Below, piece after piece: positions 1 through 40,877 of a stretch of DNA of 40,877 nt. Under the pieces are notes generated by a model. The model had not been told where the DNA came from and searched no databases. It worked only from the letters and a program-made list of their open reading frames with translations. Within the stretch, counting starts at the first letter, position 1. Each line of letters begins with the position of its first letter. Source of the DNA: Lachnospiraceae bacterium (GTDB taxonomy: Bacteria > Bacillota > Clostridia > Lachnospirales > Lachnospiraceae); contig JAFSGE010000014.1 of the NCBI GenBank assembly GCA_017434885.1, positions 1 through 40,877 of the forward strand, read 5' to 3'. The position numbers and the translations under genes were made by a program.

Positions 1-78
1 AAGTAATTAAGCGAAATGCTTTTGGATATAGAAACTTTGACAATTTTAGGAATCGAATCTTTTTAGCCTTAACATAAA

Positions 79-107
79 GAGGCACAGGAAATGAATTCCT
101 ATGCCTC
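79..107. other. Imperfect hairpin in the leading intergenic DNA
   Basis: GAGGCA pairs with TGCCTC and AGGAA with TTCCT around a 5-nt loop, with one C/A mismatch. It lies beyond the terminator of the EAL-HDOD gene. On the plus strand AAAAATATTTT follows, on the minus strand TTTATGTT. It could be a weak terminator of a gene outside the window. Nothing else is recognisable in bases 1-142. Confidence 0.35.
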
Positions 108-142
108 AAAAATATTTTACCCCAACTCTTGACAAAGAGCCA

Positions 143-173
143 AAAAAATCCCCTGTCCAACAGGGGATTTTTT
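143..173 (-). terminator. Rho-independent terminator of the EAL-HDOD gene
   Basis: A 13-bp perfect stem has an AATCCCCTG-type core (AAAAAATCCCCTG / CAGGGGATTTTTT) and the loop TCCAA. It ends in T-runs on both strands, so it can work in both directions. It lies about 25 bases after the stop of the gene ending at 197. Confidence 0.85.
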
Positions 174-196
174 CTGCTACAAGCAAACTCAGTATA

Positions 197-1420
197 TTAA
201 TTGGCAAACAAATCTCTGTACCACTGCAATGACTGTGTATATGCCTCATAAACACGCTTCATATCAATATCAGCCACAATCATTTGTCTGGAAACTTCTG
301 ACCAGTTTGCAGCTTCATACTGTGTTACGAAATCAAGAACCGGCATAAACTTTCCTTCTCCGGATACCAAAGCTTCTCTGATATCCTTTGAAACCTTCAC
401 CATATCAAGAGCCTCATCCATGGGTTTGTCAAGAATTAAGTCAAGCACCGAGAACAATCCCATTAGGAAAAGTTCTGAAGAATGTATTGCCATTTCAAAA
501 ATCGGAGCAAGATTCTCTGCAAATTTTGCACGAAGCAGGGAAACTCTGGTAATTTCATTAGGTTTGTCCGCACACAATTCATTGGTTACAGCAGTGTTAA
601 TCCACTTCTTTAAATCCTTCTGTCCAAGCATTGCTGCCGCATGTCTGATAGAAGTAATTTCTGAATTGACAGACATTTTGTTAACCATCTTAAGGAGTGA
701 AATAACAAGTGCCGTATCCCTTCCGATAACATCTGCCGCCTTGGCAAGGTCAAAGTCTTCATCGTTAACCATATTTAATAATTGAATATAGTTTACTTTA
801 AGAGGTGAAACATCTGCCTCTCCCTGCGTAATCGGTGTACGGTAAAATTCGCCTTCATAAAAATGGTAACCGCCTTCTGCTTTCAGTTTTTCAAAATCTT
901 CCTGCGTTTTAATATTTCCTGCACAGAGCTTAATATTAGGATATATCTTACTGAAATAAATTCTCGCCTTGCTGATATCAATTCTTCTGTGATCAAGGAA
1001 AATATAATCCATTAAAAGAAGGACTTCTCTGTACGGTTCAAAACTGGCAACCGCAAGTTTTCTGATTGCAAGTTTAAAGCCACTCTTCTTCAATGCTTTC
1101 AATCTGTTTATGTACATTTCATCCGGTTTAACGGTATTGTCCATTAACAATACAACCTTATTGTGGGAAGCTGCGCACTGCTCTTCAATATCCGTAAAAA
1201 CGGAAATATTGTTAATTTCCACAAACACTTCCTTATCTCCGGCAAGTGCATCCACACCAACCATTTTAATAATATCAAGTCCCGGAATTTCTACAGCGCC
1301 GTCATTACGTCCCGTACCAAGCAAAATAGGATTCAAAAGATAATTTTTACTTTGTACATATAACGAATAAGCCTGTACCGCCATATTTTCATCAAACAAA
1401 GGTATTGTTGCTACAAGCAT
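197..1420 (-). CDS. EAL-HDOD signalling protein with degenerate EAL domain (YuxH-like)
   Basis: A 407-residue soluble protein with the two-domain layout of the YuxH family: an EAL-like barrel (about 1-200) and an HDOD domain (about 205-400). The EAL half has lost the catalytic signature. QAYSL stands where EALLR is expected, and LAIRKLA where active phosphodiesterases have LALDDFG. FVEIN is kept as a structural strand. It is therefore unlikely to hydrolyse cyclic-di-GMP; family knowledge suggests a binding or scaffold role, with HDOD a protein-interaction domain. The ATG at 1420 follows an AAGGAGATTAAGAT ribosome site, and a TATAAT lies at 1461-1466 without a clear -35. It appears to be a single-gene unit closed by the terminator at 143-173. 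Family assignment is firm; biological role is not. Confidence 0.85.
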   Translation of the reverse strand: MLVATIPLFDENMAVQAYSLYVQSKNYLLNPILLGTGRNDGAVEIPGLDIIKMVGVDALAGDKEVFVEINNISVFTDIEEQCAASHNKVVLLMDNTVKPDEMYINRLKALKKSGFKLAIRKLAVASFEPYREVLLLMDYIFLDHRRIDISKARIYFSKIYPNIKLCAGNIKTQEDFEKLKAEGGYHFYEGEFYRTPITQGEADVSPLKVNYIQLLNMVNDEDFDLAKAADVIGRDTALVISLLKMVNKMSVNSEITSIRHAAAMLGQKDLKKWINTAVTNELCADKPNEITRVSLLRAKFAENLAPIFEMAIHSSELFLMGLFSVLDLILDKPMDEALDMVKVSKDIREALVSGEGKFMPVLDFVTQYEAANWSEVSRQMIVADIDMKRVYEAYTQSLQWYRDLFAN

Positions 1421-1545
1421 ATCTTAATCTCCTTATCCTAAAGATTTATCTCCTGCCAATATTATACTACATTTCGTCAGAATTTTATATAGTATTCATA
1501 CAATTTTTTGAAAATTCATTCTTCTCAGACAACTAAATTATCGTT

Positions 1546-2205
1546 TTATAATAATCTCTGTCCGTTTACTGTCAGCCAAAACTCCACTCCCAGCTTTTCT
1601 GCTGCTTTGCGGCAAAGAATCATACGATTTAAGAAAATTTCAAAATAATCCATTACCGTACACATCTTCGTTTCAATTTTAAGTTGTAATTCAATATGTG
1701 AGTCCTTTTCAATAAGAACTTCACTTTCCTTTACAGAATAATTCACCCTGTCATGGATGTCAAAACTTGCAAAATCCTGATTTCTCACACGGGTGTAACG
1801 CACATCTGTTTTGTCTGCTAAAATAAGCGCTGCTGCAATAGAGTTTACCGGAAATGCTGTAGATTCATCATGATTTCCGATTGCTGTAATAATTGTTGCA
1901 ATATCCTCCGGATCAGCTCCCATTCTGTCAAGGATACGGAATGCCATAACCGCGCCGGATTGTGCATGGTCAATCCGGTTAATCACATTTCCGATATCAT
2001 GTAAATATCCGGCAATACTTGCCAATTCTGCTTCTCTTTCACTATAGCCCAGTGTTAATAAAATTTCACTCGCCAATTTTGCCACCTTAGTCACGTGGGC
2101 AAAACTATGCTCTGTATAACCGAGTGCAATCAAAGTCTCATCGGCCTTTTGAATATAAGTTTTTACGGTTTCGTCTTTTACTACATCTGCATATGTTATT
2201 TTCAT
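1546..2205 (-). CDS. HD-domain phosphohydrolase
   Basis: A 219-residue protein with the HD-superfamily metal-binding pattern: H33/H37 (HSFAH), the doublet H69-D70 in YLHDIGN, H80 and H112 (GNHDE). The HD domain covers about 30-150. The C-terminal 60 residues form a small sheet-like tail with no recognised family. HD proteins of this size hydrolyse phosphate esters of nucleotides or signalling nucleotides, but the substrate cannot be read from the sequence. The start is supported by AGAGGTAATTT before ATG. It lies directly downstream of the glycosylase terminator, and the leader holds a TATAAT near 2290 without a good -35. It is not an HD-GYP: no GYP motif is present. Confidence 0.8.
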   Translation of the reverse strand: MKITYADVVKDETVKTYIQKADETLIALGYTEHSFAHVTKVAKLASEILLTLGYSEREAELASIAGYLHDIGNVINRIDHAQSGAVMAFRILDRMGADPEDIATIITAIGNHDESTAFPVNSIAAALILADKTDVRYTRVRNQDFASFDIHDRVNYSVKESEVLIEKDSHIELQLKIETKMCTVMDYFEIFLNRMILCRKAAEKLGVEFWLTVNGQRLL

Positions 2206-2352
2206 AAATTACCTCTTTCTGCTGTCTTTATAATGCATGTCTGCCATTATATTCTTCTGAATATTTTCCCTCAGACTGTTTATTGTAGTTATTATAACAG
2301 AATTTTCCTATAACCGAAAGTATACAATAAGCGCTACAGGTAAATTTAACGT

Positions 2353-2384
2353 AAAAAGTCATGGATTGCTTTGCAATCCATGAC
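2353..2384 (-). terminator. Terminator of the glycosylase gene
   Basis: GTCATGGATTGC pairs perfectly with GCAATCCATGAC across a 3-nt loop (12 bp). On the minus strand it is followed by TTTTTACG. It starts 13 bases past the stop codon at 2398. Confidence 0.87.
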
Positions 2385-2397
2385 CGTCCTTCCATTT

Positions 2398-3240
2398 TTA
2401 TCTTTGGCACTCCGGACAAAAATAAACCGTTCCGCCCAAATAATTTGCTTTTTGAATGATATTTCCGCAATAGGCACAAGGTTTCCCCACTGTCTTTTTA
2501 GAAAGCATGGTTTGATAACCTCCTGCCTCTCCAAATAACGTTTTTTCCGTATTTCTGCCTCCCAACAAGGTCATTTCATTCAGCACGGAAACTACTGCCT
2601 CATACATGTGCATCCAATCCGTTTCCTGCAACGTACCGATTTTATGCTTGGGATGCAAACCCGATTTTAGCAGAATGTCCTGCAGCACCCCATTTCCGAG
2701 TCCCGGAATTCTCTGATGAGTTGCCAAAAACTCTTTGACAGAAATATTTCCTGAAAGCTCCTCTCGCAAAGAAGAAAGGTATTCATAGTCAAACTCCTCT
2801 GTTCCCGGAAAAGGTTTTTCCTTCGCCACGAGATAATAGAAATTTTTATAGGTTTTCGGCTGAATCAGAAACATTGCTCCATACATTGCAACCGTGCAAA
2901 TCAGGCTGCTTCCGTCCTCCAGCGCAATCCCTGTCTGATAACGCTCCGGTAACTTGGCACCCGGTGCAAAATAGCGTAAATTAGCACCGTCGCCGACTAC
3001 AAAGCTGTATTTTTCTTCTTTTTCCGCCTTATCATCCAGTTCTATCTCTATCATACTGCCAATTCCGGTTGCCTGCCCGATTACTTTCCCTTCCATAATT
3101 CCGGCATATGCAGCGGGTTCTCCTTCATACCATGCAAAGGAATGAGGCGTATGCGCCGCCTGTACTCCCACAATTTTCTTACCCTTTACGGTTTCATTTA
3201 ACTGTCTTGCAATGACAATACTTTCCGGTATTTCTATCAT
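2398..3240 (-). CDS. Fpg/Nei-family DNA glycosylase-like protein lacking the catalytic N-terminal proline
   Basis: A 280-residue protein of the formamidopyrimidine/endonuclease VIII fold, with an H2TH-like middle (QRIPGLGNGVLQDIL) and a C-terminal Cys4 zinc finger (C255, C258, C275, C278). I start it at the internal ATG at 3240, because GGGGAGGATAT lies directly upstream and the family N-terminus aligns there. Classical Fpg starts M-PELPE and uses Pro2 as nucleophile. Here it reads MIEIPES, so the proline is replaced by isoleucine while the following Glu and the later Pro-Glu are kept. The zinc-finger hairpin reads YLGGTVYF, without the Arg found in active enzymes (GRGT). It is probably a divergent clade with altered or no lyase chemistry. 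It is co-transcribed with the zinc-ribbon gene 44 bases upstream. Confidence 0.8.
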   Translation of the reverse strand: MIEIPESIVIARQLNETVKGKKIVGVQAAHTPHSFAWYEGEPAAYAGIMEGKVIGQATGIGSMIEIELDDKAEKEEKYSFVVGDGANLRYFAPGAKLPERYQTGIALEDGSSLICTVAMYGAMFLIQPKTYKNFYYLVAKEKPFPGTEEFDYEYLSSLREELSGNISVKEFLATHQRIPGLGNGVLQDILLKSGLHPKHKIGTLQETDWMHMYEAVVSVLNEMTLLGGRNTEKTLFGEAGGYQTMLSKKTVGKPCAYCGNIIQKANYLGGTVYFCPECQR

Positions 3241-3284
3241 ATATCCTCCCCGCGTGCTGTAATCAAAATCCACAATCCCCGTCG

Positions 3285-3542
3285 TTATGCTTTCCACCTC
3301 TCTAAGGTAGCAAAATACTGCATCAATCCGGCTTTAGCCTCTTCCACTGACTTCGCGCGACCGCCCTCTACTTCAAAAGGTGCACAGAAGTCAGCCATTT
3401 CCTCCATACTGCATTGCTGGGCAAATGCCCCGTCCTTGTAGCAGTAACAGCAATACGTTTCATTAGCACTGCCATCTTTTTCCGTTCCGTACTGATTCTC
3501 CTGCATAGGCATACCGCAGCTTTGACAAATTTTCATATCCAT
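3285..3542 (-). CDS. Small zinc-ribbon protein
   Basis: An 85-residue protein with metal-binding cysteines C6 and C9 (CQSCGMPM) and a second group C31/C32/C34 in YCCYCYKDG. This is the pattern of the putative zinc-ribbon domain family common in Firmicutes. The rest is a helical tail with FCAPFEVEGG and QYFATLERW. No enzymatic motif is visible. The start at 3542 has AAGGAGG eight bases upstream. It is first in a two-gene unit with the glycosylase-like gene, and an inverted repeat sits in its promoter region. Function unknown; in this family such genes often lie next to WYL regulators, as here. Confidence 0.75.
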   Translation of the reverse strand: MDMKICQSCGMPMQENQYGTEKDGSANETYCCYCYKDGAFAQQCSMEEMADFCAPFEVEGGRAKSVEEAKAGLMQYFATLERWKA

Positions 3543-3599
3543 TACGTAGTCCTCCTTTTTTTCTGCAAAATTGATTTTATGAGACTACTATATCAGGAT

Positions 3600-3625
3600 T
3601 AATATGACACCGGCATGTCATATTA
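3600..3625. promoter_or_regulatory. Inverted repeat, candidate operator of the WYL regulator
   Basis: TAATATGACA and TGTCATATTA form a perfect 10-bp inverted repeat around CCGGCA. It lies in the 114-base gap between the WYL regulator and the zinc-ribbon gene. A TATAGT (-10-like) lies downstream on the minus strand, so a bound regulator could block it. The binding partner is inferred from position only. Confidence 0.5.
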
Positions 3626-3656
3626 TAATTATTATGAAAAGAAATCTGTCGTCATG

Positions 3657-4586
3657 TTACAAATCTTCTGCATACCTTTTCTGCATACCTGCAATCCGAT
3701 GATTGATTTCATCTCTTACAAATGCAGGCTCTAACACTTCTGCCGCCGGACCGAAAGACAAAATCATTCCGTAAACCCAGTCATCAACCAAATACCATGA
3801 TTTTATCAAAAAATCTCCGTTCTTTAACACCGTAATATTTTCTTCCTCAAAACGGTCATAAACACGATATGCCTCTGTTTTATCAATCAACAGATGAATT
3901 TCCGCATGCACCTCATTATAATTGATATTTTCATGGGTAACACATGATTCTTTATCAGCTCTCTCTTCATCCGTTATTTCTGCATATGAAAAATTCTCGT
4001 CAAGCACCTCTACCCGTTTCATACGCATTACTTTAAACATCCGTATAGCACCTCTGCTTTCACAAAAAGCACGCAAATACCAGGTATATTCCTTAAATAA
4101 TAACTGCACAGGCCATACTGTCCTGCTTGCCATTTCACCATACTGCCCGTAATAATCAAACCGGATTTTCTTTTTTTGTAAGACCGCTTCTTTTAACTGC
4201 CCATACAATTCCTGTCTTCTGCCGCTCCAATCAGAAAAATCAATAGATACCCATTGAAAGGAATCTACCTTAAAGAATTCTCCAAGTTTCTTTAAAGTTT
4301 CTGCGTTTTCCTGTGCTCCTGTTTCCTGAAGACTGACAAGAGCCGCCAAAATTTCCTGTTGCTCTTCTTTTGATACCAGTCTTTTGTCCAAAACAAACTG
4401 CTCCGTTAATCTGATTCCGCCATTTTTACCTTTTGTGGCATAAATCGGAATGCCCGCCATACTAAGATGTTCCACGTCACGGTAAATGGTTCGCGTAGAT
4501 ACCTCAAACCGCCCGGCAAGCTCCTTTGCCGTGACATTTCCCTTATTCATTAATATGTAAATAATTGCAAGCAGACGATCCAGCAT
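3657..4586 (-). CDS. YafY-type transcriptional regulator (HTH_11 plus WYL)
   Basis: A 309-residue DNA-binding protein. Residues 1-60 hold a winged helix-turn-helix of the HTH_11 type (VTAKELAGRFEVSTRTIYRDV). From about 140 comes a WYL domain (YTWYLRAFCESRGAIRMFKVMRM), followed by the usual C-terminal extension. WYL domains sense small ligands or nucleic acids and control nearby genes. The neighbouring zinc-ribbon/glycosylase pair, with the inverted repeat at 3600-3625, is the natural candidate target. The start has TGGAGATAATAGT before ATG. A good promoter lies at 4632-4660. The ligand is unknown. Confidence 0.88.
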   Translation of the reverse strand: MLDRLLAIIYILMNKGNVTAKELAGRFEVSTRTIYRDVEHLSMAGIPIYATKGKNGGIRLTEQFVLDKRLVSKEEQQEILAALVSLQETGAQENAETLKKLGEFFKVDSFQWVSIDFSDWSGRRQELYGQLKEAVLQKKKIRFDYYGQYGEMASRTVWPVQLLFKEYTWYLRAFCESRGAIRMFKVMRMKRVEVLDENFSYAEITDEERADKESCVTHENINYNEVHAEIHLLIDKTEAYRVYDRFEEENITVLKNGDFLIKSWYLVDDWVYGMILSFGPAAEVLEPAFVRDEINHRIAGMQKRYAEDL

Positions 4587-4631
4587 ACTATTATCTCCAT
4601 GTAATTGGGTTATTTGCTTTTTTCTGCACCC

Positions 4632-4660
4632 ATTTTATCACAATTAAAGCACTTGCTCAA
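4632..4660 (-). promoter_or_regulatory. Sigma-A promoter of the WYL regulator
   Basis: Minus-strand TTGAGC and TAAAAT separated by exactly 17 bases, in the gap after the exchanger gene. Transcription would start about 40 bases before the ATG at 4586. Confidence 0.6.
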
Positions 4661-4674
4661 CCATCTGCTGTCTC

Positions 4675-5610
4675 CTATGAATTCAGCAAATACACAAAAT
4701 ATCCTGCATAACACACCAGCATAAAAATTCCTGCAGGTCTTGTCAGCTTCTTTGTCTTTAATACGCAAAGAAATAATAGCACTCCTGCTAAGATAGCAAT
4801 TGTCATATCAATCACAAAATTAGGCATAAACACAACAGGAGTAATGACTGCGGCAGTACCTACAACAAAAAGAATGTTAAAAATATTACTTCCTACAATG
4901 TTACCGATTGCAATGTCTGCTTTTCCTTTCATTGCCGCAGAAACAGAAGTAAATAATTCAGGAAGTGATGTTCCCAGTGCCACAATGGTAAGTCCGATAA
5001 AACGCTCACTGAGGCCTGCATATTTTGCAATTGCAGTTGCAGCATCAACTGTCACATCACTGCCCCAAACAACCAGTATCAAACCGACTACTGCTGCAAT
5101 AAAAAGTTTCCACATGGGCATTTCTTTGCTTTCTTCCGTTACTTCCTCTTTGTTTTTCTTTGCCATCATAAACAAATAGCCTAAATAAACAAGGAAAAAT
5201 ATCCAAAGAACAACACCTTCCAAACGACTCACTTCATTGCCTGTGTAACCAAGACCAAGAAGTACAAAGGTAATCAAAATCATGTATGGTATTTCAATCC
5301 GAATTGTAGACTTTGCAACTGCAGTTGCAATAATCACGGAAGTCAGGCCCAAAATAACCAGGATATTTAATATATTACTTCCCACAACATTTCCGATAGT
5401 AATGTCTGCACTTCCCTTTAAAGCTGCTGTAATACTTACCGCAGCTTCCGGTGCACTGGTCCCCATTGCTACGATTGTAAGCCCAATTACAAGTTGCGGA
5501 ACACCAAACCTATCGGCAATTCCCGCAGAACCGTCAACAAACCAGTCAGCACCTTTTACTAACATTAAAAAACCTACCGCAAGTAAAACAATTTGTAACA
5601 AAATCTCCAT
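4675..5610 (-). CDS. CaCA-family cation exchanger (calcium/sodium antiporter type) under a manganese riboswitch
   Basis: A 311-residue membrane protein with about ten hydrophobic segments arranged as two inverted repeats. Each repeat has its alpha-motif: GTSAPEA near residue 50 with GNVVGSNILN near 73, and GTSLPELF near 213 with GNIVGSNIFN near 236. The acidic residues in these motifs bind the cation in the family. A charged cytoplasmic loop (about 150-167) separates the halves. The family exchanges Ca2+ against Na+ or H+. Here the leader is a yybP-ykoY riboswitch, which senses Mn2+, so export of manganese (alone or with calcium) is the better guess. AAAAGGAGGAACAAAA precedes the ATG. Confidence 0.88.
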   Translation of the reverse strand: MEILLQIVLLAVGFLMLVKGADWFVDGSAGIADRFGVPQLVIGLTIVAMGTSAPEAAVSITAALKGSADITIGNVVGSNILNILVILGLTSVIIATAVAKSTIRIEIPYMILITFVLLGLGYTGNEVSRLEGVVLWIFFLVYLGYLFMMAKKNKEEVTEESKEMPMWKLFIAAVVGLILVVWGSDVTVDAATAIAKYAGLSERFIGLTIVALGTSLPELFTSVSAAMKGKADIAIGNIVGSNIFNILFVVGTAAVITPVVFMPNFVIDMTIAILAGVLLFLCVLKTKKLTRPAGIFMLVCYAGYFVYLLNS

Positions 5611-5653
5611 TTTTGTTCCTCCTTTTTTAGGAGTTTGTCCTTATTTTTGACAA

Positions 5654-5701
5654 TAAAAAACGAAACTCCTGTCGCAATTTTCATTACCACAAAAGTCTCG
5701 T
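5654..5701 (-). terminator. Riboswitch-controlled intrinsic terminator
   Basis: On the minus strand ACGAGACTTTTGT pairs with ACAGGAGTTTCGT (13 positions, two G-U), followed by TTTTTTATT. Its left arm contains the 3' end of the aptamer P1 stem, so ligand binding and termination compete. The exchanger start is 44 bases downstream. Confidence 0.85.
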
Positions 5702-5785
5702 TACTTAGTCACGAACCGGATTTCTGATTGAAATCGTATTGACGATGTCGTGAACACCATAAGGTGTCAACTACTCCCTTTTATC
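5686..5785 (-). ncRNA. yybP-ykoY (manganese) riboswitch aptamer
   Basis: The minus strand shows the family landmarks in order: AAAAGGGAGTAG at the 5' side, GACATCGTCAATACGA in the middle, a CCGG-containing stem that pairs back (ACGA / TCGT type), and the conserved 3' AACGAGACTTTT, which closes P1 by pairing CTTTT with AAAAG. This matches the class shown in Bacillus, Lactococcus and E. coli to bind Mn2+ and turn export genes on. The expected logic is that Mn2+ stabilises P1 and prevents the terminator at 5654-5701. Recognition is by eye, from conserved blocks and the terminator overlap. Confidence 0.9.
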
Positions 5786-5793
5786 CTTTTTTG

Positions 5794-5822
5794 AGAATAG
5801 CATTCTTTTTTCACAGAATCAA
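5794..5822 (-). promoter_or_regulatory. Promoter of the riboswitch transcript
   Basis: Minus-strand TTGATT (5817-5822) and TATTCT (5794-5799) with a 17-base spacer. The predicted start point is about 5787, just before the aptamer. Confidence 0.65.
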
Positions 5823-5875
5823 GTCTACACCATAATTCTTAACACTATATTAACGATACCTCACTAAAGGAATAA

Positions 5876-7231
5876 CTATATCTTAATTTGTGTCCATTTG
5901 CCCTGCTTGAACCGGACCGAAGCAAAAATAAATCTGGATATCTGATCGCCCAATACTCCAAGCCATATTCCTACAATTCCCCATCCAAGCACATAGCCTC
6001 CGACATAAGAAACCACAGTACGAATCAGGGTAACACTGATGGTGGATGCCATAGCTGTATAAAAGGTATCTCCTGCGCCTCTTAAGCATCCCATATAAAT
6101 CACCTGACTAATCTGGAACACTACTACAAAAATAATTACACGCATAATACCTACACCGATATCCACAATATGTTCTTCCTCAAAGAATAAGCCGAGCAAG
6201 GTTCTTGCCCCTGTAAAATAAACCACAGCTAAGCATACAGAAATAATACCGCCAATAAAACGGCAAATTCCGCCATATTCCTTTGCAAGTTCTTTATCTC
6301 CCGCTCCCAGACTTCGTCCAATTAACGCCACCGCCGCTGACTGTAAACCGTCCCCAAACGAGAAAGAAAGTCCCATAATATTCATACCGACCTGATGAGC
6401 TGCCATAGCATCTGTTCCCTGTTTTGCCGCCATAATCGCTGTCAGCATAAAACCGATTCTCATCAAAATCTGCTCAAAAAACACACTGTATCCCACCTTC
6501 ACCATATGCAGGAACGTTGTAAATACCGGTTTTACCTTATTTTTCAAAATATAAGGAATACTGATAAAGCCCTCCGGCTTCAAAACAGACATAATACTCA
6601 TTACGCAGGCAACCACCGTGCCAAATACCGTAGCTAATGCTGCACCGTGAATCCCCAACGCAGGGAAACCGAAGTGTCCTCCTATCAACAGATAGTTCCC
6701 TATCATATTTACCGTATTGGAGGTAATGTTGGTACGCATGGTAATCTTAGTATTACCCGCACCTCTTTGGGCAGAGTTAATACACATCTGAATACAGTTA
6801 AAAATCATACCACCCATAATAATTCGAAAATATGCTACTGCACTGTCATGGGTTTCCGGCGTGGAACCGCAAAACGCAATAATGGGACCGGCAAAAAGCA
6901 CAAGTACCATACTGAGCACCACTGCTGCAACTACTACAAACACAAGTGCCGTATACAAAATTTCGTTGGCATCCTTCTGCTTATTCTCTCCGCGTCGTCT
7001 CGCAATCAAAGCTGAAACCGCCACATTGGTAGCAAAAAATAGCGATAATCCTAAAAATTTCGGTTGTGTGGTAAGACCTACCGCTGCCACTGCATAGGAG
7101 CCTAATGAACTTACCATAAGCGAATCTACCAAGCCTGCAAAAGACACAAAAAAAGACTCCAATATTGCCGGCCATGCCATATCCACCGTAATTTTCATAT
7201 GTTCCTTATTGTACTTCTGTCCTAAAAACAT
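5876..7231 (-). CDS. MATE-family multidrug/sodium efflux transporter (first copy)
   Basis: A 451-residue protein with about twelve hydrophobic segments in two related halves, the MATE layout. Typical features are SFFVSFAGLVDSLMVSSLGSYAVAAVGLTTQP in helices 1-2 (residues read approximately) and MAAHQVGMNIMGLSFSFGDGLQSAAVALIG in the second half. MATE pumps export cationic compounds against Na+ or H+. I choose the ATG at 7231 over an upstream start at 7285, because AGAAGG lies eight bases before it and the upstream stretch overlaps a hairpin. It lies downstream of the purine permease and may be partly read through from it. The substrate cannot be predicted. Confidence 0.85.
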   Translation of the reverse strand: MFLGQKYNKEHMKITVDMAWPAILESFFVSFAGLVDSLMVSSLGSYAVAAVGLTTQPKFLGLSLFFATNVAVSALIARRRGENKQKDANEILYTALVFVVVAAVVLSMVLVLFAGPIIAFCGSTPETHDSAVAYFRIIMGGMIFNCIQMCINSAQRGAGNTKITMRTNITSNTVNMIGNYLLIGGHFGFPALGIHGAALATVFGTVVACVMSIMSVLKPEGFISIPYILKNKVKPVFTTFLHMVKVGYSVFFEQILMRIGFMLTAIMAAKQGTDAMAAHQVGMNIMGLSFSFGDGLQSAAVALIGRSLGAGDKELAKEYGGICRFIGGIISVCLAVVYFTGARTLLGLFFEEEHIVDIGVGIMRVIIFVVVFQISQVIYMGCLRGAGDTFYTAMASTISVTLIRTVVSYVGGYVLGWGIVGIWLGVLGDQISRFIFASVRFKQGKWTQIKI

Positions 7232-7258
7232 TTTACTTACCTTCTTTTCATAAGAATG

Positions 7259-7284
7259 GCGCACCCCCATCAGAGCGTGCGCCA
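7259..7284 (-). terminator. Hairpin after the purine permease gene
   Basis: GGCGCAC pairs with GTGCGCC around a 12-nt loop, 14 bases after the stop at 7298. On the minus strand only ATTCTT follows, so it is a weak terminator or a 3' stabiliser that allows some read-through into the MATE gene. Confidence 0.5.
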
Positions 7285-7297
7285 ACCGTCAGTTCTT

Positions 7298-8656
7298 TTA
7301 TAAGAAAATATACTTACATACAAATAATACTGCAAGTATGTACATAAGCGGTGTAATCTTCTTCGCCTTACCACATACAAGATTGATGATTACATAAGAG
7401 ATAACACCGATTGCAATACCTTCCGAAATACTGTACATAAGCGGCATGGATAAGAAGCAAAGGTATGCAGGAACTGCTTCTGTGATATCCTCAAAATCCA
7501 CTTTTAAAATTGCTGATACCATAAGGAATCCAACAAAAATAAGTGCCGGAGCTGTAGCAAATCCCGGAATTGCCGTAAATACCGGTGCAAAGAAAATTGC
7601 AATCAGGAACAAGAAACCTGTTGCCACGGAAGCAAGACCTGTTTTTGCTCCTGCACCTACACCTGCTGAGCTTTCCACAAAGGTTGTTGTTGTAGATGTA
7701 CCGAGAATTGCACCTGCACTGGTCGCAATCGCATCAGCCAAAAGTGCGGGTTTGATTCTGGGAAGTTTTTCATCCTTATCAAGCATACCTGCCTTGGTTG
7801 ATACACCAATCAGCGTTCCGAGTGTATCAAAGATATCAACAAACAGGAAGGACAATAAAATTACAATAAAATTAAATACACTCACACCTGAAAAATCTGC
7901 CTTAAAGCACTGTCCGAATGTCTTTCCGATTGCTGAAAAATCCGTAAATGCAAAAGTCGGATACAGAGAATAGAATCCGTTTTCCGCATCCACTACGTAA
8001 ATGCCAAGTGCCTGTGCAATCATACCCAGAACCCAGGTTGCAATAATACCGATTAAGATAGATGCCTTAAAGCCCTTCGCATATAAAATTGCGGTAATCA
8101 TCAGCCCGATTAATGCAAGAACGGCACAAATCCCCTTTGTATGCCATTCTCCTGCAAAATCCACATAAGTAACAAGTGTGGAGGAATTGGCAACCACCAG
8201 TTTTGCTCCCTGCAAACCGATAAATGCAATAAACAAGCCAATACCTGCTCCTACTCCCTTTTTTAAGGTACTCGGAATTGCATTAAAAATCGCTTCACGC
8301 ACATTCGTAAGGGACAATACGATAAAAATGAGTCCTTCAATAAACACCGCCATCAATGCCACCTGCCAGGAATAACCCATAATTCCGCATACTGTATATG
8401 CAAAATATGCATTAAGTCCCATTCCGGGTGCAAGCGCAAACGGGTAGTTTGCAAGAAGTGCCATTGCCAGTGTTCCGATAAAGGACGCCAAACATGTAGC
8501 AATCAAAACTGCCGTCCTGTCCATTCCTGCATCTCCAAGCATAGTCGGATTTACTGCAAGAATATAAGCCATTGTCATAAAGGTAGTAATACCTGCAACA
8601 ATTTCTGTCTTTATCGTAGTATTGTTTTCTTTCAACTTAAATAATTTTTCTAACAT
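7298..8656 (-). CDS. NCS2-family purine (hypoxanthine/guanine/adenine) permease
   Basis: A 452-residue membrane protein with 12-14 hydrophobic segments. It has signatures of the AzgA/PbuG branch of the nucleobase-cation symporters: VAGITTFMTMAYILAVNP near 20, the MLGDAGMD loop, and FVDIFDTLGTLIGVSTKAGM near 275. It imports purine bases with a proton. It sits 11 bases downstream of apt, so the two form a salvage unit: the permease brings in the base and Apt converts adenine to AMP. The ribosome site AAGGAGGAAGAGT precedes ATG. No purine riboswitch is visible upstream of the unit. The exact base preference cannot be told. Confidence 0.9.
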   Translation of the reverse strand: MLEKLFKLKENNTTIKTEIVAGITTFMTMAYILAVNPTMLGDAGMDRTAVLIATCLASFIGTLAMALLANYPFALAPGMGLNAYFAYTVCGIMGYSWQVALMAVFIEGLIFIVLSLTNVREAIFNAIPSTLKKGVGAGIGLFIAFIGLQGAKLVVANSSTLVTYVDFAGEWHTKGICAVLALIGLMITAILYAKGFKASILIGIIATWVLGMIAQALGIYVVDAENGFYSLYPTFAFTDFSAIGKTFGQCFKADFSGVSVFNFIVILLSFLFVDIFDTLGTLIGVSTKAGMLDKDEKLPRIKPALLADAIATSAGAILGTSTTTTFVESSAGVGAGAKTGLASVATGFLFLIAIFFAPVFTAIPGFATAPALIFVGFLMVSAILKVDFEDITEAVPAYLCFLSMPLMYSISEGIAIGVISYVIINLVCGKAKKITPLMYILAVLFVCKYIFL

Positions 8657-8667
8657 ACTCTTCCTCC

Positions 8668-9192
8668 TTATTTTCCTTCATAAGTAATTACAGATGCAAC
8701 ATCATATTTTTGGAGTTTCTCTCTTCCCTTTAGCCCTGCAAGTTCCATCAAAAATACAATTTTAACAACTTCTCCTCCAAGCATTTCTATCATCTTGGCA
8801 CAGGCTTCTATGGTTCCGCCGGTAGCAATTAAGTCATCCACCAGCACCACCTTCTGTCCGGGAAGTATTGCATCCTTATGCATTTCCACTTCTGCACTTC
8901 CATATTCCAAATCATATTTTACGGAAATGGTCTCACATGGAAGTTTTCCTTTTTTCCTTGCCGGCACAAACGGTTTTCCAAGGGCATATGCTATCGGCAC
9001 TCCGAAAATAAATCCTCTGGACTCTGTTCCCACAATCACATCAAAATCCACTCCGTCAAGAAGTGCTATCATGGAATCAATGGCAAGCTTTAACCCATCG
9101 GCATCCTGTAATACGCTTGTAACATCCCTGAATATGATACCTTCTTCCGGGAAATCCGGAATACTTCTCACATATTCTTCAATTAATTTCAT
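8668..9192 (-). CDS. apt: Adenine phosphoribosyltransferase
   Basis: A 174-residue cytoplasmic enzyme that makes AMP and pyrophosphate from adenine and PRPP. The PRPP-binding loop VVLVDDLIATGGT is at about 115-127. The N-terminal IPDFPEEGIIFRDVT and the TESRGFIFG segment are typical of Apt. Length is normal (170-180). AAGGAGGTATAGG precedes the ATG. A TATAAT box lies in the 47-base gap upstream with no clear -35, so transcription may begin there or come from the DUF5722 gene. It is coupled to the purine permease 11 bases downstream. Confidence 0.95.
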   Translation of the reverse strand: MKLIEEYVRSIPDFPEEGIIFRDVTSVLQDADGLKLAIDSMIALLDGVDFDVIVGTESRGFIFGVPIAYALGKPFVPARKKGKLPCETISVKYDLEYGSAEVEMHKDAILPGQKVVLVDDLIATGGTIEACAKMIEMLGGEVVKIVFLMELAGLKGREKLQKYDVASVITYEGK

Positions 9193-9239
9193 TCCTATAC
9201 CTCCTTACACCCCGTTATTATATTCTAAAAATATATTTC

Positions 9240-10895
9240 TTAAAATGGTGTAATACCGCTTCCGGGTCTGGTCCATACAATATTCTGTGCAATCATTTGG
9301 TCAATATCCATACCGATAATCTCTGATGCTCTTTTTTTGGCTATCGGTTCATTCGCTGTACCCAGATTTTTATAGATATCATATGCCGGCTTTTTGTTTC
9401 CGTTTAAATCCACCAGTCCCAATGCCAGATAACTTGTCATTTCATGAGCGCTGTCCGTCTGACGGAACAAAATAAAGGAATCCACATCAGGCAATGATGC
9501 AGCTTTTAAATAACCGTACGCAACAGAAGCCTCCTGTGCATCATTTCCAAAGCTTGACGTAAATCCAATCTCCGCAAGAGAAATACTTCTTACTTCTCCC
9601 GCAGGATTTAAGTATTCTTCACGATGCATGTAGTCAATCAGAATATCGATATTCTGCATCGTAATATAAGGAGTTGTCAAATCATTTCCCACCCAGTCTG
9701 CCGGTCCGTTCCATGCATAAGGATCAAACAACGGAGAATTATAAGGATGATAAGAAAGACCCCAATCAATATTGCCTTCACGATTCATAAAATAATTAAA
9801 TTGGTCAAGATATTCCTTTGCAAGAAAACTTCCTTCATTTGATTTACGATTCCACTCCTGATCGATAGAATTGTAAATTCTTGCATTGGCATTCATGCTC
9901 TTGATTTCATTATAAATAATACGGAATGCTTTTACATAGGAATTCACATTTAACTCCAAAGAATCAGATGCCATATACCACCATGAAGTACGTGCATTTA
10001 CTTCGTTACCGAGAATCCAGTTATCTACCTGTCCAAATCCCAACGCACCCGAGTAACGCTGTCCCAAAAATGCACCGATTGCTTTTAAATGATTGGTTCC
10101 TGCTTCTTCTGCCACATTCAATGCATAACCGGGACACTCTGTTCCGTCCTTTGCAAGGGGATGAACCAAATCCTGTGAATATGTACCTGTACCGCAATTC
10201 AAAAGCACAATGGTAACCTGAATTCCGCTATTGTTCAGATGCTTTATCAGCGCATCATAATTCTTCATTGCAACACTGTCAAAATAATAATTCTGTCCGT
10301 TATATGCAAACAAAATGGAACCCGGAACCGAAACATCCGAACAAATATCATCCAGACACATATTATATACCGCTTGTTTGATTCCCAATTCCTGCAGCTG
10401 TCCGTTGGTAACCATAGACACATCCGGCAAAATTCCCTTAATACCACAATCATTTCGAACCGAAGTAAATGCAGCTATCGCTTCCGGATTGGTGATGTAG
10501 TGTTCATCACTGACCTGCACCATCTCTCCGCCACTCTTTACGGCAACCAAAAATTTACGGCTCATATTGGAATCCGGTGTGTTATGATTCAGAGGAAAGC
10601 TTACGGTAACCTTCTTTCCCGCTTCCACTGTCGCCACCACATCACCGATAGGACCATCTTCATACACCTCATCTGCATAAATGTAATATTTTCCATCATC
10701 ACTTGAGGGCACACGACCGGCACTGAGCTGACATACCACGTCAGTCCCTTCAAGCCGACAGGACTCAAAGGACACAGGACGTCCTGATGCTTCTGCTGTT
10801 ATGGTAGTTCCTCCGGTAGCAAGAATTCCCACGGTAAGTACCACAGCTACTGTCTCTTTTACTATTTTTATCATTTGTTTTTTTATTTTAAACAT
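9240..10895 (-). CDS. Secreted DUF5722 protein, glycoside-hydrolase-like barrel
   Basis: A 551-residue exported protein. It starts with a lysine-rich n-region, a hydrophobic core and an AEA-S cleavage site near residue 37. A beta-rich domain follows (about 40-135), then a TIM-barrel-like domain (about 150-530). The barrel carries GNEVN with Glu298 and LAEIGFTS with Glu442, the acid/base and nucleophile layout of clan GH-A glycosidases, plus YHPYNSP between them. I recognise it as the DUF5722 family. A polysaccharide-degrading role is inferred and no substrate is known. TTGGAGGAAAT precedes the ATG. It stands between metA and apt with no functional link to either. No anchoring motif or carbohydrate-binding repeat is visible. 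Confidence 0.8.
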   Translation of the reverse strand: MFKIKKQMIKIVKETVAVVLTVGILATGGTTITAEASGRPVSFESCRLEGTDVVCQLSAGRVPSSDDGKYYIYADEVYEDGPIGDVVATVEAGKKVTVSFPLNHNTPDSNMSRKFLVAVKSGGEMVQVSDEHYITNPEAIAAFTSVRNDCGIKGILPDVSMVTNGQLQELGIKQAVYNMCLDDICSDVSVPGSILFAYNGQNYYFDSVAMKNYDALIKHLNNSGIQVTIVLLNCGTGTYSQDLVHPLAKDGTECPGYALNVAEEAGTNHLKAIGAFLGQRYSGALGFGQVDNWILGNEVNARTSWWYMASDSLELNVNSYVKAFRIIYNEIKSMNANARIYNSIDQEWNRKSNEGSFLAKEYLDQFNYFMNREGNIDWGLSYHPYNSPLFDPYAWNGPADWVGNDLTTPYITMQNIDILIDYMHREEYLNPAGEVRSISLAEIGFTSSFGNDAQEASVAYGYLKAASLPDVDSFILFRQTDSAHEMTSYLALGLVDLNGNKKPAYDIYKNLGTANEPIAKKRASEIIGMDIDQMIAQNIVWTRPGSGITPF

Positions 10896-10989
10896 ATTTC
10901 CTCCAACTTAACAAACAGGGACTTCATCCTTTTTCAGTCATTTATGTGTAAATATTATAAACTGTTTCGAGGTATTTGGCTACTGTTTC

Positions 10990-11895
10990 TTACAATTCGT
11001 AAGGTGTTATCTGATAAACGTAGTAATTGAGCCAATTGGAATACAGATTATTACTGTGAGACCGCCACTGCAAATCCGGTTTTTTGGTATCATCATCATC
11101 CGGATAATAATTCTTGGGTACATCTATCGGCAATCCTTTGTTTTTATCTCTCACATACTCATTATGAAGCGTATATCTGTCATACTCAGGATGACCCATA
11201 ACAAAAATCTGTTTTCCTTCTTCCGACATACAAAGCAGAACGCCTGCTTCTTCCGATTCTGCAAGCACCGTAAGTGCCTCGCAGGCATGAATATCTGCAG
11301 AAGGCACTGCCGTGTGCCTGCTGTGCGGAATCATAAAATAATCGTCAAATCCTCTCACAAGCGGAATCTTACGGTTCATCACCTTATGCTTATAAACACC
11401 GAACAGTTTCTTAGGAAGCTGTACTTTCTCCAATCCAAAATGATAATACAAGCCTGCCTGCGCGCCCCAACAAATATGTAAGGTAGATGTCACATGAGTT
11501 TTCGTCCATTCCATAATTTCACAAAGTTCCGGCCAATAATCCACTTCATCAAAAGAAATCTGTTCTACCGGTGCCCCTGTAATAATCAGTCCGTCAAATT
11601 TCAGATGCTTTAATTCATCAAACGTATTGTAAAAACGGTTTAGATGTTGAATCGGTGTATTTAATGATACATGACTGTTCATCTTCATAAATGTCACATC
11701 AATATGAAGGGGCGTATTAGACAGCGCACGTAATAACTGTAATTCTGTATCCTGTTTAATAGGCATCAAATTCAAAATACAAATTTTAAGCGGTCTGATA
11801 TCCTGATGCGCTGCGCGGTATTCGTCCATAACAAATATATTTTCATTTTCCAATATCCCCTTTGCGGGCAAATCACTTTGTACTTTAATCGGCAT
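10990..11895 (-). CDS. metA: Homoserine O-acetyltransferase (MetA type)
   Basis: A 301-residue enzyme that acylates homoserine in the methionine pathway. It belongs to the MetA/HTS fold. Catalytic Cys142 is in HICWGAQAG and the His/Glu pair is in MGHPEYD. Residue 111 is Glu (GAPVEQ). In Bacillus MetA this Glu selects acetyl-CoA, whereas the E. coli succinyl enzyme has Gly, so the acetyl donor is predicted despite the usual succinyltransferase name. The start is the ATG at 11895, giving the family N-terminus [11 protein letters not shown], with TTGGAG seven bases upstream. The longer GTG start at 11955 would overlap the promoter. No SAM riboswitch or T-box precedes it. Confidence 0.92.
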
Positions 11896-11957
11896 AATAC
11901 TGCTCCAATCTGTTTCTTTTCTATCCATTATCCGGGTCTGATACCCGAATTTCACTC

Positions 11958-11986
11958 ATTATATCTTATTTTTATTAAATGGGCAA
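11958..11986 (-). promoter_or_regulatory. Sigma-A promoter of metA
   Basis: Minus-strand TTGCCC (11981-11986) and a perfect TATAAT (11958-11963), 17 bases apart. The predicted leader is about 56 nt and contains a small CGGGT-ATCAG-ACCCG hairpin at 11934-11949. Confidence 0.6.
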
Positions 11987-12016
11987 TCCAAGATAACATA
12001 TCCCTGCAATTCCATA

Positions 12017-13987
12017 TTAATTATTTCCAAACCTTTCAACAAATTCATCCTCAGAAATAATGGGAACACCCAGTTCTTTTGCTTTTCTGTTCTTTGAAGA
12101 AGTGGAATTCACATCATTATTTACCAAAAAATTAGTTTTGGATGTCACACTACCCGTCACTTTACCGCCCGCAGATTCCACATATGCTTTAAATTCATCC
12201 CTGTTTTTGTAATAATGAACATCTCCGGTAATTACAAAAGTAAGTCCTTCGCATGCACCACCTTCTTTTACTGCAATATCTACCTTTTCAATATTTACTT
12301 CCTTCAACAGCATTTCCAGAGATTCCCTGTTTTTTTCGTTCCGATACCATTCTACTGCAGAACCTGACTTTTCCGGTCCGATTCCGTCAACATCCTCAAA
12401 ACCGATTCCTTCGCGCAATCTATTCAGAAATCCTTCAAATCCGACAGCTGCCACTATCTTTTTGCCCGCATCCACACCTATCATGGGAATACAAAGTGCA
12501 TAAATGAAATTCACCGGGTGCACATTTCGGCTCTTTTCGATGGCTTTTATCATATTATCAAAGGACTTCCTTCCAAAACCTTCCATACTCGTAATTTCAT
12601 CTTCATGCTGCGATAAATGATAGATATCTGAAAATGTAGAAATAAATCCTTCATTCATAAACTTAAGCATAGTCTGAATGGAAAGTCCGTCAATATCCAT
12701 TCCCGATTTACTGACAAAACGGGTAAATTTCTTGCCATGTTTGGCACTGCAGTCAGGATTACTGCAATGCAGAGTCTTTGTTTTGCTCTTTTCACTGACA
12801 TGAATCTCGGTAACTGCACCGCAAACCGGACAGACACCCGGCACTTCAAACTCACCCTCTGCCTGCGTCACCGCAATGCATTTAGGAATAATTTTGTTGG
12901 CTTTAATTACTTCAAGTGTACATTTTTTTCCGATACCCAACCGCTCCATCTCACTGATGTTACAAAGTGAAGCTCTGGAAACCGTAGTCCCTTCCAGTTG
13001 CACCGGCTCAAAAACAGCAACAGGAGATATCGTAGATGCTGCACAGGACCACTCAACATACAGAAGTTCTGACTTTGCTGATACATCCTGCCACTTAAAT
13101 GCATATCCGGCACGGGTGGCATGGTGCCCCGTCACGCTACCGGAAGCAGCATATTCCGTATCATCATAACAGATAACAAGACCATCTACAGGAATATCCA
13201 TCTCCCCGCTCTCTACTTTTCCTGTCCATCTGTCAATCACTTCACTAAGCTGCTGTGCATTACATTTCTCACGTTCAATTACCCGGAAACCTTCCTTTTC
13301 CAGATAGTCCATTCTCGCTCCCCATGAATTCATGTCCGCTTCCGTATACACAAGAGTAAACGCATTAAAATGAACATGACGCTCTTTTACCTTCTCCGGA
13401 TCATCAAGACTCAAAGTTCCGGACGCTAAATTTCTGGGATTTGCGTATTTTTCATCGTCATCTTCTATCATTGCATTAATCAGTTCAAAATCCGTATAAG
13501 ATATGGTAGCTTCCCCACGCACAACCATATGGCCTTTATTTTTTATCTTCAAAGGAATATCCATAATGGCATTCTTTAAATAAGTAATGTTTGTGCCGAC
13601 CGTCCCGTTCCCTCTGGTCAGAATCTTGGTCAGCTTTCCGTTATCATAGGTAAGTACCAACGTAAGTCCGTCTAATTTCCAGGAAAGCCAGATATCTTTA
13701 TCTTCAGCCCACTTTTCCAGTTCCGAAACCTGCTTTGTCTTAGCAAGAGACAAAGCCTGAAACTCATGAGCTTCCCTCTCTCCGTTCCCCTCTTCTTCAT
13801 ATCCCGTATTCTGTGTGGGGCTGTCAGGAAGAATATATCCGGTTTCTTCCTCCAGTTTTGACAATTCATCAAACAAAGCATCCCACTCGTAGTTTGACAT
13901 CAATTCTTCCTTGCCGCCATAATACGCTTGTGATGCTGAATTTAATTGTCTTACCAGTTCTTCATATCTTTTTTTCTTGTCTTCCAT
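12017..13987 (-). CDS. ligA: NAD-dependent DNA ligase, divergent LigA
   Basis: A 656-residue protein with the LigA domain order. The Ia/adenylation domain has the nucleotide-accepting lysine in SWKLDG (Lys104 of the KxDG motif). An OB fold follows, then a Cys4 zinc finger (CPVCG near 415 and CSNPDC near 438), helix-hairpin-helix repeats (MEGFGRKSFDNM, VDGIGPEKSG) and a C-terminal BRCT domain (about 575-656). It joins nicks using NAD+. The motif normally read as HxxPMLSL is HEFQALSL, and the protein diverges elsewhere, so it may be a second, accessory ligase. The ATG at 13987 has GTAGGA upstream and matches the family start. No terminator separates it from metA. Confidence 0.88.
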   Translation of the reverse strand: MEDKKKRYEELVRQLNSASQAYYGGKEELMSNYEWDALFDELSKLEEETGYILPDSPTQNTGYEEEGNGEREAHEFQALSLAKTKQVSELEKWAEDKDIWLSWKLDGLTLVLTYDNGKLTKILTRGNGTVGTNITYLKNAIMDIPLKIKNKGHMVVRGEATISYTDFELINAMIEDDDEKYANPRNLASGTLSLDDPEKVKERHVHFNAFTLVYTEADMNSWGARMDYLEKEGFRVIEREKCNAQQLSEVIDRWTGKVESGEMDIPVDGLVICYDDTEYAASGSVTGHHATRAGYAFKWQDVSAKSELLYVEWSCAASTISPVAVFEPVQLEGTTVSRASLCNISEMERLGIGKKCTLEVIKANKIIPKCIAVTQAEGEFEVPGVCPVCGAVTEIHVSEKSKTKTLHCSNPDCSAKHGKKFTRFVSKSGMDIDGLSIQTMLKFMNEGFISTFSDIYHLSQHEDEITSMEGFGRKSFDNMIKAIEKSRNVHPVNFIYALCIPMIGVDAGKKIVAAVGFEGFLNRLREGIGFEDVDGIGPEKSGSAVEWYRNEKNRESLEMLLKEVNIEKVDIAVKEGGACEGLTFVITGDVHYYKNRDEFKAYVESAGGKVTGSVTSKTNFLVNNDVNSTSSKNRKAKELGVPIISEDEFVERFGNN

Positions 13988-14318
13988 ATTTATTCCTACT
14001 TTCTTTCTCTCTTTAATAAAAAAACAACATGTCATTATGCAAAATCAGCATTTTTTAGTACCAAAGTCACCCAAAAACAATGTCACATTTTGCAAGTTTT
14101 CCGTCACAAATATCATTTTTTCCGTCAACCACACATTAAATAAAACCTGTTTTCAATGTGTTTGAGGTATTTTTTTCCTGCTTTCAGAGAAAAAAACAAC
14201 ATTTCGAACCCATTTCTTGTCATTTTATCTTCATTTTTGAAATTTCAATCTCTCTACAATATCTATTAATACTGCACACAATATCTTGTGTTTTTATTTG
14301 TTTTTTATATCTGAACTT

Positions 14319-15035
14319 TTACAGCTCGCAATCGCACAAATTATATAACACCCGTAATTCGTCGTTTTCTACCCTTCTGTATTGCCCCGGCTTTAAGTTT
14401 GCAAGTTCAACATTCACTATTCTGATGCGCTTCAATGCCTTCACTTCACAGCCAAGTTCCTTACACATACGTCTAATCTGCCTGTTGACTCCTTGGGTTA
14501 ATACTATTTTAAAGGTAAACTTACCGATTTTTTCCGTTTTACAGGGTTTTGTCTGCACTTTTAACTCTCTCAGGTACAATCCCCGCGACATTTTTTCCAG
14601 AAATTCATCCGTAATTTCTTTATTTATTTTTACAATATACTCTTTTTCATGTCCTGCACTTCCTTGCATCATGGCATGAATCAAGTCACCGTCATTGGTC
14701 AAAAGTAATAATCCTTCTGAGTCCTTGTCCAATCTTCCTGCATAAGTAACACGTACAGGATAGTTCACCAATTCCGTCACTTTTTTGTCAGCAAACTTAT
14801 CTTTTTCAGTACAAGTAACCCCTATCGGCTTATAGTAAGCCAATACTACTTTTTCATTTTTCCCGTGTAACAGCTTTCCGTTTACTGTAATCTGCTCACT
14901 GCCATCCACCTGCATCCCCATATCAGCCCTCTGACCATCTACAAAAACACGTCCCTGCTCAATCAAACGGTCGGCTTCTCTTCTGGAACACACACCACAG
15001 GATGCCAAATATTTATTTAAACGTTCTTTTCCCAC
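14319..15035 (-). CDS. rluF: rRNA pseudouridine synthase, RsuA/RluF group
   Basis: A 238-residue RNA-modifying enzyme. An N-terminal S4 RNA-binding domain (about 3-60, RLNKYLASCGVCSRREADRLI) is followed by the pseudouridine synthase domain. The catalytic aspartate is in GRLDKDSEGLLLLTNDGD near 100. GVNRQIRRMCKELG near 195 is the shared RsuA/RluB/RluF signature. KDSEGLL and the short C-terminus favour the RluF branch (23S rRNA), but the target base is inference. The start is a GTG with AGGTGA six bases upstream. It follows hflX by 78 bases without a clear terminator. The 283-base AT-rich gap downstream, before ligA, contains no gene or clear regulatory site that I can see. Confidence 0.88.
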   Translation of the reverse strand: MGKERLNKYLASCGVCSRREADRLIEQGRVFVDGQRADMGMQVDGSEQITVNGKLLHGKNEKVVLAYYKPIGVTCTEKDKFADKKVTELVNYPVRVTYAGRLDKDSEGLLLLTNDGDLIHAMMQGSAGHEKEYIVKINKEITDEFLEKMSRGLYLRELKVQTKPCKTEKIGKFTFKIVLTQGVNRQIRRMCKELGCEVKALKRIRIVNVELANLKPGQYRRVENDELRVLYNLCDCEL

Positions 15036-15113
15036 TGTAATTCACCTGCATTTTGCGCAATTTCTTCACTTTCCGCCAAAATTTTCTGCATATTTATATG
15101 CTAAACATGCTTT

Positions 15114-16457
15114 TTAATCCCTGCAAATATACTCCGCATACTTTTCTTTGTCTGCACTATGACACTTTACCACCAGTTTTGTGCCGTTTTCTGCATATTC
15201 CTGACTGATAATATGTGCATTTTCCATAAAATATGACACAATATTTCCTTTCGCATAAGGAATTAAAAAGCACTCTTTAACAAAATCCGCATATATTTTT
15301 TCCAATATCAGTTCTGTCAACGTCAAAAGCGACGTCTCATCCTTTGCTGATATATAAATCTTGTCCCCCACTACCTTTGGATAATCAATTTGTTCCTCGC
15401 ATAAATCAACTTTATTATATACGGTAACTGACGGAATCCCTCCTGCCTCCAGTTCCTGCAAAGTTTCCCGTGTTGTTTCCATTTGTTCCCGATAAAATGC
15501 ATCCGAATAATCTACAACATGAAGCAGTAAATCTGCATTTTGCACCTCTTCTAATGTAGAACGAAATGCTTTTACAAGGCTATGAGGAAGCTTGTGGATA
15601 AATCCTACGGTATCCGATAGCAAGAAATCCCTATTATTCCCTGTATTCACTCTTCTTACTGTAGTATCAAGCGTTGCAAAAAGCATATTTTTTTCCAACA
15701 CTTTCTTTTCATCATCACCTACATAACGCTCCACCATGGCATTCATGATGGTCGATTTACCTGCATTGGTATAGCCCACCAGCGCAACAAGCGGAATCCT
15801 TGCATTTTGCCTTTTTTTCCGCTGCACCATTCGCTCATCTGCTACTTCTTCCAGCTCTTTTCGCAGTTCTGATAATCTGTGTTCAATCCTACGTCTGTCA
15901 AGTTCCAGCTTTTTTTCTCCCACGCCACGGCTACTCATACTGCCGCTTGTACCGCCTTGCCTGGTAAGTGCTTCATGCATTCCCACAAGTCTTGGTAATA
16001 AATACTGTAATCTGGCAGTTTCCACCTGCAGCTTTGCTTCTCTTGTCTTAGCACGGCTTTCAAAGATATCAAGAATCAGATTAGTTCTGTCCATAATCGG
16101 CTTACCGATTTCATCCTGAAGATTCCTCAGCTGAGACGGAGTTAGGGAATTATCAAAAATCACCAAATCAGCGTCCAGTCTTTCTGCTGTTTCTTTTACT
16201 TCCCGAACTTTTCCGGTTCCGATATAAAGCCCTTTATTCACAAATTCCATTTTTTGTGTAATAACTGCCACCGGTTCCATAAAACAGGCTTTTGCCAGTT
16301 GATACAATTCTTCCATGGAACGTTCGAAATCACCTTCACGCTGATTATTGTCCGAAGTTTCCACTCCAACTAAAACCACACGCTCTGTCGCCGCACTATG
16401 TTCCTTATCATATTCGCTATCATTAAACTCTTTTTCCATAAACAATACCCGTTCCAA
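15114..16457 (-). CDS. hflX: GTPase HflX
   Basis: A ribosome-associated GTPase of 447 residues (441 if the ATG at 16439 is used). An N-terminal HflX domain (about 25-200, with TGKVREVKE and QLRNLQDEIG) and a basic coiled segment lead to the G domain. This carries G1 GYTNAGKS, G2/G3 DTTVRR and DTVGFIHKLP, and G4 NKVD. HflX splits stalled or stress-inactivated ribosomes. The TTG at 16457 has GGTGA eight bases upstream. The ATG at 16439 lacks a good ribosome site, so the start is undecided. It follows aroA by 67 bases. Confidence 0.93.
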   Translation of the reverse strand: MERVLFMEKEFNDSEYDKEHSAATERVVLVGVETSDNNQREGDFERSMEELYQLAKACFMEPVAVITQKMEFVNKGLYIGTGKVREVKETAERLDADLVIFDNSLTPSQLRNLQDEIGKPIMDRTNLILDIFESRAKTREAKLQVETARLQYLLPRLVGMHEALTRQGGTSGSMSSRGVGEKKLELDRRRIEHRLSELRKELEEVADERMVQRKKRQNARIPLVALVGYTNAGKSTIMNAMVERYVGDDEKKVLEKNMLFATLDTTVRRVNTGNNRDFLLSDTVGFIHKLPHSLVKAFRSTLEEVQNADLLLHVVDYSDAFYREQMETTRETLQELEAGGIPSVTVYNKVDLCEEQIDYPKVVGDKIYISAKDETSLLTLTELILEKIYADFVKECFLIPYAKGNIVSYFMENAHIISQEYAENGTKLVVKCHSADKEKYAEYICRD

Positions 16458-16524
16458 AAATTAAATCACCATTATATTTTTATAATCTCACATGTTATTA
16501 TTAGGTGTTTATTTGTAACATTTT

Positions 16525-17832
16525 TCAAATATCTTCATACAGACTGTCAATTACTTCAAAATAATTCTCAAAGGTTTTACGACAGCAATCCGGATTCAAG
16601 ATACTGATTTTTCCGGTTTTCAAACCTATCAGCGTAAATGCCATTGCCATTCTGTGGTCTTCATAAGTTTGTGTTGCTACTTCTTTTATCTGTTCTGCTT
16701 CAACAGGTTCAATACATATACCATCTTCCTCCGGCATTTCCCTGCATTCAATCCCCATGCGATTCAGTTCTGTTACAATTGCACTGATTCTGTCAGATTC
16801 CTGAAAACGGATATGACCAACATTTTGAATGATTGTTTTTCCTGTTGCAAAAGGTGCTATTGCCGCCATTGTCATTGTCTGGTCCGAAAAATCTTTCATA
16901 GACACCGTAAGCCCCGGATAACATTCCAGATTGCTTCCCTTAACCCAAAGACCTTCCTCTGTTTCCGCAAGACTGCATCCCATTTGTCCCAAAAGCTCTA
17001 CAAATTTAATATCTCCCTGCAAGGATTTTCTATGTACATTCTTAACAATAACATTTGTTTTTAATAACGGTGCCATTGCATAAAAATAGCTTGCTCCGGA
17101 AACATCCGGCTCTATTTGATATTCTTCCACACCGAAAGAACATTTACCGGGCACTTTTACCTCATTTCCGTCCTTACACGCAAAAATACCGAATTGTTCC
17201 ATCATGGAAAGGGTCATCTTTATATAAGAACCTTCTGTCCGGTCACCTGCCATCTTAACCAGAAGTCCCTCTTCCAAAAGAACACCTGACATTAAAAGTG
17301 CGCTGGCAAACTGACTACTGATTTTGGTATCGATACTAACTTCCTTCCAAGTAACATTCACTGATTTCATGACAAACGGAAAATGTCCTTCTTCTCCCCG
17401 GTAAGTAATCTGCACACCTGCCTGTTGCAAAATGGTAAGTAACGGTTCCATCGGACGCTTGCACATCTGGGAAGATGCATTCATTTCATATTCACCCCCA
17501 GCCAGTGCTAACATGACCGTAAGGAATCTTGCTGCGGTACCGGCGCTCCTCACATTCACACTTGCACGGGAATTGGGAATCACACCTCCCATTCCCTGAA
17601 GTAATACTTCCCTCTTTTCTTCTCTGATTTCCACCTGAAATCCCAGCTTTTGCAAACAGTCCAAAAAGGCTCTTGAATCATCACTGAAAAGTACACCTTT
17701 CAACAAACACTTCTTATCCGAAAGTGCAGCTAATAGTAACGCCCTGTTGGTAATACTTTTCGAACCGGGTACTTCCACCTTGATTTCCTTCTTATTCTCC
17801 AGTTTTCTTACCTTATACGATTCTTGAATCAT
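16525..17832 (-). CDS. aroA: 3-phosphoshikimate 1-carboxyvinyltransferase (EPSP synthase)
   Basis: A 435-residue enzyme of the shikimate pathway joining PEP and shikimate-3-phosphate. Recognisable motifs are PGSKSITNRALLLAAL (about 22-38), NVRSAGTAARFLT near 93, SQMCKRPMEPLL near 120, DVSGASYF near 240, SDQTMTMAAIAPFA near 320 and YEDHRMAMAFTLIG near 393. All key substrate-binding regions are present. NVRSAGTAARF differs from the class I NAGTAMRP segment, pointing to a class II-like enzyme. It is 20 bases downstream of the HAD gene and is probably in one transcript with MATE, HAD and hflX. Confidence 0.94.
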   Translation of the reverse strand: MIQESYKVRKLENKKEIKVEVPGSKSITNRALLLAALSDKKCLLKGVLFSDDSRAFLDCLQKLGFQVEIREEKREVLLQGMGGVIPNSRASVNVRSAGTAARFLTVMLALAGGEYEMNASSQMCKRPMEPLLTILQQAGVQITYRGEEGHFPFVMKSVNVTWKEVSIDTKISSQFASALLMSGVLLEEGLLVKMAGDRTEGSYIKMTLSMMEQFGIFACKDGNEVKVPGKCSFGVEEYQIEPDVSGASYFYAMAPLLKTNVIVKNVHRKSLQGDIKFVELLGQMGCSLAETEEGLWVKGSNLECYPGLTVSMKDFSDQTMTMAAIAPFATGKTIIQNVGHIRFQESDRISAIVTELNRMGIECREMPEEDGICIEPVEAEQIKEVATQTYEDHRMAMAFTLIGLKTGKISILNPDCCRKTFENYFEVIDSLYEDI

Positions 17833-17852
17833 TATTAAATCTCCATTTAATT

Positions 17853-18515
17853 TTATTTGTATAATAATAACATGATATCTTCAGGTTTTTCTGCAAACAC
17901 CTTTGCTCCGGCTTCTTCCTGTTCCTTCCTTGTCCTGAATCCCCAAGACACGGTAATACATGGCAATCCTGCATTTTTTGCAGTAGCTATATCCACTTCT
18001 GAATCTCCGATGTAAATTGCTTCCTCTTTAGACACACCCAATGCCTTCATTGCTTCATAAACAGTATCCGGTGCCGGTTTTTTCTTAACCCCTTCTTTTG
18101 CGCCGATTGCAATCTCCACATTTTCTGCAAAATATTGCATATATAACGCATCTACACCCTCCTGAAGCTTATTTGATACAATTGCCATCCGAAATTCTTC
18201 TTCCCGTAACGCTGTCAGAAGTTCCCTGATTCCCGGATACAAATCTGTCTTATCATTGCAATGCAGGGCGTAATGCTCCTTAAATGCTGTAAAAGCTTCC
18301 TGCAACCGTTCCTTTGACGTTCCCGCGGGAACTGCCAGTTCCAAAAGCCGCTGCACACCATTTCCTACAAAATGTCTGATTTCTTCCAAAGTTCTAAGGG
18401 GCATGTTATATTTCCCCAAAGCATAATTGACACTGGAAAGCAAATCGTCCAACGTATTTAACAACGTACCGTCCAAATCAAAAATAACCGCTTTATACTT
18501 TTTCTGTTTCATCAT
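17853..18515 (-). CDS. HAD-family phosphatase, phosphoglycolate phosphatase-like
   Basis: A 220-residue cytoplasmic phosphatase of HAD subfamily IA. Motif I is VIFDLDGTLLNT (nucleophile and acid aspartates). A helical cap follows (about 18-85). Motif II is VSNK, motif III uses the lysine in KKPAPD, and motif IV is YIGDSEVDIATAKNAG. The closest named relatives are Gph-type phosphatases, but substrates in this group are broad. Two adjacent ATGs (18515 and 18512) share the site AAGGGA. It sits between a MATE transporter (15-base gap) and aroA (20-base gap), so co-transcription is likely. Confidence 0.85.
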   Translation of the reverse strand: MMKQKKYKAVIFDLDGTLLNTLDDLLSSVNYALGKYNMPLRTLEEIRHFVGNGVQRLLELAVPAGTSKERLQEAFTAFKEHYALHCNDKTDLYPGIRELLTALREEEFRMAIVSNKLQEGVDALYMQYFAENVEIAIGAKEGVKKKPAPDTVYEAMKALGVSKEEAIYIGDSEVDIATAKNAGLPCITVSWGFRTRKEQEEAGAKVFAEKPEDIMLLLYK

Positions 18516-18530
18516 GATTCCCTTTTCTTT

Positions 18531-19910
18531 TCAGCGGGAAGTATTTCCCAATATTTTTTTCAAATGTCTGTTAACAATTAAAAAACAAATCAAATGCACC
18601 AATGCGGTCAGCGTCCATGAAACCGGATATGAAATATACAATGTCCGTAATGTTCTGTCCCACTCAAAAACAGTGAATATCCAAACCACACGGAAGGCGC
18701 AGGCACCAAGCAACGATACAATCATGGGCATAATGGCATAACCGAGCCCTCGGATACTTCCCACCAAAACGTCCATAATACCGCACAAACAATACATAAC
18801 ACATATTATTTGTAATCTTTGCATTCCATAAGCAATCACTTCTCCATCAGTAGAATACAAAGATAACAAATTCTCACCCAAAAGCACAACACCGTTGCCC
18901 ATCACCAGACCAATTACCGTTACAAGTATCAGACATTCTGCCAGAATTTTGGAAATCCTGTCAAACTTTTTGCCGCCCAGATTTTGTCCCGTAAAACTTA
19001 CCGCTGTCTGATGTACCGCATTCATTGCCGTATAAACAAATCCTTCGATATTACTTGCTGCAGTATTCCCCGCCATTGCCACCGAGCCGAAAGAATTCAC
19101 AGAAGATTGAATCAGTACATTCGAAATCGAAAACAAGGATCCCTGAATCCCTGCCGGCAAACCAATTCTTGCAATCCTTCCGAATTTGTCCCAATTAATA
19201 TGTAGCTTGTTAAGATACAGTCTAAAACAACCTTCGCTCTGCATCAGACATTTTACAATTAAAGCTGCAGACACAAATTGGGAAATAATGGTTGCGAGTG
19301 CCACTCCTGCCACTCCCATATGCAGACTGATTACAAACCAAAGATTGAGACAAACATTAATAACGCCCGCTATCGTCAAATAAAACAAGGGTCTTCTTGT
19401 ATCACCGATTGCACGAAGCACCGCACTTCCAAAATTATAAAGAAGCATTACCGGCATTCCCATGAAATAAATTCTCATATATAATACAGAATATTCAATT
19501 ACATCCTCCGGTGTATCCATCAGGGTAAGAAGCGGTTTTGCAAGTACAATTCCTATAATTGCAAGTAAGATTCCGCCGAGTACACTAATTACCATTGCTG
19601 TGTGTACAGTCTCACTTACTTCGTCCTCCTGCTTTCCTCCGTAATACCTTGCCACTAACACGTTAACCCCTACTGACATACCAATAAACAAATTTACCAG
19701 TAAATTAGTAAGTGAACTGGTAGAACCTACAGCCGCCAAAGCCTCACTTCCTGCAAAACGCCCCACCACTATCACATCCGCCGCATTAAATAACAATTGT
19801 AATATTCCTGATAAAATCAGTGGTAGCGTAAAAAGCAACATTTTCCCCAATAGAGGACCGTTACACATATCTATTTCAAATGATTTTGTTTTTCTGACTG
19901 TTTTTTCCAT
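18531..19910 (-). CDS. MATE-family efflux transporter (second copy)
   Basis: A 459-residue membrane protein with about twelve helices. It has typical MATE text: GPLLGKMLLFTLPLILSG at helix 1, LFNAADVIVVGRFAGSEALAAVGST at helix 2 (residues approximate) and GFVYTAMNAVHQTAVSFTGQNLGG in the second half. It is not a close duplicate of the MATE protein at 5876-7231; the two differ throughout. AAGGTGAGAATTT precedes the ATG at 19910. It begins a likely transcript MATE-HAD-aroA-hflX and is divergent from the plus-strand amidase, with only 62 bases between the two start codons. The substrate is unknown. Confidence 0.87.
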   Translation of the reverse strand: MEKTVRKTKSFEIDMCNGPLLGKMLLFTLPLILSGILQLLFNAADVIVVGRFAGSEALAAVGSTSSLTNLLVNLFIGMSVGVNVLVARYYGGKQEDEVSETVHTAMVISVLGGILLAIIGIVLAKPLLTLMDTPEDVIEYSVLYMRIYFMGMPVMLLYNFGSAVLRAIGDTRRPLFYLTIAGVINVCLNLWFVISLHMGVAGVALATIISQFVSAALIVKCLMQSEGCFRLYLNKLHINWDKFGRIARIGLPAGIQGSLFSISNVLIQSSVNSFGSVAMAGNTAASNIEGFVYTAMNAVHQTAVSFTGQNLGGKKFDRISKILAECLILVTVIGLVMGNGVVLLGENLLSLYSTDGEVIAYGMQRLQIICVMYCLCGIMDVLVGSIRGLGYAIMPMIVSLLGACAFRVVWIFTVFEWDRTLRTLYISYPVSWTLTALVHLICFLIVNRHLKKILGNTSR

Positions 19911-19924
19911 AAATTCTCACCTTA

Positions 19925-19953
19925 TTGTATTTTATTACATATTATATTATAAA
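19925..19953 (+). promoter_or_regulatory. Promoter of the amidase gene
   Basis: Plus-strand TTGTAT (19925-19930) and TATAAA (19948-19953) with a 17-base spacer, about 20 bases before the start at 19973. It lies in the 62-base divergent gap shared with the MATE gene. Confidence 0.55.
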
Positions 19954-19972
19954 CCCATTTTTTGAGGTCATT

Positions 19973-20497
19973 ATGCCTACAGTTGTTATAGATGCCGGAC
20001 ACGGCGGCTCCGATTTCGGAGCAACATACATGGGACGCAGAGAAAAAGACGACTCATTAAATTTGGCACTGGCCGTTGGAAACATACTGAAGAACAACGG
20101 CATCAATGTAATCTATACCCGCACAAACGATGTATATGAAGCACCTGCCAGCAAAGCCCGGGACGCTAATGCTGCCAATGCCGATTACTTTATCTCCATT
20201 CACCGCAACTCAAGTCCCTACAGCAATCAATATACCGGAATCGAATCTCTTGTTTATAACCGCAACAGCATTGCCGGCCGTATTGCAGAAAATATCAACC
20301 GTAATTTAACCGGCGTCGGCTTTGCCAATCAGGGAATTCAAGAACGCACTAACTTGGCAGTGCTTAGACGCACCAATATGCCTGCAGTTCTGGTGGAAGT
20401 CGGCTTCATCAACACTGACCGTGATAACGCCCGCTTTGACAGTCGTTTTAACGAAATTGCCGAAGCCATTGCCGACGGAATTCTCGATTCTATTTAG
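19973..20497 (+). CDS. N-acetylmuramoyl-L-alanine amidase domain protein without signal peptide
   Basis: A 174-residue Amidase_3 protein. The zinc ligands and catalytic acid of the family are in place: His in VIDAGHGG near 9, Glu in GRREKDDSLN, His in YFISIHRN near 83 and Glu in LVEVGFIN near 143. The enzyme would cut the bond between muramic acid and the stem peptide. It is the only plus-strand gene. The ATG at 19973 follows TTTGAGGTCATT. The upstream in-frame TTG coincides with the -35 box, so it cannot be the start. There is no signal peptide, transmembrane segment or wall-binding repeat, unlike most exported amidases. Access to peptidoglycan therefore needs another route, perhaps lysis. 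Confidence 0.9.
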   Translation: MPTVVIDAGHGGSDFGATYMGRREKDDSLNLALAVGNILKNNGINVIYTRTNDVYEAPASKARDANAANADYFISIHRNSSPYSNQYTGIESLVYNRNSIAGRIAENINRNLTGVGFANQGIQERTNLAVLRRTNMPAVLVEVGFINTDRDNARFDSRFNEIAEAIADGILDSI

Positions 20498-20542
20498 CAC
20501 TATCAAATGACGCCGCGCTTTGCAAGCCGTCTTATCGGACAG

Positions 20543-20577
20543 AAAGCAGAGAATGAATCACGATTCATTCTCTACTT
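20543..20577. terminator. Bidirectional terminator between convergent genes
   Basis: AGAGAATGAATC pairs with GATTCATTCTCT (12 bp, 2-nt loop) and is extended by AAAG/CTTT beyond a C/A mismatch. It lies between the amidase stop and the stop of the DUF4125 gene. T-tracts are short on both sides. Confidence 0.65.
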
Positions 20578-20598
20578 TCATGTAAAACAATATTAAAT

Positions 20599-22929
20599 TT
20601 AGATTTTATTTTCTAATTCTTCTAATGACTGATATCCATATAATAATGCTGTATTTCGCATAATCATTTCTGCAAGATTCTTTTCTTCTCTGCATAAATC
20701 TGCAATAAATCTTCCGTACAAATCCAACGTCTCATCAGAATAGGTGCCCAGTTCTCCCCTTAAGTATGTTTCATAAGAAGTATTAAATGGCGTATCATCC
20801 TCTGTATGAATGCTTCTTGCATTTGCTGCCGCCTTTGGATACCTGTCTGCAAAATCTTCCATCCACTCAACCTGTATTTTCACAATTGCTTCGATAATTT
20901 CTTTTTTTGCCTCCGGCAAAACGGGCAATGAGTCTTTGATCTTTTTGTATCTGGTTGGTGTGGTACTTTCCATCATTCTTCCATACTTTTCAGTAATTAA
21001 ATTCCAGCCGCTGTCATTCGCCACATTGAAATCATGAATATAGCTTCTGAGCATATCTTCTGTCCATGTGTGATATTGACTGGTTCTCATAATGGAGAAT
21101 GTATTAAAGTCATCCTGACAATCTGCCCTGCCGCCTTCATTATCTACTTTATCAAATGCTTCCCATTCTAAAGTAACAAGTTCCCTGATAAGTGCCGCTT
21201 TAAAGGATTCCTCTTCCCGGTTCTTCTGCGTAATGCTGTGCAAAATATTCTGTGTATGATTATCAAGATAATTATCTTCACCGCTGGTGAGCCCCTGCTT
21301 TTTCATTTCTGAGATAATCATTGCCACGATTAATTCTATTGTCTGCGGAATCCGGTCATCACCTACAGGCATCTGGGATAATGCCGTCAAAATGTCACGA
21401 ATTTCATTCAAAACATGTAACCGTTCCATTCCTCTATGCATCCATTTATAAAAAGGTGCATATGCCCTGTTCAACAAATATACCATAGCCATGGTATGCT
21501 TCATAAATTCCGAAAGAGCTATCTGCGCGGTTACTGTTTCACCTCTGCCAAACATACGTGAATAATTGTACTGACCGGATTGTGCCATAAGTGCCGCTTC
21601 TCTGGCAATTTTCTTTATTCTGACTTCTTCCGGATAATATGCCAGAATTCCCTCTCTAATCCTTGTGAATTCTCCCAAATCATCTCTGAACACTTTTCCG
21701 TTGGTAGCTGCCGCCAAACGATAGTCATCTAAAAAGAGCCACTGATTCTGCGTAGTCGGCACATCAATAAGTCCAATTAAACCTTCATAGAATTCACTGA
21801 TTTTAAATACACCCACACGTTTCTGCGCTTTGGCTGTTGTCACCCTGGTAATTCCCATATAAGTTAACGGAAGCGCGTCATATTCCCGTTGAAGTTCCTC
21901 TCCGATTTCATCATAAATCTGATCCGTCAGCCACATGCAAAATCCGGGTCCAAAATCATGATCTCTAGATATCTCATCATCAAATCCAAAGCAGTCTGAC
22001 CCCTCTCCCACAAGCCCAACCGCTATTAATGACTCATATGCCGGAAACTTTGTCTTTATCATTGGAATTCCAAATTCTTCATAAAAGGCCTCACAAAGCT
22101 CCAATCCGTTCCTAAACTGCTTTCCCATAGGCGGCTGATTCATTTGGGATGTCACCGCATTTAAGTTTTGCAGTGTAATTTCATATGCTTTACTTTTGCC
22201 TACATTTTTTTCGATTTCTATAAGTGCCATCTTGTAATATCTGGCTGATTCCTCCAAATTTCCTGCCAAATACTGTGCTTCTCCCATAGCGGAAAGGGCA
22301 CCACTGTAATGATAATCTTTTTCTTCATCCATTTCAAAAATGGAAAAAGCTCTTTTTAAATTAATAATCGCTTCTTCATATCGGTTCAGTTTCAACTGTG
22401 AAACAGCAAGATTCGTATAAGTAACTGCTGTCTCGATTCTTGCATTACTGTACTGTGTTGCTATTCCAAGAGCCCGTTCCAGACAGTCACAGGCACTTTC
22501 ATAATCTCCCATTTCCTGAAACAAAAGACTCATATTATTATACAAACTTGCATAGCGGAAATCATTATACGCAATATTCCCTTCGTAAATGGATACCACC
22601 ACCTGATATGCTGCCATGGATTCCCGAAGCAATCCCGCTGCTCTGTAAGCATTTGCCACATTTAACAACGTCGTTGCATATGACACACTTCCTTCAAGTC
22701 CCATTTTCTGCATAAGTGAAAGCACCTGACTGCAGTATTCCACTGATTTTTCAAATTCGCCGATTTCCCTGTAATGACCAATCATTTCATTCATCAGGGT
22801 AATTACTGCACCTTTATCACCTTCCTGAGCTGCTTCATCCAGTTTTGACATCAGAAATTCTTCCACTTTATCAATCTTATGTTCTGCAAATAAGTTATCC
22901 AGTTGCTGTAAAACATGTTCAATATTCAT
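20599..22929 (-). CDS. TPR-DUF4037-DUF4125 protein
   Basis: A 776-residue soluble protein of three parts. Residues 1-265 are tetratricopeptide-like helical repeats (for example YRAAGLLRESMAAYQ and LKLNRYEEAIINLKRAF). From about 290 a DUF4037 domain begins, with the nucleotidyltransferase-like signature GEGSDCFGFDDE followed by SRDHDFGPG; the Asp-x-Asp of DHD fits metal binding. From about 570 a DUF4125 domain follows (WEAFDKVDNEGGRADCQDDFNTF, MRTSQYHTW, LYGYQSLEELE; residues approximate). These domains occur together in Lachnospiraceae, and no function is established. A nucleotide-transfer activity steered by the TPR part is inference. AACGGAGGCAGAATT precedes the ATG. Confidence 0.82.
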   Translation of the reverse strand: MNIEHVLQQLDNLFAEHKIDKVEEFLMSKLDEAAQEGDKGAVITLMNEMIGHYREIGEFEKSVEYCSQVLSLMQKMGLEGSVSYATTLLNVANAYRAAGLLRESMAAYQVVVSIYEGNIAYNDFRYASLYNNMSLLFQEMGDYESACDCLERALGIATQYSNARIETAVTYTNLAVSQLKLNRYEEAIINLKRAFSIFEMDEEKDYHYSGALSAMGEAQYLAGNLEESARYYKMALIEIEKNVGKSKAYEITLQNLNAVTSQMNQPPMGKQFRNGLELCEAFYEEFGIPMIKTKFPAYESLIAVGLVGEGSDCFGFDDEISRDHDFGPGFCMWLTDQIYDEIGEELQREYDALPLTYMGITRVTTAKAQKRVGVFKISEFYEGLIGLIDVPTTQNQWLFLDDYRLAAATNGKVFRDDLGEFTRIREGILAYYPEEVRIKKIAREAALMAQSGQYNYSRMFGRGETVTAQIALSEFMKHTMAMVYLLNRAYAPFYKWMHRGMERLHVLNEIRDILTALSQMPVGDDRIPQTIELIVAMIISEMKKQGLTSGEDNYLDNHTQNILHSITQKNREEESFKAALIRELVTLEWEAFDKVDNEGGRADCQDDFNTFSIMRTSQYHTWTEDMLRSYIHDFNVANDSGWNLITEKYGRMMESTTPTRYKKIKDSLPVLPEAKKEIIEAIVKIQVEWMEDFADRYPKAAANARSIHTEDDTPFNTSYETYLRGELGTYSDETLDLYGRFIADLCREEKNLAEMIMRNTALLYGYQSLEELENKI

Positions 22930-22981
22930 AATTCTGCCTCCGTTTTCTGACTGAACTCACATGAACAACTGCCTCTCCCTT

Positions 22982-24655
22982 TTATGATTCTTCCTCATTA
23001 CTCTTGCTTGCATCATAAAATGCAAAATTATTTTTGCCGCTCTTTTTCACCTGATACATTGCAGCATCTGCACAGACAATCAGCTGTTCAAAGTTAGTAG
23101 CATCTTTGGGAAAGCTTGCGATACCGATACTTCCGCACACCTTACGCTTTTCACCTGCTAAATGAAATGGCTTATCAAACATTTGCCTGCACTGATTAGC
23201 GGCCTTCTCTAAAATTCTTGTCTGCTGACTCTTCAAAATAATAATAAACTCATCCCCTGCAAATCGATACGGGGTAAGAATCTGTGAATGCAGTTCTTTC
23301 AGTCTTGATGCCAGTTCCTTTAAAGCATCATCACCTGCTGTATGCCCGTAAGTGTCATTAATTTTCTTAAAATCGTCAATATCAAGCATCATGATGGCAC
23401 AAGGCGTCTTTGTCCTGATAGCATCCTCCAAATCCTCTACAAATTTACTTCTGTTAGGTAAACCTGTCAGGAAGTCATGCTGTGAAGCAGACTCCATAAT
23501 TCCTCTTGCTTCCTCCAGTTCACGCATCAGCTTACGGCGCTTCATGTTGTCCAGACACACTACCAAAATTGTGATTACAAGGAACCCAATCAGCATTCCC
23601 ACCGGAGCAAACATTTCCTGATATTTTTCGGTAAAGGTTTCTTCATGATTGATAATCACTGCATCTGCCGGAACCCGTGTCATATCCAGTTCGTGTTTCT
23701 TCATTACCTGTTCATCCACACAATATATATTGGGGCTTTCCCATACTGTCTCGATTTCGCTACAAGGTGTTCCGTCAATAATCCGCATCGCCATCTGCGC
23801 TGCAAGCTCACCTGATTTATGCATAGAAACCACATTTCCGCCTAAAAGTCCCTGACCGATTCCGCCTTCTACCATTCGGAGTGCCGGTACACCGGCATAC
23901 TGGGAAATAATGCGAACAGACTCATGATTTGCATACTGCTTTCCGCTTGCATCCTCTGTCATTACTACATAAATCAGTATGCTATTGTTATCAATCCCAC
24001 TAAGCGCACGCTGTAACTCAAAAGAACTAAGCTTTGAAGCATCAATTTCCGTAAATTTCAAATCAGGGAACTTATCCGCATAGCTGTAAAAATTCTTTCT
24101 CTCCGCTTCACCGGTAATTGTATCATCTAAAATGGCAATCACTGTATCAGCTTTCGGGTTTAACTGTAAACCGAATTCGATATTTTTCTCCACTGATAAT
24201 TGCTCTATTACTCCGGTAATCATCGGATTCTCAGAAGCTTCCGTTACAAGTTCAACGTCATTAACCCCTTCAAACACAAGGGGAATTCCGGCAAAAAGTT
24301 CTTCCTGATACTGCATGGCAAAGCGAAGTGCTGCATCGTCTCCGAGAATCACCACATCATAAGGTTCTACCTGTGACATGCGGTATTTCAGTCCCTCATA
24401 AAACATCTGTGCCGAAGTATCGTCATTCACTCTTTTGGTATCCATAAACTCATAATCTACCACAACACCTTCTGCTATCGCGGCCTTAATTCCCTCTATC
24501 TGAATCTGAACCGTATCCCATCCATAAGAATAGGAACTGATAAACAGGACTCTTCCGTCTTTACGCACACCGGCCGCATCTGTTGTTACCGCACTATAAA
24601 GCAGAAACATGCATGCAATTATCCCCCAAAGGCATATTCTAAATCTTTTTTTCAT
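22982..24655 (-). CDS. Membrane diguanylate cyclase with substrate-binding-protein sensor
   Basis: A 557-residue protein with an N-terminal signal/anchor (about 5-28), an extracellular periplasmic-binding-protein-like domain of the ABC_sub_bind type (about 35-310), one transmembrane helix near 350-370, and a GGDEF domain (about 390-545). The active-site loop is RFAGDEF (466-470), an A-for-G variant usually still active, with DFLTGLPNR at the domain start. No RxxD product-inhibition site lies before the loop. It should make cyclic-di-GMP in response to an extracellular ligand. The site GAGGGATAAAAG precedes ATG. It lies 52 bases downstream of nothing co-oriented but before the TPR-DUF4125 gene, possibly in one transcript. 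Confidence 0.88.
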   Translation of the reverse strand: MKKRFRICLWGIIACMFLLYSAVTTDAAGVRKDGRVLFISSYSYGWDTVQIQIEGIKAAIAEGVVVDYEFMDTKRVNDDTSAQMFYEGLKYRMSQVEPYDVVILGDDAALRFAMQYQEELFAGIPLVFEGVNDVELVTEASENPMITGVIEQLSVEKNIEFGLQLNPKADTVIAILDDTITGEAERKNFYSYADKFPDLKFTEIDASKLSSFELQRALSGIDNNSILIYVVMTEDASGKQYANHESVRIISQYAGVPALRMVEGGIGQGLLGGNVVSMHKSGELAAQMAMRIIDGTPCSEIETVWESPNIYCVDEQVMKKHELDMTRVPADAVIINHEETFTEKYQEMFAPVGMLIGFLVITILVVCLDNMKRRKLMRELEEARGIMESASQHDFLTGLPNRSKFVEDLEDAIRTKTPCAIMMLDIDDFKKINDTYGHTAGDDALKELASRLKELHSQILTPYRFAGDEFIIILKSQQTRILEKAANQCRQMFDKPFHLAGEKRKVCGSIGIASFPKDATNFEQLIVCADAAMYQVKKSGKNNFAFYDASKSNEEES

Positions 24656-24763
24656 CTTTTATCCCTCACAAATTTGCATTACACAAAATTATCCCTATTA
24701 TTTATTGTAACACATTTTTATCATAAAACAATAAGCAACTCACAATAATATCAGAACAAAAGA

Positions 24764-24791
24764 ATCCTGCTGACATAATTGTCTGCAGGAT
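24764..24791 (-). terminator. Terminator of the aldolase-domain gene
   Basis: ATCCTGC pairs with GCAGGAT and, after one mismatch, GACA with TGTC around the loop TAAT. On the minus strand TTCTTTTGTT follows. It starts 28 bases past the stop at 24819. Confidence 0.85.
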
Positions 24792-24818
24792 CCCGTCTTT
24801 CATATTTATTTTTACCGA

Positions 24819-25799
24819 TTATTCCATATTATCAAGCAATTCCTGATAAAATCTGGAGTAATCAGTTCTTGACTCCCCCATAAATTTAATTGCAGAAGCC
24901 GGATGGGAATTCATAATTCCCGTTAATAGATAAGGAATATCAAATCCCCAAATATTTCCTTTCTCTCTTTCAGCATGGATATAGTTCTGTACAAAATCCA
25001 TAATCGGCACTAAGTTGTATCTGGGATTTCTCAAAAATGCCAGCAGGGATTCCATATAACAGTTTCCTGCACCTCTTCCCATACCGCTTACGGTAGCATC
25101 TAACATACTGGCTCCGTTACTGAGTGCCTCAATCGTATTTGCAAATGCAAGCTGCTGATTATTGTGCGCATGAATACCTATCTTCTTACCATGCTTTTCT
25201 GCAATATTCATGTACTTGTCAGTAAGTCTGCGAATCTGTTCCGGATAAAATGCACCAAAGCTGTCAACAAGATAAATTACGTCCACGTCACATTCCGCTA
25301 AAATTTCAAGACCATTATCAAGCTCTTCCTCACGAACCTTTGAAATAGCCATGATATTAACAGTTGTCTCATATCCTTTATCATGCGCGTCCTGAATCAT
25401 TTCAATAGCTGCCGGAATCTGATGAATGTAGGTTGCGGTACGAACCATATCAATAACGCTGTCTTCTCTCTTTAAAATATCATTTTTAAAATCTGTTCTG
25501 CCTACGTCTGTCATAACCGAAATTTTCAAATCAAAATCATTATTTCCCACAACAGCGCGAATATCTTCCTCATCACAGAATTTCCACTTTCCGTAATCTT
25601 CTTTCTTAAAAATATCCTTAGATGCTTTATAACCGAACTCCATATAATCAATTCCTGCCTTAATATTGGCACGATACAAATCCTTTACGAACTCATCTGT
25701 AAATGCAAAATTATTTACCAGACCTCCATCTCTGAGTGTACAGTCTACCACCTTAATATCCGGTCTGAATGCGATTAAGTTACCGTTATCTCTTTTCAT
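24819..25799 (-). CDS. HMGL-like/DRE-TIM aldolase-domain protein
   Basis: A 326-residue TIM-barrel protein of the DRE-TIM metallolyase superfamily (4-hydroxy-2-oxovalerate aldolase, isopropylmalate synthase and HMG-CoA lyase relatives). The metal and substrate signature VVDCTLRDGG is at about 17-26, MEFGYK near 53, IYLVDSFGAF near 175 and IHAHNNQQLAFANTIEAL near 207 with the metal-binding His-x-His. MGRGAGN gives the phosphate/glycine loop. The C-terminal 60 residues are helical. There is no partner dehydrogenase or communication domain, so the reaction is unknown. A strong promoter is at 25873-25901, GCGGAGGATGAC precedes the ATG, and a terminator follows, so it is a one-gene unit. Confidence 0.83.
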   Translation of the reverse strand: MKRDNGNLIAFRPDIKVVDCTLRDGGLVNNFAFTDEFVKDLYRANIKAGIDYMEFGYKASKDIFKKEDYGKWKFCDEEDIRAVVGNNDFDLKISVMTDVGRTDFKNDILKREDSVIDMVRTATYIHQIPAAIEMIQDAHDKGYETTVNIMAISKVREEELDNGLEILAECDVDVIYLVDSFGAFYPEQIRRLTDKYMNIAEKHGKKIGIHAHNNQQLAFANTIEALSNGASMLDATVSGMGRGAGNCYMESLLAFLRNPRYNLVPIMDFVQNYIHAEREKGNIWGFDIPYLLTGIMNSHPASAIKFMGESRTDYSRFYQELLDNME

Positions 25800-25872
25800 G
25801 TCATCCTCCGCACATACTTTTTTATTTTTCGCTTTAAACCGTTACGCTTTAAAGCTCTAAAGTATATTTAGA

Positions 25873-25901
25873 ATAATACGCCTGTTTGTCACAAATGTCA
25901 A
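25873..25901 (-). promoter_or_regulatory. Strong sigma-A promoter of the aldolase-domain gene
   Basis: Perfect TTGACA (25896-25901) and TATTAT (25873-25878) on the minus strand with a 17-base spacer. The leader is about 65 nt and includes TTTAAAGC repeats. Confidence 0.87.
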
Positions 25902-25930
25902 TACTCAAAAATATTTTTTTTATGCAAAGA

Positions 25931-25956
25931 ACTTCGGAGTTTAATTCCCCGAAGCT
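25931..25956 (-). terminator. Hairpin overlapping the stop of the PorAB gene
   Basis: CTTCGG pairs with CCGAAG (plus flanking A/T and G/C pairs), with the stop codon TAA at 25941-25943 in the loop. On the minus strand TTCTTTGC follows, a weak T-tract. Confidence 0.5.
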
Positions 25957-28130
25957 CTTTCCTTCAATTCCCTGTATCTCCTGTCCGTTTCCTGCTGCAA
26001 TCTTTCCACTACTTCCCGATATTCTTCCTTTTTCAGATGTTTGGTCCTTCCCATCATCGACAGCCATTCTGCCACCGGAATTTTCTTTCCGTTTTTTTCC
26101 GGGTCATAAGAAAGTATTGTTTTTCCCTGTTCCACCTCATACAACGGAAAATAACAGCAGTTTACGGCAGCCTCTATTACTCTCCGCTCGGTAGCCGGTT
26201 TGTCATTCCAGTTAAGCGGACATGCTGAAATTGCTTTCACATATGCAGTTCCCTGCGTTTTGGCATAATTGGCAGCCTTAGACGCTTTCTTCAAAAAATC
26301 AGTGGGATTGGATTCCGCCACTGTTGCTACATAAGGAATCCCGGTAGCTGCCATAATCTGTGGCATATCTTTGTGAAAAAATGTTTTTCCGTACTGTTCT
26401 TTTCCCACATGGGAAGTGGAGCTTCTCGCCCCTAACGGCGTAGAATAAGAAAGTTGATATCCGGTATTCATATATCCGCCGTTGTCGTATTCAAATATCA
26501 GAAGCCTATGCCCCCTAAGTGCCGTTCCGATTGCCGAACCCATGCCGATGTCCATACCACCGTCACCGCTGACCATCACAAAAATAATATCCCCCGGTGG
26601 GATTTCACCTTTTTGCTGCTTACGGTAACAGATTTCTGCTACACCGCTTAAAGTAGCTGCGCCGTTCTGAAAAAGATTATGCAGATACGGTACTCTGAAT
26701 GCTGTTTTAGGATATGCGGTAGTTACAATCATTGCGCAACCTGTTTGGAATAAAAATACTACAGGATCTTCAATACCTCTGAGCAACAGATTTAAGTTTA
26801 CCGGAATTCCACATCCCGGACATGCCCCGTGCCCCGGTGCAATACGTCCCGGCATGGCGGTAACTGCGTTCAAATTATTTCCTGCCCCGATTTTTGTTCT
26901 TTCTCCCGTAACCGGCTCAAACAACGGACTATTTTCATCTTCATTACTTTCATCGTCTCCCTGTGTCACTCCGTAGTAAGCAAACTCCGGTTTAGCCGGA
27001 TTCTCTGCCCATGCAAGCATTGTCTTTACATCCTCTTTGAAAAAGTCCTTTCCTCCGAGACCGTAAATCATCGTCTTTATTTTCGCCCTGCTGCCGTATC
27101 GCTGCATCATTGCGCGTACTTCCAGTGACAAATTTCCTCCGCCTGCTCCGTAGCTGTCCTGACGGTCCGCTATCATAATGTTATCCGCACTTCTTATTAA
27201 GCAGTAAAGCTCTTTCCCCGGAAACGGCCGTAGCACATGCAAGGTTGCCGCACCTACCTTCTTTCCCTTCTTCCTAAGTTCCTCCACTGCTTCTACTGAC
27301 GTATCATAGGAAGAACCAAGTAATACAAGCAGACTGTCTGCATCCTCACAACCTACACCTTCTACTTTCCCATAGCTTCTGCCGGACAATTCCTCATAAG
27401 ATGCAAACAATTCAGGAAGCAATCTGTCTGCTTTCTCCATTGCCATGTGTAGCTGATATCTGTTATTCATTAAATCCGGTTCATTCATATAAGACCCTAC
27501 GGTTATGGGATGTTCCAAATCAAGAAACGGATATTCTTCCTGCTTTTTACCTATATACTCTCTGACAGTCTCATCCTCTGCAAACCGGAAACAGCGTCCT
27601 TTCTGATGACTGGTAAAAAATCCGTCATAAGCAACCACTACCGGAAGTCTTACCTGTTCTGCCAGCTTTAATGCTATGATATTGAAATCATATACCTGCT
27701 GCGCCGTGCTTGCGAACAGAATAGGCCACCCCGCATTCAGCAAATACATAATGTCACTGTGATCTCCTTTAATGGAAAGAGGTCCCGAAACTGTCCTGCA
27801 TACTACATTCATCACCATGGGATATCGCGTTCCTGACTGTACGGGAAACTGCTCTATGGCGTAAAGGAGTCCGTTTGCACTGGTTGCATTAATCACACGG
27901 CCGCCTGCTACCGATGCTCCGTAGCAGATTCCGGCTGCACTATGTTCTCCTTCTGCTGCCACCATGACTAAGTCCGTTTCCCCGTTTGCTCGCATAATAT
28001 CAAGGTTTTCTGCAATCTGGGTAGAAGGAGTAATGGGATAATAGCCCATCAAATCATAACCGATTTGCTTAATGGCAATGGCTGCCATCTCATTTCCCGA
28101 AGCATATTCCATAACCTGTTTTTTCATCAT
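25941..28130 (-). CDS. 2-oxoacid:ferredoxin oxidoreductase, fused alpha (PorA) and beta (PorB) subunits
   Basis: A 729-residue protein joining two subunits usually coded separately. The N-terminal 380 residues are the PorA pyrimidine and transketolase-C-like domains (GYYPITPSTQIAENL, EGEHSAAGICYGAS, LGSSYDTSVEAVEEL). The C-terminal part from about 425 is PorB: CPGCG with cluster-binding cysteines, then the thiamine-pyrophosphate motif GDGGMDIG ... NGGYMNTG. The enzyme oxidatively decarboxylates a 2-oxoacid (pyruvate or a branched-chain type) with CoA and reduces ferredoxin. It overlaps the PorG-PorD gene by the four bases ATGA, showing translational coupling. AAGGAGGAGAAGT precedes the start. 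The exact 2-oxoacid is not predictable. Confidence 0.88.
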   Translation of the reverse strand: MMKKQVMEYASGNEMAAIAIKQIGYDLMGYYPITPSTQIAENLDIMRANGETDLVMVAAEGEHSAAGICYGASVAGGRVINATSANGLLYAIEQFPVQSGTRYPMVMNVVCRTVSGPLSIKGDHSDIMYLLNAGWPILFASTAQQVYDFNIIALKLAEQVRLPVVVAYDGFFTSHQKGRCFRFAEDETVREYIGKKQEEYPFLDLEHPITVGSYMNEPDLMNNRYQLHMAMEKADRLLPELFASYEELSGRSYGKVEGVGCEDADSLLVLLGSSYDTSVEAVEELRKKGKKVGAATLHVLRPFPGKELYCLIRSADNIMIADRQDSYGAGGGNLSLEVRAMMQRYGSRAKIKTMIYGLGGKDFFKEDVKTMLAWAENPAKPEFAYYGVTQGDDESNEDENSPLFEPVTGERTKIGAGNNLNAVTAMPGRIAPGHGACPGCGIPVNLNLLLRGIEDPVVFLFQTGCAMIVTTAYPKTAFRVPYLHNLFQNGAATLSGVAEICYRKQQKGEIPPGDIIFVMVSGDGGMDIGMGSAIGTALRGHRLLIFEYDNGGYMNTGYQLSYSTPLGARSSTSHVGKEQYGKTFFHKDMPQIMAATGIPYVATVAESNPTDFLKKASKAANYAKTQGTAYVKAISACPLNWNDKPATERRVIEAAVNCCYFPLYEVEQGKTILSYDPEKNGKKIPVAEWLSMMGRTKHLKKEEYREVVERLQQETDRRYRELKERASGN

Positions 28131-29254
28131 ACTTCTCCTCCTTCCATTCTCTGTTCCGTCAGATAAGATTCCGACGTAATATATCCGTCAGGTCCTGCCT
28201 CCTCATAATACCTTGGCATTCGCAACAGTTCCTGATTCGGTATATTATATTCTTTTGTCGGATGCTCCGCTTCCACACCTCTTACTAACGCATTAACCGG
28301 GCAAACATCCACACAACGCAGACAACCTTTACAGTGCGCATAATCAAGTCCCTGATTTACCATCATTTCTCTGCCTTTATATTCCCCTTTTGCAAACTGG
28401 AATACCATATCAGGGCAGGTAGAGTGACACAATCCGCAGTTAATGCACCGTTCTTTGATAAACAGCGGAATATATCCCTGTCTGGAAGGGGACAAATCAG
28501 AAATAACGGTACTGCCGAAATTGGGATTAATTCCACCAATCGGAGCATTATCATAGCCCCAACGCTGTTTCCCTTCCCCTTTCTCTTTTGCTGCCTCTTT
28601 CTCCCACATTCCTTCGGCAATCCTCTTATCCGTCTCATTGCCGGCGTCATTTGCCGCTAACAGCTTTACTTCTTCATATCCTCTTTTTAAGCCTTCTAAA
28701 TTTGCCAAGAGGGCATCCGGATACTTTTTTCCTAATGTATCCCTGCAAATTTGTTCTCCTGCGTCTATACTTTCTATTCCCATCACTTTCAAAACTGCAC
28801 CAAGCATTACCACATTAATTCTGGAATGAGTCTCCATGGCAATTTTTTGCGCTTCCACTTCGTAAAAATTCCCGATTTTCTCTAGCTGAAAACTTTGTCC
28901 CGGCTCCGTTGCTATAATTACTGCCGTTTTCTTCCCACAACCTTTCCATACTGATTCATCCTTAAGCAGTGCCTGATGAAATACCACTAGTAAGTCCGGT
29001 TCCACTACCGGTGAATGTACCCTGATTTCCTTTTCCTTTCTGCCGTATCGGATATATCCCTTTACCGGTGTACCTGTTTTTTCGGAGCCGTAGCTTGAAA
29101 AACTGACACTGTTAACATCCAGATATTTAACACCAAGCTCTCCCAACATTTTTCCGCACAAATTTGCACCGAGACCTCCGATACTTTCCAATCGAATTTC
29201 GTAGTATTCTCTTTCCGAATTAAGCTTATCCTTCAAACTGTTTGTCTGCTCCAT
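28127..29254 (-). CDS. 2-oxoacid:ferredoxin oxidoreductase, fused gamma (PorG) and delta (ferredoxin) subunits
   Basis: A 375-residue protein. The PorG-like domain (about 10-190) starts with the nucleotide-fold text ESIGGLGANLCGKMLGE. A linker rich in Lys/Glu follows. The C-terminus is a two-cluster 4Fe-4S ferredoxin domain: CINCGLCHSTCP and CKGCLRCVDVCP. Together with the downstream PorAB protein it makes a complete two-polypeptide oxidoreductase. The ATG at 29254 is preferred, since GAGGGTG lies seven bases upstream; an in-frame TTG at 29275 is the alternative. It follows the rubredoxin gene by 32 bases in the same transcript. Confidence 0.88.
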   Translation of the reverse strand: MEQTNSLKDKLNSEREYYEIRLESIGGLGANLCGKMLGELGVKYLDVNSVSFSSYGSEKTGTPVKGYIRYGRKEKEIRVHSPVVEPDLLVVFHQALLKDESVWKGCGKKTAVIIATEPGQSFQLEKIGNFYEVEAQKIAMETHSRINVVMLGAVLKVMGIESIDAGEQICRDTLGKKYPDALLANLEGLKRGYEEVKLLAANDAGNETDKRIAEGMWEKEAAKEKGEGKQRWGYDNAPIGGINPNFGSTVISDLSPSRQGYIPLFIKERCINCGLCHSTCPDMVFQFAKGEYKGREMMVNQGLDYAHCKGCLRCVDVCPVNALVRGVEAEHPTKEYNIPNQELLRMPRYYEEAGPDGYITSESYLTEQRMEGGEV

Positions 29255-29286
29255 TGTCGCACCCTCTTTTCCCAATTCCTCTTTCT

Positions 29287-29448
29287 CTAATCCTCTGCTT
29301 GACTAAACAACTCTTTGCCGACAGAACATAATGGACATATAAAATCTTCCGGTAAATTCTCAAATTTTGTTCCCGGTGCAATTCCTAATTCCGGTGCTCC
29401 CATTTCTTCATCATAAACCCATCCGCAAACATCACATACATACTTCAT
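29287..29448 (-). CDS. Rubredoxin
   Basis: A 53-residue protein read directly from the minus strand. It begins [15 protein letters not shown] and contains [13 protein letters not shown], giving the two CxxC pairs (C5/C8 and C38/C41) that bind one iron. The conserved aromatic residues Y3, W10, Y12 and F29/F36 are present. Length is typical of rubredoxins. AGGAGG precedes the ATG by seven bases. It lies between the flavodiiron gene (49-base gap) and the PorG-PorD gene (32-base gap). This position makes it the natural electron donor of the flavodiiron protein. Confidence 0.93.
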
Positions 29449-29497
29449 TGTATTACCTCCTGTCATTTTACCATTAATTACTTGATCCTATTATCTA

Positions 29498-30667
29498 TCA
29501 TTCTTTTGCCAATAATTCTTCAGCCAGTAATCCTATCTGTTTCCGGCTCTCCTCATCAAGTGCCGACATGATTTTCACAGGTGTTTCCGCGAACCTGACT
29601 CCTTTACATCCTTCCAGCATTTCTCTCATGTGTTTTGCTGCTGTTGGCATCCAGCTTCCGTTTTCGATAAGTGCTACTGTTCTATTTGCAAAATTTCTCT
29701 CACAAAGCCAATTGATAAACTCCCTCATAGGAGGAAATATCAGCGTATTGTAGGTCGTTGTGGCAAGCACCAGTTTACTGTAGCGAAAAGCTTCCGATAC
29801 TGCCTGAGAGATATCACATCTTGCCAAATCTCTCACTATCACTTTCTTACATCCGTTATTGCGAAGTTTGTCCGCCAGCAACCTCACTGCCTTTTTAGTA
29901 TTTCCGTAGATAGATGTATATGCTATCAATACGCCATTTTCCTCCGGCTGATATCGCGACCATGTATCATACAGCCTGATGTATTCATCTATCTGCCCGG
30001 TAAGTATCGGTCCGTGCAAAGGACATATTTTCTCAATTTCCAGTCCTACAACCTTTGAAAGTAATTTCTGAACGGGTATCCCGTACTTGCCTACAATACC
30101 GAAATAATAACGTGCAGCCTCCGCTTTCCACTCTTTTGGTGTTTGATTGCAACAAGGCACACCAAATGTCCCAAAGCCATCTGCTGAAAACAGTACCTTA
30201 TCTGCATGGTCATAGGTAACCATTACTTCCGGCCAATGCATCATCATTGCCGACAGAAATAAAAGTTTATGATTTCCCAGCGAAAGCATATCTCCATCGG
30301 AAATAACAATGCGATTCCCCTCAAAATCTGTTCCGAAATAATTTTTCATCATGGCAAAAGCTTTCTGCGATGCAACAGGTATTATTTCAGGATATTTTTC
30401 TATCAGGCAAAGCATGTTGGCAGAATGATCCGGTTCCATATGCTGTACAATCAAATAGTCCGGTTTCCTTTCTCCAAGTACTCTTTGCAAATTATAAAGC
30501 CATTCTTCCTTGAACCCTTCATCTACAGTATCCATAACCGCAATTTTTTCATCTATGATGACATAAGAATTATATGCCATACCCTCCGGCACCGCATACA
30601 TTCCTTCAAACAAATCAATGGTGCAGTCATTGACTCCGATGTATTTAATATCCTCTGTGATTATCAT
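29498..30667 (-). CDS. Flavodiiron protein (FprA type, oxygen or nitric oxide reductase)
   Basis: A 389-residue protein. The N-terminal metallo-beta-lactamase domain (about 1-240) carries the diiron signature HMEPDHSAN and MMHWPEVMVTYD. The C-terminal flavodoxin domain (about 245-389) has the FMN loop YTSIYGNTKKAV and TTTYNTLIFPPM. It reduces O2 to water or NO to N2O, with electrons from rubredoxin, whose gene follows. I place the start at the ATG at 30667 (MIITEDIKYIG). The farther ATG at 30724 overlaps a TATAAT box and has no ribosome site, whereas GACGAGG lies about eleven bases before 30667. Another ATG at 30676 is possible. Confidence 0.88.
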   Translation of the reverse strand: MIITEDIKYIGVNDCTIDLFEGMYAVPEGMAYNSYVIIDEKIAVMDTVDEGFKEEWLYNLQRVLGERKPDYLIVQHMEPDHSANMLCLIEKYPEIIPVASQKAFAMMKNYFGTDFEGNRIVISDGDMLSLGNHKLLFLSAMMMHWPEVMVTYDHADKVLFSADGFGTFGVPCCNQTPKEWKAEAARYYFGIVGKYGIPVQKLLSKVVGLEIEKICPLHGPILTGQIDEYIRLYDTWSRYQPEENGVLIAYTSIYGNTKKAVRLLADKLRNNGCKKVIVRDLARCDISQAVSEAFRYSKLVLATTTYNTLIFPPMREFINWLCERNFANRTVALIENGSWMPTAAKHMREMLEGCKGVRFAETPVKIMSALDEESRKQIGLLAEELLAKE

Positions 30668-30722
30668 AATTTGCATAACCTCGTCTGTCAGTTTCTTTTC
30701 CATAGTGTTTTCACTTTTGTTC

Positions 30723-30728
30723 ATTATA
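30723..30728 (-). promoter_or_regulatory. -10 box of the flavodiiron operon promoter
   Basis: A perfect TATAAT on the minus strand just after the terminator of the chemotaxis gene. Sequence at the -35 distance is T-rich and weak, so an activator may be needed. It would leave a leader of about 45-50 nt before 30667. Confidence 0.4.
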
Positions 30729-30740
30729 TGCAGAACTTTT

Positions 30741-30781
30741 AAAAAAAAAGAGCATCGCCTTCATAAGCGATACTCTTTTTT
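30741..30781 (-). terminator. Terminator of the chemotaxis-receptor gene
   Basis: AAAGAG-C-ATCGC pairs with GCGAT-A-CTCTTT around an 8-nt loop, with T-runs on both strands (nine on the minus strand). It begins 25 bases past the stop at 30806 and separates the receptor from the flavodiiron operon. Confidence 0.9.
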
Positions 30782-30805
30782 CATCAGACATTAATTCAAT
30801 TACTT

Positions 30806-32518
30806 TTAAAAATTATATTTACTTACCTGTTCACTTAATTTATCGGAATGCACAGAACTTTGTCTGGAAGCTTCATTCAGATTCTCAAAGCTTTCCGATA
30901 CTTTATTCGTTGAAAGAGACAGTACATTTGCACTTTCCGCAGTTAATGTAACAATTTCCGTAATTCCTTCCAGACTTGCATTAATATCGGCTATTGTTCC
31001 GGCGATTTCTGTACTCTGCGCACCGATTTGTGTCATCTGCTCCCGAATCGCCTCTGTTGTATTACCGTATTCCTCTCCCAACTCTGCAAAGGAATCATAA
31101 TCTTTTGCCACATCTTCAGATACAAACCGAATCATTTCTTCCAGTACATCCGATAATGTTCCGACCGCTGATAAAACCTGTGCATTAATTGTGTTAATCT
31201 CTCCAACTGCCCGGTCAATATCTACGCTTAAATTTCCCACTTCCGTTGCCACTACCGCAAATCCGGCTCCCATACTTCCTGCACGCGCTGCTTCAATCTG
31301 TGCATTCAGGCTGAGCATTCTGGTCTGTCCGGCAATGGAACTGATTTCTTCCGCAATCTGTTTTACCTGTTCAACTTTTTGAACATCCTTTGCCGTCTCA
31401 TTCATTCGCATTTGTAGTGACCGTATAGCGTTCATTGCATTTTTACGGTTCTCTTTTGCCACTGCTGATGTAGCCTGCGCATTTTCGTTTGCTTTTTGAA
31501 CCATTTGACAAATTTCATTTACTTCTTTTGCAAAATCGGCAATATGGTTTGCACTTTCAGACAGACTCTCGGCAAGTTCTTTACTGGCAGCTGCGCTCTG
31601 TTCCATGTTCATACTGATTCCGGCTATATCAGAGTTCATACCGGACATAATCTGATTATTTTCATCAACAGTACTGCTGAGTTCTTCGCCTGATACCATA
31701 ATTTCTTCCGTAGACTGTGCCACATCTTTTACAAGACTGCGAATCTGACGGATAAAAGCATTCATATTTCCTGCAATTACTTCCAGTTCATCACCTGTAG
31801 AAATATCGATTTCCTTCGTCAAATCACCGGAACCGCTCGCCAACTCTTCAATTTTGTTATTCAGCTTCTTCATTCCGCCTTTAAACTTCATCATCAGCAG
31901 AAAAAGTACGCCAAGACTCACGATGTAAATAACCACACAAAGAATCACTACCAGATTCCGAAGTGCTATCATCTGCTCATCAATCCAATTTGCACTGATA
32001 TCCACACCTACTGCACCAACCACTTCACTTCCTGCCATAACAGGACTGTAGGCGGATACGTGACTACCCCATTCATCGGTAAAAGGCTCGTCATCTGCCG
32101 CCGTAATCTGTTCGTCAAAAGTAGCACAAAGTGCATCGGTAGCCTCACATTCCTCTCCAATGACTGCCGGCTCTTCCGGGTCAGCATCTACTACAAAAAC
32201 AAACTGCTCCTCTCCGGTTTTACGTAATGTATATATATATTCAATATCGGCATTATCCCGAAACAAAGCCAGTTGTTCAATGACCGTATTGTAGCGGTCG
32301 CTGCCTTCATCCCCTTCCACAATCTGCTGCAATATCTCTCCGTCTACATTCATGGCTGCACACTGCGCAATATTCATTACATTGCTTTGAATCTGTGCAA
32401 ATAATGCTGACCGGGAACGGCTGTATGCAAAATATCCAACCAGCACATTTCCTATAAGTAATAAAACAGCAAGCCAAATAAATAACTGGGTAAAAATTCC
32501 AATCCGACGTACCTTCAT
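30806..32518 (-). CDS. Methyl-accepting chemotaxis protein
   Basis: A 570-residue receptor. It has a transmembrane helix (about 9-30), an extracellular domain of about 155 residues with Cache-like text (AVIGEECEATDAL, VVGAVGVDISANWIDE), a second helix (about 190-212), a HAMP domain (about 213-265), and a long cytoplasmic coiled-coil. The hairpin tip is LSLNAQIEAARAGSMGAGFA with VVATEVGNLS, a variant of the usual IEAARAGEQGRGFAVVA text. It signals to CheA/CheW. The ligand is unknown and there is no C-terminal NWETF tether. GAGGGAGAAGCATT precedes the ATG. The promoter looks like sigma-A (TTTTCA-17-TATAAT at 32550-32578), not sigma-28. It stands next to the unknown cluster but after a terminator. 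Confidence 0.93.
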   Translation of the reverse strand: MKVRRIGIFTQLFIWLAVLLLIGNVLVGYFAYSRSRSALFAQIQSNVMNIAQCAAMNVDGEILQQIVEGDEGSDRYNTVIEQLALFRDNADIEYIYTLRKTGEEQFVFVVDADPEEPAVIGEECEATDALCATFDEQITAADDEPFTDEWGSHVSAYSPVMAGSEVVGAVGVDISANWIDEQMIALRNLVVILCVVIYIVSLGVLFLLMMKFKGGMKKLNNKIEELASGSGDLTKEIDISTGDELEVIAGNMNAFIRQIRSLVKDVAQSTEEIMVSGEELSSTVDENNQIMSGMNSDIAGISMNMEQSAAASKELAESLSESANHIADFAKEVNEICQMVQKANENAQATSAVAKENRKNAMNAIRSLQMRMNETAKDVQKVEQVKQIAEEISSIAGQTRMLSLNAQIEAARAGSMGAGFAVVATEVGNLSVDIDRAVGEINTINAQVLSAVGTLSDVLEEMIRFVSEDVAKDYDSFAELGEEYGNTTEAIREQMTQIGAQSTEIAGTIADINASLEGITEIVTLTAESANVLSLSTNKVSESFENLNEASRQSSVHSDKLSEQVSKYNF

Positions 32519-32573
32519 AATGCTTCTCCCTCTTTACAACATTTTTTATATTATACTACATATGCAATCACAT

Positions 32574-32608
32574 GAAAAGAAACAATCCGACTCACTCGGA
32601 TTGTTTCT
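32574..32608. terminator. Terminator at the end of the unknown-gene cluster
   Basis: AGAAACAATCCGA pairs perfectly with TCGGATTGTTTCT around CTCAC (13 bp). TTTTC follows on the minus strand. It lies just past the stop at 32615 and overlaps the putative -35 region of the chemotaxis gene. Confidence 0.87.
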
Positions 32609-32614
32609 AAAAAA

Positions 32615-33199
32615 TTACTCAGGTACTTCTACGGATGCGATGGTATCTGCCACATCCACTATCTCCGGTCCGGCTGCAAAGGTTTCTGTGTTATCTGCCA
32701 CCTCACCGGGGTCATCATATTCCTTTTTTTCTTCCTCATCTTCCCAAAGCGAGTCATACTCTTCTTTTTCTTTCGCCATGGCTCCGATGTTCTTAGCTGC
32801 CTGATACATCTCCATACTGTATTCCATCAGCTTCTTTTCGTCTGCTGCCGGTACTATTCCGCCTTTCATAAGACGTCTGGCAACCTCCATAATTTTGCCT
32901 AAGTCTTCCACGTACTCTTCCATGGCATCACCCTGTTGCTCAGAGGAAACCATATTTGCCGTAGCCGCCCACTGCTCCATAAGCTTATTCATGTAATCCT
33001 GATACTCATTCTGCTTTTCACCTACAGCTTCTATCGTAAGTTCTAAAACAGCCGCTTCATTGGCATAAACATTTTTTCCGTCAGGAGTCGTGTTGATTTT
33101 TTTCTCCAGTTCCTGCTTTTGCTTGTAAAGAACAGTCTGTTGCTCACGATAAGATTTTATCTGCATACTATAAAGCTGTCTTGCCTCTTCGATTTTCAT
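32615..33199 (-). CDS. Unknown coiled-coil protein under a sigma-28-like promoter
   Basis: A 194-residue, highly charged, largely helical protein that I cannot assign to a named family. Residues 1-85 look like a coiled coil (YREQQTVLYKQKQELEKK, TIEAVGEKQNEYQDYMNKL). A second helical part follows (about 95-150, VPAADEKKLMEYSMEMYQAAK). The tail is acidic and disordered (WEDEEEKKEYDDP, then a Glu/Ala/Val-rich end). It has no cysteine, no signal peptide and no membrane segment. The start at 33199 has AAGGATG nine bases upstream. Its promoter at 33248-33275 is the best sigma-28 match of the window. The small helical build would suit a flagellar or secretion chaperone or adaptor, but that is inference. 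Confidence 0.7.
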   Translation of the reverse strand: MKIEEARQLYSMQIKSYREQQTVLYKQKQELEKKINTTPDGKNVYANEAAVLELTIEAVGEKQNEYQDYMNKLMEQWAATANMVSSEQQGDAMEEYVEDLGKIMEVARRLMKGGIVPAADEKKLMEYSMEMYQAAKNIGAMAKEKEEYDSLWEDEEEKKEYDDPGEVADNTETFAAGPEIVDVADTIASVEVPE

Positions 33200-33247
33200 A
33201 TACTCACATCCTTATGATTATTAAGTACGTCCTTGTACTTATAATGT

Positions 33248-33275
33248 ATATCGGCATGGCATTGTTTTTTCTTCA
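33248..33275 (-). promoter_or_regulatory. Sigma-28 (SigD)-like promoter, copy C
   Basis: Minus-strand TGAAG (33271-33275), 15 bases, then GCCGATAT (33248-33255). This matches TAAA-N15-GCCGATAA/T used by SigD/FliA. It shares AAGAAAAAA and ATTATAAG blocks with the elements at 37430-37522 and 39867-39965. A small AAGTAC/GTACTT hairpin follows. Confidence 0.75.
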
Positions 33276-33334
33276 CTTTCGGCAAAAATATTCCGTTCCA
33301 AATGCCCTTATTCTGTTGTGAAGTGTTGTGATTC

Positions 33335-34282
33335 CTACATCATCATTAATGACATTCTCATAGAACGACCTTTTTCTATATCTTCCCATGTTCCATTAAT
33401 TACTTCATCCGTCGGCATACCGCAAATCGTATCACCAAGTTTCTCTCTCAAGCCATTCTGAAGCATACTATGTATCTCTAGCTCTGCTGACTGCCCGGAC
33501 TGCATCGCAAGCATACTGTTCATGCCACCAAAGCCCGAACCTCCAAAGGAACCAAAAGAACCGCCGCCCATAAAGGAAAAACCACTCAGGGTAATATCAG
33601 AACTACCTTGAAGCCAAAGTTGCATAAACATGGCATGACGAGCCATTCGTTCCATCCACCAATCGTATTCATCTACCTCATTGTTCTTTTGTTTATTACT
33701 GCGCATGGTATCTCCACCACCACAGGAAAGAACATTGGCAATTTCTCCATCCTCTCCAATGGCAATCGCCTGAGACATGCCTGTTGTATAACCGGGAGCA
33801 ATGGCTTCATTTCTTGCAATATCATATGCCCACCAGCTCTCAATACGCTCCATGACCTCTTTAGCAAATTCCGGATCTTTTTCCATACGCTCCTGTGCTT
33901 TTGGATGTATCATAACTGCCTTACTGTTTGGAGCAACTGCTAAATATCTCTGATTCTTCGGATTAGTACCTGTCGGTTTCCAATTTTCTATCAGTTCTGT
34001 GGACTTCTCACCCTCTTGAAATAATGCTTCAAAAGGATAATCATTTCTGGTACGCCAATCACTGCTTGTTGCGTCTCCAACATTATAAACAAGGTTTGGA
34101 TATTTCGCTTTTAACATACTCTCCACAGATATTTTTTCTGTTCTGGCCGCATCTACCGATGCAACACTTTTACTTTCAAAAACACCATTAAAAGAGGTTA
34201 CCTGTTCCCTGCCGGATACTTTTTGCTTTGAATATCCGTAATAGTTCATCATCATTTTACTAAGTTGCATACTATCTATCAT
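33335..34282 (-). CDS. Unknown protein, paralogue of the gene at 34402-35139
   Basis: A 315-residue protein of unknown function. The N-terminus is polar (MIDSMQLSKMMMNYYGYSKQ). The core (about 55-195) begins AKYPNLVYNVGDA and continues with VAPNSKAVMIHPKAQERMEKDP and AIAIGEDGEIANVLS. The neighbour at 34402-35139 has the same order of elements (AKYGNVMIMNVGKD, VVIAPNILEQMANDP, GVVIHEDGSVTYYLS). A Gly/Ser/Phe-rich linker (about 235-262) and a Met-rich end (RSMRMSLMMM) follow. No signal peptide is visible. The ATG at 34282 follows AAAGGAGGCACT. A hairpin at 34297-34322 lies just before that site. It resembles Lachnospiraceae DUF6033-type proteins from memory, unverified. Confidence 0.7.
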   Translation of the reverse strand: MIDSMQLSKMMMNYYGYSKQKVSGREQVTSFNGVFESKSVASVDAARTEKISVESMLKAKYPNLVYNVGDATSSDWRTRNDYPFEALFQEGEKSTELIENWKPTGTNPKNQRYLAVAPNSKAVMIHPKAQERMEKDPEFAKEVMERIESWWAYDIARNEAIAPGYTTGMSQAIAIGEDGEIANVLSCGGGDTMRSNKQKNNEVDEYDWWMERMARHAMFMQLWLQGSSDITLSGFSFMGGGSFGSFGGSGFGGMNSMLAMQSGQSAELEIHSMLQNGLREKLGDTICGMPTDEVINGTWEDIEKGRSMRMSLMMM

Positions 34283-34296
34283 AGTGCCTCCTTTCT

Positions 34297-34322
34297 GCAA
34301 CCCATCTGTCAGTCAAGGTTGC
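34297..34322 (-). promoter_or_regulatory. Leader hairpin with GACTGACAGA loop
   Basis: GCAACC pairs with GGTTGC; the 14-nt loop contains GACTGACAGA on the minus strand. The stem ends immediately before AGAAAGGAGG, the ribosome binding site of the gene starting at 34282. The same loop on a different stem is found at 39802-39829. Confidence 0.6.
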
Positions 34323-34323
34323 T

Positions 34324-34400
34324 CTGCTGTCTACGCTCCGCTTCGGTCGGCGCAAAGCGGATGTCCACCGGACATCCTGCGCCCCAGAAGGTCCGAGCAG
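34324..34400. repeat. GC-rich palindromic element (REP/MITE-like)
   Basis: A compact 77-base element, far richer in G+C than its surroundings. GGATGTCC/GGACATCC (8 bp, 3-nt loop) is nested inside GGCGCA/TGCGCC, and the outer ends CTGCT/AGCAG also pair. It fills the gap between the two paralogous unknown genes. No T-tract follows, so it is not a typical terminator. No second copy is present in the window. Confidence 0.6.
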
Positions 34401-34401
34401 T

Positions 34402-35139
34402 TTAAATGCCTTGTATCATACTACTTATTGTACTGATAGCTCTCTCATACGCTGAAACCGCCGGAGCAACAGGCTGTGTCTGTCCCACAATATAAAATCC
34501 AACGGAACTGTCATATATCTGACTTCTTCTCATCTGTTCCATAAGATGAGCATGGTATTGATTTTCAGCAATCCGTCTTCGTTCTGCGGCAGCCTCCTCG
34601 CTTCTTTTAATATTTTCTCTGCGTTCTTCTGCCTTTTTCTCTCTTTTTTCCTTCTGTGCAGCTTCAAATTTTGCTTTCTTCTCAGGACCTTCCTCTCCGC
34701 TAAGATAATATGTTACCGAGCCATCCTCATGTATCACTACACCTGCTGAAGTAGTAACATGCCCCATTGCAGCCATAAATGCCTCTGTTTCTGGTATCGA
34801 ATCAAAGTGCTGTTGTATCTTTTCCTCGTAATAAGCCGCCTTCTTTGGATCATTTGCCATCTGTTCCAAAATATTAGGTGCAATTACCACATTGGAATAT
34901 CCGGCTGTACCCATTCCCAGATTATCCATGCTGCTTTGGTCTTTTCCAACATTCATTATCATTACATTGCCGTATTTTGCACGAAGCTGTTCTGTATATG
35001 CTTCCACTTTGGATACATTTGCTCCACTTGCCTCCTGCAAACTACTTGTAAAACTGTTCCCATTCACAGATGTTTTCTGTGTCCGGTTTTGGTATTGATA
35101 TGCCATTTGCATAACACTTGCCACATTACTCAAATTCAT
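34402..35139 (-). CDS. Unknown protein coupled to the histidine kinase gene
   Basis: A 245-residue protein of unknown function with the same core as the gene at 33335-34282. A polar start (MNLSNVASVMQMAYQYQNRT) leads to AKYGNVMIMNVGKD, VVIAPNILEQMANDP and GVVIHEDGSVTYYLS. A long, strongly charged helix follows (about 160-205, rich in Lys, Glu and Arg) and ends in a hydrophobic tail. No signal peptide, no cysteine. I start it at the ATG at 35139, because AAAGGAG lies eight bases before it; an ATG at 35157 precedes the site. Its start lies inside the end of the kinase gene (14-base overlap), so the two are translated together. Resemblance to DUF6033-type proteins is from memory, unverified. Confidence 0.72.
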   Translation of the reverse strand: MNLSNVASVMQMAYQYQNRTQKTSVNGNSFTSSLQEASGANVSKVEAYTEQLRAKYGNVMIMNVGKDQSSMDNLGMGTAGYSNVVIAPNILEQMANDPKKAAYYEEKIQQHFDSIPETEAFMAAMGHVTTSAGVVIHEDGSVTYYLSGEEGPEKKAKFEAAQKEKREKKAEERRENIKRSEEAAAERRRIAENQYHAHLMEQMRRSQIYDSSVGFYIVGQTQPVAPAVSAYERAISTISSMIQGI

Positions 35140-36616
35140 GTTCATCTCTCCTTTCATTCTGCAACATAACCGTTAATGTGAATTTTTTATTGTGAGCAGT
35201 CCAATCCACGCCACCGTGATATTTTTCTGCTGTATTCTTTATATTGCTAAGTCCGATTCCGTGAGCCTTTTTATCTTTCTTATCCGTTGCCGGAAACTCA
35301 GAGTATTTTTTTCCGTAATACGAAGTATTACGTGTAATCTTACCATCAAAGCTGTTCTCCACTTCTATAAAGAACATCTTGCCTCTTGTAAATGAGGACA
35401 GAGTAATAAAAGCATCTGCACTCTTATCATTCTTTTTCAGCTTCTTACAGGCTTCGATTGCATTATCCAAAGCATTTCCGATAATAATTCCTATATCATA
35501 GCCTTGTATCTGCAAATTCTCCGAGAACAACAGCCTATCGGCATTTAACTGAATATCCGGTATAATGCGAGTCAGCTCGTGATATTTCATATTCAGCAGA
35601 ATATCAACTACGCTGTTACCCGTTTTGTACTGAAAATCCAACCTATCCATCGTCTGATTCAGTTGCGAAAGGTAATTCTGCAATTCCCCATTAGTCTGAC
35701 CTTCCTCATTACCTGCAAGCTGCATAATCACAGACAGGGTGTTTTTCATATCATGCTTCATACTGCGTATTCCACCATAGATATGCTCCATTTCTGCCAT
35801 ATGCTCCTGCATATTTTTCATTTGCTTTTCTAAAATGAGTTTGTCACTCTTTTCCTGATTCAGCGTTATCATATCCTGAAAGAGCTTGACACTATAAACA
35901 ATGGAAAGAAGCGACAAAATCAGAATTGCCGGGGTAATTACCATAAGAATCGGATATTTCCCATACAAATCCTGTGGCACACCATTTTCCATCGTAAGCA
36001 GGATTGTCCGAAGCATTACACATAACAAAAAGCCCACACAGCCCGGTGTCAGCAAAAACAATACTTCCTGTCTTTGGACCGGATACTCTTTATCCTTATA
36101 ATACTTAACCACCGCTTTTAATGCTCTATACATCAGAACCATGTAACAGACCACCATAAGCGTCTGCAAAATACTTGCTGTAACATCAATCAAATGCTCT
36201 GTCGTTCCTGCTGATACATAATTCTTCTGCATTAGCAAAACCCACAACTCGAATAGTTTTCCACCGCATACAACTACCATCATTCCTATAAAAGAACACA
36301 AATCCCTGATTGCCATGAATGTAATGGTTAAAAATGCAGCCATCTGTGTCCCGATATGATAAAACAGCTTACCAAATAAAAATACTGCTACCGATAACAG
36401 CATTAACTTTCCCAATGTTTCTTTGGTTTCATAACTGCTAGGAAAACAATGATCCAGGATATAATCGGTAACAACAAACACGATTATCAACAAATATTTC
36501 CCATATTTACCAAACCATTTCTTTTGCTCCACAAAAGAGTCATAATAACTGGATAGGCAGCACCCTGTAAAAATAGTAGTCACAATACCCAAAATAATGC
36601 TTATAACACTATACAA
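35126..36616 (-). CDS. AgrC/ComD-like sensor histidine kinase (GHKL)
   Basis: A 496-residue membrane kinase. About six hydrophobic segments occupy residues 1-250. A coiled linker follows (250-280), then the H-box RSMKHDMKNTL with His288. The GHKL ATPase domain has the N-box IIGNALDNAIEACKK near 380 and the G-box AHGIGLSNIKNTAEKYHGG near 455. This is the layout of peptide-sensing kinases such as AgrC. The start is probably the TTG at 36616. GGAGGTGG sits eight bases before it, whereas the ATG at 36631 has no ribosome site and contains that very sequence. It overlaps the stop of the LytTR regulator by eight bases. No peptide precursor or processing gene lies nearby. Confidence 0.88.
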   Translation of the reverse strand: MYSVISIILGIVTTIFTGCCLSSYYDSFVEQKKWFGKYGKYLLIIVFVVTDYILDHCFPSSYETKETLGKLMLLSVAVFLFGKLFYHIGTQMAAFLTITFMAIRDLCSFIGMMVVVCGGKLFELWVLLMQKNYVSAGTTEHLIDVTASILQTLMVVCYMVLMYRALKAVVKYYKDKEYPVQRQEVLFLLTPGCVGFLLCVMLRTILLTMENGVPQDLYGKYPILMVITPAILILSLLSIVYSVKLFQDMITLNQEKSDKLILEKQMKNMQEHMAEMEHIYGGIRSMKHDMKNTLSVIMQLAGNEEGQTNGELQNYLSQLNQTMDRLDFQYKTGNSVVDILLNMKYHELTRIIPDIQLNADRLLFSENLQIQGYDIGIIIGNALDNAIEACKKLKKNDKSADAFITLSSFTRGKMFFIEVENSFDGKITRNTSYYGKKYSEFPATDKKDKKAHGIGLSNIKNTAEKYHGGVDWTAHNKKFTLTVMLQNERRDEHEFE

Positions 36617-37322
36617 AGATACCACCTCCATTTTTCAGATACCGCATATACACCTTTACAAATTCACTGTACTTATCCTTTGACAAAATGATTGTTTCTC
36701 CGTTATGTAGTGTAATACTGTCATTCCCGTATTCCATAATAAATGCCATATTTACCAGATACCCTCTATGACAACGGTAAAAACTGCCGACTAATTGCTT
36801 TTCCAATTCACCAATAGCCGCATAAGCCTCCACGGCATCTGTCTTAGTGTGTATTTCAACCTTTTTTGCCCGGCTTTCAATATATAAAATGTCACTCTGG
36901 TTGAAAGTGGCATTCCGGTTTCTTGTTTTTACAAATAGTTGCCCGTTTGTTTGCTGCTTTCTCTTTCCTACTTCTAAGACTGCACGATCATAAACCTCGC
37001 TAAACTTGTGTTCCTCAATCGGCTTTATGAGATAGTGGAACGCAGCTACATCAAATGCATCAAAAACATATTCTTTCACGCCGGTAATAAATATCAGTAC
37101 CGTGTTGTCTGCTTTTTGCCTTAATGCTCTGGCTGTATCAATTCCATTCATTCCATCCATTTGTATATCAAGGAATATGATGTCATATACGCTGTTAGCC
37201 TGTAGCAAATCCTCTCCCGTCCCATAAGTATCAATCTCACAGTCGGTCTGCTTTTTCTCTATCAATTTTTTAATCTGCTCCCTGACGACCTTTTCATCAT
37301 CAACGATTGCAATACGAATCAA
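36609..37322 (-). CDS. LytTR-family response regulator (AgrA-like)
   Basis: A 237-residue regulator. The receiver domain (1-120) has D8/D9, the phosphorylation site D52 in FLDIQMDG, and the switch Thr and Lys in FITGVKEY and YLIKPIEEHKF. A LytTR DNA-binding domain follows (about 140-232, DILYIESRAKKVEIHT ... FYRCHRGYLVNM). LytTR proteins bind paired direct repeats near promoters. The start is a TTG with AAGGTGAG upstream and the family N-terminus IRIAIVDDE. It heads an operon with the GHKL kinase and the unknown gene at 34402-35139. A sigma-28-like promoter lies 32 bases upstream. Confidence 0.9.
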   Translation of the reverse strand: MIRIAIVDDEKVVREQIKKLIEKKQTDCEIDTYGTGEDLLQANSVYDIIFLDIQMDGMNGIDTARALRQKADNTVLIFITGVKEYVFDAFDVAAFHYLIKPIEEHKFSEVYDRAVLEVGKRKQQTNGQLFVKTRNRNATFNQSDILYIESRAKKVEIHTKTDAVEAYAAIGELEKQLVGSFYRCHRGYLVNMAFIMEYGNDSITLHNGETIILSKDKYSEFVKVYMRYLKNGGGIFV

Positions 37323-37353
37323 AATCTCACCTTCTTTATGTTTCTCGTTTCAT

Positions 37354-37380
37354 ATATCGGCACCTTTTTTGCCATTTTGG
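37354..37380 (-). promoter_or_regulatory. Sigma-28-like promoter of the two-component genes, copy D
   Basis: Minus-strand CAAA, 14 bases, then GCCGATAT (37354-37361). It lies 32 bases before the TTG start of the response regulator. It lacks the AAGAAAAAA and ATTATAAG blocks of the other copies. Confidence 0.58.
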
Positions 37381-37429
37381 GACAAAAGGAACGAAACCCC
37401 ATCTGAACGGGAATGAAATTCTTTCTTAA

Positions 37430-37522
37430 ATAAAAATAGCGTCCATTTCCACACTCACTCCCTTGAAAACAGACGCCATCCTTAGCTGATAATATGCATC
37501 GACAAATATTCTTTTTTTCTTA
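37430..37522 (-). promoter_or_regulatory. Duplicated promoter-plus-hairpin element, copy A
   Basis: TAAG (37519-37522), 17 bases, then CGAT (a sigma-28-like pair) leads into GCATATTATCAGCTAAGGATGGCGT. The hairpin GCGTCTGTTTTC / GGAAATGGACGC follows at 37439-37476 (12 positions including G-U pairs), then TATTTTTAT. Copy B at 39867-39965 keeps the promoter, AGCTAAGGATGGCGT, and the tail, but has a different stem. It lies in the 403-base gap before the response regulator. It could make a short RNA or act as an attenuator. Confidence 0.65.
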
Positions 37523-37562
37523 CTTCAATGGAACAAAACCCTAATTTATCATTCTTCCGCAA

Positions 37563-37704
37563 TCACCCAATCAGAGCCACATACTTCTTCCACTCCATGT
37601 AACCTTTCATATCTCCAAAGCAATACGCAAACTACATAATATCATTCCAGATTCTCCCGTCTGCGGACTTGCATAGGACATAAGAGCATCGGATTACTCA
37701 TCAT
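37563..37704 (-). pseudogene. Possible decayed small gene
   Basis: Right after the stop at 37726 lies an AGAAAGGATGAG ribosome site and an ATG (37704) opening a 20-codon frame (MMSNPMLLCPMQ...). A second frame then opens (37681-37607, MSYASPQTGESGM...). A third (37610-37563, MKGYMEWKKYVALIG) overlaps it by ATGA and has its own TTTGGAGAT. Three short frames in series with protein-like text suggest one gene of 50-60 codons broken by two frameshifts. It could also be chance, or genuine tiny peptides. Confidence 0.3.
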
Positions 37705-37725
37705 CTCATCCTTTCTGACTCTGAC

Positions 37726-39789
37726 CTAATATCCCGGATAGCCCATCTGCTTTCTCCATTCCTCACGTTTCTGCTGCTCCCTCTCTTCTGTTGTGCCCAT
37801 ACGCTCCAACATTTCCTTATAAAGCAACTCATCAATTTCATTCGCTGTATATAATTGTCCTCCTGAAATTGTGCGGAATATTCTCTCCCCGTTGTACTCA
37901 GGATGAGTTCTCTTATACATTTCCTCATAAGAAACCTGCTGTGCTTTCAATTTTTCCTCATTCGCGGCCATAATCTCCATTTGCATCTGATGCATTTCTT
38001 CTGATGTATAGAATCTGACTCCTAACGGATTAGTATACTTCGCCCACTGCATTTTGTCTTTGTCAATATACATGGAATCCCCTACCGTAATGGAGTAATC
38101 AGGAACGCCCTTATCTGTTCCATTGATAAACTCCATAAAGCCTTCCATGTCAATCTCATCATTCAGAAAATCATTCCAGAAATTTTTATGGGCTGCAAAA
38201 CGCATATTCCAGTCAGAGGGGAACTGTCCGATAAATTCCATAACTTTGTCATACTGTTCCTTATTTTCAAAGGTAATAGACCACTCATACCCTTCGGTCT
38301 GTCCCGCTTTTCTACAGAAAATGCCTTCCTCGGTATACCATGTGATATAACGGATATCGTCATCATCCGGATCAGCAGTTTCATACACACAAGAAGTGGA
38401 TTCTGTGGTTAATAAAGTGCTTGCATCAGTAGTAAACACATCTTCCTTTTTGGTTTCCTTTTCCTCTTTTCTAGCCTGCTCCTCCTTCATTAGTTCCTGA
38501 ATTGCCTCTTGGACGGAATCAAATTTGTCAAGGAACTCCTCCCACTCTTTTTCTGTGAAAGACTGTGAGCCAATCTGATATGAGGCTTCCGTATCCCCAT
38601 TTTGAATTTTTGCAAAAATCTCATTTATCTTTTCTTCCAGAATTTTTGCATAATCCACTGTTTCCTCTGTGTCAGCAGTATCTGTACCTGTTAATCCTTC
38701 CAGTTTTTCAATAAATGCTCTGTAAAACTCCTTTTCCTGCTCCACATATTTAGCAGCTTTTTCCCCCCGCTGGCCTATCGGCATAAGAGGATTTTCCAAG
38801 TCACACAGCATCTCTCTTGCCGCTTGTAATGCGGATGCTACAGAACCGCCAAATACATCCGTGTAATCTGCCACACCGTTCTGTCTGTTCTCTACCTGAT
38901 GTATAAAAACTTGTGAAAGGTAATCCATTCTCTCACCTTCGTTGTACCCGGTTTCTTCAGTAGCTTCCATAAATGCCTGTTTTACTTCCTCCGGAGCATT
39001 TGGTGCAAATCGCGAAAAATCAATTGCAGTATTATCTTTCACTTCATTATTCGCTGTATATGTAGCAAAAAAATCAAATAATGCTTTACAATCCTCTGCC
39101 TGATTCTCTATTCCGGCGTCCTTGTATACCTGTATCATCTTCTCCATGATGGATGTCCAATCAAATCTTTCATTCAAAAACACATCTGCACCTGAAAGGC
39201 TGCCGCAATATCCGATACTGCTTGCATTTCCTCCATACACCTCAAGCTGCTGATGAGAGCCAAAGGTTCCTCCATCTGTAATTCCCATCTTATCGGTGTA
39301 ACTTAACAATGCGAACATCTCAAGCTGTGTTGCATTATTAGGGCTTACCTTATTCACTTCTACGTTATAGATTACCTTCTTACCACCAAGATTCGAAACA
39401 ACCTGTACTATGGGATTATCCGGTGTGGACTTTTCACTAAGCATTGCCCGCATACCATAGGTAACAGACTGACCTTCTTCCGGAACCATAGTAAGTCCCA
39501 TAAATTCTCCATCGTCCTCAGTTTCAGCTATGGATACTGCTCCGGTCTGCTTTTCGGTACAAACTTCTACAGTCTTTGTCACTCCCCTTTGGGACATCCA
39601 TGCCTTGTGAAATTCCTGATAATCCACAAACTCAGCAAATCCCGGATTCTCTGTCAAATCCTGTGGATTTTTTTCATTGGGTGTTAGTTTTCCATCTTCT
39701 GTCTGTGAAAAACCTGCAAAGTATTTCACACTCGTATTCGTCTGATACGGTGTATAATACCTGTTGCTTGCACTACTTCCTATCTGCAT
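37726..39789 (-). CDS. Large unknown Lachnospiraceae-type protein
   Basis: A 687-residue protein of unknown function. The polar start MQIGSSASNRYYTPYQTNTS has no signal peptide. A globular first part (about 60-340) contains VVSNLGGKKVIYNVEVNKV. A Glu/Lys-rich helical stretch (about 340-470) includes the segment IGSQSFTEKEWEEFLDKFD, which I recognise as recurrent in Lachnospiraceae proteins. Then come a Thr-rich linker and a C-terminal domain (about 485-625: YITWYTEEGIFC, GYEWSITFENKEQYDKV, DWNMRFAAHKNFWNDFL, DYSITVGDSMYIDKDKMQWA). The end is charged and Glu/Arg-rich. The start at 39789 is set by AAAGGAGAATT; a longer frame from 39915 runs through the hairpin element. A GACTGACAGA hairpin precedes the ribosome site. 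Confidence 0.72.
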   Translation of the reverse strand: MQIGSSASNRYYTPYQTNTSVKYFAGFSQTEDGKLTPNEKNPQDLTENPGFAEFVDYQEFHKAWMSQRGVTKTVEVCTEKQTGAVSIAETEDDGEFMGLTMVPEEGQSVTYGMRAMLSEKSTPDNPIVQVVSNLGGKKVIYNVEVNKVSPNNATQLEMFALLSYTDKMGITDGGTFGSHQQLEVYGGNASSIGYCGSLSGADVFLNERFDWTSIMEKMIQVYKDAGIENQAEDCKALFDFFATYTANNEVKDNTAIDFSRFAPNAPEEVKQAFMEATEETGYNEGERMDYLSQVFIHQVENRQNGVADYTDVFGGSVASALQAAREMLCDLENPLMPIGQRGEKAAKYVEQEKEFYRAFIEKLEGLTGTDTADTEETVDYAKILEEKINEIFAKIQNGDTEASYQIGSQSFTEKEWEEFLDKFDSVQEAIQELMKEEQARKEEKETKKEDVFTTDASTLLTTESTSCVYETADPDDDDIRYITWYTEEGIFCRKAGQTEGYEWSITFENKEQYDKVMEFIGQFPSDWNMRFAAHKNFWNDFLNDEIDMEGFMEFINGTDKGVPDYSITVGDSMYIDKDKMQWAKYTNPLGVRFYTSEEMHQMQMEIMAANEEKLKAQQVSYEEMYKRTHPEYNGERIFRTISGGQLYTANEIDELLYKEMLERMGTTEEREQQKREEWRKQMGYPGY

Positions 39790-39801
39790 AATTCTCCTTT
39801 C

Positions 39802-39829
39802 TGAGGTTCTTCTGTCAGTCAGAACCTCA
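39802..39829 (-). promoter_or_regulatory. Leader hairpin with GACTGACAGA loop, second copy
   Basis: TGAGGTTCT pairs perfectly with AGAACCTCA (9 bp), and the loop is exactly GACTGACAGA on the minus strand. The stem ends directly before GAAAGGAGAATT, the ribosome site of the gene starting at 39789. The stem shares no sequence with the one at 34297-34322. Confidence 0.65.
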
Positions 39830-39866
39830 CCACTCTCCGAAAGGACCAAGTGGTATATATTTTTAT

Positions 39867-39965
39867 ATAAAAATAGCGTTATGCTCTCATAGATAATACT
39901 CATCCGTGAAATCATAACGCCATCCTTAGCTTATAATATGTATCGGTAATAATTCTTTTTTCTTG
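39867..39965 (-). promoter_or_regulatory. Duplicated promoter-plus-hairpin element, copy B
   Basis: CAAG (39962-39965), 16 bases, then CGATACATATTATAAG and AGCTAAGGATGGCGT. The hairpin GCGTTATG / CATAACGC (39876-39920, with an inner TTTCA/TGAGA pairing) follows, then CTATTTTTAT. It lies upstream of the large unknown gene, about 85 bases after the stop at 40048. AAGGA before the ATG at 39915 could also start a short leader peptide inside the hairpin. Confidence 0.65.
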
Positions 39966-40047
39966 CTAAAACAGAACAAAAACCAATCTGAATGGTAACA
40001 AAACCTGAAATTAGAGTGATACATCAATCTTTACTGCCTTTTTTGCA

Positions 40048-40877
40048 TTAAACAATTCCACCGTGCTTATATTGCTGTTCCCGAAGCTTATCCAATGATT
40101 TTGCTCCATCCGGGCTATACAAATCTAATAACTCCAAAAAATTGCCGGACGCCTTGCACCCATGCAATAACAGACGCATACTATCCGCATCTTTACCAAA
40201 TAACATACCCAACAGACTCATATCATACTGATTTTGACTATCACATAATATTCCCTGCTGATGTAAATCCTCCATAAAACCATAAGTACGAACCTCGGAA
40301 CCTATTCGCATCGCCACATGATACAAATCCGGATCAACAGTATGAAGATAATTTAGGTAGCGTGTCTCAATATTTCTATTGGGCGTGCCGCTCATCATCC
40401 AATTTGCAATATCTTCCACAGAGGCTTCCATACCAACATCATCAAGCAAGTGCATCTGCCATCTGCCGCTTTCCGTCTTTGTAAAAGTATATTTTCCATC
40501 TTCCGAATACAATGTATTTGACCATGAGTTTTTGGGAGCCGCCTGGTCTCTGACAAGCACATTAAATGCATCCATTGCAACTCTGTCCGGGCTACACTTT
40601 TTCTCATCTGTAGGTAATTCCATTTTCCTCAATGCTACTGCAGTCTGCACCAACTCATAATCCGATATGTTTTCTCCATGATAAAAATAAGAATTTTGTT
40701 CTTTCAATTTTTCAAATGAAGCCGGTAGTTTTACTTCTGCCAACTGCTTTTTTGAAACCTCAGTCCAATCTTCTTTTTTCTTACTACCTGCTGTCTGCAT
40801 CTGTACTCTCGGACCATTTGTAATCTTTGTACCATATTTTGCATTTACCATATGTTCCGTTATTGTCACATGGGCAA
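40048..40877 (-). CDS. Unknown protein, 5' end beyond the window
   Basis: At least 275 residues; the frame is open at the window edge, so the true start is probably outside. A GTG at 40869 and an ATG at 40851 (MVNAKYGTKITNG) are possible internal starts, but neither has a good ribosome site. The visible part is soluble: a Lys-rich stretch (SKKKEDWTEVSKKQLAEVKLP), then YSEDGKYTFTKTESGRWQMHLLDD near 125-150, and a helical C-terminal half (EDIANWMMSGTPN, LHTVDPDLYHVAMRIGSEVRTYG, SLLGMLFGKDADSMRLLLHGCK). I recognise no family. There is no clear terminator; copy B of the promoter element begins about 85 bases downstream. Confidence 0.65.
   Translation of the reverse strand, partial: AHVTITEHMVNAKYGTKITNGPRVQMQTAGSKKKEDWTEVSKKQLAEVKLPASFEKLKEQNSYFYHGENISDYELVQTAVALRKMELPTDEKKCSPDRVAMDAFNVLVRDQAAPKNSWSNTLYSEDGKYTFTKTESGRWQMHLLDDVGMEASVEDIANWMMSGTPNRNIETRYLNYLHTVDPDLYHVAMRIGSEVRTYGFMEDLHQQGILCDSQNQYDMSLLGMLFGKDADSMRLLLHGCKASGNFLELLDLYSPDGAKSLDKLREQQYKHGGIV

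Follow-up and report, generated by a model that had tools for sequence, protein, structure and literature searches.

The window, a stretch of 40,877 nucleotides from a Lachnospiraceae bacterium (contig JAFSGE010000014.1), ends in a group of genes for uncharacterised proteins arranged around a two-component pair and adjoining a chemoreceptor gene (Table 1). The pair had been called "Agr-like" in an earlier sequence-only reading of the stretch: a LytTR regulator was indeed accompanied by a GHKL kinase, but the label is loose (44.5 bits for the AgrA model, cut-off 400), and neither an AgrB protease nor an AgrD peptide was found among the eight scanned proteins (ORFs of at least 70 aa). The longer ORF available for P7 (to 39915) would read through the leader RNA described below. 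In the related locus L038 a P3-like stretch was fused to the P7 body. Searches of solved structures gave nothing usable for P7, for P4 or for a TIGR02530 protein (see below).

Table 1. Genes, promoter-like sites and RNA elements of the cluster, in order of coordinate.
Feature	Coordinates	Strand	Remarks
Methyl-accepting chemotaxis receptor	30806..32518	(-)	Pfam MCPsignal 2.1e-23, HAMP
P2, uncharacterised protein, 194 aa	32615..33199	(-)	s1 upstream
Promoter s1	33274-33249	(-)	GAAG-N16-CCGATA(T); SigD-type, 5' of P2
P3, uncharacterised protein, 315 aa	33335..34282	(-)	FNGVF at residue 31
Leader RNA (element B) of P3 gene	34284..34406	(-)	long insertion in hairpin 1
P4, DUF6033 family	34402..35157	(-)	Pfam PF19498 6.1e-29, 101.8 bits, cut-off 25; FTSSL at residue 30, counted from 35139, the likely start
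GHKL sensor kinase	35126..36631	(-)	Pfam HATPase_c_5 3.5e-24
LytTR response regulator	36609..37322	(-)	Pfam Response_reg 1.4e-20, LytTR 7.5e-19
Promoter s2	37379-37355	(-)	CAAA-N15-CCGATA(T); SigD-type, 5' of LytTR regulator gene
Hairpin element A after s3	37431..37484	(-)	TAAGGATGGCGT stem, ...ACGCTATTTTTA; predicted -23 kcal/mol
Site s3	~37522-37498	(-)	TAAG + TCGATGC; weak SigD-like, -10 consensus missed
P7, modular uncharacterised protein, 687 aa	37726..39789	(-)	FAEFV at residue 51
Leader RNA (element B) of P7 gene	39790..39859	(-)	two hairpins, loop GACTGACAG
Hairpin element A after s4	39868..39928	(-)	predicted -28 kcal/mol
Promoter s4	39965-39941	(-)	CAAG-N15-CCGATA(C); SigD-type, 5' of P7
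P8, uncharacterised protein	40048..40875	(-)	cut by contig end

Sigma-28-type promoters had been proposed for three intergenic regions of the cluster, and they were present there. Three of the four boxes claimed (s1, s2 and s4) had the SigD promoter form, TAAR-N14-16-GCCGATAT-like, with a single departure from TAAR at -35 in each; the fourth, s3, was too weak to stand beside them and among the relatives was seen in L036 only, where the stretch was identical. Of the two blocks said to be shared by three of the four sites, AAGAAAAAA was found in three, but ATTATAAG in two only, and s3 has ATTATCAG instead. The strict form NAAR-N15/16-CCGATA occurred seven times in the window (both strands), and three of these occurrences were intergenic, against a mean of 0.075 expected from 400 Markov-1 simulations for the 21 called intergenic regions (3383 bases). 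All three fell in this cluster, in agreement with the earlier remark that the other intergenic regions of the window lack such boxes. The octamer GCCGATAT is itself fairly frequent across the genome (133 copies vs. 56 for the reversed control; 67 vs. 39 for TAAR-N15/16-CCGATA), and its rarity was therefore rejected as an argument: the promoter evidence is one of position and conservation. Boxes were also found upstream of the P7 relative in L036, L038 and L042, and none in L037, L039, L040 and L041, where this gene may be part of a longer operon. A near-identical counterpart of s2 was located at L036 4454, 235 nt upstream of a different gene, the kinase pair being absent there, and the P8 relative of the same locus was preceded by a TAAA-N16-CCGATA box. 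Promoter s1 probably serves the chemoreceptor gene as well; in L036 the ORFs of the P2 relative and the chemoreceptor overlap, and no strict box was found upstream of that P2 relative.

The boxes matched the late flagellar genes of the same genome: the promoters of flagellin (hag), the fliD operon and flgM were of the same form, and fliA/sigD was present (C30:51932-52591, E 3.8e-80). FliA, FlhA, the flagellin N-terminus, the FlgE/F/G subfamily and TIGR02530 were over their cut-offs, and FliD, FliW, FlgM and FlgD matches were under their curated ones (31.9 bits for the flgM-like gene, cut-off 40.75); the genome thus has a fliW-like gene, and it also has a csrA-like ORF. The strict SigD box stood upstream of 8 of 22 DUF6033 heads, the other 14 lacking it, and of only 3 among 68 controls (p 4e-4; p 3e-7 in a score test). 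Judged from these sequences, SigD would drive the promoters of the cluster.

A hairpin (element A) followed both s3 and s4; the stem sequence of the second copy was unlike that of the first, yet it pairs. A simple terminator was considered and rejected, the T run being paired with AAGGA in the predicted fold. Element A may be a terminator, an attenuator or a CsrA-type hairpin.

The DUF6033 and P2 families tracked the flagellum near-strictly. Among 250 genomes of the family (nearly one per genus), DUF6033 was present in 80 of 124 with FlhA and 1 of 126 without it, the P2 family in 31 and 0, and the leader RNA in 48 and 0, respectively; in the class (392 genomes), 63 of the 65 genomes with the leader RNA had FlhA. 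The exceptions were G197, which has DUF6033 but no FlhA, and G528, which has the leader RNA together with an accessory cluster but likewise no FlhA; G229 had only a fragment of FlhA. Equal frequency in non-flagellated relatives had been named beforehand as the observation that would count against a motility-linked sigma-28 module, and neither of the two protein families was equally common there. Promoter form, boxes in relatives and at DUF6033 heads, and co-occurrence with FlhA support such a module.

The genes for P7 and P3 begin with a common two-hairpin leader RNA of about 70 nt (element B), compact in fold and with near-invariant loops. Covariation was strong (157 double-change cells, compared with 40 after shuffling and no more than 17 after sliding), also in 25 later matches, one of them from the training set (95 vs. 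25.6). In the P7 leader, CCTTTC is complementary to GAAAGG of the ribosome-site region; pairing of CCUUU with the tail had modest support in a swap test (12.3 vs. 11.39±0.37, reached by 0 of 300 swaps), and in the ACTTA/ACTTG subclass 10 of 300 swaps reached the observed value. Seven leader loci gave no match in Rfam 15 at gathering score, and positions 30500-40877 together with the flgE leader of this genome gave only matches far under the gathering scores. In the literature covered, which included few subscription papers, nothing was found on the leader RNA, DUF6033 or TIGR02530, and an earlier description outside Rfam may exist. The leader model gave 64 matches, 56 after removal of eight copies from overlapping loci, and 55 after rejection, as a false positive, of a match within the P8 coding sequence (40616-40687, 21.8 bits). 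Five of the 55 precede flgE and 44 have an accessory ORF no more than 40 nt away; three had no called ORF (L116, L137 1501, L140), and for another three the next ORF was 61-136 nt off (L041 246, L135, L148 2944). The sequence-only reading had noted neither this shared leader nor its connection with flgE, nor the export signals described below.

The hook gene of this genome, flgE, is preceded by the same leader RNA, which was also found upstream of flgE in distant Bacillota. At the flgE-type loci, a TIGR02530-like gene lay just upstream in 34 of 34 examined and flgE just downstream in 33, the remaining locus being too short to show it. A SKHAxxRLxxR stretch in the TIGR02530 protein is similar to the beginning of DUF4258, which Pfam matched weakly in 5 of 6 proteins (E from 0.018 up to 2.2).

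FxxxPhi is the letter form of the gate/export motif of rod and hook subunits. It was found in 26 of 37 RNA-linked proteins and absent from 11 (shuffled, 9.6±2.5), with its F at residue 28-34 in 17 of the 26; the 37 proteins remained after redundancy filtering of 47, made up of the 44 accessory proteins counted above and a further one from each of L153, L154 and L157. By a hydropathy measure, 44 of 44 RNA-linked proteins were without the hydrophobic N-terminus of a Sec signal or membrane helix. The motif was present in 15 of 15 FlgE, FlgD and TIGR02530 proteins (own and related), including 5 of 5 TIGR02530 proteins tested, and at chance level among soluble controls (23 of 66 proteins, 24.2 expected; F at 28-34 in 7). 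Within the cluster it starts at residue 31 in P3, 30 in P4 and, late, 51 in P7; the start of P2 has no F, and that of P8 lies off the contig.

We consider it moderately probable that the cluster is a late SigD/FliA accessory module, whose modular proteins are exported via the flagellum and translated under the control of the hook-gene leader. SigD-type promoters would serve three units: P2 with the chemoreceptor, the LytTR/GHKL pair with P4 and P3, and P7. P3 and P7 would be translated from the structured leader common to flgE, the anti-Shine-Dalgarno-like CCUUU of hairpin 1 pairing with the GAAAGGAG ribosome site; since this pairing can form, the leader most likely gates translation according to a state that is relevant to hook production too. 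The N-termini of most RNA-linked proteins combine a short hydrophobic start of the MSIxGIG type with a polar stretch and FxxxPhi, the layout of unchaperoned rod and hook substrates; most likely, these proteins leave the cell by way of the flagellar type III apparatus. Any extracellular role is inferred.

The same proteins might instead be SigD-dependent cytoplasmic helpers of motility or chemotaxis, co-expressed and never exported, FxxxPhi being ordinary in N-termini of this kind. The chemoreceptor adjoining P2, the LytTR/GHKL pair inside the cluster, the cysteines in many accessory proteins and the lack of FxxxPhi in canonical DUF6033 proteins (0 of 30; shuffled, 1.6) favor this explanation, which we judge unlikely: it leaves unexplained both the enrichment of FxxxPhi at nearly the same position in N-termini that are otherwise dissimilar and a leader RNA common to the gene of an export substrate, flgE. 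That sharing could also reflect a signal other than export, if the leader were a small-molecule riboswitch tuning motility and surface life. The leader resembles translational riboswitches in its compact pair of hairpins, its near-invariant loops and its complementarity to the Shine-Dalgarno sequence, and this is a serious, if rather unlikely, possibility; however, almost all the gene contexts examined were flgE or an accessory gene (exceptions or ambiguous cases, L041 246, L140 and L148 2944), and none had a recognisable metabolic or transporter gene directly downstream of the leader, which is unusual for metabolite riboswitches.

Chance residence of a mobile or polymorphic gene array in flagellated hosts, the boxes and the RNA traveling along, would account for the modular, shuffled bodies, the varying arrays and the G528 cluster without FlhA, but not for the constant operon position of this RNA before flgE across distant families, nor for the near-strict link to FlhA over 250 genomes, and is highly improbable. 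Within the preferred reading of an exported accessory module, a doubtful extension is that the leader works as an export-coupled checkpoint, in which the TIGR02530 protein, itself a carrier of FxxxPhi, would bind the leader and keep it repressed as long as the protein stays inside; its export through the open gate would then release translation of the hook and accessory genes. This would follow the release-by-export principle of FlgM, with the difference that it acts on RNA.

Late flagellar genes in Firmicutes are driven by SigD (sigma-28), as in the Bacillus subtilis regulon, which the present system resembles in promoter form, fliA, a flgM-like gene and the inclusion of a chemoreceptor; here, by contrast, the targets are uncharacterised modular proteins with a common leader RNA, and we know of no such shared leader in the B. 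subtilis regulon. The hag leader controlled by CsrA-FliW is likewise a flagellar mRNA leader, and both partners have putative counterparts here, but element B differs in its two fixed hairpins, its GACUGACAG loop and its place at flgE and accessory genes, not hag. The preQ1-II and SAM-II types of translational riboswitch also have a hairpin loop complementary to the Shine-Dalgarno region; the leader differs from them in having no Rfam match over threshold and in its flagellar or accessory contexts. Campylobacter FlaC and Cia are non-flagellar proteins secreted by the flagellum and share the proposed export route, although they belong to another phylum and an RNA leader is a feature of the present system; we know of no sequence resemblance to them. 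In Salmonella, the early substrates FlgD and FlgE combine a hydrophobic N-terminal signal with a downstream gate recognition motif and use no chaperone (PMC8983047). The proteins described here would share that layout, with a spacing of motif to N-terminal signal at the short end of the Salmonella requirement, but differ in having bodies not recognisable as rod or hook and many variable architectures.

The presence of a hook-gene leader in many Bacillota raises the question of how Gram-positive bacteria match hook-protein synthesis to export. If the doubtful checkpoint reading is true, Lachnospiraceae would have carried this hook-gene switch over to many accessory proteins that are secreted. 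That motile gut Lachnospiraceae reuse the leader at sets of uncharacterised proteins points to a possible further task of their flagella, the delivery of accessory proteins; if true, this would change the view of how motile gut commensals act on their surroundings.

The block upstream of P7, an unknown gene of the cluster (32615-40877, minus strand), was far better conserved than its flanks in relatives down to 49% protein identity, the most distant being Clostridium sp. KNHs205 (L042). This block had the form of a two-hairpin leader RNA: hairpin 1, with a stem such as ACCACU/AGUGGU and the loop YGGACCUUUCNGGAG, and hairpin 2, with the loop UGACUGACAGAN, followed by GAAAGGAG directly 5' of the start codon. 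The source genome (3.10 Mb in 58 contigs, the window being the complete contig C7; closest public relatives found, Lachnospiraceae MAGs) contained three copies of it, upstream of P7, P3 and flgE; in the P3 copy, hairpin 1 was interrupted by a long insertion.

The two hairpins were supported by covariation. The 51-sequence alignment showed both-side changes at 13 of 13 pairs and 157 double-change cells (vs. 40 after shuffling and no more than 17 after sliding), and a set of 25 matches obtained in the later class search, including one from the training set, showed 95 (vs. 25.6, and at most 17 in controls), both alignments being fitted to the covariance model and hence biased in its favour. The hairpins were also recovered by a direct script reading outward from the GACTGACAG loop, with gaps in some rows. 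Native pairing between the CCUUU stretch and the tail beat swapped pairing (0 of 300 swaps equalled it), with a weak margin in the ACTTA/ACTTG subclass (10 of 300 swaps reached native). Nothing in Rfam 15 reached gathering in seven leader loci, and the window stretch and own flgE leader gave matches far under gathering only. The terms “flgE”, “flagell”, “hook”, “motility” and “Lachnospir” were absent from the main texts of two candidate-RNA surveys (PMC8040213, PMC8632094); no description of this leader was found in our literature search, and an earlier account may exist elsewhere.

A first covariance model, built from 7 sequences, scored 48 of 250 family genomes as positive for the leader RNA, and every one of these had FlhA. 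With a second, built from 51 matches, 65 of 392 class genomes were positive, and FlhA was present in 63 (background 154/392); the other two were G314, with a match before flgE, and G528, whose fetched match lay among accessory genes. A phylum-wide draw gave 14 of 199 genomes, the source genome counted, and the loci fetched from 11 of the 13 others (all of the same phylum, outside the class) had the leader before flgE in 11 of 11 cases. Forty-four of the 55 accepted matches in the first set were at most 40 nt from an accessory ORF and 5 preceded flgE. The 23 class loci fetched comprised 18 of flgE type and 5 accessory ones (L153, L154, L155, L157, L158). Of 66 places compared in the class search, 44 shared a contig with flhA at a distance of 6.5 to 12.6 kb, one was 15 kb away, and 21 were on another contig or had no comparable flhA place. 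For the flgE-type loci (5 from the family set, 18 from the class search and 11 from the phylum draw), a TIGR02530-like gene was directly upstream of the leader in 34 of 34 and flgE directly downstream in 33, the last (L175) being too short to show flgE. The TIGR02530 assignment was confirmed by NCBIfam (116.6 bits vs. a cut-off of 83.2, one protein tested) and by Pfam Flagellar_put, above cut-off in 6 of 6 proteins.

The family survey covered 250 genomes, nearly one per genus, so that the effect of kinship was lessened, though not eliminated. DUF6033, the family of P4, was found in 81 genomes and FlhA in 124; FlhA was present in 80 of the 81 (the exception was G197, and G229 was scored positive on a fragment alone). 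The P2 family was found in 31 genomes, all with FlhA. Two of the five unknown proteins assigned to a motility-linked module by the sequence-only reading were thus not equally common in non-flagellated relatives. In G079, G140, G155, G172, G221, G222, G229 and G241, two stretches of the FlhA middle and C-terminal part were matched by separate ORFs of roughly 250-300 aa; all of these genomes except G229 had an additional full-length flhA match. G528, with a completeness score of 100% and no FlhA match, had DUF6033-like genes and leader RNAs on its contig C11 (L157), either by contamination or as a real exception.

The source genome was flagellated: Pfam Flagellin_N had three matches, to two flagellins and an FlgL-like protein, FliA scored 269 bits (cut-off 189.6), and flhA was on contig C30, with flgE about 12 kb away. 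FlhA, FliA, Flagellin_N, the FlgE/F/G subfamily and TIGR02530 were above their own cut-offs, and the FliD, FliW, FlgM and FlgD matches below theirs. The late flagellar block held fliD-, fliW- and flgM-like genes, with neighbours resembling flgN, flgK, flgL, flaG and fliS by eye. These late genes gave the local promoter form: TAAG-N15-CCGATAT for hag, TAAA-N16-CCGATAT for the fliD operon and TAAA-N16-CCGATAC for flgM. Three of the four sigma-28-like boxes proposed earlier fitted this form with one -35 letter off each; the fourth misfitted in the -10. Seven strict boxes were present in the window, and the three intergenic ones were all inside the cluster (0.075 expected by simulation). Relatives' loci had eight intergenic strict boxes (those differing by one base counted once): three in L036, two in L038 and one each in L039, L040 and L042. 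Seven were 33-241 nt upstream of genes of the cluster's kind, and the eighth, a copy of s2, was 235 nt upstream of a glycosidase-like gene where the kinase pair was absent. The same search of own flagellar stretches L048 and L049 gave one more box, in L048. Among the best 30 scoring DUF6033 loci (a subset of all DUF6033 matches), 22 genes were preceded by a gap of at least 80 bases; a strict box lay between 300 bases before the gene and 60 bases inside it for 8 of these 22 and for 3 of 68 controls (p 4e-4; score test p 3e-7).

A separate hairpin, element A (CTAAGGATGGCGT...ACGCTATTTTTA), had a SigD-type or SigD-like box ahead of it in the window and in loci L036 and L038; its stems varied yet paired, with GGA in or near the loop, and it is possibly a CsrA site or an attenuator. 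The hag leader had a GGA-rich ribosome site, and its CGCAAGGATGCG is a possible CsrA-type GGA hairpin.

Locations of the features discussed
Feature	Location	Remark
P2	32615-33199	
P3	33335-34282	
P4	34402-35157	DUF6033
P7	37726-39789	
P8	40048-40875	
SigD-type sites s1; s2; s3; s4	33249-33274; 37355-37379; 37498-37522; 39941-39965	s3 weak
Element A copies	window 37431-37484, 39868-39928; L036 4348; L037 7861; L038 2999; L039 7786; L040 7861	
Relatives' eighth box	L036 4454	
Hairpin 1 loop insertions	window 34284-34406; L039 7856-8000	long GC-rich inverted repeats
Leader RNA copy	L041 246-316	decayed ribosome site, 136 nt before gene with secreted-like product start; possibly a relic
fliA	C30:51932-52591	
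fliW-like gene	L046:4435-4899	
csrA-like ORF	L046:4216-4434	
hag leader	L045, upstream of 19061	minus strand
Unknown 1001-aa protein, directly 5' of second flagellin gene and FliS-like gene	own C36, L048:1317-4322 and 4306-5418	

Most leader-linked accessory proteins shared a start of the MSIxGIG or MQVGSS type followed by a polar stretch, and were otherwise dissimilar; whole internal modules varied among P7 relatives, one of which (L038) had a P7 body running on into a P3-like stretch. By hydropathy, the N-termini of all 44 leader-linked proteins tested were non-hydrophobic (maximum 1.07, vs. 2.69 for the chemoreceptor). The gate recognition motif, FxxxPhi in letter form, was present at residues 16-65 in 26 of 37 non-redundant starts (9.6±2.5 in shuffled starts; 0 of 2000 shuffles reached 26), and 17 of these 26 starts had the F within residues 28-34. 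It was also present in FlgE, FlgD and TIGR02530 proteins of the source genome and four others (15 of 15), in 23 of 66 soluble controls elsewhere in the source genome (shuffle level, 7 at residue 28-34) and in 0 of 30 canonical DUF6033 proteins from the best 30 scoring loci. Salmonella rod/hook subunits, according to PMC8983047, require two elements at least about 26 residues apart, an N-terminal hydrophobic signal and the gate recognition motif, the latter being at least 30 residues from the start; the accessory proteins were at the short end of this spacing requirement.

Most likely, SigD would turn the cluster genes on once the hook is complete, the leader RNA common with flgE would add a translational gate, and the gene products would exit via the flagellar export channel. 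The gate might be opened by the TIGR02530 protein, by CsrA/FliW or by a small molecule. Inspection by eye showed LytTR/GHKL-like pairs (or fragments of pairs, at locus ends) next to such arrays in L037, L040, L148, L150, L152 and L157, and these may exert further control of the arrays.
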